From contig NZ_RQWN01000001.1 in assembly GCF_003977755.1 (NCBI RefSeq), positions 1,008,995 to 1,072,994 of the forward strand: a stretch of DNA of 64,000 nt, written 5' to 3'. The notes under the pieces were generated by a model. That model had not been told where the DNA came from. It was given only the letters and a program-made list of their open reading frames with translations, and made no database searches. Source of the stretch: Haloterrigena salifodinae. GTDB taxonomy: Archaea > Halobacteriota > Halobacteria > Halobacteriales > Natrialbaceae. Positions 1 through 64,000 of the stretch are shown piece by piece (positions within the stretch are counted from its first letter, which is position 1; each line of letters starts with the position of its first letter). Both the position numbers and the translations under genes were made by a program.

Positions 1-378
1 ACTCGAGATACAGCCGCTGATGAACTGTGCGCCGTCGGATTGGACCGCCTGCTGGGCCTGCTGGGTCGCCGTCGCCGGGTCGAGTTGCGTGTCGTACTCC
101 TCGTGTTCGATCGTGAAGTCGTACTCGTCGCTGTCGTTGATCTGCTGGATCGCCAGTTCGGTTCCCTGGTAGTGTTCCTTCGCGAGAGCGCTAAACTCGC
201 CCGTCCTCGGCTCGAGAACGCCGAACTGGACCGTGTCGAAGTTCTCGTCGTCTCCGCCACCCAACTCGTCCGGATCGCCGACGCAGCCGGCCAATCCGGA
301 TATCCCGATTGCACCGCCAACGGTAATTGTTTTTAGAATATCACGCCTCCGGCCACGTGGCCTGTTATCTCGAGCCAT
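1..378 (-). CDS. ABC-type branched-chain-type substrate-binding lipoprotein (3' end outside window)
   Basis: N-terminal 126 residues of a secreted solute-binding protein; the rest lies beyond the left edge. The start at 378 gives an Arg-rich n-region (R10-R11-R12, followed by DILK), a hydrophobic stretch and a lipobox LAGC with Cys32. This is the usual haloarchaeal pattern of Tat export followed by lipid anchoring. The mature part has the Leu/Ile/Val-binding-protein look (Gly-Val-Leu-Glu-Pro, then a helix with 'GTELAIQQIN'). Such proteins deliver branched-chain amino acids, amides or aromatic acids to an ABC importer. The ligand cannot be read here, but the CoA-ligase and beta-oxidation genes next door would fit an organic acid. 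A TATA-like element (TTTTTATAGG on the minus strand, about 401-411) lies about 28 bases upstream. Confidence 0.85.
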   Translation of the reverse strand, partial: MARDNRPRGRRRDILKTITVGGAIGISGLAGCVGDPDELGGGDDENFDTVQFGVLEPRTGEFSALAKEHYQGTELAIQQINDSDEYDFTIEHEEYDTQLDPATATQQAQQAVQSDGAQFISGCISS

Positions 379-400
379 ACCTTCAGTAGATTACATCATC

Positions 401-411
401 CTATAAAAATC
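401..411 (-). promoter_or_regulatory. TATA-like promoter element of the binding-protein gene
   Basis: The minus strand reads TTTTTATAGG about 25-30 bases before the ATG at 378. This spacing implies a leaderless or nearly leaderless transcript. Confidence 0.5.
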
Positions 412-590
412 GACCCCGTTTTATGGCGGTTTTATACATGCCGTCCCCGTCGTCCGGAGCCGATCCTCGACGCTCGGCGGTTCCGTTCTCGATCGCAACC
501 GAAAAACGGCCGACCGAGGTGTCCGCTCGGACGACTCGATGCGCGGGACCGAACCGGAGTATTATGTGTATTGGTGTCTATCCGCGAGAT

Positions 591-986
591 ATGTTTCGGA
601 TACTGGTGGGACTCGATACCGACGAAAACCGCGCGCGAGAGCAGGCATCGATGATCGAATCGCTCCCCGGTTCGACCGACGAGATCACGGCCGTTCTCGC
701 GCACGTGTTCCAGGAGAACCCTGAGGGGCGATCGGTCCAGCAACTCGCCGGCGTCCGCCAGGTCGCTACGGCCCTCGACGAGAGCGGCGTCGACTACGAG
801 TACTACGAGACGAGCGGCGACCCGGCGTCGGAGCTCATCGCGGCGGCCGACGAGATGGACGTCGACATGATCTGTCTCGCCGGCCGGAAACGGACGCCGA
901 CGGGGAAAGTGCTCTTCGGGAGCGTGACCCAGTCGGTCATCCTCGGAACCGACAGGCCCGTCGTCACCGTCAGCCCCGAGGAGTGA
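591..986 (+). CDS. Universal stress protein (UspA family)
   Basis: 131-residue protein of the UspA nucleotide-binding fold, the family's normal length. It begins MFRILVGLDTDE, the first beta strand with the conserved Asp, and ends with 'GSVTQSVILGTDRPVVTV', the typical family C-terminus: the G-S-x-(S/T) phosphate-binding stretch and the last strand. In-frame ATGs exist upstream (423, 567), but the extra residues have no family resemblance, so 591 is preferred. The central ATP-binding motif (normally G-x2-G-x9-G-S/T) reads 'GRKRTPTGKVLFGSVTQS', close to consensus. Monocistronic, followed by about 210 non-coding bases. Confidence 0.85.
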   Translation: MFRILVGLDTDENRAREQASMIESLPGSTDEITAVLAHVFQENPEGRSVQQLAGVRQVATALDESGVDYEYYETSGDPASELIAAADEMDVDMICLAGRKRTPTGKVLFGSVTQSVILGTDRPVVTVSPEE

Positions 987-1202
987 CCCGCCGACCGTCG
1001 TCCGACCGCCGTAGCGGCGCGGTTCGGTTCGGCAGCGAGTGCGATGGGGCCGACGGGCGTCGCGACGGGACTCGAGCGGCTGAATCGTCCGCCGCTCGAG
1101 GTGAGTCTCAGTCGACTCCGTCCTGTCAATTCCGTTGTCTCTCAGTGGCATGTGCACTCACCACATGATTTTTATCGGGGGACTCCGGATTGTTGAGTGA
1201 GG

Positions 1203-2489
1203 ATGAGTTATAAGCAGATAGAGACAGCGCCTCGGTCGGAGATCCGAGCGTTGCAAAACGAACGGCTCCGCGAAACGGTTCGCCACGCCTCTGAGAACGT
1301 CGACTACTACCGCCGGGAACTCGACGCCGCGGGCATCGCGCCGGAGGACGTACAGACGGTCGACGATATCCGGAAGCTTCCGTTCACGACGAAAGAAGAC
1401 TTCCGCGACGAGTATCCCGACAGCCTCTTCGCCGTCGACGACGCCGACATCCGACGCATTCACGCCTCCTCGGGCACGACGGGCAAACCCAAGATCGTCT
1501 CCTACACCGAGGACGATCTGGACGTGTGGAGCGAAGTCGTCGCCCGGTGTCTCGCCGCCTCCGGCGTCGAACCGGGGGAGACGGTCCAGAACGGCTACGG
1601 CTACGGCCTGTTCACGGGAGGGCTCGGCCTCCACTACGGGATCGAAGAACTCGGTGCGACGGTCATCCCGATCGGCGGCGGGCAGACCCAGCGGCAGGTG
1701 GAGCTGTTACAGGACTTAGAGAGCGACGTCCTCACCTGCACCCCGTCGTACTCGCTGTACCTCGCGGAGACGGCCGAGGAGATGGGCGTCGACGTCAGCG
1801 AGCTGCCGGTGTCGACGGTCATCTTCGGGGCGGAACCCTGTACGGATCCGATGCGCGAGGAGATCGAAGAGCGCCTCGACGTCACGGGGATCGACATCTA
1901 CGGACTGTCCGAAATTATCGGTCCCGGCGTCTCCAACGAGTGTCACGAAGCCCAGGAGGGACTGCACGTCTGGGAGGACCACTTCTATCCCGAAGTGGTC
2001 GACCCGGACACGGGAGAACCCCTGCCGGAGGGCGAGGAGGGCGAACTCGTCTTGACGACGCTCACGAAGGAGGCCTTGCCCGTGCTCCGCTACCGCACCG
2101 GCGACCTCACCACGCTCACGACCGACGAGTGCGACTGCGGCCGCACGATGGTCCGAATGGATAACGTCACCGGCCGCGCGGACGACCTCATCATCGTGCG
2201 CGGCGTCAACCTCTATCCCAGCGAGATCGAGGCCATCGTCCTCGAGTTTGAGGCGGTCGCGCCCTACTACCGCATCGACCTCGATCGCGAGGACAACCTC
2301 GACACCCTCGAGCTCACGATCGAACTGGTGGAGGGGTTCGACGGTGACGTCGCGGAACTTCGAGACCGAATCCTCACTCGGCTGTCAAACGTCCTCTCGT
2401 TTACGCCGGACGAACTGAACGTCGTCGAACCGGGTAGTATCGAGCGCACGAAGGTCGGCAAAGTGAAACGCGTGTACGACCACCGATAG
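1203..2489 (+). CDS. Phenylacetate-CoA ligase-like adenylate-forming enzyme (PaaK family)
   Basis: 428-residue AMP-forming acyl/aryl-CoA ligase, the usual PaaK length. Seen in order: an N-terminal helical part with 'ENVDYYRREL' (typical of PaaK), the P-loop-like 'SSGTTGKPK', 'GAEP', 'YGLSEIIGPG' (the adenylate-binding YGxTE equivalent), 'RYRTGDL', and the C-terminal hinge and swinging domain 'GRADDLIIVRGVNLYPSEIE'. The family activates phenylacetate and related carboxylic acids with ATP and CoA. GTG at 1197 is possible, but ATG at 1203 lies about 30 bases after a TTTTATC TATA-like element and is preferred. Nearby MaoC and beta-oxidation genes support a role in organic-acid activation; the substrate is not readable. 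Confidence 0.85.
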   Translation: MSYKQIETAPRSEIRALQNERLRETVRHASENVDYYRRELDAAGIAPEDVQTVDDIRKLPFTTKEDFRDEYPDSLFAVDDADIRRIHASSGTTGKPKIVSYTEDDLDVWSEVVARCLAASGVEPGETVQNGYGYGLFTGGLGLHYGIEELGATVIPIGGGQTQRQVELLQDLESDVLTCTPSYSLYLAETAEEMGVDVSELPVSTVIFGAEPCTDPMREEIEERLDVTGIDIYGLSEIIGPGVSNECHEAQEGLHVWEDHFYPEVVDPDTGEPLPEGEEGELVLTTLTKEALPVLRYRTGDLTTLTTDECDCGRTMVRMDNVTGRADDLIIVRGVNLYPSEIEAIVLEFEAVAPYYRIDLDREDNLDTLELTIELVEGFDGDVAELRDRILTRLSNVLSFTPDELNVVEPGSIERTKVGKVKRVYDHR

Positions 2490-2740
2490 CCCCTTCGGGA
2501 CGTCGCGTCGAGTCGAGTCGCACCGTCGATCGGATACAGGTGAAAGTCGACCGGCCCGTGTCGGACCCGACGCCGACAGCGTCGACCGACTGTAGTGATA
2601 TCTCCGCGGCGTACAGGTGCTCCGGCAGCGGAGTTGTCGATTCGAGCAGCGGCGACCGCGAGCTCGCATCGATTCTCGGTCGCGTCTCCGGTTCCCGTCA
2701 CTGAGGTAAATTATTTGTGTCATGAGAGGGATGGTCACGT

Positions 2741-3199
2741 ATGGCATATAGCTACGAGCCGCATCACTTCGAGGACTTCGAACCCGGCCAGGAGTTCGAG
2801 AGCGTCGGCCGGACCGTCACGGAATCCGATTTCGTCATGCACTCGGCGCTGGCCGGTGACTGGACCGAACTGCACACGAACAAAGAGTACGCGGAGGACG
2901 GTCCCTTCGACGGCCGGATTGCCCACGGGCCGATGACGTTCGTCCAGGCAACGGGCTTCGTCTACCGCACCGGGATCGTCGAGCGCACAGCGTACGCTTT
3001 CCTCGGGATGAACTACATGGATCTCCCGAACCCGGTCTACATCGGAGACACGCTCTCGCTCGAGATGGAGGTCAGCGAGAAGAAGGACGTCGAACACGAC
3101 GACGCCGGTATCGTCGTCCTCGACACCGAGATGACGAACCAGGACGGCATCGTCGTGTTTCAGGGCGACATGAAGTTCCTCATCAAACGGAAGGAATAG
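2741..3199 (+). CDS. MaoC-like (R)-specific enoyl-CoA hydratase / dehydratase
   Basis: 152-residue single hot-dog protein. The hydratase-2 signature is clear: Asp40 and His45 (GDWTELH, D-x4-H), then 'FDGRIAHGPM', the family's overhanging segment. This is the active-site dyad of MaoC hydratases that add water to 2-enoyl-CoA esters. It follows the PaaK-like ligase on the same strand after about 250 bases, so it probably has its own promoter. The exact acyl chain is unknown. Confidence 0.85.
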   Translation: MAYSYEPHHFEDFEPGQEFESVGRTVTESDFVMHSALAGDWTELHTNKEYAEDGPFDGRIAHGPMTFVQATGFVYRTGIVERTAYAFLGMNYMDLPNPVYIGDTLSLEMEVSEKKDVEHDDAGIVVLDTEMTNQDGIVVFQGDMKFLIKRKE

Positions 3200-4099
3200 C
3201 GCGCAGAACGCGGCGTCGCCGACGGAGGCCGTCGGCGCGGACCCGTTCGTCGGAGTCACATCCGTATCGATCCGGTCATCGGAACTGCCCGCTCACAGTC
3301 GGCGTCGCCTCGGTCCGATACTCGGCGGCGACCAGGCGATGCGAGAGCGACAGCTATCCGACCGCAGCGCGCGAGGGCTGGTCCCGAACCGTCCGACGCT
3401 CGCTTTCCAGTGATTCGTCGCCGACGTTTCGCCGTTACCGGCGTCCGATCGCGTCTCCAAAACCGCACGTGACCACTGTCCCGACTCCGACGCGAGCGCG
3501 GTCACCTGGCGGCATCTATATAATATACCACACATAGTTGTCTATCTGGTATTTAGTTCGGGATGAACTCGAGAGAACTGACCATACTTCGCCGTACACA
3601 CCGAGCAGCGATCGCGATGAGGGACTTCGATCGCGAGCTCGTGTATCGGCGGTAAACGGAGTACAGATACCGGTATCGTAGTAGTCTCGCCTTCGAGACC
3701 ATAACCATATTGCAGTCGATGATCTGTCTCTCTATCTGCGCCTATTTTGCCTTATCTGCCGCGTAGTGCGCCTGAAATCCCGAGATATCGATCCTAGCCC
3801 TTACGAGTGGAGAGCTGCTGTCGAATAGCGTTCCGTCGAGTTCAATTCGACTACTACTTGACTCCAGATGTAATATGACATTGCTACGATGGTTCTTCTA
3901 TCCTACCGGATAGGATATTGTTCTTGTGGCCACGATGCACAGTAATTCCCATACGTTCGCCGGTCGGCGGTCCGAAGCTGAGGCCCCAAACTAACTTTAC
4001 AATGGAAACCAAATCGGGTGTATGGCACGATCGGAGGCACGAACGATCTCGGACGGCCAGCCCGCGACGACGCTCGCAACTGCGGGCGGAGGTGGCTAA
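3200..4099. other. 900-base intergenic stretch with no supported gene
   Basis: Short open frames occur on both strands but lack recognisable domains and have a random-looking Arg/Ser-rich composition. From about 3525 the sequence becomes more AT-rich (TATATAATATACC near 3528-3541), compatible with a promoter or a decayed gene. No rRNA, tRNA or terminal inverted repeat was recognised. Confidence 0.4.
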
Positions 4100-4957
4100 A
4101 TGGTCGACCACGAGACCTGGGGCGACGAACAGGCGACGACCACCGTCACCGTCGACGGCCACGACCTCGAGGTCGCCTACCACGAGGATGGCCCGGACAC
4201 GGGCGCGGACGATGGAGACGACGAACCGCCGGTCGTCTTCGTCCACGGAATCCCGACCTGGTCGTTTCTCTGGCGGGATATCGTTCCGGCGGTCGCCGAG
4301 AAGCGCCGGACGATCGCGCCGGATCTGGTCGGCTACGGCAACTCCGCGATGCGAGACGGCTTCGACCGCTCGATCCGCGCCCAGGAGGTAATGCTCGAGG
4401 GACTGCTCGAGGATCTCGACGTCGACCAGGTCGTCCTCGTCGCCCACGATATCGGCGGCGGGGTCGCGCTGCGCTTTGCCGCGCACAACCCGGACACCGT
4501 CGAGCGGCTAGTACTCTCGAACGCCGTCTGTTACGACTCCTGGCCCGTCGAGTTCGTCTCGAATCTCGGACTGCCGTCGACGGCCGACCTCGAGCGCGAA
4601 GAACTGGAGGCCCGCCTCGAGTCGGCGTTCGTCGACGGCACCTACGGCGAGGCCGATCCCGAGTTCGTCGCGGGGATGAAGGCGCCGTGGCTGACCGACG
4701 AGGGCCGCGTATCGCTGGTTCGCGACGCCGTCGCGACGAACACGAATCACACGACCGAGATCGACTACGGTGCGATCGAGGCCGAGACGCTGTTGCTGTG
4801 GGGCGAAGACGATGTCATGCAGCCCTACGACTACGCCGAACGGTTGGCCGAAGATCTCGACGACGCCGCGCTCGCGCCGCTGTCGGACGCCTATCACTGG
4901 GTTCCCGAGGACCGACCCGACGCCTACGCTGATCATTTGATCGACTTCCTGAAATGA
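4100..4957 (+). CDS. Alpha/beta hydrolase with Asp nucleophile (haloalkane dehalogenase/epoxide hydrolase-like)
   Basis: 285 residues with a canonical alpha/beta-hydrolase core: oxyanion-loop HGIP (49-52) followed by TWSFLWRD, nucleophile elbow A-H-D117-I-G-G, an acid in 'LLWGEDD', and a C-terminal histidine in 'DAYHWVPEDRPD'. Asp instead of Ser at the elbow places it with haloalkane dehalogenases, fluoroacetate dehalogenases and epoxide hydrolases, which use a covalent aspartyl-ester intermediate, rather than with esterases. It lies 40 bases before the winged-helix regulator on the same strand and may share its transcript. Substrate unknown. Confidence 0.8.
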   Translation: MVDHETWGDEQATTTVTVDGHDLEVAYHEDGPDTGADDGDDEPPVVFVHGIPTWSFLWRDIVPAVAEKRRTIAPDLVGYGNSAMRDGFDRSIRAQEVMLEGLLEDLDVDQVVLVAHDIGGGVALRFAAHNPDTVERLVLSNAVCYDSWPVEFVSNLGLPSTADLEREELEARLESAFVDGTYGEADPEFVAGMKAPWLTDEGRVSLVRDAVATNTNHTTEIDYGAIEAETLLLWGEDDVMQPYDYAERLAEDLDDAALAPLSDAYHWVPEDRPDAYADHLIDFLK

Positions 4958-4996
4958 ATGGACACATAACGGTAGCGGATAAAACGGACCGACTAT

Positions 4997-5521
4997 ATGA
5001 CTGACGACGAGCAACCGAACTGGGATTTCAAGGATCGCGACATCGCCATCCTCTGTGAGCTCTCGAAGGACCCGCAGCTCTCCTCGCGGGAACTGACGAG
5101 CGTGCTCAAGGCCGAGTACGACATCGACGTCTCGCACGTCACCGTCAGCGAGTCGATCCGACGGATGCGCGACGAGGGCGTGTTCAGGGAGGCGATCATC
5201 CCCAACGAGGAGTACTACACCTTCGCGCTGTTCGAGTTCAAATTCAACACCGAACACTTCGAGGACGGCTGGCGCGACGCGATGGAGTACATTCAGGGCA
5301 GCAAACACACGCTGTTTTACTTTCTCTCCGACGGGGAGTACCAGTGGAAGACCGTCATGATGTTCCGAAGCTCAGAGCAGATCTCGAAGTGGATCCACAA
5401 CTGCTACAAGGAATACGGCGACGTCATCGCGAACATCCGGAACTCCTCGGTCCACAACGTGCTCAAGTTCCGGACTGATCCGCAGATCTACGAGGATCTG
5501 CGCGGCGACCAGACCGAATAG
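4997..5521 (+). CDS. Winged-helix (Lrp/AsnC-like) transcriptional regulator
   Basis: 174 residues. The N-terminal third is a winged helix-turn-helix of Lrp/AsnC type: 'DRDIAILCELSKDPQLSSRELTSVL', then the recognition helix 'VSHVTVSESIRRMRDEGVF' and the wing 'REAIIP'. The rest (about 75-174) is an alpha/beta region with aromatic residues but no clear RAM ligand motif, so the effector is unknown. Its place between an acyl-CoA-related hydrolase and the PaaI/beta-oxidation pair suggests that it controls this local metabolic block. Confidence 0.7.
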   Translation: MTDDEQPNWDFKDRDIAILCELSKDPQLSSRELTSVLKAEYDIDVSHVTVSESIRRMRDEGVFREAIIPNEEYYTFALFEFKFNTEHFEDGWRDAMEYIQGSKHTLFYFLSDGEYQWKTVMMFRSSEQISKWIHNCYKEYGDVIANIRNSSVHNVLKFRTDPQIYEDLRGDQTE

Positions 5522-5606
5522 AACGCGGTTTCGATCCCGACTTCGTCAATTCCACGCCGGTCAGTAGGGAGTGGCCGGTCCCACGCCGACCGACGGCCGC
5601 TGCGGA

Positions 5607-6152
5607 TTAGCGATCGCCCGCGCTCTCGCCGCCGCCGCTCCGGAACAGCCGGTAGGTCGTCCGGCCGACGGCCGCCTCGCCGTCGGCGCCGGTGACCGAG
5701 ACCTGCGTGACGCCGGACGTCTTGCCCGCGCGAACGACCTCCGCCTCGGCCCGGAGATCGCCCGTCGCCGGCCGGAGGTAGGAGACGTTGAGGTCGGTCG
5801 TCGTCAGCCCGGCCCCGCTCGGGTCGTCGAACGTCGACCGGAGCGCGAACGCGCTGGCGGTGTCGATCAGTGTGGCGACGATACCGCCGTGGATCGGGTC
5901 GTAGCCGTCCGAACCGACCGGGTTCTCGAACTCCTCGTCGTGGTCGATGGCGAGTATCGCACGACCCTCCTCGAGGGATTCGACGCGGACGTCGAGCCAC
6001 GAGAGGTAGCCGTGGCTGTCGACGAACGACGCCCATTCGGGCCAGCCGGTGGCGTCGTCCGCATCGGGGACGTCGGCGGCGTCGGCCGTCGCTTCCGTCT
6101 CGGGCGCATCGGTGGCGTCGTCCGCGTCCGTCAGGTCCTCGGGGTCCTGCAT
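5607..6152 (-). CDS. PaaI-family hot-dog thioesterase
   Basis: 181 residues. After an acidic, low-complexity N-terminal extension (about residues 1-35, rich in Asp/Ala), the hot-dog domain shows 'NPVGSDGYDPIHGGIVATLIDTAS', the PaaI motif with the conserved Asn/His-Gly-Gly and the catalytic acidic residue in the long helix. PaaI enzymes hydrolyse aberrant or dead-end aryl/acyl-CoA esters to free CoA. Its ATG at 6152 lies 4 bases after the stop of the 3-hydroxyacyl-CoA dehydrogenase/hydratase gene, so the two are almost certainly cotranscribed and translationally coupled. Confidence 0.85.
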   Translation of the reverse strand: MQDPEDLTDADDATDAPETEATADAADVPDADDATGWPEWASFVDSHGYLSWLDVRVESLEEGRAILAIDHDEEFENPVGSDGYDPIHGGIVATLIDTASAFALRSTFDDPSGAGLTTTDLNVSYLRPATGDLRAEAEVVRAGKTSGVTQVSVTGADGEAAVGRTTYRLFRSGGGESAGDR

Positions 6153-6156
6153 CTCG

Positions 6157-8109
6157 TTACTCGCCCTCGAATTCGGGATCGCGGTCCTCGGCGAAGGCCG
6201 TCGTGCCCTCTAGCACGTCGTCGGTGCTTGACAGCAGGCCGAAGCCCTGGCTCTCCATCGTGAGGGCGGCCGCCATGCTCGCGTCCTGGCCTTCGTTCAT
6301 GACCTTCTTGGCGACCTCGAGGCCAATCGGCGGCCCGTTTCGGAGGTCGGAGACGAACTCCTCGATGGTGTCGTCGAAGTCGTCGCGCTCGACCGAGCGG
6401 TTGATCAGTCCCCACTCTTCGGCGCGGTCGGCGTCGATGTGGTTGCCGCGGAAGACTAGTTCCTTCGCACGGGTCTCGCCGAGCACGCGAAGGAGCCGTT
6501 GGGTGCCGCCGCCGCCGGGGATCAGCCCGAGGGTGATTTCGGGGGCGCCGAACGCGGATCGCTCGGTCGCGACGCGCAGATCGCAGGCGAGCGCGAGCTC
6601 GAGGCCGGCGCCGAGACAGAAGCCGTCGATCTTCGCGAGGACGGGACGGGGGAACTCGTTGACCGTCTCGAACGCGGGCGTGACGTCCATCAGGTCCGTC
6701 GGCTCGGCGTCGCTGAATTCGGAGATGTCGGCGCCGGCGCTGAACGCGCGGTCGCCCGTGCCCTCGATGGTCGCACACCGGACCTCGTCGGCGTCAATCG
6801 ACGAGAACAGGTCGTCGATCTCTGCGAGCAGGTCACCCGAGAGGGCGTTCATCCGCGAGGGACGGTCGAGTTCGACCTGCAGGACGCCGTCCTCGATCTC
6901 GTAGTTCAGGTCGTGGTAGGGACCGAGTTCGTCGTCGCCGTAATCGTAGAAGCCCGCGCCGGCGTCCTCGCCGGTCTTGCCCTCCGCGACGAGTTCCTCG
7001 AGGTACGGGTGGGGCTCGAAGCGGTCGGAACCCGTCTCTTCGTACAGCTCCTCGAGTTTCTCGAGGACCGTATCGAGGCCGAGCTTGTCGGCACGCCGGC
7101 AGATGCCCTCGGGGAAGCCCAGCCCGAGCTGGACGCCGGTGTCGACCTCCTCGGGCGTGGCGACGTCCTCGCCAACGAGGAAGGCGGCGCGGTTGATCAT
7201 CCGGGCCTCGGCGCGGAGCCAGTCGAAGTCGCCCGCGTCTTCGGGTTCGTAGTCGGCGCCGTCGCCGTCCTCGTAGTCGTAGAAGCCCTTGCCGGTCTTC
7301 TGGCCGAGGTCTCCGGCCTCGACCTTCTCCTCCGTGATCGGCGGAATCGGGCTGCCACCCTCCTTGCGGACGTGGTAGCCGACGTCGATGCCGGTCAGAT
7401 CGGCGAGTTCGAACGGCCCCATGGGATAGCCCCGCTCGTGGACCATCGTGGCGTCGGCCTCCCGGATCGTGGTCTCGCCGTTGGAGACCATGAACGCGGG
7501 CTCGCCGCCGAAGGGGCCGACGATGGTGTTAACGACGAAGCCGCGGACGTCCTTGCGGACGTAGATCGGCGTCTTGCCGATCGACTCGACCCACTCGTAG
7601 CCCGCTTCGGCCGTCTCGTCGCTGGTGTCTTGCCCGTAGATGACCTCCACGAGGTCCATCTTCACCGGCGGGTTGAAGAAGTGCAGGCCGAGCACGCGCT
7701 CGGGCGTGTCGACGGCCTCCGCGATGTCCGTGATCGGCAGGCTCGAGGTGTTCGTCGCCAGCAGGGTGTCCTCGCTGGTGTACTCCTCTAAGTCGCTGAA
7801 GATGTCGTGTTTCAGGTCCAGCTCCTCGGGCGCGGCCTCGATCACGAGGTCGACGTCGGCGACGGCGTCTTCGAGATCCGTCGTCGTGTCGATCCGCTCG
7901 AGGACCTCGTCGGCGGATTCATCGATCAGCTCCTTCTCCTCGAGTTTCTGCAGGCTCCACTCGATGGACTCGTAGCCGTCCTCGACGAACTCGTCTTTGA
8001 TGTCCCGCATCGTGACGTCGTAGCCGGCCATCGCGGTCACTTCGGTGATCCCGTGTCCCATGTTCCCCGCGCCCAGCACAGCGACGCGGTCGATGCTGTC
8101 GAGTGACAT
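6157..8109 (-). CDS. Fused 3-hydroxyacyl-CoA dehydrogenase / enoyl-CoA hydratase
   Basis: 650-residue bifunctional beta-oxidation enzyme. Order: NAD-binding Rossmann domain (GAGNMGHGI near residue 13), the 3HCDH C-terminal domain in two copies ('RGFVVNTIVGPF...GKGFYDYE' and a second ending 'GAGFYDY'), then a crotonase domain with the oxyanion motif 'SAGADISEF', 'GAGLELALACDLRVA' and the catalytic-Glu region 'APEITLGLIPGGGGTQRL'. Dehydrogenase-first order is the archaeal arrangement, opposite to bacterial FadB. It hydrates 2-enoyl-CoA and oxidises L-3-hydroxyacyl-CoA with NAD. A TATTAAGA promoter element lies about 30 bases before the ATG. Operon with the PaaI thioesterase. Confidence 0.92.
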   Translation of the reverse strand: MSLDSIDRVAVLGAGNMGHGITEVTAMAGYDVTMRDIKDEFVEDGYESIEWSLQKLEEKELIDESADEVLERIDTTTDLEDAVADVDLVIEAAPEELDLKHDIFSDLEEYTSEDTLLATNTSSLPITDIAEAVDTPERVLGLHFFNPPVKMDLVEVIYGQDTSDETAEAGYEWVESIGKTPIYVRKDVRGFVVNTIVGPFGGEPAFMVSNGETTIREADATMVHERGYPMGPFELADLTGIDVGYHVRKEGGSPIPPITEEKVEAGDLGQKTGKGFYDYEDGDGADYEPEDAGDFDWLRAEARMINRAAFLVGEDVATPEEVDTGVQLGLGFPEGICRRADKLGLDTVLEKLEELYEETGSDRFEPHPYLEELVAEGKTGEDAGAGFYDYGDDELGPYHDLNYEIEDGVLQVELDRPSRMNALSGDLLAEIDDLFSSIDADEVRCATIEGTGDRAFSAGADISEFSDAEPTDLMDVTPAFETVNEFPRPVLAKIDGFCLGAGLELALACDLRVATERSAFGAPEITLGLIPGGGGTQRLLRVLGETRAKELVFRGNHIDADRAEEWGLINRSVERDDFDDTIEEFVSDLRNGPPIGLEVAKKVMNEGQDASMAAALTMESQGFGLLSSTDDVLEGTTAFAEDRDPEFEGE

Positions 8110-8313
8110 GGTCGTGGTGTCGCTCGGAATCGTCTTAATACCACCGACACCTACTTAGCAATGTTAAGTGAGTTGTCCCCGGTTGTACAGCACGTTCGTC
8201 GATTCCGGTTTTCGATGAACTTCGGTAACGTTGACTCGAGTTTATCCCTACGGGCTGCGACTGACTGCCGGTTCTCTCGCGGCAGTCACTCCGCCCGGCG
8301 ACCGATCTTCCGC

Positions 8314-8625
8314 TCAACGATCGGTCAGTTCCCGAATCCGAGCCCGGACGGCGTCGGCGGAATCGTACGATTCGTCCTCGACCGGGGCGAACACGTCCTC
8401 GAGGGGTTTCGATCCGTCTTGCGTGCCGACTTCCAAGTCGCCGTGAGCGCCGACGAGTTCGCCGGCCGTCGTCGGATACTCGCGGTTCTCGAGTTCATCG
8501 TCGAGCGCGGGGTCAACCGGTTCGGGTTCGTCGTTGCGCTCGCGCGCTTCCTGAAGTTCTCGCTCCCGCTGGCGTCGCTCTTCGTCGTCGGCTTGCTTGT
8601 TTCGGCCCTTCTTGTCGTCTGCCAT
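8314..8625 (-). CDS. Small charged haloarchaeal protein (possibly DUF5789-like)
   Basis: 103 residues if started at MADDKKGRNKQ (8625). A longer in-frame start at 8721 adds residues with no resemblance and is rejected. The N-terminus is a very charged helix (KKGRNKQADDEERRQREREL), followed by 'YPTTAGELVGAHGDLEV' and an acidic C-terminus with 'SADAVRARIRELTD'. The layout recalls a widespread haloarchaeal uncharacterised family that begins MADDK(Q/K)GR; the family assignment is from memory. No catalytic motif is seen and the function is unknown. Confidence 0.65.
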   Translation of the reverse strand: MADDKKGRNKQADDEERRQRERELQEARERNDEPEPVDPALDDELENREYPTTAGELVGAHGDLEVGTQDGSKPLEDVFAPVEDESYDSADAVRARIRELTDR

Positions 8626-9063
8626 CCTCCAAATTAGGACAGCGAGCGGGATAACGCTGTGGCCGTCCGTCGCACGCGCAACCGAGACAAGCACGTTTCT
8701 GTGCAGTATCGCCGCCATCATCTCGCTTCGGTCCGACCATCCGACGTGCGGTGGCGCGCGCTGTCGGTGAACCGAGCAGGGCGAGGGTCACCGACGACTT
8801 CGTGCGAGTCGGTTGGGGAGGACGTGGCGATTCCCTGTTGCCGCGATAGCAGAGAACACTCGTTTTCGATCACTCCCTCCAAATGTTTCGTTCACTTCGC
8901 AGTTCTACTGGTCGGCTGCTTCAACGCAGATCCTCCGGGACAAACGGGGCTAGTTTACCAATTCCGTTCCCTATTCACACCTCCTCCAGACGAACGCCGG
9001 ACTGATCGCGCTCGAGAAGCGCACCCATCGAAACGCGAAACCGCCGTCAGAGGCCCGGCCCGA
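8626..9063. other. Intergenic stretch with no supported gene
   Basis: 438 bases upstream of the small charged protein and downstream of the phosphotransferase. Only shadow frames are seen. A somewhat AT-richer part at 8840-8970 may carry the promoter or 3' ends. No repeat or RNA gene recognised. Confidence 0.4.
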
Positions 9064-10125
9064 CTACAGCGGTTCGTTGCCCTCGAGGATCCGCTTTGCG
9101 CGCGCGGCCAGCGCTGGCACGCGGTCCTCCATCTTCGGGTACAGCGGGTTGTCCGCGTTACCCTCGAGGTGCCGGCGGAAGAACATCTCGCCGAGGCCGG
9201 CCAGTTTGTAGACCGCCAGCGTCCGGTAGAACCGCTCGTGTTCGAACTCGAGGCCGGTCAGTTCCTCCCACCGGTCGACGAGTTCGACGCGGGTGGGATA
9301 GCCCTCGCGTTCCATGAACTGCGTGACCAGTTCCGGGATCTCGGGCTCGGGATCCTTCGGATCACGCCAGTAGGAGAGCATCCAGCCCAGGTCGGCCCGC
9401 GGATCGCCGAGCGTCGCCATCTCCCAGTCGAAGACGGCGTTGAGTTCCGGCGGCTGCTCGCGGGCAAACATGACGTTGTCTAACTTGTAGTCGCCGTGAA
9501 CCAGCGAGTGCGGGTGGTCCTCGGGGACGTTGGCCCCGAGCCAGTCGCCGACTTCGTAGAGGACGGGCACCTCACGCTCGTCTTCCGTGACCTCGAACGC
9601 CCACGAGAGCTGTTTGCCCCAGCGATCGACCTGCCGTTGAGTGTACCCCGCGGGCCGGCCAAATTCGCCGAGGCCGATTTCCACGTAGTCCAGTCGGTGG
9701 ATCTTCGCCAGCGTGTCGACGAGTTCCTCGCCGATCCGGCGGCGGTGGTCGGGGTCGGCGAACCGCTCCGGTTCGTCCTCCCGGAGGACGTCGCCCTCGA
9801 GACGCTCCATCACGTAGAAGTCACTGCCGATGACGTCGTGGTCGTCGCAGGCTACCCTCGTCTCGGGGACGGGAACGTCGGTATCGGCCAGGGCCGCCGT
9901 CACCCGGTGCTCCCGGAGGACGTCGTGGGCGGTGTCGGCGGTCTCGCCCGGCGGCGGCCGCCGGATGACCAGGTCCTCGCCGCCCCAGGTGACGAACAGG
10001 GTCTCGTTGGAGTGGCCCTCCTGGTGGCGCTCGATCTCGTAGTCGTCGACCTCGCCGAGGTGCTCCTCGAGGTAGGCAACCAGCGCGTCCTCGTCGACCA
10101 GCCGCTCGTAGTACTCGTCGCTCAT
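9064..10125 (-). CDS. ACAD10/11-type phosphotransferase (APH-like kinase)
   Basis: 353-residue aminoglycoside-phosphotransferase-fold kinase. The N-lobe ends in 'LVIRRPPPG', the pattern of the ACAD10/ACAD11 kinase group. The catalytic loop is HGDYKLDN (210-217) and the metal-binding DWE (233-235) is followed by 'MATLGDPRADLGWML', again characteristic of that group. The domain phosphorylates a small-molecule hydroxyl. In mammals it is fused to an acyl-CoA dehydrogenase and acts in 4-hydroxyacyl-CoA breakdown (established family knowledge). Here it stands alone, 230 bases downstream of a HAD hydrolase on the same strand and near beta-oxidation genes. An antibiotic-resistance role is unlikely. 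Confidence 0.85.
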   Translation of the reverse strand: MSDEYYERLVDEDALVAYLEEHLGEVDDYEIERHQEGHSNETLFVTWGGEDLVIRRPPPGETADTAHDVLREHRVTAALADTDVPVPETRVACDDHDVIGSDFYVMERLEGDVLREDEPERFADPDHRRRIGEELVDTLAKIHRLDYVEIGLGEFGRPAGYTQRQVDRWGKQLSWAFEVTEDEREVPVLYEVGDWLGANVPEDHPHSLVHGDYKLDNVMFAREQPPELNAVFDWEMATLGDPRADLGWMLSYWRDPKDPEPEIPELVTQFMEREGYPTRVELVDRWEELTGLEFEHERFYRTLAVYKLAGLGEMFFRRHLEGNADNPLYPKMEDRVPALAARAKRILEGNEPL

Positions 10126-10354
10126 GGCGTACTGAGGGGAGCCGATACGGCGAATTCCGTCGGATCGCGATGCGCGCTCGACATTTGTGGACAGTACTAA
10201 CGCTACTCTCCTTTACGAAAATAGTTTCGCTGGAAATTCTTTCTTACAATGTTCATACGATGCGAGTTATCAACCCGCGTGGGTGCGACGGTGGGGAACT
10301 ATTTGATCGCCGTCGCGGTTCCGGATTCACGGCCGCTGCTGAGCCGGCCCGCGT

Positions 10355-11071
10355 TCACGTCCCGTCGACGATCTCGAGCACCTCCTCCGGCGATTCGATC
10401 CGGTAGGAGACGGCCGGGCCGTCCGCGGCGCCGAACGCGACGCCGTGTATACCCATCTCGTCGGCGCCCTTCACGTCGTGGTCGTACCGATCGCCGATCA
10501 TCAGCGATCGCTCGGGAGCGACGCTGGCCTTCGCGAGGGCCGTCTCGAAGATTTCGGGATCGGGCTTCGTCCGGCCGACCTCCTCCGAGGTCGTGATCGA
10601 GTCGAAGTGGTCGCGGACGCCGAACGCCTCGAGCATCTCCTTCCCCGCTTCGTCGTCGACGTCGCTGATGACGCCGACGTGAATGTCGCGGTCGGCGAGT
10701 GCCGCGATGGTCTCCGGAGCGCCCGAGATCGGTTCGATCGACGACTCGACGTGTGCCTCGAAGTCGGGTTCCCACGTCTCTCGCGGCAGTTCCTCGCCGA
10801 CGAGGGCCTCGACGCCCCTCGCGTACCCCTCGCGGGCCGAGCGAAACTCTGTGCCGTCGCGCTCGCGGAAGTAGTCGCCGACGGCCGTCCGCCAGACGTC
10901 GACGGCCTCCTCGACGCTCAACTCGAGGCCATGCTCCTCGACCAGCCCCTCGACGAACGCCGCGTGGGCGCCCTGCACGGACTCGAGTTCGAGGATGACG
11001 CCGCCGATGTCCCAGAAGACGGCCTCCCAGTCGGCGGGTTCGTCGTCGATCGTGCGCTCATCGGCGCTCAT
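10355..11071 (-). CDS. HAD-superfamily hydrolase
   Basis: 238 residues. Motif I is FWDIGGVI: the nucleophile Asp is present but the usual second Asp of DxD is Gly, as in many 'D(L/I/M)GGV' HAD proteins. Motif II lies in 'HVGVISDVDD', the motif III lysine in 'EEVGRTKPDPEIF', and motif IV in 'SLMIGDRYDHDVKGADEMG'. The cap between motifs I and II is helical (class I). A phosphatase or other phosphoryl/C-Cl hydrolase role is expected; the substrate is unknown. Its ATG overlaps the stop of the upstream FMN oxidase gene (ATGA, 11068-11071), so they are coupled. The pairing with the ACAD10-type kinase mirrors the domain content of eukaryotic ACAD10. Confidence 0.8.
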   Translation of the reverse strand: MSADERTIDDEPADWEAVFWDIGGVILELESVQGAHAAFVEGLVEEHGLELSVEEAVDVWRTAVGDYFRERDGTEFRSAREGYARGVEALVGEELPRETWEPDFEAHVESSIEPISGAPETIAALADRDIHVGVISDVDDEAGKEMLEAFGVRDHFDSITTSEEVGRTKPDPEIFETALAKASVAPERSLMIGDRYDHDVKGADEMGIHGVAFGAADGPAVSYRIESPEEVLEIVDGT

Positions 11072-12336
11072 CGCTCCGCCCTCCGGAGGTTCGAGCGGTC
11101 GACCTCGTCGATACTCGCACAGCCCGAGAGGCCGACCGTCAGGTCGACGTCGGCCAGCAGGTTCTCGAGAACCGCGCGCACGCCGTCTTCGCCGCCAATG
11201 CCCAGCCCCAGTGCGTAGGGTCGGCCCAACAGGACCGCGTCGGCGCCGAGCGCGACCGCGCGGAAGACGTCGCTCCCGCGGCGGATCCCGCTGTCGAAGA
11301 GGACCGGGAACTCCTCGTCGGCCGCCGTGGCGTCGTCGACGGCGTCGACCACGTCGGGCAGCGCGTCGAGGGCCGGTATCGCGCCGTCGACCTGTCGGCC
11401 GCCGTGGTTCGAGACGATCAGACCGTCCACACCACGGTCGACCGCCTCGCGGGCGTCGTCGGGGTGGAGCACGCCCTTGAGAACGATCGGCAGGTCAGTC
11501 TGCTCGTCGAGCCAGTCGAGGTCGTCCCACGTGAGCGAGGCGTCGCCGAAACACTCCTTCCAGGAGCGGATCGCCGAGACGGGGTCGTCCTCGGGATCGG
11601 CCTCGAGCCGGTCTCGAAACGCGGGATCGGCGAAGTAGTTCTGCAGGCCGTGGCTCTCGAGGAAGGGGAGATAGCCGAGTTCGATGTCGCGCTCGCGCCA
11701 CCCCATCTTCGGCGTGTCGAGAGTGACGACGACGGCCTCGTAGCCCGCGTCTTCGGCGCGCTCTACGAAGCTCGCGGCGACGTCCCGATCGGCGCTCCAG
11801 TAGAGTTGGAACCAGCCCGGACTGTCGCCCAGTTCGTCCGCGACGTCCTCGAATGTGTGCGAGGAGACGGAGCTCAGGACCATCGGAAGCTCGAACTCGC
11901 GGGCCGCGCGGGCGACGGCGAGTTCGGCCTCCTCGTGGAGGATTTCCTGGACTCCGATCGGCGCCAGCAGGACGGGCGCGGGGTACTCGGTGCCGAAGAG
12001 GTCGACCGAGAGGTCCCGGTCCGAGACGTCGCGCAGCATTCGAGGAACGATCTGCCACGTCTCGAAGGCGCGATCGTTCGCCCGGACCGTCGACTCGGAG
12101 CCGGCGCCGCCGACGACGTAGGCGAACGCCTCCTCGCTGAGCTCCGCACGGGCGCGTTCCACGAGATCCTCGTAGGAAACTGGGAACTCGGGCGGTTCGT
12201 CCTCGAGCATCCCTTGGCTGTAGACCTCCTGCTGTCGGTTCGGGCCGTACCGCGGTGCGTCGTCGGGGGTCTCGCCCGTTGGCGCGTCGTCCGGAGCCTC
12301 GTCCGCCGAATCGTTCCGTGGAGTATCGTCTGTCAT
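11068..12336 (-). CDS. FMN-dependent 2-hydroxyacid oxidase/dehydrogenase (lactate 2-monooxygenase-like)
   Basis: 422 residues from ATG 12336; an in-frame GTG at 12417 would add 27 low-complexity residues. After an acidic leader, the TIM-barrel FMN family is clear: 'APVLLAPIGVQEI', 'LPMVLSSVSSHTFEDVA', 'GWFQLYWSADRDV', 'VVVTLDTPKMGWRERDIE', the lysine in 'LPIVLKGVLHPDDA', and the catalytic His-Gly-Gly-Arg in 'SNHGGRQVDGAIPALD', then 'LFDSGIRRGSDVFRAVALGADAV'. It oxidises an L-2-hydroxy acid such as lactate or glycolate; the electron acceptor cannot be read. Divergent to the SDR gene and coupled to the downstream HAD gene. Confidence 0.85.
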   Translation of the reverse strand: MTDDTPRNDSADEAPDDAPTGETPDDAPRYGPNRQQEVYSQGMLEDEPPEFPVSYEDLVERARAELSEEAFAYVVGGAGSESTVRANDRAFETWQIVPRMLRDVSDRDLSVDLFGTEYPAPVLLAPIGVQEILHEEAELAVARAAREFELPMVLSSVSSHTFEDVADELGDSPGWFQLYWSADRDVAASFVERAEDAGYEAVVVTLDTPKMGWRERDIELGYLPFLESHGLQNYFADPAFRDRLEADPEDDPVSAIRSWKECFGDASLTWDDLDWLDEQTDLPIVLKGVLHPDDAREAVDRGVDGLIVSNHGGRQVDGAIPALDALPDVVDAVDDATAADEEFPVLFDSGIRRGSDVFRAVALGADAVLLGRPYALGLGIGGEDGVRAVLENLLADVDLTVGLSGCASIDEVDRSNLRRAER

Positions 12337-12487
12337 AGCTGGGGATTCGCGGGCCGTCGCTGCCGGTCTCCGCGTCCGACCCGCCGCTGTCTGCGTACCC
12401 GTGTCACCGATTGCCACTCACTTAACGGTACGGTATCTATACCCACCTTTATTACCAAACTGTGTGTATACCCATGTGAAGCTAACA

Positions 12488-12526
12488 ATGGAAGCAAAAC
12501 AGCGAGTTACGGGTGGTCGCGAATGA
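12488..12526 (+). promoter_or_regulatory. Possible 12-codon upstream ORF coupled to the SDR start
   Basis: ATG at 12488 opens a 12-residue frame whose TGA overlaps the SDR start codon (GAATGA at 12521-12526). A TATA-like TTTATTACC at 12448-12456 predicts transcription from about 12478, so this would be among the first AUGs on the message. It may be a coupling leader or chance. Confidence 0.3.
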
Positions 12527-13299
12527 GTACTGAGCAGTTCAGCGTCGACGGCGACGTCGCCATCGTTACGGGCTCCTCGAGCGGCATCGGGCGGGGTATC
12601 GCCGAGCGGTTCGCCGCGGACAGCGTCGACGTCGTCGTCTGTTCGCGCGAACAGGAGAACGTCGACCCCGTCGCCGAGGAGATCAACGAGAGCGAGCGTC
12701 CCGGCGAGGCGCTGGCCGTCGAGTGCGACGTGACCGACCGCGACGCCGTCGAGGCGCTGGTCGAGGCGACCGTCGAGGAGTTCGGCGGGCTGGACGTGCT
12801 GGTCAACAACGCCGGCGCGTCGTTCATGGCCGACTTCGACGACATCTCGCCGAACGGTTGGGAGACGATCATGGACATCAACGTCAACGGCACCTACCAC
12901 TGCACCCACGCCGCCGCGGAGCACCTGAAGGACGGCGGCGGCTGCGTGATCAACCTGGCCAGCGTCGCCGGCCAGCGGGGCTCGCCGATGATGAGCCCCT
13001 ACGGCGCCGCCAAGGCCGCGGTCATCAACCTCACGACGACGCTCTCCTACGAGTGGGCCGACGACGACGTCCGCGTCAACTGCATCGCCCCCGGCTTCGT
13101 CGCCACGCCGGGCGTCGAGAGCCAGATGGGCGTCTCCGCCGACAACATCGACCGCGAGGAGGTCGCCCGCCGCATCGGCACCGTCGAGGAAATCGCCGAC
13201 CTCGCCCAGTTCCTCGCCAGTCCGGCCTCGTCGTACATCGTCGGCGAGACTGTCACGGCCCAGGGCGTCCCGCAGATCAGCGAAGAGCACGAGATCTGA
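12523..13299 (+). CDS. Short-chain dehydrogenase/reductase
   Basis: 258-residue classical SDR. The cofactor motif TGSSSGIGRG is at the N-terminus, then 'LDVLVNNAGA', catalytic Ser in 'INLASVAGQRG', and Y-x3-K in 'SPYGAAKAAV', followed by 'VRVNCIAPGFVATPG'. The open frame extends far upstream, but only ATG 12523 gives the family N-terminus. It oxidises or reduces a hydroxyl/keto substrate with NAD(P). It is divergent from the FMN oxidase, sharing a 190-base intergenic region with TATA-like elements in both directions, so the two may serve one hydroxyacid/ketoacid conversion. Confidence 0.88.
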   Translation: MSTEQFSVDGDVAIVTGSSSGIGRGIAERFAADSVDVVVCSREQENVDPVAEEINESERPGEALAVECDVTDRDAVEALVEATVEEFGGLDVLVNNAGASFMADFDDISPNGWETIMDINVNGTYHCTHAAAEHLKDGGGCVINLASVAGQRGSPMMSPYGAAKAAVINLTTTLSYEWADDDVRVNCIAPGFVATPGVESQMGVSADNIDREEVARRIGTVEEIADLAQFLASPASSYIVGETVTAQGVPQISEEHEI

Positions 13300-13350
13300 G
13301 CCGTCCCGCTTTCCCGACTTTTGTCGCTTCGCCACCGGTGAGTATGGGAC

Positions 13351-14757
13351 TCAGACCGCGGTGAGTGCCCCGCTCGTCCGGAGGGCGAAGTACCCGACGA
13401 ACGCGAGCGCGAGCAGCCACTGGCCGACCGAGACCTCGCGGCGTTCGCCCGCCGCGAGTTTCATGACGGGATAGGCGATGATCCCCGCCGCGATACCGTA
13501 CGCGATGGAGAGGGTCAGCGGCATCGCAATGATCGTCAGGCCCGCCGGGACGGCGTGGGTTGGATCGTGCCAGTCCACGTCGGCGACGTTGCCGAGCATC
13601 AGGACCGCAACGACGACGAGTGCGATGTGTGACGCGTACAGCGGGATCGCCGCGGCCAGCGGGACGATCGCGAGCGACGCGAGGAAGAGCGCGGCGACGA
13701 CGAGCGCAGTCAGCCCCGTCCGGCCGCCCTCCTCGATCCCGGCCGCGGACTCGACGTAGGCCGTGACCGTCGAGGTCCCGAGCATGCCGCCGACGGTGGT
13801 CCCGACCGCGTCGGCCATGAGCGGCTTCTCCATCTCGGGAAGGTTCCCGTCCTCGTCGAGCATTCCGCCGACCTGCGCCACGCCCGTGAGCGTCCCCGCC
13901 GTCTCCAGGAAGTCGACGAAGAAGAACGTGAGGACCACCAGCGAGACGGAGAGCGCCTCGACGTTTCGAAGGCCCTCGACGAACGCGCCGGCGAGCGGCG
14001 AGATGTCGTACTGCGGCGAGGGTATCGACGGAGCGAGCGGCGTCCCGGGATGCGGGCTCTGCACGCCGGCCGATGCGGCGATCCAGCCGGCGACGGCGGT
14101 GAGGAGGACGCCGACGATGATCGACCCGCGGACGCCGCGGGTGTACAGCCCGAAGGAGAGGAAAAGACCGAGGACCGAGAGGAGCGCGACCGGATCGGAG
14201 ACGATTGAACCGAGTTGCACCAGCGTCGCCTGGTCGGCGACGACGACCTTCATTTCCTGCAGGCCGATGAACGCGAGGAACAGCCCCAGCGCCGCGCCGA
14301 CGGCGAACTTGACCGGCTCCGGAAAGAGCCGGATGACGTACTCTCGAGCCCCCGCGAGCGTGAGCGCTATGAAGAGGACGCCCTCGATGACGATCGCCGC
14401 GAGCGCGGTCTCCCACGGGACCCCCATCGCGCCGATGACGGTGTAGGCGAAGAAGGCGTTGAGTCCCATTCCGGGCGCGAGCGCGAACGGTCGGTCCGCG
14501 TAGACGGCCATGACGAGCGTCGCCGCCGCCGCGGAGAGGATCGTCACGACGGCCAGCATCTGCACCGTCTCGGTGTACGTGGCACCCGAGACGTCGATAC
14601 CGGGCTTTTCGCCCCTCGCGGCGAGAATCGCGGGATTGACGACGACGATGTACGACATCGTGAGGAACGTCGTCAGCCCGGCGAGGAGTTCCGTTCGGAG
14701 ATCCGTGACGCTATCGTCGAGATCGAAAAGAGCGACGAGCGATTCGCGTATCTTCAT
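13351..14757 (-). CDS. NCS2-family purine permease (AzgA type)
   Basis: 468-residue integral membrane carrier with about 13-14 hydrophobic segments. AzgA-branch signatures: 'ELLAGLTTFLTMSYIVVVNPAIL' near the N-terminus, 'APGMGLNAFFAYTV', 'FVDFLETAGTLTGVA', and 'LGTSTVTAYVESAAGIEEGGRTGLTAL' in the transport core. This branch carries adenine, guanine or hypoxanthine with protons or sodium. Single gene, convergent to the SDR and divergent from the LLM oxidoreductase. Confidence 0.9.
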   Translation of the reverse strand: MKIRESLVALFDLDDSVTDLRTELLAGLTTFLTMSYIVVVNPAILAARGEKPGIDVSGATYTETVQMLAVVTILSAAAATLVMAVYADRPFALAPGMGLNAFFAYTVIGAMGVPWETALAAIVIEGVLFIALTLAGAREYVIRLFPEPVKFAVGAALGLFLAFIGLQEMKVVVADQATLVQLGSIVSDPVALLSVLGLFLSFGLYTRGVRGSIIVGVLLTAVAGWIAASAGVQSPHPGTPLAPSIPSPQYDISPLAGAFVEGLRNVEALSVSLVVLTFFFVDFLETAGTLTGVAQVGGMLDEDGNLPEMEKPLMADAVGTTVGGMLGTSTVTAYVESAAGIEEGGRTGLTALVVAALFLASLAIVPLAAAIPLYASHIALVVVAVLMLGNVADVDWHDPTHAVPAGLTIIAMPLTLSIAYGIAAGIIAYPVMKLAAGERREVSVGQWLLALAFVGYFALRTSGALTAV

Positions 14758-14890
14758 TTGCTACCCCTACGGGGAAGCCGAGACGGCCATTTAGTCCCTC
14801 TGAATCGAACCGTCCGAGCGGTGCGTTCTCGTCTAGCAGCCGTTCCGAACGGCGACGCGACGCCGACCCTCGCTCGTCGCTACCGGTTCC

Positions 14891-14974
14891 AACGCTCGGC
14901 CCGTCGCCTTCCGGTTACAACGCTCGGCCCGTCGCCTTCCGGTTACAACGCTCGGCCCGTCGGCTCCGGTTTCC
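14891..14974. repeat. Three tandem copies of a 28-base unit in a divergent intergenic region
   Basis: Units at 14891-14918 and 14919-14946 are identical (AACGCTCGGCCCGTCGCCTT followed by CCGGTTAC). A third, diverged copy occupies 14947-14974. A partial end of another unit (CCGGTTCC) precedes them. The repeats lie between the NCS2 permease start and the LLM oxidoreductase start. Head-to-tail without spacers, so not a CRISPR. Confidence 0.9.
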
Positions 14975-15005
14975 ATACACCCAAAAGGTCGCGTTCCGTC
15001 TGTGA

Positions 15006-16013
15006 ATGACGATGACTAACAGAGACGTTCACCTGCCGGTCGCGGCCCAGCCGACCGTCGACTCGATCGTCGACTACACGCAACGCGCGGAGGAGGGCGG
15101 CTACGACTGCGCGTGGCTCCCTGAGACGTGGGGACGAGACGGCGTCACCGTCCTGACGGCGATGGCCGAACGCACCGCGGAGATCGATATCGGCTCGAGC
15201 ATCCTCAACACCTACTCCCGGTCGCCGGCGCTGCTCGGCCAGACCGCGGCGACGCTCCAGGAGGTCTCCGACGGGCGGTTCCGACTCGGACTCGGCCCCA
15301 GCGGCCCCGTGGTCATCGAGAACTGGCACGGGATGGAGTACGGCAATCCGCTCCGGCGCACCCGCGAGACCGTCGAAATCGTCCGACAGGTCCTCTCGGG
15401 CGAGACCGTCGACTACGACGGCGACGACTTCCAGCTCTCCGGCTTCCGCCTGCGTTGCGAGGCTCCGGACCCCCAGCCGCCGGTCGAGGTCACTGGAATG
15501 GGACCGAAGGCCGTTGAACTCGCCGGCCGGTTCGCCGACGGCTGGCACGGGATCATGCTCACCCCCGAGGGGATGGCAGACCGCATCGAGGACATCAAGC
15601 GAGGCGCCGACCTCGGCGACCGCGACCCCGACGAGGTGCAGGTCACCGCCGGGGTCACCTGCTGCGCCCTCGAGGACGCCGAGCGAGCGCGCGAACTCGC
15701 CCGCCAGCACGTCGCCTTCTACGTCGGCGGGATGGGCACCTTCTATCGGGACGCCCTCGAGCGACAGGGCTACGACGCGGCCGGGGAGATCCACGACGCC
15801 TGGCAAGCGGGCGACCGCGAGCGAGCCCTCGAGCTGGTCGATGAAACCGTCCTCGAGGATCTCTGTGCCTTCGGCGATCCCGAGACCGCACGGGAGCGAC
15901 TCGAGCGCTACGAGGCGGTCGACGGGATCGACGCCGTCGCGGTCAGCTTCCCGCGGGGCGCCGACGAAGACGAGATTCGGCGGACGATGGACGCGGTGGC
16001 GCCCGACGCCTGA
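15006..16013 (+). CDS. LLM-class (luciferase-like) oxidoreductase, probably F420-dependent
   Basis: 335-residue TIM-barrel of the bacterial luciferase/F420 family: 'AEEGGYDCAWLPE' after strand 1, 'EIDIGSSILNTYSRSPALLGQTAATLQEVS' and 'RFRLGLGPSGPVV', 'PPVEVTGMGPKAVELAGRFADGW'. Archaeal members usually use coenzyme F420. The substrate cannot be predicted. Two adjacent ATGs (15006, 15012) are possible starts. It is followed after 64 bases by the AIR-synthase-like gene on the same strand. Confidence 0.85.
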   Translation: MTMTNRDVHLPVAAQPTVDSIVDYTQRAEEGGYDCAWLPETWGRDGVTVLTAMAERTAEIDIGSSILNTYSRSPALLGQTAATLQEVSDGRFRLGLGPSGPVVIENWHGMEYGNPLRRTRETVEIVRQVLSGETVDYDGDDFQLSGFRLRCEAPDPQPPVEVTGMGPKAVELAGRFADGWHGIMLTPEGMADRIEDIKRGADLGDRDPDEVQVTAGVTCCALEDAERARELARQHVAFYVGGMGTFYRDALERQGYDAAGEIHDAWQAGDRERALELVDETVLEDLCAFGDPETARERLERYEAVDGIDAVAVSFPRGADEDEIRRTMDAVAPDA

Positions 16014-16077
16014 CCGATTCCTCGACGACACTCCGTTCTTCGACAGCTACAAACCGCGGATCGACGGAGTTCGTGGT

Positions 16078-17058
16078 ATGCCCGGCAAGGTGAGTCCGGA
16101 CGACCTGCTCGCGCACGTCTTCGAGCGGACGGGAACCGACGACGAGACGGTCCTTCAGGGGCCGGCCAACGGGGAGGACGCCGCCGCCATCGCCCCGTTC
16201 GGCGGCGACGAGACGCTCGTGGTCAGCTCTGACCCGATCTCGCTGGCCGCGGCGGGCGTCGGCTCCCTCGCGGTGCCAATCGCCTGCAACGACGTCGCCG
16301 CCTCCGGCGCCGACCCGCGGTGGCTAACCGTCGTCATCATGCTCCCCGACGAGGAGACAGACCTCGAGGCGATCACTAGCGACCTCGACGCCGCGGCCCG
16401 GAACGTCGGCGCGACGATCGTCGGCGGCCACTCGGAGTACGTCGACCAACTCGAGCGCCCCCTCCTGTCGCTGACCGCGATGGGAACCGCCGAGTCGTTC
16501 GTCCCGACCGGCGGTGCCGAGCCCGGCGACAGCGTGCTCATCACGAAGGCCGCGGGGCTCGAAGGAACGGCCATCCTCGCGACCGACTTCGGCGACGCGC
16601 TCGACGTCGACGAGGCCGTCCGCGAGCGCGCCGAGGAATTTCTCGACGAGATCAGCGTCGTCCCCGACGCCCGCGCGGTCCGCGAGCACGCGACCGCGAT
16701 GCACGACCCGACCGAGGGCGGCGTCGCGGCCGGCCTGCTCGAGATCGCCCGCGCCTCCAGCGTTCGACTCGACGTCGACCGCGAGGCGATCCCGATTCGC
16801 GAGGAGACGGCGCGGTTGTGCGAGGCCGCCGGCGTCGACCCGCTGCGGATCTTCGGCTCCGGCGCCTTGCTCGCGACCGTTCCCGGCGACGCGGTCGACG
16901 ACTGCCTCGCGGCGCTCGAGGCGGCCGGCCTCGAGGGGAGCGAGATCGGAACGGTCGAGGCGGGCGATCCGGCGCTCGTCCTCGACGGCGAGGCGATCAC
17001 CGAGCCGATCGCGGACGATCTCTACCCCCTGTGGGAAGGGGCCGACGCGGACGACTGA
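16078..17058 (+). CDS. AIR synthase/HypE-like ATP-binding protein
   Basis: 326 residues of the PurM/HypE/ThiL/SelD fold. Seen: 'NGEDAAAIAPFGGDETLVVSSDPI' (the ATP/metal-binding Asp region), 'PIACNDVAASGADPRWLTVVIMLP', 'GATIVGGHSEYV', 'MHDPTEGGVAAGLLEIA' and 'FGSGALLATVP'. The family uses ATP to activate a carbonyl, carbamoyl or similar group. No hydrogenase genes are in the window, so a strict HypE role is unlikely. Start 16078 is chosen because upstream in-frame codons belong to the 3' end of the LLM gene region. Its 3' end overlaps the convergent K+ channel gene by 37 bases. Confidence 0.8.
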   Translation: MPGKVSPDDLLAHVFERTGTDDETVLQGPANGEDAAAIAPFGGDETLVVSSDPISLAAAGVGSLAVPIACNDVAASGADPRWLTVVIMLPDEETDLEAITSDLDAAARNVGATIVGGHSEYVDQLERPLLSLTAMGTAESFVPTGGAEPGDSVLITKAAGLEGTAILATDFGDALDVDEAVRERAEEFLDEISVVPDARAVREHATAMHDPTEGGVAAGLLEIARASSVRLDVDREAIPIREETARLCEAAGVDPLRIFGSGALLATVPGDAVDDCLAALEAAGLEGSEIGTVEAGDPALVLDGEAITEPIADDLYPLWEGADADD

Positions 17059-18230
17059 GCGCCGGTCCCGTCGGATCCGAGGAGCGCGTCGACGGTCGCG
17101 TCGGCCAGCACGGCCGCTGGATCGACGACGGCGTCCGCCCCGGCCCGCTCGAGCGACTCGCCGGCCCCGGCCCCGGCCGCTTCGGTTCTCGACTCCCGGT
17201 CCTCGACGACGACGATGCGAGCGTCCGTGCGCGACCGGGCCGCGGCGACGGTCTCGCCCGCGTCGATCCCCGCGACGACAAGCACCGCGTCGCACGCCTC
17301 GAGACCCGCCCGCTCGAGCGTCCGGTCGGCGGTCGGATTGCCGACGATCGGGGCCGCACCCTCGGGGAGTCGCGGCGCCGTCTCCTCGTCGGTCACGACC
17401 GCGACCGACGCGCGCTCCGCAAGCGCCTCGACGACGGGAGCGAGCGTCGCGTCGAAGCCGAGCGCGACGACCCGCGCCGGTCGCGCGGTTCCGTTCCCGG
17501 CCACACCACCGGGATCGTCGACACCGGATTCCGGCTCGAGGTGCGCGGCCGCCCGGCGTCCGGTCCGCTCGAAGTGCGTCTCGAGCAGCGGTGCGAACAG
17601 GCTGCCGGCGGTAGCTGCAAGAGTGGCGGGTCCGAGCACGACCAGCGAAACGGCGAACAGCCGCGCCGTCTCCGTGGCCGCGTGCACGTCCCCGTACCCG
17701 ACGGTGCTGGCGGTCACGGCGGTGAAGTAGACCGCGTCGACGACGGTCTCGACGCCGTCGAACTGGGCCCTGAGCGTGTACGCACCGGCGGTCCCGTAAC
17801 AGAACACGCCGACGATCGCCAGCGCCGCACCGACCTGCGTCGCGTCGAGCACGACCGACCGCGTGAACCGCTGGCTCGTCGCCGCGAGAACGAGGAGCCC
17901 GACGGTCGAGAGGACGACCAGCGGGACGGCCAGCGCCCGGAACTGGACGACGCCGTGGGCCGCAGCGAGGGCTACGAGGCCCGCGGCCGCAGCGTACGCG
18001 AGCCGATAGCCGCGGCGCATTCCCCACGCGGCGGCGAGGAGGGCGAAGCCGACGACGGTCCCGCTGAACTCCGCTACCGACTGGAGCTGCCCGAGCAAGC
18101 CATCGGCCTCGACGGCCGGCTGGGTGAGAATGGCGACAACGCCGGTGGCGATCGACGCGAGCGCGATCGCGACGACGAGCCGGACCGTGATCCGACGGTC
18201 CGCTTGAGACGGGTGCAACGTCTCGAACAT
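17022..18230 (-). CDS. Potassium channel with TrkA-N-like C-terminal domain
   Basis: 402 residues. About six hydrophobic segments (residues 15-220) end in a two-helix pore module with selectivity filter TVGYG (176-180) followed by Asp. The cytoplasmic part from about 250 has an RCK/TrkA-N-like Rossmann pattern ('VVALGFDATLAPVVEAL', 'AVVTDEE', 'CDAVLVVAGIDAGETVAAA'), but the usual GxGxxG loop is degenerate. This makes nucleotide binding uncertain. Haloarchaea use such channels for K+ flux. The 3' end overlaps the AIR-synthase-like gene on the opposite strand. Confidence 0.85.
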   Translation of the reverse strand: MFETLHPSQADRRITVRLVVAIALASIATGVVAILTQPAVEADGLLGQLQSVAEFSGTVVGFALLAAAWGMRRGYRLAYAAAAGLVALAAAHGVVQFRALAVPLVVLSTVGLLVLAATSQRFTRSVVLDATQVGAALAIVGVFCYGTAGAYTLRAQFDGVETVVDAVYFTAVTASTVGYGDVHAATETARLFAVSLVVLGPATLAATAGSLFAPLLETHFERTGRRAAAHLEPESGVDDPGGVAGNGTARPARVVALGFDATLAPVVEALAERASVAVVTDEETAPRLPEGAAPIVGNPTADRTLERAGLEACDAVLVVAGIDAGETVAAARSRTDARIVVVEDRESRTEAAGAGAGESLERAGADAVVDPAAVLADATVDALLGSDGTGAQSSASAPSHRG

Positions 18231-18339
18231 ACCGGTCCCACACCGCCGATGGCGGTAAATCCCGGGGCGCTCGGGGGCGCCGTCGTGTGCCCGAATTCGC
18301 TTGCATGCGGCTTATTGGCACGGCTACGTTTCCACGATC

Positions 18340-18534
18340 ATGGCGACAATCGCGTACGAGGGACCAGACGGAACCGCCGAGGAAACGGTCGACGTCGGCA
18401 ACATCACCGATTCGGGCAAGGTTCAGGGCCTTCGGCTCAAACTCGAGGACGGCTACATCCACCTACCCTACACCCGCGTGTACTGGGTCCGGATGAGCGA
18501 GGACGAGGGGAAGGCCGACTACTCGTCGGCGTAG
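18340..18534 (+). CDS. Small conserved-looking haloarchaeal protein, 64 residues
   Basis: Starts MATIAYEGPDG at 18340, exactly 25-30 bases after a CTTATTGG TATA-like element (18311-18318), the leaderless pattern. An in-frame ATG at 18301 is too close to that promoter. The protein is a compact beta-rich sequence ('ETVDVGNITDSGKVQGLRLKLEDGYIHLPYTRVYWVRM') without cysteines or membrane segments. Not recognised; function unknown. Confidence 0.65.
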   Translation: MATIAYEGPDGTAEETVDVGNITDSGKVQGLRLKLEDGYIHLPYTRVYWVRMSEDEGKADYSSA

Positions 18535-18720
18535 GAATGGTCGTCGCTGCGGTTCGAACTCGGTTTTGCCGAGGTACTCGATCGGCGACCCGACGGCGGA
18601 CCGGACGCCGTCTCGCGTTGCGCCGGGCTCCGTCGGGCGCGGGTCGACGACCCGTAACCCCTATTCCAGATGAAACTATGGTAGAAGGTTTTACCCGGGC
18701 CTTCACCTTATACTTCCCCA

Positions 18721-20646
18721 ATGGATTCGACGCCCGACGCCGACGCGGAGCTCCGCCGTCGGGTTCGGCAACAGGAAGTCGTCGCGGAACTCGGACAACG
18801 GGCCCTCGAAACCGACGACCTCGACCGGTTGCTGCACGAGGCCGTCGTCGCCGTCTCGGACGTCCTCGAGACCAAGTACGCGAATCTGCTCGAACTACTG
18901 CCCGAAGGGAACGAACTCTTCCTGCGCGACGGCGTCGGCTGGCGCGAGGGACTGGTGGGGTCGGCGACGGTGCCCGCGGATACGAACTCGCAGGCGGGGA
19001 TCACGCTCCGCACCGAGGCGCCGATCGTCGTCGACGATCTCCGCACCGAGAAGCGGCTCACCGAGCCCGCGTTACTCGACGACCACGACGTCACGAGCGG
19101 CATCAGCGTGACCGTCGGCCCGGCCGACGACCCGTGGGGCGTGCTGGGCGCGTACGCGAGCGAGCGCCGCGAGTTCGCGGAGGGCGACGCTACCTTCCTC
19201 CGGAGCGTCGCGAACATCCTCGCGTCGGCCCTCGAGAACGAGCGGACGCGGCGGGAACTCGAGGAGATCTACGGCCGCATCTCGGACGCCTTCTTCGCCC
19301 TCGACGAGGAGTGGAACTTCACGTACCTCAACGAGCGCGCCCACGAACTGATCAATCCCGAGGGGCGAACGCTGGTCGGAACGCGAGTGTGGAACGAGTT
19401 CCCCGAGGCGATGGGCCAGCAGTTCAAGCTGAAGTACGAGCGCGCGATGTACGATCAGGAGACCGTCTCGTTCGAGGAGTACTACCCTGAGCCGCTCGAC
19501 AGCTGGTTCGAGGTACGGGCTTACCCCTCGGAGACGGGGCTGTCGGTGTACTTCCGGGACGTCACCGAGCGCAAGGAGCGCGAGCGGGAACTCGAACTGT
19601 TCCGGACGCTGCTCGACTACACCACCGACAGCGTGCTGGTAATCGACCCGCAGTCGGGCCGGTTCCTCGACGCCAACGAGACGGCCTGTCGCACCCTCGG
19701 CTACGACCGGGAGGAACTGCTCGAGCTAACGGTGCCCGACATGGATCACGTGTTCGACGACATCGCGGACTGGCGCTCCCACGTCGAGGACGTGAAGACC
19801 GAGAACTCGATGACGATCACCGGCGAACACGTCCGGAAGGACGGGACGACCTTCCCGGCGGAGGTCAACGTCGCCCACGTCGAACTGGATCGCGAGTACA
19901 TGATCGCAATCGCCCGCGATATCACCGAACATCGAGAGCGCGAACGCGAACTCGAGGCGTCGAACGAGCGCTTGGAACAGTTCGCCTACGCCGCCAGCCA
20001 CGACCTGCAGGAACCGCTGCGGATGGTCTCGAGTTACCTCCAGCTGATCGAACGCAGGTACGGCGACGCGTTCGACGAGGACGGCGAGGAGTTCCTCGCG
20101 TACGCGATCGACGGCGCCGAGCGCATGCGCGGGATGATCGACGGCCTGCTCGAGTATTCCCGTGTCGAAACGCGAGGCGATCCGTTCGAACCGGTCGACC
20201 TCGATCGGCTGCTCGAGGACGTCCTCGATGACCTCTCGCTCCAGCTCGAAGAGACCGACGCCGAGGTCGAGACCGAGCCGCTGCCCCGCGTGCAGGGCGA
20301 CGCCAGCCAGCTGCGGCAGGTGTTCCAGAACCTGCTGTCGAACGCCCTCGAGTACAGCGGCGACGAGCCGCCGCGGATCCACGTTGAAACGACGCGGCGC
20401 GAGAGGGGGCGGTGGGAGATTTCGGTTATCGACGAGGGGATCGGGATCGACCCCGCCGACCAGGACCGCGTCTTCGACGTCTTTCAGCGCCTGCACAGCC
20501 GCGAAGAGTACGACGGCACCGGCATCGGCCTCGCGCTCTGTGAACGCATCGTCGAGCGCCACAACGGCGAGATCTGGGTCGAGTCGGAGCCGGGCGAGGG
20601 CTCGACGTTCTCCATAACGCTGCCCGCGGCCGACGAGTCGGCGTAA
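18721..20646 (+). CDS. GAF-PAS-PAS sensor histidine kinase
   Basis: 641 residues, no membrane segment, so a cytoplasmic sensor. Order: GAF domain (about 20-175), PAS (about 180-285), PAS (about 290-410, with 'YFRDVTERKERE' and 'IARDITEHRERE' linkers), HisKA with phosphoacceptor His427 in 'AASHDLQEPLRMVSSYLQL', and HATPase_c with the N-box 'LLSNALEYSG', G1 'DEGIGIDP', and 'GTGIGLALCERIVERH'. The 'SHDLQEPLR' H-box is the phytochrome-like type common in haloarchaea. No response regulator is adjacent. It shares GAF and kinase modules with the kinase at 43633-45657 but has different PAS domains. Confidence 0.9.
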   Translation: MDSTPDADAELRRRVRQQEVVAELGQRALETDDLDRLLHEAVVAVSDVLETKYANLLELLPEGNELFLRDGVGWREGLVGSATVPADTNSQAGITLRTEAPIVVDDLRTEKRLTEPALLDDHDVTSGISVTVGPADDPWGVLGAYASERREFAEGDATFLRSVANILASALENERTRRELEEIYGRISDAFFALDEEWNFTYLNERAHELINPEGRTLVGTRVWNEFPEAMGQQFKLKYERAMYDQETVSFEEYYPEPLDSWFEVRAYPSETGLSVYFRDVTERKERERELELFRTLLDYTTDSVLVIDPQSGRFLDANETACRTLGYDREELLELTVPDMDHVFDDIADWRSHVEDVKTENSMTITGEHVRKDGTTFPAEVNVAHVELDREYMIAIARDITEHRERERELEASNERLEQFAYAASHDLQEPLRMVSSYLQLIERRYGDAFDEDGEEFLAYAIDGAERMRGMIDGLLEYSRVETRGDPFEPVDLDRLLEDVLDDLSLQLEETDAEVETEPLPRVQGDASQLRQVFQNLLSNALEYSGDEPPRIHVETTRRERGRWEISVIDEGIGIDPADQDRVFDVFQRLHSREEYDGTGIGLALCERIVERHNGEIWVESEPGEGSTFSITLPAADESA

Positions 20647-20676
20647 GCGACTCGAGCGACCCGGACGCGAACCCGC

Positions 20677-21906
20677 TCAGCCGTCGACGAGCAGCGTGTT
20701 CAGGGCGTCCGGAATCACGAGGACCTCGCTGCCGGGCTCGAGGGCGTCCGCGACGCCGTCCGCGGCGTGCATGAGACACTCCTCGACGACCTCGGGCGCG
20801 TCGCTGTTCGTCACGGAGAGGTCGTGATCGCAGAGGACTCGCGCGACGACGAACGCTCGCTGGGCGCCGGGCTCGTACCCCGTACGCATCTCCTCGTAGA
20901 GCGATTCCGGATCGCTCGCGTCGCTCAACCGTCGGTAGAACCGCTGCTCGCCGGTTCCGTCGCCGACCCCCTCCGGGAGCGCGGCGGGGACGACGAGCCG
21001 GCCTCCCTCACGGAGCGGATTTCGGTCGCCGAGCGCGACGTAGGTCGCGGCGCGGGTCGTCTGGTAGAGGTTCGCGTCTTTCGGCGCGCCGACGCCGCAG
21101 ACGACGGCGTCGTACTCGCGGTCGATCGGCACCGAGAGGGCGTCGCGGGCGATCGACGCGAGTTCGCGGACGACGCGCCGCCCCTCGCCGGCGCGGACAC
21201 CGAGGACGCCCGCCGGCCCGTAGCTCAGGTTGATCGAGAAGTCCAGTCCCGCGAGGTCGCCGGCCGCGTCGATCGTCTCGCGGAAGGGGTTGTCCTCGAC
21301 GCGACCCAGTCGGACGCCCTCGCGGGCGAGCATCTCGGGGCCGTGCGTGTAGCGGATGAGCGACTCGCTGCCGGCCCCGATGACGACGGTCTTCGCGCCG
21401 CCGCTGAAGCCCGCGTACTGGTGGGGTTCGACGACGCCCGTCGAGAGTACCGCGTCGGCCTCGGCGACCGGCTCGCCGATCTCGACCGGCACGTCGTCCG
21501 TACTCACCGTGCCGACCTCGACAACCGACTCGGGATCGTGGTTGACCGCCAAGTCGGCGTGCGGTCCCAGCATCGCTTCGATCTCGTCGTCGGTCATCGG
21601 TCGATGGAGGCCGAGTCCGACGACCACCGTCACCTGCTCTCGAGCCACGCCGCAGCGCTCGAGGCGCTCGAGCAACACGTCGAGCAACACGTCATCGGGC
21701 GCCTTGCGGGTGATGTCGGTGACGACGATCGCGACGTCGTCGTCGGGATCGACGCGGTCCGCGAGCGGCGGGCCGATTGGGTCCTCGAGCGCGCGTTCGG
21801 CGGCCGCGCGAACGTCGACGGTGGTGCCGCCGGTCGGTCGCGCGACCGTGACCCCGCAGTCAGGAAGAGAAACGTCGATGGTACCGGTTCCGAGGGGGAG
21901 GTCCAT
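20677..21906 (-). CDS. LarA-like nickel-pincer isomerase (lactate racemase family, DUF2088)
   Basis: 409 residues from ATG 21906; a longer frame to 22053 overlaps the neighbouring phosphatase gene and is rejected. LarA features: 'TDITRKAP' (substrate/cofactor loop), 'GLHRPMTDDEIEAML', 'NHDPES', and the cofactor pocket 'VVEPHQYAGFSGGAKTVVIG', in which His and Lys are ten residues apart, as His174/Lys184 are in the Lactiplantibacillus LarA. The family racemises or epimerises 2-hydroxy acids with a nickel-pincer nucleotide. No larB, larC or larE is in the window. Convergent to the sensor kinase and 77 bases after the PAP2 start region. Confidence 0.85.
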   Translation of the reverse strand: MDLPLGTGTIDVSLPDCGVTVARPTGGTTVDVRAAAERALEDPIGPPLADRVDPDDDVAIVVTDITRKAPDDVLLDVLLERLERCGVAREQVTVVVGLGLHRPMTDDEIEAMLGPHADLAVNHDPESVVEVGTVSTDDVPVEIGEPVAEADAVLSTGVVEPHQYAGFSGGAKTVVIGAGSESLIRYTHGPEMLAREGVRLGRVEDNPFRETIDAAGDLAGLDFSINLSYGPAGVLGVRAGEGRRVVRELASIARDALSVPIDREYDAVVCGVGAPKDANLYQTTRAATYVALGDRNPLREGGRLVVPAALPEGVGDGTGEQRFYRRLSDASDPESLYEEMRTGYEPGAQRAFVVARVLCDHDLSVTNSDAPEVVEECLMHAADGVADALEPGSEVLVIPDALNTLLVDG

Positions 21907-21983
21907 GCGTTCGGTTCGCACGCGGATCGTGAAAAGCGTCGCCGATTCTCGCCAGGGACGACCGACGGCGCGAAAAGGAGCGG

Positions 21984-22826
21984 CTACGCCCGGAACGTCC
22001 CGGTCGCACCGATGCCGAGGCGGCCGACCGCGATCGGCGCGAGGAACACCCACGCGACGAGTGCGGCGTAGAGCGCGACGAGCGCCGGCACGAAGGAGAC
22101 GGCCGCCTCGGCGACCTGGATCGCAGCGGCGCCGCCGCTACCGACGGCGACGAGGGCGCCCGTCTCGAGGCGAGTGCGGAGGTCGGGGAGGCGATCGATC
22201 CACCCCGCAGAACAGAGGCCACCGATCGCCCCGCCGAGGCCCAGCAGCGAGTCCTCGCTGGCCCCCGCGATGACGACGGTGACGAGCGCGAGTCCGAACG
22301 CGATCGCGAAGCCGCGGCGGGGATCGCCCCCCGTAAGGCGGGCCATGGCGACGAGGAACGCGACGCCGAGGACCGCGCCGACGATCACGTCGCCGAGGTA
22401 GTGGACGCCGAGCACGACCCGGGAGAGCGAGACGAGCGCGACGAGCGTGCCGGCGGCCGCCAGCGAGCGGACGTCCCGCGTTCGGTCGTACGCGGCGACG
22501 AGCCCGCCGTAGACGACCGTGGCGGCGAAGGCGTGGCCGCTCGGGAAGCCGTACCCCTCGCGTTCCTCCTCGAGGGGGATCAGCAGGGCGTCCTCCGGCG
22601 GCCGCGGCAGGCCTAACAGGGCCTTAATCGAGAGCAGGAGGGCGAGCCCGGCGACCGCGTAACTGATCACGAGTGCGCTCTGGCGACGCCACCCCGACCA
22701 GAACAGGACGGCGAGGACGACCATCAGAACCGTCGTTCCACCGAGTTCGGTGACGGCGACGACGAGGTCGGCGTACTCGGCTGGAAACAGGTCGCGGACG
22801 ATCACGCTTTGCTCCTCGAGGCGCAT
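21984..22826 (-). CDS. PAP2-superfamily membrane phosphatase
   Basis: 280 residues with about six or more membrane segments. The tripartite phosphatase signature is complete: 'KALLGLPRPP' (K-x6-RP), 'GFPSGHAFAA' (PSGH) and 'SRVVLGVHYLGDVIVG' (SR-x5-H-x3-D). It dephosphorylates a lipid phosphate or polyprenyl/archaeol (pyro)phosphate at the membrane. An extra hydrophobic C-terminal region of about 90 residues follows the domain. Upstream of larA on the same strand. Confidence 0.9.
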   Translation of the reverse strand: MRLEEQSVIVRDLFPAEYADLVVAVTELGGTTVLMVVLAVLFWSGWRRQSALVISYAVAGLALLLSIKALLGLPRPPEDALLIPLEEEREGYGFPSGHAFAATVVYGGLVAAYDRTRDVRSLAAAGTLVALVSLSRVVLGVHYLGDVIVGAVLGVAFLVAMARLTGGDPRRGFAIAFGLALVTVVIAGASEDSLLGLGGAIGGLCSAGWIDRLPDLRTRLETGALVAVGSGGAAAIQVAEAAVSFVPALVALYAALVAWVFLAPIAVGRLGIGATGTFRA

Positions 22827-22937
22827 GTCGAGTGCCGTTTCTCATCCCCGAAAGTAAACGTTCGTTTCTTCTCGCTCTCCGGTCCCGGCTGCAAGCATCT
22901 TCTTTATCCGACCACGAATGGCACTCGTTGCCACGGA

Positions 22938-23597
22938 ATGGCCACGTTCGTCGAGTTGGAACTGCCGGCGGCCGAAACCGCATTGGGCGAGACGTTCGAC
23001 CGCGTCCGATCGTGTTACTGCTACCTCGAACAGGCGGTCGTCAGCGAGACGCCGGGACTCTGGTTCGGCGGCGCCGAACGATCGGTGATCGAAGCGGCTC
23101 TCGAGGCGGACGCCACCGTCGACGCGCACTCGCGGATACGGGCGGCCTCCGACGAGTGGTTGTACGAGATTCGGTTCGCGGCCGAGATCTACGAGATCGG
23201 GGCGCTGCCGTTCGAGGAGGGCGGCACGATACTCGCCGCCTCGGCCGATTGCGGCGTCTGGTCGATCCGAATGCGATTCCCCGATCACGAGAGCGCAACC
23301 CGGACCTACCGTCGATTCCTCGAGCGAGACGTCGACGTCGACGTCGCGAGCCTCCGGAAGGGACCGAAGACCGGGCCCGAACGACCCGGGTTGACCGTCG
23401 AGCAGTACGAGACGCTCGTAGCGGCCGTCGAGCGCGGCTACTACGAGGTTCCGCGGGAGGTGTCGGTACAGGAACTGGCCGACGAGTTCGATATTTCGGA
23501 CCAATCGGTCTCCGAACGCCTCCGCCGCGCGTCCTCGGAAATTCTGGCGACGGAACTGAACGTGGCCGACGCGAACTCTCGCGCCGACGACCGGTGA
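22938..23597 (+). CDS. Bat-type (HTH_10) transcriptional regulator
   Basis: 219 residues from ATG 22938, about 30 bases after a TTTATC TATA-like element (22903-22908); a longer frame from 22809 is rejected. The N-terminal about 150 residues form an uncharacterised sensor domain of the bacterioopsin-activator associated type. The C-terminus carries the HTH_10 domain: 'LTVEQYETLVAAVERGYYEVPREVSVQELADEFDIS' and 'SVSERLRRASSEIL'. Such single-component regulators control local metabolic or membrane genes in haloarchaea. Divergent from the PAP2 gene. Confidence 0.85.
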   Translation: MATFVELELPAAETALGETFDRVRSCYCYLEQAVVSETPGLWFGGAERSVIEAALEADATVDAHSRIRAASDEWLYEIRFAAEIYEIGALPFEEGGTILAASADCGVWSIRMRFPDHESATRTYRRFLERDVDVDVASLRKGPKTGPERPGLTVEQYETLVAAVERGYYEVPREVSVQELADEFDISDQSVSERLRRASSEILATELNVADANSRADDR

Positions 23598-23715
23598 CGG
23601 ACGCCCCTCGCATCGCGAATCCGAGCGCCGACGGCAGGTCGGTTCTCGAGGGGACTTGAACACCCTGACCATCCGCATGATAGCATCACGGACGCGTACC
23701 ACGAACGGTCCGTAG

Positions 23716-24006
23716 ATGGCCACCGATCGCTGGCCCCCAACCGACGGGGACGGATCGACTGTGATCGAATACGCGCCCGACGACGGAACGCCGATCAGCA
23801 TCGCGATCGTCCGCACGATCGCCGCGATCGAGAACATCGATCCGACCGCCCTCGAGTTCACGCTATACGACTACGTGAATCCCGAAGCGCTCGATCTACT
23901 GATCGAACACGAGGGAAGCGGCGGAGCGGAGATCCGGTTCACCGTCGACGACTACGATATCTACGTTTCCGAAACGGGAGAGATCGTCGTCCGCGAATCG
24001 ACGTGA
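23716..24006 (+). CDS. HalOD1 output-domain protein
   Basis: 96-residue stand-alone HalOD1 domain: 'ISIAIVRTIAAIENIDPTAL' (helix), 'LYDYVNPEALDLLIEH', and the two terminal strands 'AEIRFTVDDYDIYVSETGEIVV'. HalOD1 is a haloarchaeal domain often found with response regulators; its partner and function are unknown. It follows the Bat-type regulator on the same strand after 118 bases. Confidence 0.85.
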   Translation: MATDRWPPTDGDGSTVIEYAPDDGTPISIAIVRTIAAIENIDPTALEFTLYDYVNPEALDLLIEHEGSGGAEIRFTVDDYDIYVSETGEIVVREST

Positions 24007-24039
24007 GAGCCGCCAAAATCCGACTGTAACGCCGCTCCG

Positions 24040-26772
24040 TCAGCGGCTCGCCCACTCGAGCATCCGCTCGTAGACGGGGTCCGTCGCCAGCGCGTTCGCA
24101 TCGCCGACCAGCACCAGCGCACGCTTGGGTCGCGTGAGCGCGACGTTGATTCGCCGGTAATCCTCGAAGATCGGCCCCTCGAGCGCGCCGGTCGCAGTAA
24201 AGGAGACGATAATGACCTCCTGGCTCGAGCCCTGGAAGCGGTCGACGGTGTCGACGGCGACCTCGTCGGGGACGTGTTTCGAAATCTCTGAGACCTGTGC
24301 ACGGAAGGGCGCGATGACGCCGATATCCGTGCGCTCGAGCCCCGCGGCCTCGTAGGTCTCGATCAGATCGGCGATTCGCGCGGCCTCCTCGCTGTCGGTG
24401 TACTGCCCGCCGTCGCCCTCGATGTCGACGAACGCGACCGGATCACGGAGGGCGGCGGGAAGCCCCTCCCGGGAGACGCCCTCGAGGTCGTCGAGGGTCC
24501 GAGCGGCGACCGCGGGCTCGGCGGGGCGCAGCTCCCCGTCGTAGAACTCGGTGGAGGCGAACGCCTGAATGCGCTGGTTCATCCGGTACTGGCGGTCAAG
24601 CATGACGCCGGCGTCGGGGTGGCGGTCGACGAGCCGTTCGAACAGCGACTCGGTGAGGTCGTTCTCCGCCCGCACGACGGGCGGCAGCTGCTCGTGGTCG
24701 CCGACGAGGACGAACCGCTCGGCCAGGTTCGTCGCTGCGTGCGTTCCGGGCTCGGTCAACTGGGCGGCCTCGTCGACCAGCGCCGCGTCGAACGACTGCT
24801 CCTTCATGATTCGAGAGCCGCAGGTCGCCGTCGTCGCGGCCACGACCTGTGCGTTCTCGAGTTCGGCCACGCGGTCCTCGGGGTCGCCGGCGCGCTCGAG
24901 GCGATACGGTTCCATGTCCTCGCGGACGCCGCTCTCGGAGCCGACGCGGACGACTTGCTCCTCGTCGATCACATCTCCGAGTTGCTCGAGCAGCGCCTCG
25001 AGAGCGTTGTCGACGGCGCGGTTCGTGAAGGCGGAGAGGAGGACGCGTTCGCCGCGTTCGACCATCGCGCGGATGGCCCGGGCGATGGTGTAGGTCTTGC
25101 CGGTGCCCGGCGGGCCGTGGATCAAGGCGACATCCTCGGCGCCGACGGCCAGCCGGACGGCCTCGTCCTGCGCGTCGTTGTTGCCGATGAAGGTCTCGTC
25201 GATGGCTTCAAACTCGGGTTCAGCACGGCCGAAGAGGACATCCTTGCGTCGATCGCTGCCCTTCAGGAGGAAGTCGTGCATGGCGACGAGCAGCCGATCG
25301 GTCGTCAGCTCGGAGGGATAGACGTCGAGCCGGGTCACCTCGACGGGTTCGTCGGCCGTCAGTACGATTTCGTCGTCCAACCGTTCGATGCGGGCGAGTT
25401 CCGAGTCGCCCCGCACCGGGTCGCCGTCGCTGGCCAGCACCAGATCGCCCTCCCGGAGTTTCGAGTTCGCGCCGCTGGTTCGTCGGGCGCGCAGTTCCCA
25501 GCGACCCTCCGAGAGCTTCCGTCGCTCGAGGAACTCGAGGTCGATCAGCGCGCGGTCGTCGTCGGCCCGCTCCTGGGCCGTCTGCTCCCAGAGCTTGGCG
25601 TACTCGCGGTGGACCTCGCGGCGTTCCTCCTCGATGGCGCGGTAGAAGCGGTCGAAGTACTCGCGTTCCTCGTTGGGTAGGGCCTGTCCGATCTGGCCGG
25701 CCTTGGATTCCTGATCGAGCCGTCCAGAGACGACCATGCAGGTGTCCTGCTCGAAGCAGTACTCGCACTTGGCCGACCCCTCGTAGCCGGTCGGCACCTC
25801 GCCCTTGATCTCCATCGCGGCGAGTTCGTTGCGCAGGCGGACGACGAACTTCAGTAGTCCCTGCCCCATCGAGAACTCCTTGGCCGGCGTGAGGTCGCCG
25901 GTCTCCTCGTTGCGCTCCAGCGTGGAGTTCTTGGTGTAGAGCAGCGTGCCGGTGTCGACGTCTCCCCCGTGTTCCTCGAGCAGGAGCGCGTAGCAGGCGG
26001 CCTGCACCTTGTCCTTGAACCGGGGCTCCTTCTTCAGGTTCTTCCCGGTCTTGAGTTCGACCGGCGCGCCCCGGCGGATCGCGTCGGCGCGGCCGCGGAT
26101 GCCGAACGTCTCGCTGATGAGCAGTTGCTCCGAGCGCCAACTGTCTTCTTCAGTTAGGCGACCCTGCTCGAGCCAGCCCTCGATCGCTTTCGCGTTCTCG
26201 CGGACGTCCTCCGCCACGGCCTCGGGGGTCTCGCCGAGCAGCCCGATCTGGAGGCCTCGTTCCTCGACGCGGGCCTCGATGGACTCCTCGAGGTCGCGGC
26301 CCCGTAGCAGGTCGCCGAAGACCTCGTGGACGAGCGTCCCCTTCACCACGGGGTAGTTCAGCGGGACCCCCGAGAGCTTGTTCAGGTAGTACAGCCGGGG
26401 GCACTCGACCCAGTTGCGAAGCGACGTCACGTTCACGAGGAAGGAGGGCTCGACGACGACGTAGGAGTCGCCGGTCGTCGCGTACTGCGTCTCGCCCTGA
26501 AACTCCGTCTCCTCGGCGTCCGTGACGAGCAGTTCCATCCCCGGCTCGAGGTGCTCGGCCGACTCGGTCCACTTCCCCCACAGCGTCACCTGCGTCGTCT
26601 CGTGATCGCCCTCGAGGGCCGTCGTCGCCGCGCCGCCGTCTCGAGCCAGCGTCTCGCCGTTCGGGGACTCGCCGGCGTCGTCGTCCGCGAGGCGCACCGG
26701 CACCTCGGCGAGTTCGCTCCCGCTGACCGACTTCGTCTCGACCTCGCCCGCGACGGTTCCGCGTACGTGCAC
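24040..26772 (-). CDS. Dna2-like nuclease-helicase (Fe-S PD-(D/E)XK + superfamily 1B helicase)
   Basis: 910 residues. The N-terminal half is a PD-(D/E)XK nuclease of Dna2/AddB type: Cys124 (VECPRL), His149 in 'LVHEVF', Asp230 (GRADAI), Glu239-x-Lys241 (ELK), and the trio Cys336, Cys339, Cys345. The four cysteines are the ligands expected for a 4Fe-4S cluster. The C-terminal half is an SF1B helicase with Walker A GPPGTGKT (553-560), DEAAQ (667-671), 'LVGDHEQLPPV', 'LDRQYRMN', 'VDTVDRFQGSSQEVIIVSF' and 'NVALTRPKRAL'. It probably processes 5' flaps or ends in replication and repair. Monocistronic. Confidence 0.92.
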   Translation of the reverse strand: MHVRGTVAGEVETKSVSGSELAEVPVRLADDDAGESPNGETLARDGGAATTALEGDHETTQVTLWGKWTESAEHLEPGMELLVTDAEETEFQGETQYATTGDSYVVVEPSFLVNVTSLRNWVECPRLYYLNKLSGVPLNYPVVKGTLVHEVFGDLLRGRDLEESIEARVEERGLQIGLLGETPEAVAEDVRENAKAIEGWLEQGRLTEEDSWRSEQLLISETFGIRGRADAIRRGAPVELKTGKNLKKEPRFKDKVQAACYALLLEEHGGDVDTGTLLYTKNSTLERNEETGDLTPAKEFSMGQGLLKFVVRLRNELAAMEIKGEVPTGYEGSAKCEYCFEQDTCMVVSGRLDQESKAGQIGQALPNEEREYFDRFYRAIEEERREVHREYAKLWEQTAQERADDDRALIDLEFLERRKLSEGRWELRARRTSGANSKLREGDLVLASDGDPVRGDSELARIERLDDEIVLTADEPVEVTRLDVYPSELTTDRLLVAMHDFLLKGSDRRKDVLFGRAEPEFEAIDETFIGNNDAQDEAVRLAVGAEDVALIHGPPGTGKTYTIARAIRAMVERGERVLLSAFTNRAVDNALEALLEQLGDVIDEEQVVRVGSESGVREDMEPYRLERAGDPEDRVAELENAQVVAATTATCGSRIMKEQSFDAALVDEAAQLTEPGTHAATNLAERFVLVGDHEQLPPVVRAENDLTESLFERLVDRHPDAGVMLDRQYRMNQRIQAFASTEFYDGELRPAEPAVAARTLDDLEGVSREGLPAALRDPVAFVDIEGDGGQYTDSEEAARIADLIETYEAAGLERTDIGVIAPFRAQVSEISKHVPDEVAVDTVDRFQGSSQEVIIVSFTATGALEGPIFEDYRRINVALTRPKRALVLVGDANALATDPVYERMLEWASR

Positions 26773-26970
26773 GGCTATCTGTCACGGCCGAGCCGTCAAA
26801 AACGCTATCGGTCGCGGCCGAGTTCCGATGAGGGGGCGTCCCCGCGCCGACCGTTATATATCGAATCGCCGCCATTCGACGGTGTAACGATTTATTACCG
26901 GCGAGTAGTCGTTCCAGTCACTGGAACAGTCGTCGCCGTTTTTGCCGAGCCGATCGAATCGACGGCCCAT

Positions 26971-27546
26971 ATGAGCAACTCGAACGGCGACGACCGCGAT
27001 CGAGACCGATCGGACGGCGCCGAGGGGGGAGCCGACCGCGACGAGGGGATGCGGTCGCCGTCCGACGACGTCGACTCCGGCACCGGGGTCGGAGACCGGG
27101 ACGATCCCGGGCGAGATCGCCGCAACGAGACGACCCAGGTCGCAAACGAGGAGCGCCGGCGAAAGATCTCGGTCAGCAGCGGGATCATCGCCGTTATCGG
27201 CGCGTGGGTAGCCCTGTCGGTCGTGATCCTCTACGACGTCTCGTCGGCCGCGTTCTGGAATAACGTGCTCGTCGGGACCGTCGTCTTCGCCGCGGGGGCC
27301 TACAACTACTACCGGCTCGCCAACGACATCCCGCTTAGCGTCGGCGTCTCGGGATTAGTCGCGCTGCTCGGGATCTGGCTGATCGTCGCGCCCGCGCTGC
27401 TGGAGATGTCGGCCGGACTCGGGCTGACGGAGAGCCCGTTCTGGAGCACGCTCGCCTCTGGGCTACTGATCGCGGCCCTGGCGGGCTACAACGCTTACGA
27501 CGCGCGCGAGGCGCGGTCGGTCGCGACGGACTCCGCTCGGGCCTGA
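26971..27546 (+). CDS. SPW-repeat membrane protein
   Basis: 191 residues from ATG 26971. An N-terminal hydrophilic Asp/Arg/Gly-rich tail (1-70) is followed by four hydrophobic helices with two SPW-type repeats: 'VIGAWVALSVVILYD...AFWNNVLVGTVVFAAGAYNYYR' and 'LLGIWLIVAPALLE...PFWSTLASGLLIAALAGYNAYD'. The family is of unknown function. The open frame upstream is a shadow over the helicase promoter region and is not used. TATA-like sequences lie at 26853-26860 and 26888-26895. Confidence 0.8.
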   Translation: MSNSNGDDRDRDRSDGAEGGADRDEGMRSPSDDVDSGTGVGDRDDPGRDRRNETTQVANEERRRKISVSSGIIAVIGAWVALSVVILYDVSSAAFWNNVLVGTVVFAAGAYNYYRLANDIPLSVGVSGLVALLGIWLIVAPALLEMSAGLGLTESPFWSTLASGLLIAALAGYNAYDAREARSVATDSARA

Positions 27547-27630
27547 ATCCAGGCGGCACGGGCACGGACCTATGCCCGAGTGGTCGGGTAGAAACGAGAG
27601 TACGGGACGGGGATCGACGCTAACTGCTGA

Positions 27631-27894
27631 TTACCGCGTCGACCGGACATCGGACTCGAGGTCGCCCTCGAGTCGCCGGAGCCGGTGTTCGGCAGCGTGG
27701 TGGCGCGTCGCGACAACGGCGAAGCCGATCATGACGACGGCGAAGCCGACCGAGACGGCGGGAGAGATGCCGTTCACGTAGCTGTTCCCGATTTGACCGA
27801 GCGCTAAGGCGAGCGGGCCGAGCGCGAGGAGGGAACTCTTCGCTGGTGTAGCGAGAAACAGTTCGACGAGCGAGAGTGGTTGCCGGACAGACAT
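27631..27894 (-). CDS. Small membrane protein, 87 residues
   Basis: A short N-terminus is followed by two hydrophobic segments ('SLLALGPLALALGQIG' and 'VSVGFAVVMIGFAVVA') and a charged tail 'HRLRRLEGDLESDV'. Not recognised. Plausible because the frame is well bounded, hydrophobic as expected, and has an ATG near an AT-rich region. Function unknown. Confidence 0.55.
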   Translation of the reverse strand: MSVRQPLSLVELFLATPAKSSLLALGPLALALGQIGNSYVNGISPAVSVGFAVVMIGFAVVATRHHAAEHRLRRLEGDLESDVRSTR

Positions 27895-28053
27895 ATGGAA
27901 AGCGTCGGTTACTCATTTTGCCGAGAGGAGGCATCGTATCCCTTTTGGTTCGATTCGTTTCGGCGGCGGTGACGAAAACGGTCCCGATCAGCGCCAGTGG
28001 CGACGGTCGGCGCGACCGATACGTTCATTCTGTCCGCGTCACAACCAACACGT

Positions 28054-28605
28054 ATGCGGATTCGCGAGTGGCAGGACATACTCGAGGACGTCACGGAGCG
28101 AGACGTCGACCCGGAAGAGTGGCGCGCGGTCGCCGGTGATCGCGCCGCCGGCGTCGGCGAAGACATGTACCTCGCGCATCCCGGCGCCGGGGTCTTCTTC
28201 CTGAAGACCTATGCGAAGAACCCCTTCGAGGTCCACGGGGTCGGCACGCGGGTCGCCCGCAACCTCGACGACGAGATCGGCGCCTTCCTCCCCGAGGAAG
28301 ACACCGGCGGGCGGTTCGCTGTCCAGTCTCCTCCCGAGGACGAGGAGCAGGCCAAAACGGTCTCGAAGCGCCTCGAGACTATCCTCGAGACCCACGCCGA
28401 CGCACCGACGCGGCCCCAGGATCTGTTCGACGACGTCATGGAAGCCGTAGAGAGCCCCGCGTTCGGACCGATGGAGTACGACCAGTACGACCGTCCCGAC
28501 GAACTCGAGGACCTCTCGGAGCGGTTCGAGGAGGCCGACGAACTGCTGAACGCGGAACTCGAGGACCTGATCGAGACCGACGAAGTCGATCGGGGTTTTA
28601 TGTAA
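28054..28605 (+). CDS. Conserved-looking haloarchaeal protein of unknown function, 183 residues
   Basis: Starts MRIREWQDILEDV at 28054; upstream in-frame codons from 27997 look non-coding. An acidic, soluble alpha/beta N-terminal part ('GEDMYLAHPGAGVFFLKTYAKNPFEVHGVGTRVARNLDDEIGAFLP') is followed by a strongly acidic helical C-terminus rich in Glu/Leu ('LSERFEEADELLNAELEDLIE'), possibly a coiled coil. No known catalytic motif. Monocistronic. Confidence 0.7.
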   Translation: MRIREWQDILEDVTERDVDPEEWRAVAGDRAAGVGEDMYLAHPGAGVFFLKTYAKNPFEVHGVGTRVARNLDDEIGAFLPEEDTGGRFAVQSPPEDEEQAKTVSKRLETILETHADAPTRPQDLFDDVMEAVESPAFGPMEYDQYDRPDELEDLSERFEEADELLNAELEDLIETDEVDRGFM

Positions 28606-28625
28606 ACCGAACTTTTTCCGCCTCG

Positions 28626-28732
28626 GGTTCGCCTTCGGCGAACCGCTCGGCGCAAAAACTTCGATGAAAAAGGCCGCCTCCGCCGGGCGTTGCCCCGCTC
28701 CGGCGGGTAATCGCTCACTTCGTTCGCGAACG
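28626..28732. repeat. Cluster of perfect palindromes in an intergenic region
   Basis: Three hairpin-forming inverted repeats follow each other: GGTTCGCC-TTC-GGCGAACC (28626-28644), CCGCCGG...CCGGCGG (28680-28686/28700-28706) and CGTTCGCGAACG (28721-28732). They lie in the 215 bases between the 183-residue protein and the SnoaL-like gene and look like a REP-type or terminator cluster. Confidence 0.7.
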
Positions 28733-28820
28733 CTCGCACAGAGCTCTCGTCGCTCAACGAGCGGACGTACTTCTCACTTCGAGTCCACCGAATGCGCCTG
28801 CGACTGCGTCCGGTGACTCT

Positions 28821-29282
28821 ATGGGGTCGGCTTCCGACGCCTCGGATATGAGCGACGGAGACGCTGACAGAGCCGAGGCCGTCGTCCGCGACTACTACGA
28901 CGCGCTCCGGAGCGGCGACCCCCTCGAGCCGTACTTTCTCGAGGACGAGTCGACCGTCAAATTCGGAATCAGCGAGGCCCTGTTCGGGTTCGAGTCGGTC
29001 CGCGAGGCGCTGGAGGAACAGACTGCGACGACCGCGGACTGGACCGTCGAGAGCGGGCATCTCGTCGTCTCGGAGCGCGACGCGTTCGCGACGTTCGCCG
29101 ACGAGGTGACGATGGCGTGGACGGACACCGAGAACGGCGCGAACCGGCGGTTCGAGACGCGATGGAGCGGGACGCTCGTTCGAGACGGGAGCAGCGAGCA
29201 GGACACGGATGCGGCCGGGGCCGAAGCGGAGCCATCGTGGCGATTCGCAACGATGCACGTCAGTACGGCCGACGAGCTATGA
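28821..29282 (+). CDS. SnoaL/NTF2-like domain protein
   Basis: 153 residues (ATG 28821; an in-frame ATG at 28848 gives MSDGDADRAEAV and is an equally good start). A single NTF2-like cone: the first helix 'AVVRDYYDALRSGDPLEPYFLEDESTVKFG', then 'LFGFESVREALEEQTATTADWTV' and strands 'AFATFADEVTMAWTD', 'RFETRWSGTLVRDG' and 'WRFATMHVS'. This resembles the SnoaL-like/DUF4440 ketosteroid-isomerase-type group; substrate or binding role unknown. Its stop overlaps the next start (ATGA). Confidence 0.75.
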   Translation: MGSASDASDMSDGDADRAEAVVRDYYDALRSGDPLEPYFLEDESTVKFGISEALFGFESVREALEEQTATTADWTVESGHLVVSERDAFATFADEVTMAWTDTENGANRRFETRWSGTLVRDGSSEQDTDAAGAEAEPSWRFATMHVSTADEL

Positions 29283-29506
29283 GTCGCGGCCCCGACCGCG
29301 ACTCGAGGCGTCGGTCCGCGGGCTCGAGTTCGCTGACGGAGCCGTCGGCCCGATTCAAGGCCCTGTTCGTGCTGCTCGTCGGTCTCTCCGGCGGCACGAT
29401 GGCGCTCGGGGGCGGCGCGTCGCCGCTCACCGTCGGGCTGTTGACCGTCGGCGGCGTCGTCGCCGGCGCCGCGTTACTCTGGTATCTGCTCTGGATCCTG
29501 GGCTAG
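29279..29506 (+). CDS. Small membrane protein, 75 residues
   Basis: Start ATG 29279 overlaps the TGA of the SnoaL-like gene, so it is translationally coupled. A hydrophilic Arg/Ser-rich N-terminus (1-28) is followed by two hydrophobic segments ('ALFVLLVGLSGGTMALGGG' and 'VGGVVAGAALLWYLLWILG'). Not recognised; function unknown. Confidence 0.7.
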   Translation: MSRGPDRDSRRRSAGSSSLTEPSARFKALFVLLVGLSGGTMALGGGASPLTVGLLTVGGVVAGAALLWYLLWILG

Positions 29507-29599
29507 GGAGCCGCGGCTAGGAACGCCTCGAGCCGAGACAGAAACGGCGTATCGATCGGTCGGTGCTCGGCAATCGACGCTGGCCCGGGCCGACGGCGA

Positions 29600-30589
29600 T
29601 CAGTGATCGACGCGCTGGAGCCACATCGTCGGCGCGTCGAGTTCGTCCTGCGTCGGGAGGTTCTCGGGCCCCTCCCAGACGAGCGCCGCGGTCTCGAGGT
29701 CGCGGTTCTCGACGACCGTCTCGAAGAAGTGCTTCCCGCGCTCGTACTGCCGTTCCTTGAGTCCGAGGCCGAGCAGGCGACGGAGCAGCTTCTGGAGCGG
29801 TCCCCGACCCTGCCGGCGAGCGTCGAGTTTCCGGCGCAGATCCGCGTACTCGTCGTCGAAGGCGTGGTCCATCAGCAGTTCGGCGTACCCCTCGACGACG
29901 GTCATCGCGGCGTCGAGTTCCCGGAACGACGCGCGGTCCAGCGAGCCGCCCGAGAGCTTCGCGATGCCCTCCTCCATGCGCTCCTCTAAGTGGTCGGAGA
30001 GCCACGGCGCGGCGCCGAACTCCGCGGCGTGAGTCACCTCGTGGAAGGCGATCCAGCGGCGGAACCGGTCGGAATCGACGTCGAGTTTCTCGGCGGCACC
30101 GAGGATGTTCGGCCGGACGAAGTACAGCGCATGGGTCTCCTCGGGGTCGTTCGCCAGCAGCAGGGGATCGTACTGTCCGAGGACGTTCCGTCCGAGGAAG
30201 GCCAGCAGGACGGTCATCGTCCCCGTGTTGATCGTTCGGGCGACGCCGGGGAAGGCGCCGGCCGGCACCTGCTCCTCGAGGGTGCCCATCACGCGCTCGA
30301 AGGTCGCGATGTTCGCGTCCATCCAGTGGTGACGGTTCTGAATCTCGATGGAGTCGGGAACGTCGAAGTCGACGCCCGACACCGTTCGGATGCCGTCGCG
30401 AGCATCCCGCACGTCGCGGGCGTAGGCCTCGCGCTCGCCCGGCTCGAGATCGAGGGAACCGGGCTCGGTTACCGCCTTCGCGGCGTCCGCTGCGGACTGC
30501 CAGTCGATCATATCGTCACCGGACGCCCCGGCAACGGCCCGGGCGCTACGATAGAGATTCACACCGCGGAGTACGTGCAGGAAGCGCAA
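29600..30589 (-). CDS. Zincin-like metalloprotease (DUF2342, 'F420 biosynthesis-associated')
   Basis: 329 residues. The zinc motif HEVTH is in 'WIAFHEVTHAAEFGAAPWL', with a downstream glutamate in 'MTVVEGYAELLMDHAFDDEYADLRRKLDARRQ', the pattern of the zincin_2/DUF2342 family. Also visible: an N-terminal 'DWQSAADAAKAVTEPG' and 'VPAGAFPGVARTINTGTMTVLLAFLGRNVLGQYDPLL'. The family occurs in F420-making organisms, but its proteolytic substrate is unknown. Monocistronic. Confidence 0.88.
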   Translation of the reverse strand: MRFLHVLRGVNLYRSARAVAGASGDDMIDWQSAADAAKAVTEPGSLDLEPGEREAYARDVRDARDGIRTVSGVDFDVPDSIEIQNRHHWMDANIATFERVMGTLEEQVPAGAFPGVARTINTGTMTVLLAFLGRNVLGQYDPLLLANDPEETHALYFVRPNILGAAEKLDVDSDRFRRWIAFHEVTHAAEFGAAPWLSDHLEERMEEGIAKLSGGSLDRASFRELDAAMTVVEGYAELLMDHAFDDEYADLRRKLDARRQGRGPLQKLLRRLLGLGLKERQYERGKHFFETVVENRDLETAALVWEGPENLPTQDELDAPTMWLQRVDH

Positions 30590-30644
30590 AAGCGTTCTGT
30601 CGGACGGCGTCCGACAGTGGGTCGATCACCGGGCGTTCGGCGAG

Positions 30645-30947
30645 TCAGTTGACGATAACGTCCGGCTCCTCCTCGGCCTCGAGGTCGTCCTCGTCGTCTC
30701 CGCTGAACTTCTTGGCGGCCGCGGCGATGGCCACGAGGACGACGAGCGCGACGACGGCGCCGATAGCCTTGCTGCCGCCGGACTCCTCGTCCGCCGATTC
30801 GTCGATATCGGTTTCGGTCTCGTACTCCGGCGTCTCCTCGGACTCGGTGCTCGAACCGAACGGCAGTGCGCTGCCGATCGATCCGGGTCCGAACTGGGTG
30901 TCGCCGTCCAGATGCAACTCGACGAGGGTGAACTTCGTGTCGCCCAT
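30645..30947 (-). CDS. Small acidic protein with C-terminal membrane anchor, 100 residues
   Basis: Start at 30947 (MGDTKFTLVELHLDG), 26-31 bases after the TATA-like CTATAAGT read on the minus strand (30972-30979), the leaderless spacing; a longer frame to 31052 crosses that promoter. An acidic, Ser/Glu-rich middle precedes one transmembrane helix ('KAIGAVVALVVLVAIAAAAKKF') and an acidic tail. Unknown function. Confidence 0.7.
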   Translation of the reverse strand: MGDTKFTLVELHLDGDTQFGPGSIGSALPFGSSTESEETPEYETETDIDESADEESGGSKAIGAVVALVVLVAIAAAAKKFSGDDEDDLEAEEEPDVIVN

Positions 30948-31153
30948 ATATAGGGTCTCGTGGAGTAGCCACTTATAGTGTTTGCCGGACGTCGCACAGC
31001 GGACTCGAGTCAGCGGGCTCTCGAGCTGGAGTCGTTTTCTGATCGATCCCACTAGTGTTTCACGACGGAAAATCCCGACCGCACCTCCGTCGACGGCGGG
31101 AATACGGACACAGGACCGGTACGATTAAGTGTCCGTCACCTGCGGTCTTTCGT

Positions 31154-31378
31154 ATGAGTGGACGACCGCTGGACGTCCTCGAGGCGTCGCTCGGCGAACG
31201 CGTCACGGTACGACTCAAGAGTGGCGGCGAGTACGTCGGCGATCTAGCCGGCTACGACCAGCACATGAATCTCGTGCTCGAGGACGTGACGATCCCCGAA
31301 GCCGGTGTCGACGAAGAGGCGCCGGCCGAAGACACAACGATTATACGCGGCGACAACGTCGTTTCGATCACTCCATGA
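31154..31378 (+). CDS. lsm: LSm (Sm-like) RNA-binding protein
   Basis: 74 residues with both Sm motifs: Sm1 '[29 protein letters not shown]' and Sm2 '[12 protein letters not shown]'. It forms a ring that binds U-rich RNA and small RNAs. A TATA-like TTAAGT lies about 28 bases upstream of ATG 31154. Its TGA overlaps the ATG of L37e (31375-31378), the arrangement established for archaeal lsm-rpl37e operons, including Haloferax. The loop between the Sm motifs is acidic ('[10 protein letters not shown]'). Confidence 0.95.
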
Positions 31379-31551
31379 CTGGCGCAGGAACCCCAAGCCA
31401 AGGAAAGAAGAACAAGACGACGCACACCAAATGTCGTCGCTGCGGAGAGAAGTCCTACCACACCAGAAAGAAGGAGTGCTCGTCGTGTGGCTTCGGCAAA
31501 TCCGCCAAACGCCGCGACTACGAGTGGCAGTCGAAGACCGGCGACAACTGA
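31375..31551 (+). CDS. rpl37e: 50S ribosomal protein L37e
   Basis: 58-residue zinc-binding ribosomal protein. Two CxxC pairs ([19 protein letters not shown]) make the zinc site; the N-terminus '[15 protein letters not shown]' and C-terminal '[10 protein letters not shown]' are conserved in archaeal and eukaryotic L37. It is translationally coupled to lsm by a four-base overlap. Confidence 0.97.
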
Positions 31552-31848
31552 CGAGTTTTCTCTTTCCTTCTTCCGACTACACCGTCCGCTAGCAGCGCGG
31601 CTCGGGCCAATCATTGCAGTGTGATCTCGAGGCGGGAGTAACGTATGAGACGTGACGGCTCGCACTCGAGGCACGACGAAAGCCGCAAGACACTGTTGGA
31701 TTCCTGACTGAGCGAGTTATCCGATAATCCTATCCCTCAACTACAGGCCCCGTACATATCTAATTCCATGCTTGACATACGCTTATATAGTTGTCAATCG
31801 TATACTAGGACGACCACGCTGGAGACGGCAATCGGTCTAGGATGAGTC

Positions 31849-32547
31849 ATGCTAACTAATGCAGTTACCTACTTGAAGAATAGCGACGACGTCTGGAAGA
31901 CGACGGTCATCGGCGGGCTGCTCGTACTGGCGAGCGTCCTGGTGCTCCCCGCCGTTCTCGTCTGGGGCTACGTCGTCCGAGTGCTCGAGCGAACGAGCCG
32001 CGGCGATGACGAGGCGCCGCGGTTCGACGACTGGCGGGCGCTGACGATCGACGGCGCGAAAGCGGTCGCGATCCTCCTCGCGTACGGCCTGATTCCGTTC
32101 GTCGTCGGCGGACTCCTGTTCGGGGGCGTCTGGCTGGCGGTCGGCGGCGACCCGGGAACGATCGGGACCGCGGCGTTCGGCATCGCGAGCCTGCTGACGC
32201 TCGCGGCCATGCTCGCGGTCGCCTACACCGTCCCCGCCGCGCTGGCCCGCTTCGCGACGGAGGGCCGACTCGGCGCCGGCTTCGAGTTCGGCGAATTGCG
32301 GCCGAGTCTCACGACCGGAACGTACGCGGTCGGCTGGCTGCAGGCTGTCGGGATCGTCTTCGCGGGCGCGTTGCTCTCCGGACTTCTCACCGAGATCCCG
32401 ATTCTGGGGGCTGTCCTCGGCACGATCGTGTCGTTCTACGCGCTCGTGAGCGCCTACTACGTCATCGGGCAGACCTGGGAGCGACTCCACCCCGTCTCGC
32501 TCGAGGAGACTCGAGAACAGCCGTCGGCCGAACGCCCGGCGATCTGA
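31849..32547 (+). CDS. DUF4013 membrane protein
   Basis: 232 residues, about five hydrophobic segments. The DUF4013 look is clear: 'TYLKNSDDVWKTTVIGGLLVLAS', 'GYVVRVLERTSRGDDEAPRFDDW' and 'DGAKAVAILLAYGLIPFVVGGLL'. Unknown function; the family is common in haloarchaea and methanogens. A TTATATAG element at 31789-31796 lies about 55 bases before the ATG, so a short leader is likely. The preceding 297 bases (31552-31848) hold no other recognisable feature. Confidence 0.85.
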   Translation: MLTNAVTYLKNSDDVWKTTVIGGLLVLASVLVLPAVLVWGYVVRVLERTSRGDDEAPRFDDWRALTIDGAKAVAILLAYGLIPFVVGGLLFGGVWLAVGGDPGTIGTAAFGIASLLTLAAMLAVAYTVPAALARFATEGRLGAGFEFGELRPSLTTGTYAVGWLQAVGIVFAGALLSGLLTEIPILGAVLGTIVSFYALVSAYYVIGQTWERLHPVSLEETREQPSAERPAI

Positions 32548-32664
32548 ACCGCATTCGTTTTTCCACCGTCGAATACAGTACCCCGTCAAACGACGGTCAG
32601 CCGCAGCGAACGACGGTCGCCCGCCGATGGACAGCCATTTGTCCCGGGCAGCGAACACTCCGGT

Positions 32665-33858
32665 ATGGAAACGACGGACGCCTTCGCCGGGCTCGAGTGC
32701 GTCGACTGCGGGATGATCCACGACGCCGAGGCGGTCTCCCACCGCTGTCCCGACTGCGACGGCTTTCTCGATCCGGTCTACGAGTACGACGCGATCGATC
32801 TCGACCGCGAGGCCCTCGCGGATCGACCGTTCGACTCGCAGTGGCGCTACGAGGAACTGCTCCCGTTCCCCCGCGAGTCGGCGGTGACGACCGACGAGGG
32901 AGCGACGCCGCTGGTCGACTGCCCCGACCTGGCCGACGAACTCGGCGTCGAACGCGTGCTGATCAAGGACGACGGCCGGAATCCGACGGGATCGACGACC
33001 GACCGTGGGGCATCGGTCGCCGCGACGGCCGCCGCCCAGCACGGGACGACCGACGTCGCGCTCGCGTCCACAGGCAACGGCGGACAGGCGGCCGCGGCCT
33101 ACGCCGGCCGGGCCGACCTCGAGTCCCACGTCTACGTGCCCTCGCGCTCGAGTTTCACGAACAAGGCGATGATCAACGTCCACGGCGGCGACATGAACGT
33201 CGTCGGCGGCCGGTTCGACGACGCCGTCGGCGCCTACGAAGAGGGGATGGGTGAACACGACGACTGGTACTCGCTGCAGCCCTTCGAGACGCCCTACCGC
33301 CACGAGGGCGCGAAGACGACCCTCTTCGAGATCGTCGAGTCCCTCGAGTGGGAGGTTCCCGACGCGATCTGTTACCCGACCGGCATCGGCGTCGGACTGG
33401 TGGGAGCGTACAAGGGAGCGACGGAGCTTCGCGAACTCGGGCTCATCGACGAGCGTCCGCCGCTGTACGCCGCCCAGGCCGCGGGCTGTGCGCCGATCGT
33501 CGACGCCCTCGAGGACGACCGCGACGATCACGAGCCGATCGACCGGCCCGACACGATCTGCGGCGAGATCGAAATCGCCGATCCGCCGGCGAGTTCGCGC
33601 GTCCTCGAGGCCGTTCGAGAGACCGACGGTGGCGCGGTCGCAACCGAGGATCGGGACATCCTCGAGTCCGGCGTCCGCGTCGCCACCCATGAGGGTCTCG
33701 AGTTGGCGCCGAGCCCGGCCGCGGCGGCGAGCGGGGCGTGGGAGCTGGCCGAGCGCGGCGAGTTCGACGGCGACGAGACGGTCGTCATCGTCAACACGAC
33801 CGCCGGTAACAAGGAAGGAGACGTGCTTCGCAGCCACCTGATGAGTCAGGGCGTCTAG
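32665..33858 (+). CDS. Threonine synthase-like protein lacking the PLP lysine
   Basis: 397 residues of the fold-type II PLP family, closest in layout to archaeal threonine synthase. An N-terminal zinc ribbon (Cys12, Cys15, Cys28, Cys31) is followed by 'GATPLVDCPDLADELGVERVLIKDDGRNPTGS', a phosphate loop 'STGNGGQAAAAYAGR' and 'CYPTGIGVGLVGAYKGATEL'. The lysine that binds PLP, normally in NPTGSFKDRG, is absent: residues 106-115 read NPTGSTTDRG, with Thr112 where Lys is expected. The nucleotides (acg acc gac at about 32992-33000) show no frameshift. So it is either a catalytically dead paralogue or one with a changed reaction. Monocistronic. Confidence 0.85.
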   Translation: METTDAFAGLECVDCGMIHDAEAVSHRCPDCDGFLDPVYEYDAIDLDREALADRPFDSQWRYEELLPFPRESAVTTDEGATPLVDCPDLADELGVERVLIKDDGRNPTGSTTDRGASVAATAAAQHGTTDVALASTGNGGQAAAAYAGRADLESHVYVPSRSSFTNKAMINVHGGDMNVVGGRFDDAVGAYEEGMGEHDDWYSLQPFETPYRHEGAKTTLFEIVESLEWEVPDAICYPTGIGVGLVGAYKGATELRELGLIDERPPLYAAQAAGCAPIVDALEDDRDDHEPIDRPDTICGEIEIADPPASSRVLEAVRETDGGAVATEDRDILESGVRVATHEGLELAPSPAAAASGAWELAERGEFDGDETVVIVNTTAGNKEGDVLRSHLMSQGV

Positions 33859-33953
33859 TCGCCGATCGAACCGCGCTGTGCCGAGATCGTACCGACCGCC
33901 GTTCGGCCGTCACATCGACGCGCGTTTGATCGTCGAAACGGCGACGCCACGAA

Positions 33954-34670
33954 TCAGTCGTCGTCAGCCCGTTCGGTGCCGGCGTCCTCGAGCGCGCCGG
34001 CGTTCGTCTCGTCGACGACGTCGATCGAGACGCCGGCGTCCATCCCGCGGTTGCGGCTCGCGTCGCCGAATCCGGCGCTGAGAACGCGCGTCAGGGCGTC
34101 CTCGACGTCCTCGTCGAGTTCCGTGATCCGGTCGGATTCGACCTCGACGACGAACCCCGTCGTGATGTTCGGCGACGTCGGCAAGAAGAGCACCTCGCGG
34201 CCGTCGTCGGTCACCTTTCCCGTTTTGAACGCCGTCATCCGGAGCCCGTTCCAGGTCTCGATCTTGACCGGTTTCTGCAGTGAGTCCTGTTCGCCGAAGG
34301 CGGTCTCGGCGGCCATTTTCGAGGCGTTGTAGACGACCCGCATCACGGGGACGCGGTTCGCGACGTTGTCGACAACCCGTTCGACGAGCCCGCCGACGGT
34401 CGTCCGCATGAGATAGCCGATGGAGAAGGTGAGGATCGTGAAGACGGTCAGCGCGACGATGACCCGGAGAAACTGCGCGAGTTGCTCGCGGGTCTGGATG
34501 GCCTGCGCTCCGTCGCCGGGAATAAACGGCTTGAGCGCCTCGGGCTGGAGAATGAGCCCTGGCGTCAGCCCGGCGACGAGGCCGTAGAGCCAGTAGATGA
34601 CGTAGAGGGTGACCAGGATCGGGCCGAGGACGATCAGCCCGCTCGCGAAATCCCGCTTCCACGAAGCCAT
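33954..34670 (-). CDS. DUF502 membrane protein
   Basis: 238 residues. DUF502 features: N-terminal 'FASGLIVLGPILVTLYVIYWLYGLV' helix, a second helix 'VIVALTVFTILTFSIGYLMRTTVG', then 'VPVMRVVYNASKMAAETAF', 'RMTAFKTGK' and 'VLFLPTSPNITTGFVVEV'. An acidic tail closes the protein. ATG 34670 gives MASWKRDF; another ATG three codons upstream is possible. Function unknown. Confidence 0.85.
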   Translation of the reverse strand: MASWKRDFASGLIVLGPILVTLYVIYWLYGLVAGLTPGLILQPEALKPFIPGDGAQAIQTREQLAQFLRVIVALTVFTILTFSIGYLMRTTVGGLVERVVDNVANRVPVMRVVYNASKMAAETAFGEQDSLQKPVKIETWNGLRMTAFKTGKVTDDGREVLFLPTSPNITTGFVVEVESDRITELDEDVEDALTRVLSAGFGDASRNRGMDAGVSIDVVDETNAGALEDAGTERADDD

Positions 34671-34709
34671 GTGGAGCACCTCTCACTAGGGGCTAATGAG
34701 CCCTTCCCT

Positions 34710-35546
34710 TTAGCGGTCGAGAAGCGCGCGGAGCGCGAACCGAACGTTCCCCGTCCGTTCGGTCAGCCGCCGGTAGAAGTACGATTTCCACCGGTTGCCG
34801 TACGGGACGTACTGGTAGACGGGATACTCGGCGGCGAGGTCGTTCTGGGCGTCCTCGCGGACGCCCATCAGCATCTGGATCTCGAAGTCGGTGCCGTACC
34901 GCTCGTGACAGTCGATCGCGTGCTCGATCATCGCCGGGTCGTGGCTGCCGACGGCGACGCCGCCGTCGTACCGCTCGAAGGCGTACTCGAGCAGCGACTC
35001 GTACTCCCGATCGATCTGGTCGCCGTCGCGGTAGGCGATATCGGCCGGTTCGTCGTAGGCGCCCTTGACGAACCGCACCTTCCCCGGCACGTCCGCGAGC
35101 CGTTCGACGTCCTCGCGGGTGCGCTCGAGGTTCGCCTGCACGCAGACGCCGACGCCGCCCTCGTGCTCGCGAGCGAGCTCCTCGAACGCGTCGAGGGTCG
35201 CGTCGGTCGTCGTGTGATCCTCCATGTCGATCCAAACGAAGACGTCCTCGGCGGCGGCCGCGTCGACGACGTTCGTCACGGTCTCGCGGAAGAGATCCTC
35301 ACCGAGGTCGAGTCCCAGTTGCGACGGCTTGACCGAGATGCAGGCCTGGAGGTCCGACGCGGCGATGTCCCGAGCCAGCGCGCGGTACTCGGCGGCGTCG
35401 GCCCGGACGGATTCATGGTCGTCGTAGTGCTCTCCCAGGTGGTTGACGATCCCCGCGATATCGCGCTCGTTGAGGCGTCGGACGTGCTCGAGGGCCGTTG
35501 CCGGGGACTCCCCGGCGACGAAGCGGTTCGCGATCGGCGGGAGCAT
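34710..35546 (-). CDS. Proline dehydrogenase
   Basis: 278-residue FAD-dependent beta/alpha barrel, the short stand-alone form. Motifs: 'CISVKPSQLGLDLG', 'WIDMEDHTTTDATLDAF', 'VCVQANLERTREDVERL', 'VRFVKGAYDEP', 'AVGSHDPAMI', 'FEIQMLMGVREDAQ' and the C-terminal 'YVPYGNRWKSYFYRRLTER', whose arginines hold the proline carboxylate. It oxidises proline to pyrroline-5-carboxylate. It lies at the beginning of a block of amino-acid degradation genes. The partner P5C dehydrogenase is not in the window. Confidence 0.93.
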   Translation of the reverse strand: MLPPIANRFVAGESPATALEHVRRLNERDIAGIVNHLGEHYDDHESVRADAAEYRALARDIAASDLQACISVKPSQLGLDLGEDLFRETVTNVVDAAAAEDVFVWIDMEDHTTTDATLDAFEELAREHEGGVGVCVQANLERTREDVERLADVPGKVRFVKGAYDEPADIAYRDGDQIDREYESLLEYAFERYDGGVAVGSHDPAMIEHAIDCHERYGTDFEIQMLMGVREDAQNDLAAEYPVYQYVPYGNRWKSYFYRRLTERTGNVRFALRALLDR

Positions 35547-35801
35547 GGTCGTCCGTTCGACGGCCGTCCCTAAGGGAGTTTGTCCGGTTCGCAGCGTGAG
35601 ACGTTCCGTCCCGTCGATCCCGCCGACCGGCGGACCTCCCTACCGACGTCGAGCGTTCGGAATCGAACGCGCAGTTCGGCGGAAATGCCCGACGGATTGG
35701 CTGTCGATCTACTCTCTCCTACTGGGGCTACCCCACCGCGACCCGTCGCAGTGCGTCTACGATATTCGACACCCACACATGCAGCAACGGGTTTCGAAGC
35801 C

Positions 35802-35862
35802 GTATCCATACCCAATATCTGTATATGTCCTATATGGATACTGTGGACAAGTTATTTATAAT
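35802..35862 (+). promoter_or_regulatory. Promoter with upstream 9+9 dyad for the first class III aminotransferase
   Basis: A perfect inverted repeat, GTATCCATA (35802-35810) and TATGGATAC (35833-35841), separated by 22 AT-rich bases, lies directly upstream of a TTTATAAT box (35855-35862). The ATG at 35883 is about 25 bases after the box, so the message is probably leaderless. The dyad is placed where an activator or regulator would bind. Confidence 0.6.
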
Positions 35863-35882
35863 CGTTTCACCTGTGCCTACGT

Positions 35883-37265
35883 ATGACGCGCGGACCGCCG
35901 ATCGACGAACTCCACTCCGATGACGCACCGAACGTCGACTCCGTCCCGGGACCGAACACCCGAGAACTGCTCGAGAAGCAGCGCGAGATCGACAGCAGCG
36001 CGGTCGCGTACCCCAACGACATCCCGATCGCCTTCGAGGAGGGGAAGGGAGCGACGGTCCGCGACGCCGACGGCAACATCTACATCGACCTCTTCGCGGG
36101 CATCGGCGTCCTGAACGTCGGGCACGCGAACCCGTACGTGCTCGAGGCTGTTCACGAGCAGGCCGACAAGTTCGTCCACACGGTCGATTTCCCGACGGAG
36201 GCCCGCCTCGAGTTGATCGAGAAGTTAGACGAGATCGCCCCGGACGGCCTGCAGGGTGACCAGAAGGTGGTCTTCGGCGGGCCGACCGGCAGCGACGCCA
36301 TCGAGGCCTCGATCAAACTCTCCAAGTACAACACCGGCGGCGACGGCCTCATCGCGTTCCGTGGCGCCTACCACGGCGCGACGACGGGTGCGATGAGCGT
36401 CACGTCGAACAAGAAGTTCAAGGGTCACTACACGCCCCTGCTCTCGGACGTCGTCCACGCGCCCTATCCCCACCCGTTCCGGCAGGGCAAGACGCCCGAG
36501 GAAGCGGTCGATCACGCCCTCGAGGAGGTCCAGGCGATCGTCGAGGACCCCTACGGCGGCCTGGCCAATCCGGCCGGCATGATCGTCGAACCGATCCAGG
36601 GCGAGGGCGGCATCGTCACGCCGCCGGAGGGCTTCCTCCAGGGGCTGCGAGACATCGCCGACGACAACGACGTCACGCTCGTCTTCGACGAGATCCAGAG
36701 CGGGCTGGGCCGCACCGGCGAGTGGTGGGCCAGCGACTGGGAGGGCGTCACCCCCGACGTGATGACCTCCGCGAAGGCGCTGGGCGGCGTCGGTTTCCCC
36801 CTCTCGGCGACGATGTACAAGGAGGAACTGGACACGTGGGGGCCGGGCGACCACGCCGGCACCTACCGCGGCCATGTCGTCGGGATGCGCGCCGGCACCC
36901 GCGCCATCGAGTACATCCAGGACCACGATCTGCTCGCCCACGCCCGTGACCTCGGCGAGTACATCCAGGGCCGACTACAGGAGGCCGCCGACGGAACCGA
37001 ACGGCTCGCCGACGTCCGCGGCAGGGGCCTGTTCATCGGCGCCGAGTTCGTCGATGCGGACGGGACGCCCGACGGCGACCTCGTCGACGCGATTCAGCAG
37101 TACTGCTTCGAGCACGGCGTCCTCGTCTGGACGGCCGGCCGAGAGGGCAACGTCCTGCGGTTCCTCCCGCCGCTCGTGCTCACCCGCGACCTCGCGGAGA
37201 CCGCGCTGGACGTCGTCGTCGAGGCGATCGAGCACGCGACCGCGGAAGCGAAGCAGACCGCCTGA
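35883..37265 (+). CDS. Class III (omega) aminotransferase, GABA/ornithine/diaminobutyrate type
   Basis: 460 residues of PLP fold type I, class III. '[24 protein letters not shown]', '[17 protein letters not shown]', '[17 protein letters not shown]', '[24 protein letters not shown]', '[18 protein letters not shown]' and the PLP lysine Lys298 in 'TSAKALGG' are all present. The closest general groups transfer the distal amino group of 4-aminobutyrate, ornithine, lysine or 2,4-diaminobutyrate to 2-oxoglutarate. The substrate is not determined. Followed after 33 bases by ridA on the same strand, which suits an enzyme that produces reactive imines. Confidence 0.9.
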
Positions 37266-37298
37266 AGCCGAATTCGATCCACCCCTACTCGAGATACC

Positions 37299-37688
37299 AT
37301 GGCAGACACCGACCCCATCGAGACCGACGGCGCACCGAGCAACGATAACCCCTACTCGCAGGGCGTGGTGGCCGGCGATACGTGCTACGTCTCCGGCTAC
37401 GGCCCGGTCGATCCAGAGACGGGCGAGACCGTCGACGGCGATATCGAGGTCCAGACCGAGCGCGTCCTGGCGAACATCGAGAGCGTGGTCGACGAGGCCG
37501 GCGGAAACGGCCTCGAGGACGTCGTCAAGGTGACCGTTTACCTGACCGACCTCGAGGACTACGAGCGGGTCAACGAGGCCTACGGCGCGCAGTTCGGCGA
37601 CAAACCGCCGGCCCGCGTCTGCGTGGAGGTCTCGCGGCTCCCCGAGGACGTCCGCGTCGAGATGGATGCGACGGCGTACGTCGGCTGA
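37299..37688 (+). CDS. RidA-family enamine/imine deaminase
   Basis: 129 residues, normal family length. The signature is 'PYSQGVVAGDTCYVSGYGPVDPETGE', then 'QTERVLANIESVVDEAG', 'VVKVTVYLTDLEDYERVNEAYGAQFG' and 'PPARVCVEVSRLP', with the substrate-binding arginine. It hydrolyses enamine/imine by-products of PLP enzymes. It forms an operon with the aminotransferase upstream. Confidence 0.93.
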   Translation: MADTDPIETDGAPSNDNPYSQGVVAGDTCYVSGYGPVDPETGETVDGDIEVQTERVLANIESVVDEAGGNGLEDVVKVTVYLTDLEDYERVNEAYGAQFGDKPPARVCVEVSRLPEDVRVEMDATAYVG

Positions 37689-37868
37689 GGCGGTCGCGTC
37701 CGTCGCTCGTCGCTGCCGGCAGCGGTCGGGCTCGAGACCGCTCGCGGAGAGAACTGCCGAGACGATCCGTCGAACCCGGTTTGTTTCGCTATCGTACACC
37801 GTCTGCGAGTGGCATATATACGATTATTGATTACGATTAAGTAGTTCGGCCGTCTAGATGCGGCAATA

Positions 37869-39149
37869 ATGGCCTACGACGTGCGAACCAGACTGCGCGA
37901 TCTCCGCCGGGACTTTCACCGCCACCCCGAACCGGGGTGGCGCGAGTTCAAGACGACTGCCCGCGTCGTCTCCGAACTCGAGCGACTCGGCGTCGACGAA
38001 ATCGCCGTCGGGCGGGAGGCGCTGGCGACCGACGACCGCATGGCCGTCCCCGACGACGACGAACTCGAGCCCTGGCTCGAGCGGGCTCGCGAGGCGGGCG
38101 TTCGCGAGGACGTCCTCGAGCGAACCGCGGGGGGCCACACCGGCGTCGTCGCGGTCGTTGACCGCGGCGAGGGGCCGACCGTGGGGTTGCGAGTCGATCT
38201 CGACGCGATCTCGATGGCAGAGTCGTCGGCCGACGACCACCGACCGGTCGCGGAGGGCTTCCGCTCGGAGCACGACGGCTACATGCACGCCTGTGGCCAC
38301 GACGCCCACATCGCGATGGCTCTCGGGACGATCGAAGCCGTCCAGGACAGCGGCTTTGCGGGGACGCTGAAGGTCTTCTTCCAGCCCGCCGAGGAGATCT
38401 CCGGCGGCGGGAAGGCGATGGCCGAGGGCGGCTACGTCGACGACGTCGACTACCTGCTGGCGGTCCACGTCGGCCTCGACCACCCGACCGGCGAGATCGT
38501 CGCTGGCGTCGAGAAGCCGCTGGCGATGGCCCACCTGACGGCGACCTTCGAGGGCGCGAGCGCCCACGCGGGGAGGGCGCCCAACGAGGGCGGCAACGCG
38601 ATGCAGGCGGCCGCGACCGCCATCCAGAACGCGTACGGCATCCCTCGGCACAGCGACGGCATGACTCGCGTGAACGTCGGCCACATCGAAGGCGGCACCG
38701 CGAGCAACGTCATCGCCGAGGAGGTCACCATCGAGGCGGAGGTCCGCGGCGAGACGACCGGCCTCATGGAATACATGCGGACGGAACTCGAGCGGGTCTG
38801 CTACGCGGCGGCGGAGATGCACGACTGTGACGTGACGCCGCGGGTCATCAGCGAGTCACCGCGGGCGGACAGCCACCCTGCGCTGCGGGACCTCGTCGGC
38901 AGCGTCGCCCGCGAGGTCGACGGCGTCGAGCGCATCGTGCCGACGGAGGAGTTCGGTGTCAGCGAGGACGTCACCTACCTCATGGACCGCGTCCAGGACG
39001 GCGGCGGCCTCGCGTCGTACGTGCTCGTCGGCACCGACCACCCGACGAACCACCACACGCCGACGTTCGACATCGACGAGGCGAGCCTCGAGATCGGCGT
39101 CTCGGTGCTGGCCGACACCGCCATCGAACTCTCGAAGCGACCGGTCTGA
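37869..39149 (+). CDS. AbgA-like M20 amidohydrolase, copy 1
   Basis: 426-residue zinc-dependent M20D hydrolase. 'RRDFHRHPEPGWREFKT', the AbgA-type insertion with 'DRMAVPDDDELEPWLERA', 'GLRVDLDAI', metal ligands in 'MHACGHDAHIAMALGT' and 'FFQPAEEISGGG', 'HVGLDHPTGE', the dimerisation domain 'GASAHAGRAPNEGGNA', and the last histidine in 'DHPTNHHTPTF'. It removes an acyl or aminoacyl group from an N-acyl amino acid; AbgA itself splits p-aminobenzoyl-glutamate. A TTAAGT promoter element lies about 30 bases before the ATG. A paralogue is at 47098-48432. Confidence 0.9.
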   Translation: MAYDVRTRLRDLRRDFHRHPEPGWREFKTTARVVSELERLGVDEIAVGREALATDDRMAVPDDDELEPWLERAREAGVREDVLERTAGGHTGVVAVVDRGEGPTVGLRVDLDAISMAESSADDHRPVAEGFRSEHDGYMHACGHDAHIAMALGTIEAVQDSGFAGTLKVFFQPAEEISGGGKAMAEGGYVDDVDYLLAVHVGLDHPTGEIVAGVEKPLAMAHLTATFEGASAHAGRAPNEGGNAMQAAATAIQNAYGIPRHSDGMTRVNVGHIEGGTASNVIAEEVTIEAEVRGETTGLMEYMRTELERVCYAAAEMHDCDVTPRVISESPRADSHPALRDLVGSVAREVDGVERIVPTEEFGVSEDVTYLMDRVQDGGGLASYVLVGTDHPTNHHTPTFDIDEASLEIGVSVLADTAIELSKRPV

Positions 39150-39235
39150 GGGCGGCTCGAGTCGCGAACCTGTGTTCGTCCCATCACGTTCTTCGCAACA
39201 GAAACGTTAATTCACAGGCCCACTGTGTGTCCTGT

Positions 39236-39883
39236 ATGAGCCAGGACGACGTTCCGGAGTCCCTGCGGACGGCGGCCGACTCGGATCGACCGCGCGGTAT
39301 CCTCACGCCCTCCGATCGCGACTTCCTGCTCGGTCGGAAGACCGACTACACGGACCACTCGAAGAAACAGAAGCGAAATCGCATCCGGCGGCGGGTGCGC
39401 AACGCGATCCTCGATTTCAGTATCCTCTTCGAGTACATGGAGGAGCGCGACCGCGAGACGGTGTTCGATCCCGACGACGAGGACCGCGACGCCTACACGC
39501 AGGGGATCACCGACATGCTCGCCTTTCTGCACCTCGGAACGATGGGGTACCACACGCCGTTCAAGGACATGCTCTCCGAGGGCGTCGGCAAGGCCGAACA
39601 GCGGCTCGCGGGCTCGAACTACCGGATGGTCAACGTCGAGTTCAACGTCGAACCGGTCGGCCAGATCGACGTCGACGAGGTCGTCGAAAAACTCGACAAC
39701 GAGGAGTTCGCCCAGCTGACTGACGAGGAACTCCGGGCGTTCGTCCGGCTGCTGACGATGTCCGACGGGTTCTCGCCGGAGGCGACCCGCGATGAGATCA
39801 AGGATCGGGTCAACGAGTTCTCCGAGCGCGTCAGCGAGAGCGCCGAGACGCGCGAGCGGAACCTCGAGGAACTGACGAACTAG
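39236..39883 (+). CDS. Haloarchaeal protein of unknown function with 'ILTPSDRDFLLG' motif
   Basis: 215 residues from ATG 39236 (an in-frame GTG at 39227 is less likely). The N-terminal motif 'PRGILTPSDRDFLLGRKTD' followed by a basic helix 'KKQKRNRIRRRVRNAILDFSILFEYM' is recognisable from many uncharacterised haloarchaeal proteins. The rest is acidic and helical, ending in a probable coiled coil ('INEFS'-like, 'RVNEFSERVSESAETRERNLEEL'). A nucleic-acid-binding or regulatory role is conceivable but unproven. TTAATT lies about 28 bases upstream. Confidence 0.7.
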   Translation: MSQDDVPESLRTAADSDRPRGILTPSDRDFLLGRKTDYTDHSKKQKRNRIRRRVRNAILDFSILFEYMEERDRETVFDPDDEDRDAYTQGITDMLAFLHLGTMGYHTPFKDMLSEGVGKAEQRLAGSNYRMVNVEFNVEPVGQIDVDEVVEKLDNEEFAQLTDEELRAFVRLLTMSDGFSPEATRDEIKDRVNEFSERVSESAETRERNLEELTN

Positions 39884-40354
39884 CGAATACGATCACCGTT
39901 GACCGTCGGCCGACCGACGCCGCCCGTCTCCGAATCGGCTCCCGGTCGCTCGGCCGACTCGAGGACGGCCGGGTCGTCGGCCGGTACGCCCTCGCTGGCG
40001 GCGGTTGTCGTAACGACGTACCGGATCCTTTGACCGTCAATCGTTCTGTAGGTCGTGGATTCGAAACCACACCACAACTCTGGCAGCGGTTTGTGAACCT
40101 CATTTTTGAGCCGTATCACATAATAAATATGCTTCACTCCCGGCTGCAGTGGACGAACATCTAAAATTACGATAGAGAGTCCGATCTTCACGAGTGACCG
40201 TCCAATAAACACAATTTGTAGATATATTTGGACAGTGAGAAACACTTATTGTGTACGCGGTAGATTGACCCGGTATGCCATCACGCAGCATGGCGGTTGG
40301 CAGGTGGAGGCACGCTCAATCAGCACGCTGTCGGCCGATCGCGGGGGTGACACG
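39884..40354. other. 470-base AT-rich intergenic region before the BCCT gene
   Basis: No supported gene. A minus-strand open frame at 39880-40245 has no recognisable domain. The segment holds the likely BCCT promoter (TATATTT at 40223-40229), an inverted pair GTCCAA/TTGGAC (40200-40205/40228-40233) around it, and the dyad ACACTTATTGTGT at 40242-40254. The predicted message would have a leader of about 100 bases. Confidence 0.5.
40242..40254. promoter_or_regulatory. ACAC-N5-GTGT dyad at the predicted BCCT transcription start
   Basis: ACAC-TTATT-GTGT is a perfect inverted repeat of four-base arms, placed where transcription from the TATATTT box at 40223-40229 should begin. The same spacing occurs at 48467-48479. 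Confidence 0.4.
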
Positions 40355-41992
40355 ATGAGCGACGCTGAGAAGGGGGCGGTCGGTACGTTCCTCGAGGAGA
40401 TCGATCCGATCGTCTTTGCGTTCGGAGCGTTGTTGACCGTCGGTGTCATCGGGACGTTCTTCATCAACCAGAGTCTCGTCGAGAACACGATTTCGACGCT
40501 CAATACCGTGATGCTCGAGTACCTGAACTGGGCACTGCTGGCGATCGTGTTCACGATCGTCGTCTTCCTGTTATTCCTGATCGTCAGCCCGTGGGGGAAG
40601 CTTCGCTTCGGCGACGATCCGCCCGAGTACAGCTTCCTCTCGTTCTTCGCGATGTTGTACTCTGCAGGCTTCGCGGCGGGTGTCGTGTTCTGGGGGCCGA
40701 CCGAGGCACTGTTCTACTACGATAATCCATCGCCGCTGTTCGATGTCGGTAGTCAGTCGGGCGCAGCGATGAGCGTTGCCATACAACAGACGCTCTTCCA
40801 CTGGGCGCTGCCGCAGCTGGCCGTGTTCACGATCATGGGGATCGCGATCGGGTACTTCGCGTACAACTACGAGAACGTCCCCCTCCGCGTGTCCTCGGCG
40901 CTCACGCCGGTCCTCGGGAAGGAGAACTTAGACGGGCCGGCCGCGAAGGTCATCGACATTCTCGCCGTCTTCGCGACCATCGGCGGCGTCGCGACGTCGC
41001 TCGGCTTCATCGGGAGCCAGTTCGTCAGCGGCCTCAACTACCAGTGGGGAATCGACCTGGGTAACGCCGGGATCATCCTCGTGGTGACGACCATGACACT
41101 CCTGTTTACCCTCTCGATGGTGCTCGGAGTCGACAAGGGGATCCGACGGCTCTCGAACTTCAACATGATCCTCTTCGTCGTCTTGCTGCTTGCGACCTTC
41201 ATCCTCGGCCCGTCGATCTTCCTGGTCCTGCTCGGAACGCAGGCGATCGGCGGGATGATCACCGACTTCGTGTCGATGAGCCTCTTTACCGGTGCCGGCG
41301 TCGAAGGCGGCACCGAGTGGGCGAACACCTGGACCGTCTTCTACTGGGCGTGGGCGCTCTCGTGGTCTCCGTTCGCGGGACTATTCATCGCGCGAATCTC
41401 TCGCGGCCGAAGCGTCCGCGAGGTCGCGTTCACCGGGATCGTCGCGACCTCGGCGGCGACGATTCCGTGGTTCATCTCGCTCGGCGGAACGGCCGTCTGG
41501 ATGCAACACAACGGGGTCGCCAACTTCAGTCAGGTGATGGCGGGCGAACTCGGTGCCGAAACGACCGGCTTCATCATGTTCGATGCGTTCCCGCTCGGGA
41601 CGGTGTTCATGGTCGCGTTCATGTTCCTCGTCACGACGTTCTTCATCACGTCCGCTGACTCGTCGACACTCGCCGTCTCGATGATGACGACCGGCGGGAA
41701 GGCACACCCGTCGAACATCAACCGGATCTTCTGGGGCGTCGTGCTCGGGATGACCGCCGCGATCCTCATGATCCTCGGCGGCGTCGACGCCTTGCAGTCG
41801 GCCGCGATTATCACCGGCGCGCCGTTCGCCTTCGTCTGCTTCGCCGCCATGCTCGGACTGATCAAACACTTCAGTTCGACCGAGGGTCGGCTGTTACTGC
41901 AGGACGAAACCGTCCTCATCGGCTCGAGCAGGAAGCCGGAAACGGAATCGCCGTCCGGTCCCGGCGGTGCCGTCGAGACGGACGACGACTAG
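40355..41992 (+). CDS. BCCT-family transporter with altered aromatic substrate box
   Basis: 545 residues, 12 hydrophobic segments, from ATG 40355 (a frame to 40235 crosses the predicted promoter). BCCT family: 'YSAGFAAGVVFWGPTEALFYY', 'WTVFYWAWALSWSPFAGLFIARISRGRSVREV', 'FFITSADSSTLAVSMMTTGG'. In TM4 the usual H-W-x-x-H-x-W-A-x-Y reads H-W-A-L-P-Q-L-A-V-F, and in TM8 the WW pair reads W-A. Relative to BetP, Trp194, Tyr197 and Trp374 are replaced by Leu, Phe and Ala, while Trp189 is kept. So glycine betaine is a doubtful substrate; a different zwitterion such as an amino-acid-type solute is inferred from the surrounding genes. Confidence 0.9.
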   Translation: MSDAEKGAVGTFLEEIDPIVFAFGALLTVGVIGTFFINQSLVENTISTLNTVMLEYLNWALLAIVFTIVVFLLFLIVSPWGKLRFGDDPPEYSFLSFFAMLYSAGFAAGVVFWGPTEALFYYDNPSPLFDVGSQSGAAMSVAIQQTLFHWALPQLAVFTIMGIAIGYFAYNYENVPLRVSSALTPVLGKENLDGPAAKVIDILAVFATIGGVATSLGFIGSQFVSGLNYQWGIDLGNAGIILVVTTMTLLFTLSMVLGVDKGIRRLSNFNMILFVVLLLATFILGPSIFLVLLGTQAIGGMITDFVSMSLFTGAGVEGGTEWANTWTVFYWAWALSWSPFAGLFIARISRGRSVREVAFTGIVATSAATIPWFISLGGTAVWMQHNGVANFSQVMAGELGAETTGFIMFDAFPLGTVFMVAFMFLVTTFFITSADSSTLAVSMMTTGGKAHPSNINRIFWGVVLGMTAAILMILGGVDALQSAAIITGAPFAFVCFAAMLGLIKHFSSTEGRLLLQDETVLIGSSRKPETESPSGPGGAVETDDD

Positions 41993-42104
41993 CTGCTTCG
42001 GCCCTCCGCCGCGCCGACCGATCCGCGGCGGCCGTCATGCTGTTCGATTTTTCGCGGCCGATTCGCTCGCGGTTCGCGCCGCACTCTCCGCTAACCGATA
42101 ACAA

Positions 42105-42137
42105 GATTTAATGTACGAGGTACACATAAACTGTGTA
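42105..42137 (+). promoter_or_regulatory. Promoter and TACACA/TGTGTA dyad of the second aminotransferase
   Basis: GATTTAAT (42105-42112) lies about 28 bases before ATG 42137. The inverted repeat TACACA-TAAAC-TGTGTA (42121-42126/42132-42137) reaches the start codon, hence the predicted start of a leaderless message. A repressor at this position would block initiation. Confidence 0.5.
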
Positions 42138-43501
42138 TGGATAGGGACACGGCGGAACCCGACACGGACGCGCTTCCGGGTCCGAACGCCCAGCAGTGGG
42201 TCGACTTCCACCAGGAGTACTCCGCGCCCAGCGAGTACTCCCACGAGTTCGTCTGGGACGTGACGCGGGAAGCCGATGGGCCGTTCGTCACCGACGTCGA
42301 CGGGAACGTCTTGCTCGACTTCACCTGTCACATCGGCGCGGCGCCGCTGGGGTACAATAACGAGAAGGTCCTCGAGAACGTCCGCGAGTTCGACCTCGTC
42401 GAACCGATGAAGATCGCGGGCCAGGACATGTACTTCGGCTCCGGTCCGAACCCGGAAGAGGCCGAGTTCCCCGGCTCGAGTCACCTCATGGAGAAGCTGA
42501 TCGAAGTCTCGAGTCAGTACGGGATGGACACGGTCTTCCTCTCGAACTCCGGCGCGGAGGCGATGGAAAACGCGATGAAGATCACGAACGACTATCGGGC
42601 GCCATCAAAATACGGCATCTCCTTCGCCGGCAGCTTCCACGGGCGCACGCTCGGCACCCTCTCGCTGACGAAGTCCAAGGAGGTCTACACGCGTCACTAC
42701 CCCGAGATCAGCGGGATCGAGACGGTCCCGTTCTGCGCCGATCGCGGCTGTGACGCCAACAGCTGTGACTGCGGCTTCTTCGCGGGCGGCGGCTCGCAGC
42801 TCCGCTCGATGCTCTCGCCGGAGGGCGGCCACGTCAGCCCCGATGAGATCGCCTTCCTCACGCTCGAGCCCATCCAAGGCGTCGGCGGCTACCGGTTCCC
42901 CAGCGAGACGTTCATGCAAGAGGTCGCGGATGTCACCGACGAATACGACATCCCGCTGGTCGTCGACGAGATCCAGTCCGGGGTCGGCCGCACCGGCGAG
43001 ATCTGGGCCTCGGATCACTACCCGATCGAACCCGACGTCATCGCCAGCGCGAAGGCGCTTCGCGTCGGCGCAACGATTTCGCGCTCCGAGGTCTTCCCCA
43101 GCGAGAAGAACCGACTGGGGTCGACCTTCGGCGGCGGCGACCTGCTCGGCTCGATGATGGGCGCGTTCACCCTCGAGGCCATCGACGAGTACGACCTGCT
43201 GGGCAACGCCACCAGACGGGGCGAGCAGGCCATGGAACTCCTGCGCGACGACGCGCCCGACTACGTCGAGGACGTCCGCGGCAAGGGCCTGATGCTCGCC
43301 GTCGAGTTCGACACCCCCGAGCGTCGGTCCGACGTGGTCAAGGCTGCCCTCGAGCGCGGCCTGCTCACCCTCGGCTGCGGGAAGAAGACGATCCGACTGC
43401 TCCCGCCGCTGGACTCGACCGAACGCGAGATCGAACTGGGGATCGGGCTCTTCCTTGAGGCCATCGAGGCCGTCGGCCCGAGCGCGAAAGTCGCCGACTA
43501 A
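42137..43501 (+). CDS. Class III aminotransferase, second copy (distinct subgroup)
   Basis: 454 residues. Class III signatures: 'LLDFTCHIGAAPLGYNN', 'VFLSNSGAEAMENAMKI', 'SFAGSFHGRTLGTLSLT', 'LTLEPIQGVGGYRFPSETFMQEV', 'LVVDEIQSGVGRTGEIWASDHY', PLP lysine Lys306 in 'ASAKALRVG', and 'GSTFGGGDLLGSM'. It has an unusual cysteine-rich insertion near 'CADRGCDANSCDCGFF' (residues about 197-212) that could bind a metal or form a rigid loop. It is more like lysine 6-aminotransferase/4-aminobutyrate-type enzymes than like the gene at 35883. Substrate unknown. Confidence 0.88.
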   Translation: MDRDTAEPDTDALPGPNAQQWVDFHQEYSAPSEYSHEFVWDVTREADGPFVTDVDGNVLLDFTCHIGAAPLGYNNEKVLENVREFDLVEPMKIAGQDMYFGSGPNPEEAEFPGSSHLMEKLIEVSSQYGMDTVFLSNSGAEAMENAMKITNDYRAPSKYGISFAGSFHGRTLGTLSLTKSKEVYTRHYPEISGIETVPFCADRGCDANSCDCGFFAGGGSQLRSMLSPEGGHVSPDEIAFLTLEPIQGVGGYRFPSETFMQEVADVTDEYDIPLVVDEIQSGVGRTGEIWASDHYPIEPDVIASAKALRVGATISRSEVFPSEKNRLGSTFGGGDLLGSMMGAFTLEAIDEYDLLGNATRRGEQAMELLRDDAPDYVEDVRGKGLMLAVEFDTPERRSDVVKAALERGLLTLGCGKKTIRLLPPLDSTEREIELGIGLFLEAIEAVGPSAKVAD

Positions 43502-43632
43502 TTCGTTTGCTTTCGATTTTCGTTTTCGCGGCCGACTCGAGAGCGGTCGCTGATCGTCTCGAGGAGATTCATAAACGAATCCTGTGATGTCGGATGGTTG
43601 CCGGTCCCTGTGAGCCGCAGTTGATACGATCC

Positions 43633-45657
43633 TTAGTCGGAATCGCTCGCTGCCGGCAGCGTGAACGTAAACGTCGAGCCCTCGCCCGGTTCGCTGGTAA
43701 CCCGGATTTCCCCGCCGTGTCGCTCGATGATCCGCTCGCAGATCGCGAGTCCGATCCCGGTTCCGTTGTACCCCTTCCCCTCGTGATAGCTCTGGAAGAC
43801 GTCGAAGATCTGGTCGCTGTACTCCGAATCGATACCGATTCCGTCGTCGCTGACCGAGATCTCCCAGGCGTCGTCTCCGGACCGGCACTCGGCCGAGACG
43901 TGAATGCGCGGCGGGCCGTCTCCGCTGTACTCGATGGCATTGTCCAATAGATTCTGGAAGATCTGTCGTAACTGCCCGCTGTCGCCCTCGACGGTCGGGA
44001 GGGACTCGGTAGTCACCTCGCCGTTACTCTCTTCGAACCGAAGTTGGAGATCGTCGAGAACATCCTCGAGGACCGCGTTCAGATCGACCGGCTCGAAGGG
44101 ATCGCCTTCGGTCTCGACGCGAGAGTACTTGAGCAGCCCGTCGATCATCTCGCGCATGCGATCAGCGCCGTCGACCGCGAACTGGAGAAACTCTCTCCCC
44201 TCGGCATCGAGCTCGTCACCGTACCGCCGCTCGACGAGTTGCAGGTAACTCGAGACCATCCGCAGGGGTTCCTGGAGGTCGTGGCTGGCGGCATACGCGA
44301 ACTGCTCCAAGCGATCGTTCGAGGTCTCCAGCCGTTCGACGAGCTTCTCCAGCCGCCGTTCGCGCTCCACTCGCTCGGTGACGTCCGTGAAGAGGACCCC
44401 CACTTGCGCGTCCGTTTCGCCGCCGACCGGAAACGCATAGCACTCGAGGAACCGTCCCTGCGTCGTCAGTTCGCGCTCGAACCTGACCGGGTCGCCGGTC
44501 TCCACGACGGAATCGTAGGTCTCGAACCACTCCTCTCGCTCTTCCGGCACCAGGTCTCGGATCGTCTTTCCGACGACGTTGGTCAATCCCGTGTGCTCCT
44601 CGAACGCCGGGTTCACCTCGATATAGCGGAAATCGATCGGCTCCACTGGCGGCGTGTCGACCCGTTCGATGACGCAGTAGCCCTCGGACATCGAGGTGAA
44701 CAGGTCCCGATACCGCGCCTCTCGCTCCCTGAGTTGCTGCTCGCGGCGCTTTCGCTCCGTGATATCGGTGACGGCGCCGTGCATCCGAACCGGGTCGCCG
44801 CTCGCGTCGTACTCCACCTCGCCGCGAGAGACGACCCACATGACGTCGCCGTCGCCGTTTTCGATGCGGTATTCGGCGCTGAACACGCCCGTCTCCAGCG
44901 CTCGGTCGAGTCGGTCCCAAATTCCGTCCTCGTCGGTCTCGGGGACCGGTTCGAAGAACGCCTCGATCGGCGCGCCCGTCGTCACGATCTCCGGATCCAT
45001 TCCGTACGCTTCCGCGAGAAACTCGTCGGCGGTGAAGACGTTTTCCTGTACGTCCCACAGCCAGAGTCCGATCGATGCGGCGTCGGTCGCGACGCTCAGC
45101 TGGGCTTCGCGCTCGCGGAGCTGGTCTTCCTTGCTCGAGCGCTCGATCGCCGCCGCCAGGATATTCGCGGCGCTTTGCACGAAATTGGCCTCGTGCGTGG
45201 TGAACTCCTCGTGGTCGGTCGTATGCGTTCCGAGCACCCCCCATGGCTCCTCGACCGAACCGATGATGACGCTGACGCCGCTGACCACGTCGTGGTTCGT
45301 GAGCAACTCGGGGCCGGAGAAGCGCCCCTCCTCGCGGAGATCGTCGACGATGACCGGTTCCTCGCTGAGGAGCGTGTAGCCGGCCTGCGAGTCGAGATCC
45401 CTTGACACCGTCGCCGTTCCGACGAGCCCGTCTCGCCAGCCGACGCCCTGTCGCAGCAAGACTTCGTCGCCGCCCGGTAACCGCTCGAGCACCTCGCAGT
45501 ACTCGTTGTCGAGCGTCTCGGCGACGGCGACCGAGACGTCGTGCATCAACTGATCGAGGTCGTCCGTCTCCAACGCTCGCTGTCCGAGTTCCGCGATGAC
45601 CTCTTGCTGTCGGATTCGGGCCTGAACCCCGGGGTCGGTCGAGGAGGGCGATCCCAT
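43633..45657 (-). CDS. GAF-PAS-PAS sensor histidine kinase, paralogue
   Basis: 674 residues, soluble. GAF (about 20-175) closely resembles that of the kinase at 18721-20646 ('IRQQEVIAELGQRALETDDLDQLMH'). It is followed by a PAS/PAC of the 'ASIGLWLWDVQENVFTADE' type (about 185-300), a second PAS ('YRDLFTSMSEGYCVIERVD', about 315-430), HisKA with His459 in 'SHDLQEPLRMV', and HATPase_c with 'LLDNAIEYSG', 'DDGIGID' and 'GTGIGLAICERIIERHGG'. No receiver or response regulator is adjacent. Convergent to the aminotransferase gene. Confidence 0.9.
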   Translation of the reverse strand: MGSPSSTDPGVQARIRQQEVIAELGQRALETDDLDQLMHDVSVAVAETLDNEYCEVLERLPGGDEVLLRQGVGWRDGLVGTATVSRDLDSQAGYTLLSEEPVIVDDLREEGRFSGPELLTNHDVVSGVSVIIGSVEEPWGVLGTHTTDHEEFTTHEANFVQSAANILAAAIERSSKEDQLREREAQLSVATDAASIGLWLWDVQENVFTADEFLAEAYGMDPEIVTTGAPIEAFFEPVPETDEDGIWDRLDRALETGVFSAEYRIENGDGDVMWVVSRGEVEYDASGDPVRMHGAVTDITERKRREQQLREREARYRDLFTSMSEGYCVIERVDTPPVEPIDFRYIEVNPAFEEHTGLTNVVGKTIRDLVPEEREEWFETYDSVVETGDPVRFERELTTQGRFLECYAFPVGGETDAQVGVLFTDVTERVERERRLEKLVERLETSNDRLEQFAYAASHDLQEPLRMVSSYLQLVERRYGDELDAEGREFLQFAVDGADRMREMIDGLLKYSRVETEGDPFEPVDLNAVLEDVLDDLQLRFEESNGEVTTESLPTVEGDSGQLRQIFQNLLDNAIEYSGDGPPRIHVSAECRSGDDAWEISVSDDGIGIDSEYSDQIFDVFQSYHEGKGYNGTGIGLAICERIIERHGGEIRVTSEPGEGSTFTFTLPAASDSD

Positions 45658-45844
45658 TCTACTCCCGCCTTTCGGCGCGGGCTACAAAGCCCCTCGGTTA
45701 CCGCAGATGAACGGTTCGTCGCGACTGATTACCGTCCTCGTTTCCGATTCCGTTTCTTCGATCTCTCGTGATGAGCAACGAACACAGAGACGAGCGGAGG
45801 GAGTCGACCGTTCGGCCGAGGTCGTCGAGCCCTCGTCGAATTGC

Positions 45845-47101
45845 TCAGCCGAACGACCGCTCGAGCACCGAAACGCCCTCGAGCGAATTCAGCCCGTCCA
45901 GAACCCCCTCGAGATGCTCCAGGCCGCTACCCTCGAGGCCGACGGTCACGGGCACTCGATTCGGCTCGTCGACCGACGTCCGACGGGCGCGCTCTAAGAC
46001 GTCCAATTCCGCGCCTTCGGATTCGATCGTTTCGACCACCTCGCTCACCCTCGTCGGCCACCCCGAGACGGCCAGTCTGGCTTCGACGTAGCGCTCGAGT
46101 TCGTGGAGTCCGGTCCGGGCGAGTTCCGCGTGCTCGGTGAGGTTCACATTTCCGCCGGAGACGATGACACCGACGTGCTCGCCCTCGAGATTCAGGTCCG
46201 TCTCGTCCGACAGCGCGGCCGCCAGCGGCGTCGCGCCAGCGCTCTCCGCGACCGCCTTCGCGCGCTCGGCCAGTAGCGCTACGGCGGCGGCGATCTCCCG
46301 GTCGCTCACGCTGACGACGTCGTCGACGACCTCGCGGGCGATCGCGAACGTGGTCTCGAGCATCCGGGTGTCGGCGATCCCCTCGGCGACGGTGTCGACG
46401 CCGGAGAGTTCCCGGATCTCGTCGGCCACGAGCGACGGCTTGGCATGGGCCGCGCCCTTGGGCTGGACGCCGATCACCCGAACGTCTCGTTCGGCGGCTT
46501 TCAGCACGGTTCCGATCCCCGAGATGAGCCCGCCGCCGCCGATGGCGACGAGAACGGTGTCGAGTTCGGGATACTGCTCGAGCAACTCCAGACCGATCGT
46601 TCCCTGGCCGGCGACGATCGCCTCGTCGTCGAAGGGGTGGACGAAGGTTGCGCCGGTCTCGTCGGCGCGCTCGAGGGCGTACTCGTAGGAGCGCTCGTAG
46701 ATGTCGCCCTCGACGACGACCTCGGCGCCGTAGCCGCGGGTGGCCTCGATCTTCGCCGCGGGCGTGACCTCGGGGACGACGATCGTCGTGTCGATATCGA
46801 GCAGTTGCCCCGCCAGCGCCACGCCCTGGGCGTGGTTACCCGCGCTCGAGGAGATGACGCCCGCCTCCCGCTCCGCCGCCGAAAGCTGGGCCATCTTGTT
46901 GTACGCGCCGCGGATCTTGAACGACCCCGTCCGCTGGACGTTCTCGAGTTTGAGCCCGACCGAAGCCGCGCCTGCCATCTCGGCGAACGTCCGCGAGGTG
47001 TCCAGCGGCGTGCGATGGACGACGTCGTCGATGCGCTCGCGGGCCGTCTCGACATCCGCGCGAGTGACGAGGCGCTCACCCGTTCCGTCGGCCCCGCTCA
47101 T
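45845..47101 (-). CDS. ilvA: Threonine ammonia-lyase / threonine dehydratase-like
   Basis: 418 residues of PLP fold type II. The PLP lysine Lys62 is in 'GSFKIRGAYNKM', the phosphate loop in 'SSAGNHAQGVALAG', and Gly-rich 'AIGGGGLISGIGTVLKAA' and 'VSGGNVNLTEH' follow. The last about 80 residues form an ACT-like regulatory tail ('LAVSGWPTRVSEVVETIESEGAELDVLE'). It deaminates threonine or serine, or acts like the related EutB dehydratase of hydroxyectoine use. Its ATG overlaps the stop of the upstream M20 gene (47098-47101), so it is coupled to a deacylase, which favours a catabolic role over isoleucine synthesis. Confidence 0.85.
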   Translation of the reverse strand: MSGADGTGERLVTRADVETARERIDDVVHRTPLDTSRTFAEMAGAASVGLKLENVQRTGSFKIRGAYNKMAQLSAAEREAGVISSSAGNHAQGVALAGQLLDIDTTIVVPEVTPAAKIEATRGYGAEVVVEGDIYERSYEYALERADETGATFVHPFDDEAIVAGQGTIGLELLEQYPELDTVLVAIGGGGLISGIGTVLKAAERDVRVIGVQPKGAAHAKPSLVADEIRELSGVDTVAEGIADTRMLETTFAIAREVVDDVVSVSDREIAAAVALLAERAKAVAESAGATPLAAALSDETDLNLEGEHVGVIVSGGNVNLTEHAELARTGLHELERYVEARLAVSGWPTRVSEVVETIESEGAELDVLERARRTSVDEPNRVPVTVGLEGSGLEHLEGVLDGLNSLEGVSVLERSFG

Positions 47102-48432
47102 TCGCCGCCCTCCCCGGCGTCCGCGACCGGCTCAGTCGCCGCCTCGGTCCGCGCGACCGGATGCCGGCGCTCGAGTTCCCGGATCGAATCGACGAGGACG
47201 TCGACGCCGTGCTCGAGACTGCGCTCGTCGACGTCGAACGTCGGCGTGTGGTGGCTCGTCGGATGATCGGTGCCGACGATCATGTACGTCGCCAGGCCGC
47301 CCTGTTGTTGTACCTGCTCCATCAGGAACGTCGCGTCCTCGCTCGCGCCAAAGTCGGCGGCCGGAATCACGTGATCGATCCCCCTGACCTCGCCAGCCAC
47401 CTCGCTGACCAGCGACTGCAGTTCGGGGTCGCTGTCGGCGCGGGGCGACTCGCTGACGACGTCGAACTCGGCCCGGCAGCCGTGCATCTCGGCCGCGTTC
47501 TTTACTGTTCGCTCGAGTCGGTTCTTCGTGTACTCCATCAACTCGGTCGTCTCGCCGCGGGCTTCGGCCTCCATGTGGGCGCGCTCGGCGATGACGTTGC
47601 TCGCGGTCCCCGCCTCGGCCTTGCCGATGTTTACCCGGGTCATCCCGTCGCTGTGGCGGGGGATGCCGTAGGCGTTCTCAATCGTCGTCCCCATCGCGTG
47701 CATCGCGTTGTCGCCCTCGTTGGGCGCCTTCCCCGCGTGGGCGGAGGTGCCCTCGATCGTCAGATCGACGTGGCACATCGCCAGCGGCTTTTCGATCCCG
47801 GCGACCACTTCGCCCGTCGGGTGGTCGAGGCCGACGTGGACGGCGAGCAGGTAGTCCAGTCCGTCCGCGAACTCGCTCTTCGCCATCGGACACCCCCCGC
47901 CACCGGTCTCCTCGGCGGGCTGGAAGAAGACCACGAAGCGGCCCGAAAAGTCGCTCTCGGCGATCGCCTCGAGGACGGCCAGCCCCCAGGTCATGTGGGC
48001 GTCGTGGCCGCAGGCGTGCATCGTGCCCTCGATTTCGGAGCGGAAGCCTTCGTCGGCGGGGTCGTGATCGACGTCGGTCGATTCCTCGATGAACAGCCCA
48101 TCGATGTCGACGCGCAGCCCGATCGCGGGCCCCTCGCCGCGCTCAAGCACCGCAACGGCGCCGGTGTTGCCGCCGGTCATCCGCTCCAAGAGGGCCGGGT
48201 CCGCGCCGCGCTCGCGGGCGCGTTCGATCCACGGCTCGAGGTCGTCGTCGGTGACGGCCATGCGGTCGGCGGGGTCGTAGGCGTCCGGTCCGACGGCGAG
48301 TTCGTCGACGCCGACGGCCCGAATTTCCTCGACGAGGCGGGCCGTAGTGTAGAACTCGCGCCACGCGGGTTCGGGGTGGCGGTGCAGGCTCCGGCGGAGG
48401 CTGACGAGACGGTCCCGTATCGGCTCGGACAT
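47098..48432 (-). CDS. AbgA-like M20 amidohydrolase, copy 2
   Basis: 444 residues, clearly paralogous to 37869-39149: 'RRSLHRHPEPAWREFYT', 'DRMAVTDDDLEPWIERA', 'MHACGHDAHMTWGLAV', 'FFQPAEETGGGG', 'LLAVHVGLDHPTGEVVAG', 'GTSAHAGKAPNEGDNAMH' and 'DHPTSHHTPTFDV'. A C-terminal tail of about 25 acidic residues is extra. It releases an amino acid from an N-acyl or N-aminoacyl conjugate. First gene of a two-gene operon with ilvA. A TATAATTAA box on the minus strand (48459-48467) gives a leaderless start at 48432. Confidence 0.9.
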   Translation of the reverse strand: MSEPIRDRLVSLRRSLHRHPEPAWREFYTTARLVEEIRAVGVDELAVGPDAYDPADRMAVTDDDLEPWIERARERGADPALLERMTGGNTGAVAVLERGEGPAIGLRVDIDGLFIEESTDVDHDPADEGFRSEIEGTMHACGHDAHMTWGLAVLEAIAESDFSGRFVVFFQPAEETGGGGCPMAKSEFADGLDYLLAVHVGLDHPTGEVVAGIEKPLAMCHVDLTIEGTSAHAGKAPNEGDNAMHAMGTTIENAYGIPRHSDGMTRVNIGKAEAGTASNVIAERAHMEAEARGETTELMEYTKNRLERTVKNAAEMHGCRAEFDVVSESPRADSDPELQSLVSEVAGEVRGIDHVIPAADFGASEDATFLMEQVQQQGGLATYMIVGTDHPTSHHTPTFDVDERSLEHGVDVLVDSIRELERRHPVARTEAATEPVADAGEGGE

Positions 48433-48458
48433 GCGAGTCGATGACGCGCCCCAGTGAC

Positions 48459-48479
48459 TTAATTATACACAATCAGTGT
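48459..48479 (-). promoter_or_regulatory. Promoter of the M20-ilvA operon with ACAC-N5-GTGT dyad
   Basis: The minus-strand TATA box TATAATTAA (48459-48467) lies 27-35 bases before ATG 48432. Directly upstream of it is ACACAATCAGTGT (48467-48479), an inverted repeat with the same arms and spacing as at 40242-40254. Confidence 0.5.
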
Positions 48480-48532
48480 TGACGTCGACTACACAAAAAG
48501 GATAAGAGAATCCGTGACAACCGTACGGTAAC

Positions 48533-48547
48533 GCGTCACTGTGACGC
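48533..48547. promoter_or_regulatory. Perfect 15-base palindrome before the 2-hydroxyacid dehydrogenase
   Basis: GCGTCAC-T-GTGACGC is a perfect 7+1+7 palindrome ending 10 bases before ATG 48557. A purine-rich, weak TATA-like GGATAAGAG lies at about 48500-48508. The palindrome would be in the leader or at the start of transcription and looks like an operator. Confidence 0.5.
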
Positions 48548-48556
48548 ACCACACCC

Positions 48557-49534
48557 ATGAGAACGAATCCAGACGTCGTCGTTCTGAGAGAGGGAACAGA
48601 AGGGCTGTCGATGGAATCGTACGCCGAGACCCTCCGCGAGCGGTTGCCCGAGTACACCGTCGCGCTCGCGCGGACGCCGAAGGAAGAGCGCGAGCTCGTC
48701 CCGCAGGCGCGGGTCGTGATCGGCATCACGATCGACGAGGACCTGCTCGCCGAGGCCGATCGCCTCGAGCTGTTCGCCTGCACGTTCGCCGGCACCGACC
48801 ACGTACCGATGGACGCGCTGGCGGATCACGGCGTCGCCGTCACGAACGCGGGCGGGATCCACGCGCCCGGCATCGCCGAGCAGACGATCGCCAACATGCT
48901 CGTCTTCGCGCGGAACCTCCACGAGGGCTGGCGCCGCAAGGAAAACGGCGAGTGGCGCCATTTCCAGTCCCACGAATTCACCGACAGCACGGTCACGGTC
49001 GTCGGTCTCGGCTCGATCGGCCAGGCGGTCGTCCAGCGCCTCGAGGGCTTCGAGGTCGAGACGATCGGGATTCGGTACACCCCCGAGAAGGGCGGCCCGA
49101 CCGACGAGGTACTCGGCTTCGACGAGGACGACGTCCACGAGGCCTTCTCGCGCAGCGACTACGTCGTGCTCGCCTGCCCGCTGAACGATCTGACTCGCGG
49201 GCTCGTCGACGAGGACGCGCTGGCGACGCTTCCGCCCGAGGCCGTGCTCGTCAACGCGGCCCGCGGGGGCATCGTCGACACCGACGCGCTCGTCTCGGCG
49301 CTGCAGTACGAGGGGATCCGCGGGGCCGCGCTGGACGTGACCGACCCCGAACCGCTCCCGAACGACCACGAGCTCTGGGACCTCGAGAACTGCCTGCTCA
49401 CGCCCCACACCGGCGGCCACACGCCGAAACACTGGGACCGGCTGGCCGACATCGTCGCGACCAACCTCCAAGAACTCGAGGCGGGCGAGGGAGACGACCT
49501 CGAGAACGCCGTCTATCAGCCCGACGGGGGCTAA
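48557..49534 (+). CDS. D-isomer-specific 2-hydroxyacid dehydrogenase
   Basis: 325-residue NAD(P)-dependent dehydrogenase. Rossmann loop 'VTVVGLGSIGQAVVQRL', catalytic arginine in 'VLVNAARGGIVDTDAL', glutamate in 'ALDVTDPEPLP', and histidine in 'LLTPHTGGHTPKHWD'. It interconverts a 2-oxo acid and a D-2-hydroxy acid (D-lactate, glyoxylate or hydroxypyruvate type). The FAD/Fe-S dehydrogenase gene follows after 7 bases, so the two probably act on the same D-2-hydroxy acid pool. Confidence 0.9.
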   Translation: MRTNPDVVVLREGTEGLSMESYAETLRERLPEYTVALARTPKEERELVPQARVVIGITIDEDLLAEADRLELFACTFAGTDHVPMDALADHGVAVTNAGGIHAPGIAEQTIANMLVFARNLHEGWRRKENGEWRHFQSHEFTDSTVTVVGLGSIGQAVVQRLEGFEVETIGIRYTPEKGGPTDEVLGFDEDDVHEAFSRSDYVVLACPLNDLTRGLVDEDALATLPPEAVLVNAARGGIVDTDALVSALQYEGIRGAALDVTDPEPLPNDHELWDLENCLLTPHTGGHTPKHWDRLADIVATNLQELEAGEGDDLENAVYQPDGG

Positions 49535-49541
49535 CAGCACG

Positions 49542-52500
49542 ATGGCCACAGAAGAGACGCGTTCCACGACCGACCATAGCGACCAGACGTCGACTCCGGA
49601 CGAGAGCCAACTCGGGCCGCCGGCGGATCCGCGCGATAGCGATCCGGCGGCTGATTCGCGCGCCGATTACGACTACGTCGGCGGCGACGTCGACCGCCCC
49701 GCGCTCGTGGCGGCGCTGCGCGAGCGCATCGACGGCGAGGTGCGCTTCGACGACTACTCCCGACAGCTGTACGCGACCGACGCGAGCGCCTACGAGATGA
49801 CGCCCGTCGGCGTCGTCCTCCCGCGCTCGACCGACGACGTCGCGAGCGTCGTCGGCTACTGCGCCGAGCACGGGATCCCGGTGCTCCCGCGCGGCGGCGG
49901 AACGAGCCTCGCCGGACAGGCGGTCAACGAGGCCGTCGTCCTCGATTTCACGGCGCACATGGGCGAGGTCTTGGAGATCGACCCCGACAGGCAGCGGGCG
50001 ACCGTGCAGGGCGGAACCGTCCTCGCCGATCTGAACGGCGCCCTCGAGTCCCACGGACTGAAGTTCGCACCGGATCCCGCGGCGGGCAACCGCAGCACCG
50101 TCGGCGGCGCCATCGGGAACAACTCGACGGGCGCTCACTCCCTGCAATACGGGAAGACCGACGCCTACGTCGAAGAGTGTGAGGTCGTCCTCGCCGACGG
50201 CTCAGTCGAGCGCTTCGGCGAGGTGACGGTCGGTGAACTTCGCGAACGGGCCAATCCGGACGGCGACCTGCTCGAGCGAATCTACGAGGCGCTGCGCCGC
50301 GTGATCGACGAGGAGGCCAACGCGATCGGCGAGGTCTTCCCGCGACTGAAGCGCAACGTCTCGGGCTACAACCTCGATCGGCTGGTCGCGGAGGCCTACG
50401 GGAAACCCGAGGCCTTCGACGAGACTACCGCGGACTCAATCTCGATCGACGCCGACTCCGACCCAGACCCCGACGCGACGGTCAACCTCGCCCGCGTCTT
50501 CGCCGGCAGCGAGGGGACCCTCGGTGTCGTCACGTCGGCGACGGTCTCACTCGAGCCCGTTCCCGAGACCACGTCGGTGGTGCTGTTGACCTACCGCGAC
50601 CTGCTCGAGGCGATGGCCGACGTCGACACCATCGTCCGGAACCACGATCCGGCGGCCGTCGAAGCGATCGACGACGTGCTGATCGACCTCGCGGAGAACA
50701 CCGAAGAGTTCGCCGCCGTCGCCGAGCGACTCCCCGCGGGCACCGAGACCGCGCTGCTCGTGGAATTCTACGCCGAGGACGACGACCACGGCCGCGAGCA
50801 GGTCGCCGACCTGTTGGCCGATCGGCTGCCGGACGAAGAGGTACCGGATCCGAGCGACTCCGAAACCGGTAGCGCCGCGCCGGTTCGTGCCTTCGACGCC
50901 CTCGAGGCCCACGACCCCGAGGGGATCGCCGAACTCTGGAAGCTCCGCAAGAGCGCGGCGCCCATTCTGCTCTCTCGCACCTCCGACGAGAAGCACATCT
51001 CCTTCATCGAGGACACCGCCGTCCCCACCGAGAACCTCGCGGACTACGTGGCGGACTTTCAGGAAGTCCTTGAGGAGTACGACACGTTCGCGAGCTTCTA
51101 CGCCCACGCCGGCCCCGGCTGCATGCACATGCGACCTCTGGTCAGCACCAAGAGCACGGCCGGCCTCGAGGCATTCGAGTCCCTCGCCGACGACGTGACC
51201 GACCTCGTCGTCGAGTACGGCGGGAGCGTGTCGGGCGAGCACGGCGACGGCCGCGCCCGCACCCAGTGGAACCACAAGCTCTACGGCGACGACGTCTGGG
51301 AGCTGTTCCGCGAGTTGAAGACGGCGTTCGATCCCGACTGGCTCCTGAATCCGGGCAACGTCTGCGGAGACCACCGCATGATCGAACAACTCCGATTCGA
51401 CCCCGACTACGAATTCGAGGCCGGCTTCGAGCCCGCCCTCGAGTGGAACAACGACAACGGCTTCCAGGGAATGGTCGAGCTCTGTCACGGCTGCGGCGGC
51501 TGTCGGAGCGAGCAGGAGACCACCGGCGGCGTGATGTGTCCGACCTACCGCGCGGCCGAGGAGGAGAGCCTGAGCACTCGCGGGCGGGCGAATATGCTGC
51601 GACAGGCGATGAGCGGCGACCTCGAGACCGACGCCGTCGACGAGGAGTTCTTAGCGGAGATCATGGACCTCTGTGTCGGCTGCAAGGGCTGTGCGCGGGA
51701 CTGCCCGAGCGAGGTCGATATGGCGAAGCTCAAGGCCGAAGTAGAGCACGCCGCCCACCAGGAGAACGGCGCCAGCGTGCGCGATCGGCTCTTCGCGAAC
51801 GTCGACAGGTTAAACGCCGTCGGGAGCGCGCTCGCGCCGCTGTCGAACTGGGCGGCGTCGCTTCCCGGATCGGACGCCATCGCCGAGAAGACCCTCGGGA
51901 TCGCCCGCGAGCGAGAGCTGCCGGCGTTCGCGAGCGAGAGCCTCGAGGAGTGGTTCGAGCAGCGAGACGGCTGTCGAGTTCCACGCGACGCGGCGACGCG
52001 GCGAGTCGTGCTCGTCCCCGACACGTACACGAACTACAACCATCCCGACGCGGGGAAGGCCACGGTTCGGGTGCTCGAGGCTGCGGGCGTGCACGTCACG
52101 GTCCCGGACGCGGTCACGTCGACGGGGCGGCCGGCCCATTCGAAAGGCTTCCTCGATCTCTCCCGCGAGCGGGCGCGGACGAATGTCGACGCCCTCGAGC
52201 CGTTCGTCGCGAACGGCTGGGAGGTCGTCCTCGTCGAGCCCTCCGACGCCGTGATGCTCCAGTCGGACTATCTGGACCTGCTCTCCGGTCCCGACGTCGA
52301 GCGGGTGGCGGCGAACACCTACGGCGTCATGGAGTACGTCGATCGGTTCGACCTGCTCGAGGCGCTGCCGGTCGACGACCCAGGCGCTCGAGGCCGGCTG
52401 ACCTACCACGGCCACTGCCACCAGAAGGCGACGAAGAAGGATGGCCACGCTGCCAGCGTCCTCGAGGCCGCCGGCTACGAGGTCGACGCCCTCGAGTCGG

Positions 52501-52709
52501 GTTGCTGCGGGATGGCCGGGAGCTTCGGCTACGAGGCTGAACACTACTCGCTCAGTCGGAATATCGGGTCGATCCTCTTCGAACAGGTCGACAACAGCGA
52601 TGGCGACGAGGTCGTCGCGCCCGGTGCCTCCTGTCGCACCCAACTCGAGGGCCACGAAGGTGACTATCCGTCCCACCCGGTCGAGAAACTCGCGGCCGTG
52701 GTCCGCTGA
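49542..52709 (+). CDS. FAD-linked oxidase fused to Fe-S/CCG dehydrogenase (D-lactate/D-2-hydroxyacid dehydrogenase type)
   Basis: 1055 residues. Domains: FAD-binding_4 (about 90-270; 'VLPRGGGTSLAGQAV', 'NRSTVGGAIGNNSTGAHSL'), FAD-oxidase C-terminal domain (about 320-610; 'HAGPGCMHMRPLV', 'GSVSGEHGDGRAR'), a ferredoxin-type pair of clusters (Cys648, 651, 654, 666 and Cys711, 714, 717, 721), then a CCG/heterodisulfide-reductase-like domain with Cys959 in 'HGHCHQKATKKDG' and Cys988-Cys989-Gly. This is the GlcD-GlcF-type fusion of bacterial YdiJ/large D-lactate dehydrogenases. It probably feeds electrons from a D-2-hydroxy acid to the quinone pool. Operon with the D-2-hydroxyacid dehydrogenase. 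Confidence 0.92.
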   Translation: MATEETRSTTDHSDQTSTPDESQLGPPADPRDSDPAADSRADYDYVGGDVDRPALVAALRERIDGEVRFDDYSRQLYATDASAYEMTPVGVVLPRSTDDVASVVGYCAEHGIPVLPRGGGTSLAGQAVNEAVVLDFTAHMGEVLEIDPDRQRATVQGGTVLADLNGALESHGLKFAPDPAAGNRSTVGGAIGNNSTGAHSLQYGKTDAYVEECEVVLADGSVERFGEVTVGELRERANPDGDLLERIYEALRRVIDEEANAIGEVFPRLKRNVSGYNLDRLVAEAYGKPEAFDETTADSISIDADSDPDPDATVNLARVFAGSEGTLGVVTSATVSLEPVPETTSVVLLTYRDLLEAMADVDTIVRNHDPAAVEAIDDVLIDLAENTEEFAAVAERLPAGTETALLVEFYAEDDDHGREQVADLLADRLPDEEVPDPSDSETGSAAPVRAFDALEAHDPEGIAELWKLRKSAAPILLSRTSDEKHISFIEDTAVPTENLADYVADFQEVLEEYDTFASFYAHAGPGCMHMRPLVSTKSTAGLEAFESLADDVTDLVVEYGGSVSGEHGDGRARTQWNHKLYGDDVWELFRELKTAFDPDWLLNPGNVCGDHRMIEQLRFDPDYEFEAGFEPALEWNNDNGFQGMVELCHGCGGCRSEQETTGGVMCPTYRAAEEESLSTRGRANMLRQAMSGDLETDAVDEEFLAEIMDLCVGCKGCARDCPSEVDMAKLKAEVEHAAHQENGASVRDRLFANVDRLNAVGSALAPLSNWAASLPGSDAIAEKTLGIARERELPAFASESLEEWFEQRDGCRVPRDAATRRVVLVPDTYTNYNHPDAGKATVRVLEAAGVHVTVPDAVTSTGRPAHSKGFLDLSRERARTNVDALEPFVANGWEVVLVEPSDAVMLQSDYLDLLSGPDVERVAANTYGVMEYVDRFDLLEALPVDDPGARGRLTYHGHCHQKATKKDGHAASVLEAAGYEVDALESGCCGMAGSFGYEAEHYSLSRNIGSILFEQVDNSDGDEVVAPGASCRTQLEGHEGDYPSHPVEKLAAVVR

Positions 52710-52751
52710 CTCGAATCAGTGACGTGGGGACTCGAGGACAGTTCCGGCTGG

Positions 52752-53084
52752 CTACGACTTCCGCTTTTGGTCGACGATACTGTAGACGAGCGAGCCGATA
52801 CCGACGCCGCTTCCGACCGAGTAGCTGCCCGACTCGTCATCCATCGGCAGGACGGCCCGCGTGATCGCGAGCCACAGCGACAGGACGGTCAGGTATCGCA
52901 GCGGGTGCTTCCGGAACCGGCCGACGTACTCCCCCTCGAGGATTCGGTACGCCATGCCGAGGCTGAAGCCCAGCACGAGGTACTCGCGGTCGACACCTCG
53001 GTCGGTTCGGCGGGTGACCTCGAGGGTACCGACCGCGGCGGCGAGGTCGAACCCTTTCGAGAGGTATCCAGTGAGACTGGCCAT
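52752..53084 (-). CDS. Small membrane protein, 110 residues
   Basis: Begins MASLTGYLSKGFDLAAAVGTL. Two or three hydrophobic segments ('YLVLGFSLGMAYRIL', 'YLTVLSLWLAITRAVL', 'VGSGVGIGSLVYSIV') and basic ends suggest a membrane protein. Not recognised. Convergent to the large FAD/Fe-S gene. Confidence 0.6.
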   Translation of the reverse strand: MASLTGYLSKGFDLAAAVGTLEVTRRTDRGVDREYLVLGFSLGMAYRILEGEYVGRFRKHPLRYLTVLSLWLAITRAVLPMDDESGSYSVGSGVGIGSLVYSIVDQKRKS

Positions 53085-53218
53085 GTCGAAATTTCAACCA
53101 TCGGACTGATCACGTTTTCGCTCGCAGTAATAGGGTAGTGATCGGCGTTATTCTCGAATCGCGGTTCGGCTGTCTCACGGGACCTCCCCTATCGCTGCTG
53201 GCGACGCATCCGATGCTG

Positions 53219-53681
53219 GGTGGCGCGCGCTGGGACGCGACGAACGGATAGTGAGTCGCGTTTCGAAGTTGTGCGAGAGATGAGCGAGCGACCGCAGGGA
53301 GTGAGCGAATCAACTGGGGAGGGTGTAGTAAATCCTCACCGCCAGATATGGCAGAACGCTTCGTGTTCACGTCTACGCTCGGACGGCTTGGTTCAGTAAC
53401 TGAATAACTGACTTGTAATAGAGTGGATTAGAATACTGTCCTCCTATTGTGGCAAGGGGGAGCGCCACGTCCTCCCCAGCCGATTGCTCCTCACGGGTGC
53501 GAAGCACCCGTTCGGATGGTTCGCGGGACCTCTGGCCCCGCGCTAACGCTCACTCCGTTCGCTCATCCATTGGAAGACGCTGTGCGTCTTCCAAGCCATT
53601 CGCTCGTTTCACTCGCGAAGACCTCGAACGGCTTCGGGACGCGATTCGTCACCGACTCATCGCGTCCCAGCGCGCGCCACC
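53219..53681. repeat. Non-coding element bounded by a 22-base perfect inverted repeat and filled with hairpins
   Basis: GGTGGCGCGCGCTGGGACGCGA at 53219-53240 recurs as its exact reverse complement at 53660-53681; weaker similarity continues inward for about 25 bases. Between them are three perfect stem-loops: ACGGGTGC-GAA-GCACCCGT (53493-53511), CGCGGG/CCCGCG (53522-53527/53537-53542) and TTGGAAGACGC-TGT-GCGTCTTCCAA (53570-53594). No protein-coding frame is supported across 53085-53922. It looks like a MITE-like or structured-RNA element. Confidence 0.7.
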
Positions 53682-53922
53682 ATGCCGGTAGTTCGGTCCG
53701 GGATTGGTAGCCAAAGTGAGACAGATAGAGCCCATGGACGTCTACTGACGAACGCGACTACAAGCGAATCGTGTGCGATACGAACCGAAATGGAATCCGA
53801 AAACTGACGCGAACGGCTCTCTTGAAATCCTATATATTAAATGTTTTGTCCATTGAAACAGCTGTTAGGTAGACGTGCGAAAGTATCCTGGATGTTAAAA
53901 CACCTGGCGGATAGATTGAGTC

Positions 53923-54537
53923 ATGAAGTCCGCTGACCGAGAACAAGTATACGGGCGGGAGCAGTATTACTGGGGCACAGAGCCAAACGATATGGCTAAG
54001 AAGACGATAGAGGTTGCGTCACAGGCCAATTCTGACATAACGGCGATTGACGTTGGAGCCGGTGAAGGTCGGGACGCCGTGTTTTTTGCAGAACAGGGAT
54101 GGAATGTGTATGCGATGGAGGTTTCTCCCAACGGCCTAGCAAAGGCTGAGCGTCTTGCCAACGAGCGAAAGGTCCCCCTCCAGACAATCGAAGCTGATGC
54201 AAACGACGCCACCTTCTCCGAAGCGGTCGATGTAGTGTATTCGGCCGGTGCGATTCAATATATCCGACCGGAGAACCGGGATCGACAGTTCGACCATTTT
54301 AAAGAGAAAACGACTCCCGACGGGATTCACGCAATGTTCGCTTTCGTGGACCATCCTGACGTTCCGACGGCACCGGACTGGACGGAACGCGAGTATTTCT
54401 ACGCACAAGGCGAGTTAATGGAATACTATCGTGATTGGGAGGTCATCGAATCTGAGGAGATTATTTTCGACGACTATTCGGGCGGTGAACCCCACCGACA
54501 CGCAGCAGAGATACTATTCGCGCGGAAACCAAACTAA
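53923..54537 (+). CDS. SAM-dependent methyltransferase (TehB-like)
   Basis: 204-residue class I methyltransferase. Motif I is 'AIDVGAGEGRDAVFFAEQGWNVYAMEVSPNGL', acid and adenine contacts follow in 'IEADAND', and motif IV is 'DVVYSAGAIQYI'. The small, lid-poor form with GEGRDAVFFAEQG resembles tellurite-resistance TehB/thiopurine methyltransferase-like proteins. Base composition is lower in GC than the neighbours, and it lies between a hairpin element and a dead transposase, so recent acquisition is likely. Substrate unknown. Confidence 0.8.
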   Translation: MKSADREQVYGREQYYWGTEPNDMAKKTIEVASQANSDITAIDVGAGEGRDAVFFAEQGWNVYAMEVSPNGLAKAERLANERKVPLQTIEADANDATFSEAVDVVYSAGAIQYIRPENRDRQFDHFKEKTTPDGIHAMFAFVDHPDVPTAPDWTEREYFYAQGELMEYYRDWEVIESEEIIFDDYSGGEPHRHAAEILFARKPN

Positions 54538-54713
54538 ACCGTTGATCTGGCCTGCCCCCTTTTTTATACGTAGACGCCGGTTTGACCAATCCCCGTGCCG
54601 CGCTTCTGGGCTACTATCGTGCGAAAGGCGCGACCCCTATTCAGCACACTATTTCTGACAATTATGAGTCAAGTACCTGGGGCAGTGATAGACAGATGGT
54701 CTGTGTCTACTGG

Positions 54714-55534
54714 TTAGAGTGATCGGTCGAGATTGTGAGCAAAGCAGACGACTGTGAGTTCTCGAAACTGTTTCTACCAGTGTCGTGAGCGGATGAACGT
54801 GCCATATTTCCGTTTCAGGCGAGAGTTCACCGTCTCATTCTGACTACGTTGGCCGTAGAGATCGGCGTCCAGCCGAGCGTTCCACGCCTTGTGGAGCGAC
54901 GAAAACTCCCGGTGCTTAATAGGCGGACGAACACCATTTTCACGGGCTAACGTGCGAATCCCCTGGTCATCGTATCCTTTGTCGCCGAGGAGAATCGCTA
55001 CATCACTGGTATTCCGCTTGATGAGCGACGGCGCGATTTGCGAGTCGTGTTTTCGTGTCGTCGTCACGTGTAAGTCGATAATTGCGTTCGACCTCGTGTC
55101 TACGAGGAGCGTGACTTTCAATTGCTGAATCGTCAACTTCGTTCGCTTTGTGTAGTGATTTGAGGCGTGACTGCGGTCGAGCACGGAGGCGTCGATCCCT
55201 CCGACACCGTTGGTCGGGAGAAGCGTGACTGAGAGACTGAGAAGAACACGCCAGACTGCCATGTCGAGTCGGTTGAACGCTTTACACAACGTCGAACGAG
55301 AGGGGGGTTCCTCAAGGTCGATGGCATTCCGAACCCGGGGCATCTCATGAGTTCGTCGAGAAGCATCCGATACGTCGTATTCTTCCGTACTTTGAGGCAG
55401 AGCAGGACGATGTGCTGGTGGAGTATGTACTGGCGTTTCGAGAACTTTGAGGAGTAACGAGTGACAGCTCGGCGGGCTAAGTGATATGCTTGTTCCACGA
55501 ATCGGAGTAACCGCGATTTCGGGAGGGCCTGCAT
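54714..55534 (-). pseudogene. IS5-type transposase, inactivated by a frameshift and a stop codon
   Basis: Two overlapping frames give one haloarchaeal IS5-family transposase. Residues from MQALPKSRLLRFV (55534) to 'LLDELM' continue in another frame as 'MPRVRNAIDLEEPPSRSTLCKAFNRLDMAVWR', which implies one lost base near 55346-55350. Downstream, 'IDASVLDRSHASNHYTKR', 'VDTRSNAIIDLHVTTTRKHDSQIA', 'LLGDKGYDD', 'IKHREF' and 'NETVNSRLKRKYGTFIRSRHW' are DDE-transposase features. A TAG at 54774-54776 interrupts, but the frame resumes as 'KQFRELTVVCFAHNLDRSL' to a TAA at 54714-54716. An end-like TTTCAACAGAGCC lies at 55573-55585; no matching left end was found. Confidence 0.85.
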
Positions 55535-55572
55535 CCGGTCACACTATTACGCGAACCTGTAACACCCTGAGA

Positions 55573-55585
55573 ATTTCAACAGAGC
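55573..55585. mobile_element. Probable surviving right end of the IS5-type element
   Basis: TTTCAACAGAGCC (reverse complement GGCTCTGTTGAAA) resembles the terminal inverted repeat of haloarchaeal IS5-type elements and lies just upstream of the transposase start. The matching end was not seen on the other side, so the element is probably truncated. Confidence 0.4.
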
Positions 55586-55597
55586 CACGCGAACGAA

Positions 55598-56887
55598 TTA
55601 CGGCCAGAGTCCGCGCGTCGCCTTCGCCTCGGCGATCCGCGAGAGCGCGACGACGTAGGCGGCGTCGCGCCACGTCAGGTCCTTTGCTTCGACCTCCTCG
55701 CGGACGTCGGCCCACGCCTCGAGCATGTGCTCCTCAAGTTCCTCGTTGACGCGCTCGAGGGACCACTGTCGGCGATTGATGTCCTGGAGCCACTCGAAGT
55801 AGCTGACCGTCACGCCGCCGGCATTGGCGAGGATGTCCGGGATGACGTGGACGTCACGCTCTGCTAAGATGGCGTCGGCTGCGAACGTCGTCGGACCGTT
55901 AGCGCCCTCGACGACGATGTCCGCGTCGATCGCGTCGGCGTTGTCCGCGGTGATCACGTTGCCGACGGCCGCGGGGATCAGCACGTCGACGTCGAGTTCG
56001 AGGATCGCCTCGTTGGAGAGGGTTTCGGAGGCGTCCTGCTCGAGGACGGCCTCCGGCTCCTCCTCGTGGGTCGGGATCGCGTGCGTGTCGAGACCCTCGG
56101 GGTCGTAGATCGCGCCATTGACGTCCGAGACGGCGACGACGGTCGCGCCCCAGTCCTCGAGCAGGCGCGCCGCGTTGGCACCGACGCTACCGAAGCCCTG
56201 GACGGCGATCGTGGTGTCCTCGAGGTCGCGGTCGTAGTAGTCGACGGCCTCGCGGGCGGCGATGGCGGTCGAGCGACCGGGCGCCTCCTCGCGGCCGTAG
56301 GAGCCGCCGATGACCGGCGGTTTCCCGGTGACGACGCCGGGGATGGTCTCGCCCTGCTGCATCGAGTAGGCGTCCATAAACCAGGCCATCGTCTGGGCGT
56401 CGGTGCCCATGTCCGGCGCGGGGACGTCCTTCGTCGGCCCGACGACGTCGCGCAGTTCCTCGGCGAATCGGCGGGTGAGCCGTTCGGTCTCGTCCTCGGT
56501 GAGCGTCTTGGGATCGACGGCGACGCCGCCCTTCCCGCCGCCGAAGGGGATGTCCATCACGGCGCATTTCCAGGTCATCCACATCGAGAGCCCGGTGCAC
56601 TCCTCGGCGGTCACCTCGGGATGGAAGCGCAGTCCGCCCTTGTACGGGCCGCGAACGTCATCGTGCTGGGCGCGATAGCCGGTGAAGACCTCGACGGAGC
56701 CGTCCTCGCGCTCGAGGGGTACCGAGACCTGCTGGACCTTGGCCGGGTGTTTTAATCGCTCTATCACGCCGGAATCGACGTCAACGTGGGTCGCCGCCCG
56801 CTCGAGTTGGCGACGCGCCGTGACGAGCGCCGACGCTGGGGCATCGTCCGATCCGGTCTCGGCCTCTTCTGGGGGTGTCGTAGTCAT
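55598..56887 (-). CDS. gdh: Glutamate dehydrogenase
   Basis: 429 residues. Glutamate-binding and catalytic region: '[23 protein letters not shown]', '[19 protein letters not shown]' with the catalytic lysine in WKCAVMD, '[20 protein letters not shown]', '[14 protein letters not shown]'. The Rossmann domain starts with '[17 protein letters not shown]'. It converts glutamate to 2-oxoglutarate and ammonia with NAD(P)(H). Beside aminotransferases it can regenerate 2-oxoglutarate. The IS remnant ends immediately downstream of its stop. Confidence 0.95.
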
Positions 56888-56950
56888 CTATCGGCTAGTG
56901 AGATCGGTGACAGTAGTATGTCGACGGTACCATGGTCGGTGTGGGTCGAG

Positions 56951-58129
56951 TTAGGTCGTGAACAGTTGCCGGGGGAAGTCCGCCAGCGTCTCCGCACCGT
57001 TGCTCGTGACGCGGAACGTCTCGCTGATCTCCATGCCGACCGCCTCGGTCCAGATGCCCGGGATCATGTGGAACGTCATGTCCTCCTCGAGGACGGTCTC
57101 GTCACCGGGGCGAATGCTGGCGGTGTGTTCGCCCCAGTCCGGCGGGTAGCCCAGTCCCATGGAGTAGCCGATCCGGTCCTCCTTCTCGAGGCCGTACTGG
57201 GCGATCGTCTCGCGCCAGGCCTTCTCGACGGACTCGCAGGTGACGTCCGGTTCGACGGCGTCGAGTGCCGCCTCGATCCCCTCGACGACGATATCGGCGG
57301 TCTCCTCGAGTTCGGCGGGCGGGTCGCCGACGAACGTGGTGCGGGCCAGCGGCGAGTGATAGCGGTGGCGACAGCCCGAGAGCTCGATGATGACCGGATC
57401 GCCGTCCTCGAACTCGCGGTCGGTCCAGGTCAGGTGCGGCGTGTCGGTGTGGTCGCCCGACGGCATCAGCGGGACGATCGACGGGTAGTCGCCGCCATAC
57501 TCGTCGGTGCCCGCGATGAGGGCGTCGTAGATCGCCCTGGCGGCCTCGTACTCCGGGACACCCTCCTCGATGGCGTCCAGCCCCGCCTGCATCGCGTTCT
57601 CGGAGATGCGCGCGGCCTCGCGCATGTACTCGAGTTCCCGTTCGGACTTCTTGATCCGCACCCAGCCGACCAGCAGCGTCGCGTCCTCGAACTCCGCCTC
57701 GGGGAGGTTCTGCTGCAGTCGGGTGTAGGACTTCGCGGTGAAGTAGGAGGCGTCCATCTCGAGGCCGATACGGCCGTCGGCGACGTCGAGTTCCTCGAGG
57801 ATGCCCGCGACGTAGTCCATCGGATGGAGGTCGTGGGGCGAGTGGACGTGGTCGTCGCTGTAGGACAGGATGCTCTCGTCGGAGAGGGACGTGGTCGCTC
57901 GCGCGCCGCCGCCGTCCATCTCGCGGCCGATCCAGACCGGTTCGTCGCGGTCGGGCGTGACGACGACCGCCTGGTGGACGTAGAACGACCAACCGTCGTA
58001 GCCGGTGAGATAGTTCATGTTGGCCGGATCTGAGACGACGATCGCGTCGAGATCCTCCTCGCGCAACCGCTCTTTCGTCCGGGAGACCCGGCGTTCGTAT
58101 TCGGCGTCGTCGAAAATATCTCGGGGCAT
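56951..58129 (-). CDS. M24-fold ectoine hydrolase-like enzyme (DoeA type)
   Basis: 392 residues from MPRDIFDDAEYERR (58129); an ATG at 58156 adds nine residues. It has the creatinase/prolidase ('pita-bread') fold. It carries stretches typical of DoeA/EutD ectoine hydrolases: 'NYLTGYDGWSFYVHQAVV', 'GGDYPSIVPLMPSGDHTDTPHLTW', 'ELSGCRHRYHSPLARTTFVG', 'GYSMGLGYPPDWGEHTASIRPGDE' and 'MTFHMIPGIW'. The two Asp ligands of metallo-M24 peptidases are Glu/His here, so a metallopeptidase role is unlikely. DoeA opens ectoine to N-acetyl-diaminobutyrate; the actual substrate here is an inference. Confidence 0.85.
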   Translation of the reverse strand: MPRDIFDDAEYERRVSRTKERLREEDLDAIVVSDPANMNYLTGYDGWSFYVHQAVVVTPDRDEPVWIGREMDGGGARATTSLSDESILSYSDDHVHSPHDLHPMDYVAGILEELDVADGRIGLEMDASYFTAKSYTRLQQNLPEAEFEDATLLVGWVRIKKSERELEYMREAARISENAMQAGLDAIEEGVPEYEAARAIYDALIAGTDEYGGDYPSIVPLMPSGDHTDTPHLTWTDREFEDGDPVIIELSGCRHRYHSPLARTTFVGDPPAELEETADIVVEGIEAALDAVEPDVTCESVEKAWRETIAQYGLEKEDRIGYSMGLGYPPDWGEHTASIRPGDETVLEEDMTFHMIPGIWTEAVGMEISETFRVTSNGAETLADFPRQLFTT

Positions 58130-58364
58130 GATAACAGACCTTGCGAAGAGGGTCAACGAGGACTGCTAAAAGTTTTTCGTGTATAGTAGATACGGATACT
58201 GTTTACATTTGGTGTGGGACGGGAGCGGGTTCGTTGGAACGCGGACACGCTGGCGCCCGCGGCGCAGCGGTCCCGCTCGCGGGAGCCACGTCGGCGGACG
58301 CGTCGACGCGCCCGTTCGCCCCAAACCACCGGCGGTTAAGAGACCCGGGTTCGTTCCGGCGGAT

Positions 58365-58910
58365 ATGGCAATCCTCGAGACAATCGTGATCGCGTTCTGG
58401 GCGATGTTGCCCGCTTACGTTCCGAACAACGCCGCGGTGTTGGCCGGCGGCGGACGACCGATCGACGGCGGTCGAACGTGGGGCGACAAGCGCATGCTGG
58501 GCGACGGCAAGACCTGGCGGGGCACCGCCGCCGGAATCGTCGCCGGCCTCGCGCTGGCGGGCCTGCTGACGGTAGTGGCGCCCGCCGTCGCCGACGCGAC
58601 CGGCATCGACGTCCCCGAATTCGAACCGCTGGCCGCGCTGGGGCTCGCTGGCGGGGCCATGCTCGGCGACATCCTCGCGTCGTTCCTGAAACGACGCTCC
58701 GGTCGCCAGCGCGGCGCGATGTTCCCCGGCCTCGATCAACTCGACTTCGTCGTCGTCTCTCTGCCGCTGACCGCGCTGCTGGCGCGGGAGTGGTTCTTCG
58801 AGGTCTTCACAGTGGGGGTCGTTGCCGTCGTCGTGATCCTCACGCCGATCCTGCACGTAACGACCAACATGATCGCGTACAAGTTGGGGCTGAAGAACGA
58901 GCCCTGGTAG
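58365..58910 (+). CDS. carS: CDP-archaeol synthase
   Basis: 181-residue membrane CTP transferase, about five hydrophobic helices. 'MLPAYVPNNAAVLAGGGRPIDGG', 'DKRMLGDGKTWRGTAAGIVAG' and 'GAMLGDILASFLKRRSGRQRGAMFPGLDQLDFVV' are the CarS/DUF46 signatures, including the lipid/CTP-binding Asp-rich parts. It makes CDP-archaeol for ether-lipid synthesis. ATG 58365 gives the family N-terminus; the frame upstream is a shadow. Confidence 0.95.
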   Translation: MAILETIVIAFWAMLPAYVPNNAAVLAGGGRPIDGGRTWGDKRMLGDGKTWRGTAAGIVAGLALAGLLTVVAPAVADATGIDVPEFEPLAALGLAGGAMLGDILASFLKRRSGRQRGAMFPGLDQLDFVVVSLPLTALLAREWFFEVFTVGVVAVVVILTPILHVTTNMIAYKLGLKNEPW

Positions 58911-59075
58911 GCGGGCGTTTGGTTGTCTCCTCGAGTCGAGGATCGTGTTTCGTACAGTTTTCGTTGATGTGGTTCCTCGAGGGTGTCGCCACTCGGCTGG
59001 ATAGTACTGATGCAGGAGAACTCTTCTGTGCGATGCGATCTGGTTCGACCGGACCGAGCGGTCCGAATCGCGTTC

Positions 59076-59305
59076 TCACTCGGCCGTCGCCGCTACTTCG
59101 ACCGCCTCGTCGTCCTGCAGACGTTCTTCGGCCGCCTCGCGGTCCTCGGGGTAGCCCACGTCGATGCGCCAGCCGTCCATCCGGATCGCGTCGATAGTCC
59201 GCCCCGACTGGATCAGCAGGTCGATTGCGTCCGGCAGTTCGTACTCGCCGCGGTCGCTGGGCTGGACGAGGTGACAGGCGTGGAAGATCGCCAGCAGAAA
59301 GGTGT
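59076..59305 (-). pseudogene. 3' fragment of an AglF-like glucose-1-phosphate nucleotidyltransferase
   Basis: Reading the minus strand to a TGA at 59076-59078 gives about 75 residues including 'VQPSDRGEYELPDAIDLLIQ', then 'SGRTIDAIRMDGWRIDVGYPEDREAAEERL'. This is the conserved C-terminus of sugar-1-phosphate thymidylyl/uridylyltransferases. Upstream of about 59300 similarity stops and no start codon or N-terminal nucleotide-binding domain is present. It is the tail of a deleted gene between carS and the glycosyltransferase operon. The rest of 58911-59346 holds nothing else recognisable. Confidence 0.75.
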
Positions 59306-59346
59306 TCCCAGAAAGTATTTGCGTTCCGTGAATAATTAGTCGCGCA

Positions 59347-59529
59347 ATGGCATCTTTATCGGATCGTGCACTGATTCCTTCGGAACGCGACCTCCTCGCT
59401 CAACTCGAGCATCGCGACTGTACGTATTGTAGTGACGGATCGCTCGTTCGTGATCAGTACAAAGGCAATACTGCAATCGTCTGTGATCAGTGCGGCGTCC
59501 CAACGGTACAACTGTGGAATGAAGCGTAA
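59347..59529 (+). CDS. Small zinc-finger protein (HVO_A0556-like)
   Basis: 60 residues with two zinc knuckles, 'CTYCSDGSLVRDQYKGNTAIVCDQCG', CxxC-x17-CxxC, and the end 'PTVQLW'. The pattern matches a haloarchaeal small zinc-finger family that I recall as HVO_A0556-type; function unknown. The start sits about 30 bases after AGTATTTGC. It lies just before the glycosyltransferase operon, where such proteins often occur (inference). Confidence 0.75.
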   Translation: MASLSDRALIPSERDLLAQLEHRDCTYCSDGSLVRDQYKGNTAIVCDQCGVPTVQLWNEA

Positions 59530-59616
59530 TTCCAGAAGCCAGAGACGAGTGAACGGATCTATGCGACACACTCTGACTACGAAGGGGTTTTCATCGAACG
59601 CTGATAACGGAGGTCC

Positions 59617-60759
59617 ATGAACGTACTCGCCGTCGCTGCGGTCGCACTTCTCTTCCTTACAGCGTTCCCGTATCTCTGCTACCTCGCGCTCTATGCATGG
59701 GTCCGACCACAGGGGTCGCCCGCCGACAAAACACCCGCAGAACCGACGGTTAGTATCGTCCTGCCGACGTACAATGAAGCACAAATCGTCGAAACGAAAC
59801 TCGACGATCTGCTCGGGCTCGAGTACCCGATGGAGAAGGTCGAGCTCGTCGTCGTCGACTCCTCGACCGACGATACACGAGCGATCATCCGGGAGTACCT
59901 CGAGGGCTTGGAGGCGCCCGATTTGGTATTGCTGGAGGAGGACGAACGCCGCGGACTCGCACCGGCGCTCAACGACGCCTACGCCGCCGCGTCGAACGAA
60001 ATGGTCGTGAAGACCGACTGTGATTCCAAACTCGCGCCGGACGCGCTTCTCGAGGCCGCCGCAAATCTCGCGGACAACGACATCGCGGCCGTGACGGGGT
60101 GCAACGTCGAAGTGCTCGGCGGTAGTGAAGTCGAGTCCGGTTATCGCGGCGTCCAGAGTCACATTCAGCAACTGGAGTCGCACCTTGACTCGACGCTCAT
60201 CTTTCACGGACCGTTCTCCGCGTTCGAGAACGACGCATTGCTGCCGATTGACCCGAACTCGCTTGCTGACGATACCGAGCTGGCACTGAAAATCCGACGA
60301 CAGAGAAGCCGCGTGATCTTCGATCCGGCTGTGAGGTACATGGAGGCGAGCCATTCTGAGTTCGTGAAACGACGCAAGCAGAAGGACAGGCGCGGAATGG
60401 GACTGATTCGGTTGTTAGCACAGCACCGGGACGCCCTTGGCCGATACGGGCGGTACGGCAAGGTCGTGTTACCGTTCAACTGGTGGTTTATGGTGGTCTC
60501 GCCATGGTTGATCGCAGTGACGGTCGTGGTCGGGACTGCTGCGGCCGTTTCGCTATTTGGCGCCGGCGGGTTGGCGGTTCCGATCGTGATCACTCTATTC
60601 GCGTATCTGGGTCAGAAAGACCTCCTCGGCCCTGTTCAGGTGCTGTATTCTGTCTTCGACGCGCAAGTGTCGCTGCTACGGGCCAGCGTGGAACTGGTAG
60701 TCGGTGACTCCGACGGGACATGGGACGTTGACAGCGAATTGCGGGAGGCGTTCGAATGA
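59617..60759 (+). CDS. Membrane-bound family 2 glycosyltransferase
   Basis: 380 residues. A signal-anchor helix (3-28) precedes the GT-A domain: 'VSIVLPTYNEAQIVETKLDDLL', 'VELVVVDSSTDDT', the DxD motif in 'VVKTDCDSKLAPDALL', and an acceptor motif 'LADDTELALKIRRQRSRVIFDP' ending in the QxxRW-like region 'RRKQKDRRGMGLI'. Two C-terminal hydrophobic helices follow. It transfers a sugar at the membrane, probably onto a lipid-linked or surface glycan. First gene of an operon whose next start overlaps its stop (60756-60759). Confidence 0.88.
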   Translation: MNVLAVAAVALLFLTAFPYLCYLALYAWVRPQGSPADKTPAEPTVSIVLPTYNEAQIVETKLDDLLGLEYPMEKVELVVVDSSTDDTRAIIREYLEGLEAPDLVLLEEDERRGLAPALNDAYAAASNEMVVKTDCDSKLAPDALLEAAANLADNDIAAVTGCNVEVLGGSEVESGYRGVQSHIQQLESHLDSTLIFHGPFSAFENDALLPIDPNSLADDTELALKIRRQRSRVIFDPAVRYMEASHSEFVKRRKQKDRRGMGLIRLLAQHRDALGRYGRYGKVVLPFNWWFMVVSPWLIAVTVVVGTAAAVSLFGAGGLAVPIVITLFAYLGQKDLLGPVQVLYSVFDAQVSLLRASVELVVGDSDGTWDVDSELREAFE

Positions 60760-61835
60760 GGATTCTGTTCGTCACGCATCGTTACCCGCCCCACGCCGGT
60801 GGCGTAGAAACGCACGTTCAGGAGATTGCAACGCGACTCGTCGATCGCGGACATGAGGTAACTGTCTACAGTGCAGACGCCGGACCTGACGTTCCAACGG
60901 AAAGCACTAGTGACGGAGTTCGTGTTCGGCGATTTCACTCCCTCAATCCCGATGGTGCGTTCTACGCTGCCCCACGTATGGCACTTGCGGTCCGACGTGC
61001 TGACGCCGATATCGTCCACGCGCACAATTATCACGCTTTCCCGCTGTTCTTCGCAGCGCTCGGTGTATCCAATAAACGATTTATCGTGACAACACACTAT
61101 CACGGTGCAAGTGCGAGCAGTCCTCGAAACGTGCTGCTGTCCCTTTATCGACCACTTGGTCGGCGGGCCATCCGGCAGGCAGATGAAATAGTTGCAGTCA
61201 GCGAGTGGGAGCATAACCAACTTCAAGAAGACTTTGGCGTCAACGCGACAGTAATTCCAAATGGCCTCAATGTGGAACGGTTCGCGGAGGCCGAACCGGA
61301 GGAACGTCCACAACCCTACCTGCTGTGTGTTGGGCGGCTAGAGGAGTACAAGGGTATCCAGCATGTGATTCAAGCGCTCTCGGAGTTGCCCGAGTACGAT
61401 CTCCTCGTTGCGGGGAGTGGTCCCTATCGAGAGGAGTTGGAACAGATCGCTCATGAGGAGGGTGTCGCTGACCGGGTCGACTTTCTTGGTTTCGTGGATG
61501 ACGAGCGACTCCCGGGGTTGTACGCCGGAGCAGATGTCTACGTGACTCTCTCAACGTTTGAAGCATATGGGATGACTGTTGCGGAAGCGCTAGCGGCAGG
61601 GACACCGTGTGTAGTGCGAGAGGCTAGTGCACTACTAGATTGGATGAGCGAATCTGGCGTGGAAGGTGTTTCTTCCACATCGCCAGAGGTGGTCGCAAGT
61701 GCACTCCGTAACGCACTCTCGCAGACGCCGGATAGCGACATCAAGACATGGACAGAGATCAGCACATGCCTCGCCGCTCGATTTTACAATCATGAGAAGG
61801 GAAACAGCGATAAGGACTGCGTTCATACCGCCTGA
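60756..61835 (+). CDS. Family 4 glycosyltransferase
   Basis: 359-residue GT-B enzyme. 'ILFVTHRYPPHAGGVETHVQEIATRLVDRGHEVTVYS', 'DIVHAHNYHAFPLF', 'VIPNGLNVERF', 'LLCVGRLEEYKGIQHVIQALSELPEYDLLVAGSGPY' and the nucleotide-sugar site 'TLSTFEAYGMTVAEALAAGTPCVV' (E-x7-E). The last about 30 residues ('TCLAARFYNHEKGNSDKDCVHTA') deviate from the family helix. Start overlaps the preceding stop by four bases. Confidence 0.9.
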   Translation: MRILFVTHRYPPHAGGVETHVQEIATRLVDRGHEVTVYSADAGPDVPTESTSDGVRVRRFHSLNPDGAFYAAPRMALAVRRADADIVHAHNYHAFPLFFAALGVSNKRFIVTTHYHGASASSPRNVLLSLYRPLGRRAIRQADEIVAVSEWEHNQLQEDFGVNATVIPNGLNVERFAEAEPEERPQPYLLCVGRLEEYKGIQHVIQALSELPEYDLLVAGSGPYREELEQIAHEEGVADRVDFLGFVDDERLPGLYAGADVYVTLSTFEAYGMTVAEALAAGTPCVVREASALLDWMSESGVEGVSSTSPEVVASALRNALSQTPDSDIKTWTEISTCLAARFYNHEKGNSDKDCVHTA

Positions 61836-62461
61836 TGGTTATGAAATCGAATGTGTCTGTTGTCATTCCTTCTATCAAAGATGACGTGTTGACACTGGAG
61901 AGTGTCCCCGAAGACGTTCCAGTGTCCGTCGAGCGAGAGGGGTCGCTGAATGAGGCTCGGAATCGGGGTATAGAAAACGCTGAGACAGATATCGTTGCCG
62001 TTCTTGACGACGACATCGCGTTCTCGGAGGAGTTGTTCTACGCTCTCGTTGACGAGGTCGACGAGGATGTACTGCTCGGAGTAGCCGATTGGGAGTTCGG
62101 ACTTGTCGCTGGTCGAGTGATGATTTTCTATAAATCTCTCTGGCGCGACATTGACGGCTTCAACGAACGTCTTCATAGCCACAACGGCGACACGGACTTC
62201 TCGCTGCGAGCTCACAATGCGGGCTATTCGGTGAAGACGGTCCCGAGACATCTGTTCTATCACGAGGATCACGAGCGTTCGATCACGACGTGGGACCGCG
62301 CGTGGCGACTCATGTATCTCTGCGGGAAACACGTCCGGTACGCGCCGTACATCCTGAGTGCGACTATCGCGTACAATCTCGGTTTAGAAGCAGGGATCAG
62401 TAAAGAGCAGAACCTGCCTGCGTCGATTAGACATGCGGTCGACGAACTGGAGCCCGAGTGA
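61835..62461 (+). CDS. Family 2 glycosyltransferase (compact)
   Basis: 208 residues. 'VSVVIPSIKDDVLTLESVPEDVPVSVEREGSLNEARNRGIENAETDIVAVLDDDIAFSEELF' gives a shortened GT-A Rossmann part with the DDD metal site; the usual loop between strands 1 and 2 is reduced. 'RDIDGFNERLHSHNGDTDFSLRAHNAGYSV' is the catalytic-base ED-type region with Asp-Thr-Asp. Start ATG 61835 overlaps the preceding stop (TGATG). An in-frame ATG at 61841 is also possible. Probable surface-glycan sugar transferase. Confidence 0.8.
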   Translation: MVMKSNVSVVIPSIKDDVLTLESVPEDVPVSVEREGSLNEARNRGIENAETDIVAVLDDDIAFSEELFYALVDEVDEDVLLGVADWEFGLVAGRVMIFYKSLWRDIDGFNERLHSHNGDTDFSLRAHNAGYSVKTVPRHLFYHEDHERSITTWDRAWRLMYLCGKHVRYAPYILSATIAYNLGLEAGISKEQNLPASIRHAVDELEPE

Positions 62462-63516
62462 TGAAGACCGTCGCACTCACTGGTACTTTCAACACGTCTG
62501 ACACCGGACCTTCACGGGTTCTAGAGGGATTATCGGAAGCGCTTGCAGACACTGGACTCGAGGTACATGCGTTTACGCACGGCGACCGAGAAGAGCACCC
62601 CCACTCTGACGTGCACGTCACTCGCTTCGAAAAGACCCCGCAGTCGATTTCTGGCTTTTTCTCCTACTTCAAGTGGGTTCGGGGTCATGTACGTGACCTC
62701 GATCCGGACGTGTTTCACCCGCTTGAGGAGTATCCGTTCAAAGCAGATATCCGGATGGTTCAGTGGACATCAGACAGTTATGAACGCTGGCGACTCTGCC
62801 GGGACGACTTTCGAGGATATGGCTATTTCGCGGGCGACATCCTGCTGAATATAGCGAATCGAATCGGAGCGAGTCGGACAGACATAGTCGTTGCGTCAAG
62901 TCCGGAGACCAAGCGCCAAATGAAGGAGTACTGGTGGTTCCCCCCTGATACAGTTGTTCCACTTGGAATCAGTGCCGAAACCCGAACGCCGCCGTCCAAA
63001 GTTTCCGACCCACCCCGTATCCTCCTGCCTGGTCGAATCACGCCGAAGAAAGGGCAACGGGTGTTCCTAAATGGGCTTGATCCAGAGAGCGAGGACTATC
63101 AAGTCGATATTGTCGGAGGTGTTAGTGATGAAGTGTACTGGGAGTCAATGGCCGAGTGGCACGGCCATCATCATGGATTTGTCTCCCGTGAGAAATTGAC
63201 TCATCTGTATAAAAAAGCCGATATTGTAGCGGTACCAGCTGTTCATGAGAATTTTTCGATAACAGCATTAGAGGCAATTGCCAATAGCTGTGCGTTGGTG
63301 ATCACTGAATCCTGTGGATTTGCTCAACTTGACGTTGCAAGGCGATCTAGTGGAGTGGTTACAGTAGAGTCTATGGCTAAGTCGGCATCAGAAACTATTA
63401 ACCTCATTTCTGGTGGTAGGATTCAAGACAAGAAAGAGAGTTCTTACAAACTCTCTGAACAATTCACATGGAAAAATACATCTCAAGAGTACATTAAAAT
63501 ATATGAGAGATTATGA
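62461..63516 (+). CDS. Family 4 glycosyltransferase
   Basis: 351 residues, GT-B fold. 'VALTGTFNTSDTGPSRVLEGLSEALADTGLEVHAFT', 'DIVVASSPETKRQMKEYW', 'VVPLGIS', 'RILLPGRITPKKGQRVFLNGL' and 'VAVPAVHENFSITALEAIANSCALVITE' (E-x7-E nucleotide-sugar site). The coding sequence becomes clearly more AT-rich towards its 3' end. A GTG at 62458 is the alternative start. TGATG overlap with the previous gene; same operon. Confidence 0.88.
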   Translation: MKTVALTGTFNTSDTGPSRVLEGLSEALADTGLEVHAFTHGDREEHPHSDVHVTRFEKTPQSISGFFSYFKWVRGHVRDLDPDVFHPLEEYPFKADIRMVQWTSDSYERWRLCRDDFRGYGYFAGDILLNIANRIGASRTDIVVASSPETKRQMKEYWWFPPDTVVPLGISAETRTPPSKVSDPPRILLPGRITPKKGQRVFLNGLDPESEDYQVDIVGGVSDEVYWESMAEWHGHHHGFVSREKLTHLYKKADIVAVPAVHENFSITALEAIANSCALVITESCGFAQLDVARRSSGVVTVESMAKSASETINLISGGRIQDKKESSYKLSEQFTWKNTSQEYIKIYERL

Positions 63517-64000
63517 CTAAAGCCAACATTTGTTCAATAAGTCCAATGGGCGAAGGAAGCATAGGGCTAGTGTCCGATAGATTATATGATTCATTAGACG
63601 GTGACCGTTTTGACATACCAGACTCTCCGTTACCGATTTTCACAGAAACAGATAGAATTCTCCGGAAGACACGTGAAGTGGTAAAAGTGGCTTCAAAAAA
63701 GCATGATGCGATCATTTTTCCCCGTGATGTACTCTTAGCTGGTGTACCTCCCCAGAAATTCAACGCAGCTATTTGCCCAATTGTTCATGACCTTGACCAT
63801 TTATCTAATCCGAATAACGATATTATTTACCAAATTACATTAAGTCTGATGAAACGCAACCTGAAAAAGGCCGACTTAGTTTTAGCCATTTCGGAAAAAA
63901 CGAAATCAGATATAGTTAATCAAATTGGAGTCCCTCAGTCATCAATTTGTGTATTCACACAAGGAGTTAGTGCGGGAAACTTTTATAAGGATTCCTCAGA
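63513..64000 (+). CDS. Family 4 glycosyltransferase, N-terminal part (runs off window)
   Basis: 162 residues to the right edge, no stop. ATG 63513 overlaps the preceding stop (ATGA). The N-terminal GT-B half is visible: 'GLVSDRLYDSLDG', 'AIICPIVHDLDHLSNPNND'-type segment, 'LKKADLVLAISEKTKSDIVNQIGVPQSSICVFTQGVSAG', the link to the second domain. Base composition here is low in GC, strikingly unlike the rest of the window. Confidence in exact function is limited by truncation. Confidence 0.75.
   Translation, partial: MTKANICSISPMGEGSIGLVSDRLYDSLDGDRFDIPDSPLPIFTETDRILRKTREVVKVASKKHDAIIFPRDVLLAGVPPQKFNAAICPIVHDLDHLSNPNNDIIYQITLSLMKRNLKKADLVLAISEKTKSDIVNQIGVPQSSICVFTQGVSAGNFYKDSS

Follow-up and report, generated by a model that had tools for sequence, protein, structure and literature searches.

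Pseudoenzymes have been studied mostly in eukaryotes, where they occur as duplicates beside an active paralogue. Among relatives of PLP enzymes, SPTLC1, AZIN1 and ADC belong to other PLP folds than the one considered here. For haloarchaeal threonine synthases without the Schiff-base lysine (hereafter Lys-less), our search of the open literature found nothing, and it returned no paper on a nematode CBS module without the lysine. SPTLC1, AZIN1 and ADC have lost enzyme function and acquired a non-enzymic one (PMC2748086). In trypanosomatids, the live deoxyhypusine synthase is activated by its dead paralogue, with which it forms a heterotetramer (PMC3663545). In Haloferax volcanii, only thrC3 (HVO_2969) is known to be required when the medium contains no added amino acids (PMC4300041), whichever of the paralogues discussed below it corresponds to.

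Here we describe a threonine-synthase-like protein of Haloterrigena salifodinae that, with a probability of roughly 0.7, is a conserved pseudoenzyme that works without PLP, descends from a fold-type II enzyme resembling threonine synthase and has retained a non-catalytic function. Like SPTLC1, AZIN1 and ADC, it would be a PLP-enzyme homologue with a non-enzymic function, but those are paralogues that eukaryotes have alongside an active partner, whereas here a single archaeal locus is occupied by one form or the other. With the trypanosomatid protein it would share the state of a catalytically dead homologue under selection; live and dead proteins are coupled there (PMC3663545), whereas we saw no sign of such coupling here. 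The gene lies in the window, the 64,000-nucleotide stretch of DNA that was analysed, and has the following features.

32665..33858, + strand: coding sequence of the threonine-synthase-like protein without the Schiff-base lysine, 397 aa (translation, NF006050, Pfam PALP, fold match to 2c2b)
32698..32757, + strand: zinc-ribbon cysteines C12, C15, C28 and C31 (invariant in 103/103 family orthologues; kept in 85-89 of 96 sequences of the Lys-less class)
32980..33009, + strand: NPTGSTTDRG, residues 106-115, canonical NPTGTFKDRG (translation, codon reading, orthologue alignment)
32998..33000, + strand: codon 112, ACC for Thr in place of the Schiff-base lysine (codons in relatives, alignments to solved threonine synthases)
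33382..33390, + strand: degenerate PLP-phosphate loop, residues 240-242, G-I-G, canonical G-G-G (comparison at Gly241)

The frame reads through 397 codons to its stop with no internal stops, and the protein scores 314.3 bits against the NF006050 profile (PRK08197, 'threonine synthase'; above the curated cut-off of 303) and matches Pfam PALP with E=3.7e-62. Residues 106-115 are encoded by aat ccg acg gga tcg acg acc gac cgt ggg, and phmmer alignments with solved threonine synthases place Thr112 opposite the K of SFKDRG, so the protein lacks the lysine that PRK08197 / NF006050 members carry in SFKDRG or TFKDRG. It also lacks their glycine-rich PLP-phosphate loop, reading GIGVG against GGGVG in orthologues with the lysine (hereafter Lys+). 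STTDRG recurs in the 4 other Lys-less genomes of the genus, which makes a sequencing error unlikely; as other genera share the lysine loss too, both an error and a private mutation were ruled out. An earlier note on this DNA had described a clean nucleotide sequence, Thr112 in place of the PLP lysine, and a zinc ribbon and phosphate loop that were kept; the first three hold, the ribbon with all four cysteines, and the last is wrong.

An AlphaFold2 model of the window protein (pLDDT 97) predicts that the threonine-synthase fold is retained, as the earlier note had also proposed. Its best matches among solved structures are threonine synthases, with Z 50, rmsd 2.1 and 390 aligned residues for plant 2c2b, Z 48 for 6nmx, and Z 44-50 over the solved ThrC relatives 2d1f, 6nmx, 1v7c and 2c2b; the model of a Lys+ orthologue gave identical top matches. 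TrpB K87T is among the structures in the match list, and PLP binding without the lysine is possible in some lysine mutants of fold-type II enzymes, so the Lys-less protein would probably, but not necessarily, be free of PLP.

The gene was found in 124/125 genomes of the window's family, Natrialbaceae (E<=1e-80), and a scan of named genomes likewise returned orthologues across the family, part of them Lys+ and part Lys-less. Of 103 family orthologues read, 45 have the canonical FK (TFKDRG), 53 are without lysine and 5 have SK (TSKDRG) in a Lys-less background. Lys-less forms occur in 13 genera of the family and in several other haloarchaeal families. A predominance of lysine among orthologues, according to the earlier note, would have pointed to a private mutation: about half of the family orthologues do have it, and the spread of the Lys-less form speaks against a private change. 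In a sample of the order, 137/146 genomes have a relative at E<=1e-60, a few of these matches being canonical ThrC. Two nearly complete haloarchaeal genomes, G127 (f4) and G177 (f17; family and genus codes such as f1 and g1 are internal labels of the analysis), have no relative at that threshold. A few genomes carry a second, separate Lys+ paralogue with NPTNTFKDRG, about 40-47% identical to the window protein (L128-L133, L180, L188).

Within the family, the Lys+ orthologues, which fall under PRK08197 / NF006050, share with the Lys-less form the locus, fold, zinc ribbon and length, and are about 65-78% identical to the window protein; their own activity is putative. They differ in keeping TFKDRG, GGGVG, A136, K216 and G308, each lost by nearly all of the Lys-less class. 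This class comprises 96 sequences pooled over haloarchaeal families, the 5 TSKDRG sequences included, and was compared with 70 Lys+ orthologues, in which 117 columns are invariant or nearly so. The three most degenerate of these columns in the Lys-less class are Gly241, Lys112 and Phe111: the glycine, present in 70/70 Lys+ orthologues, remains in 1% of the class and is replaced by 12 residue types; lysine is absent at 112 in 91/96; and positions 111-112 show 31 different residue pairs. A136, K216, M219, G301 and G308 are mostly or wholly replaced. A catalytic residue of active enzymes has thus been lost across orthologues and not in one genome only. The 5 TSKDRG proteins, with the lysine and without the phosphate-loop glycine, are nested inside the Lys-less group, as would be expected if residue 112 no longer mattered there. 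A motif that only the Lys-less class has acquired and that would hint at a ligand did not emerge from the comparison (96 versus 70 sequences). An otherwise Lys+ sequence of family f7 (L162, genome G202) has TCNDRG and GGGGG (V243 to Gly), and is either the beginning of a lysine loss or an assembly error. In family f5, Lys-less proteins of genus g33 (L175-L179, L183, L218) have lost the zinc-ribbon cysteines too (LESRASG or LKSRASG), so a shared role need not be identical everywhere.

Outside the active site the protein is constrained. No orthologue read contains a stop codon, the frames are full length throughout the 96 Lys-less-class sequences, and median pairwise dN/dS (NG86) is 0.06-0.23 in Lys-less groups and 0.08-0.17 in Lys+ groups, as for a pseudoenzyme under purifying selection. 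These values, together with near-universal retention in the family, rule out a pseudogene.

Two genes upstream, named by eye from sequence like the other neighbours unless stated, define the locus.

31154..31378, + strand: LSM (Sm-like) gene, conserved neighbour upstream of both the Lys+ and the Lys-less form (tblastn synteny)
31375..31551, + strand: ribosomal protein L37e gene, conserved upstream neighbour (tblastn synteny)

In most genomes of the family, tblastn synteny places both forms behind LSM and L37e, with a further match between the forms in the downstream genes of genera g1 and g23. No genome of the family has both a Lys+ and a Lys-less orthologue (0/103), which rules out for this family that the Lys-less form is an extra paralogue beside a Lys+ orthologue; some f5 genomes do have both, at different loci. 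Neighbourhoods common to Lys+ and Lys-less genes are seen in some cases beyond the family as well; interchangeability is shown for the window's own family only. No neighbour gene, as read by eye, points to a pathway, these being LSM and L37e in the family and unrelated genes elsewhere. Next to the gene, at 34710-39149, the window encodes what were read by eye as a proline dehydrogenase, a class-III aminotransferase, RidA and an M20-type peptidase; together they resemble a cluster for amino-acid catabolism, which is found downstream in some genera only.

The evidence points to exchange of the two forms between genera. G023, of the window's own genus, carries a Lys+ protein 76% identical to the window protein and 90% identical to a Lys+ protein from a different genus; for its ThrC the two figures run the other way (96% versus 92%). 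Within g1, dS at the gene is 0.63, higher than the 0.41-0.43 that separates Lys+ genes from different genera; at a flanking gene the order is reversed (0.32 versus 0.40-0.44). After removal of 34 site columns, monophyly was rejected for g1 (p=0.0005) and g23 (p=0.028) and not for g15 (p=0.124). The simplest account is that old Lys+ and Lys-less forms have been exchanged at one locus through homologous recombination. In the first protein tree (LG+G4, with long branches in the order-level set, where some lineages evolve fast) the Lys-less class sits on one branch with SH-aLRT 99, the private exception L162 apart. With 38 active-site columns removed, neither one Lys-less clade (p=0.32) nor monophyly of families (p=0.54) was rejected; as the clade in the first tree leans on site columns, we do not claim a single origin, and the trees would allow one to about five lysine losses.

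The canonical enzyme is encoded elsewhere. ThrC (in the window's genome L002, with NPTGSFKDRG and a PVGNAGN loop) resembles the window protein in fold, archaeal zinc ribbon and NPTG..DRG context, and differs in that it is 37% identical, has the lysine and phosphate loop intact and is a separate gene; besides the gene itself, the threonine-synthase relatives closest to it in the window's genome reach 37% and 36% identity, both with the lysine. The earlier note had suggested looking for a coexisting canonical SFKDRG paralogue, and ThrC is indeed present in 111/111 good-quality genomes of the family, with relatives of it in 169/170 genomes of f5. Because canonical ThrC coexists, neither form is, on this evidence, needed for threonine. 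The same coexistence, and the threonine-synthase fold of both proteins, would suit a regulatory subunit acting in heteromers with ThrC, as SPTLC1 does with SPTLC2, a role of the kind the earlier note had put forward. We consider such a subunit improbable, since across 21 genomes (a weak test) no ThrC column distinguishes Lys+ genomes from Lys-less ones, ThrC follows genus and not Lys state in the pairs compared, and the two genes are not linked. Coadaptation with ThrC left no signal in these 21 genomes. Of the earlier reading, the pseudoenzyme is supported by lysine loss in many genera and families, loop degeneration, purifying selection on an intact gene and a coexisting ThrC; the regulator or partner of ThrC finds no support.

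It is likewise unlikely, if marginally less so, that the protein is a new PLP-independent enzyme whose cleft has been turned to a different chemistry, or to a phosphorylated substrate, through conserved residues such as R161, K167, H173, R183 and R212. In the Lys-less class these residues reach conservation of 95% or more across families, and some new residues recur at fixed places (Glu301 together with Arg312 in 40/96), but the five are equally conserved in the Lys+ class and may be purely structural; the 96 sequences, set against 70 Lys+ ones, showed no catalytic constellation that is theirs alone, and positions 111, 112 and 241 are free to vary, as those of an active site would not be. That the protein still uses PLP through another lysine is very improbable: K101, K167 and K217 are present in 93-99% of the Lys-less class, but the Lys+ proteins, in which K112 fills this role, have them just as invariantly, and, being kept in both classes, are probably structural, while Gly241 of the phosphate loop and also K216 are lost. 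Equally remote is a gene in decay and heading for loss. Relaxed active-site residues and the fast-evolving lineages would fit it, but it is already contradicted by the full-length frames, the low dN/dS, the retention across the family and the confidently predicted fold.

We therefore return to a pseudoenzyme with a retained function. The phosphate-loop glycine has been lost together with the Schiff-base lysine and the Phe before it, and all three positions vary freely, while the rest of the protein, most zinc-ribbon cysteines included, is under purifying selection; one form or the other is kept at the one locus in nearly every genome of the family. Because either form satisfies the locus, the selected function probably needs no PLP chemistry and is probably carried out by both forms, the Lys+ form performing it besides whatever catalysis it has. 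The Lys-less protein thus probably has a non-catalytic, so far undescribed job, which it probably has in common with the Lys+ version; most likely the protein binds either a small molecule, in its remodelled active-site cleft, or a partner protein, in a regulatory or structural role. More tentatively, at somewhat under even odds, this non-catalytic function is the core one, and the catalytic and dead versions are interchangeable, allele-like forms of a single haloarchaeal gene swapped between genera by recombination, the lysine perhaps having been lost more than once.

A single-copy pseudoenzyme spread through an archaeal order is unusual. As the protein passes the NCBI cut-off, automatic annotation calls it threonine synthase, and metabolic models then count an enzyme that is unable to use the usual PLP chemistry. 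If the two forms are allele-like and interchangeable, what is selected for here would not be the enzyme activity; pairs of close relatives that differ in Lys state exist, and the locus would amount to a natural separation-of-function experiment in which the shared activity is independent of catalysis.
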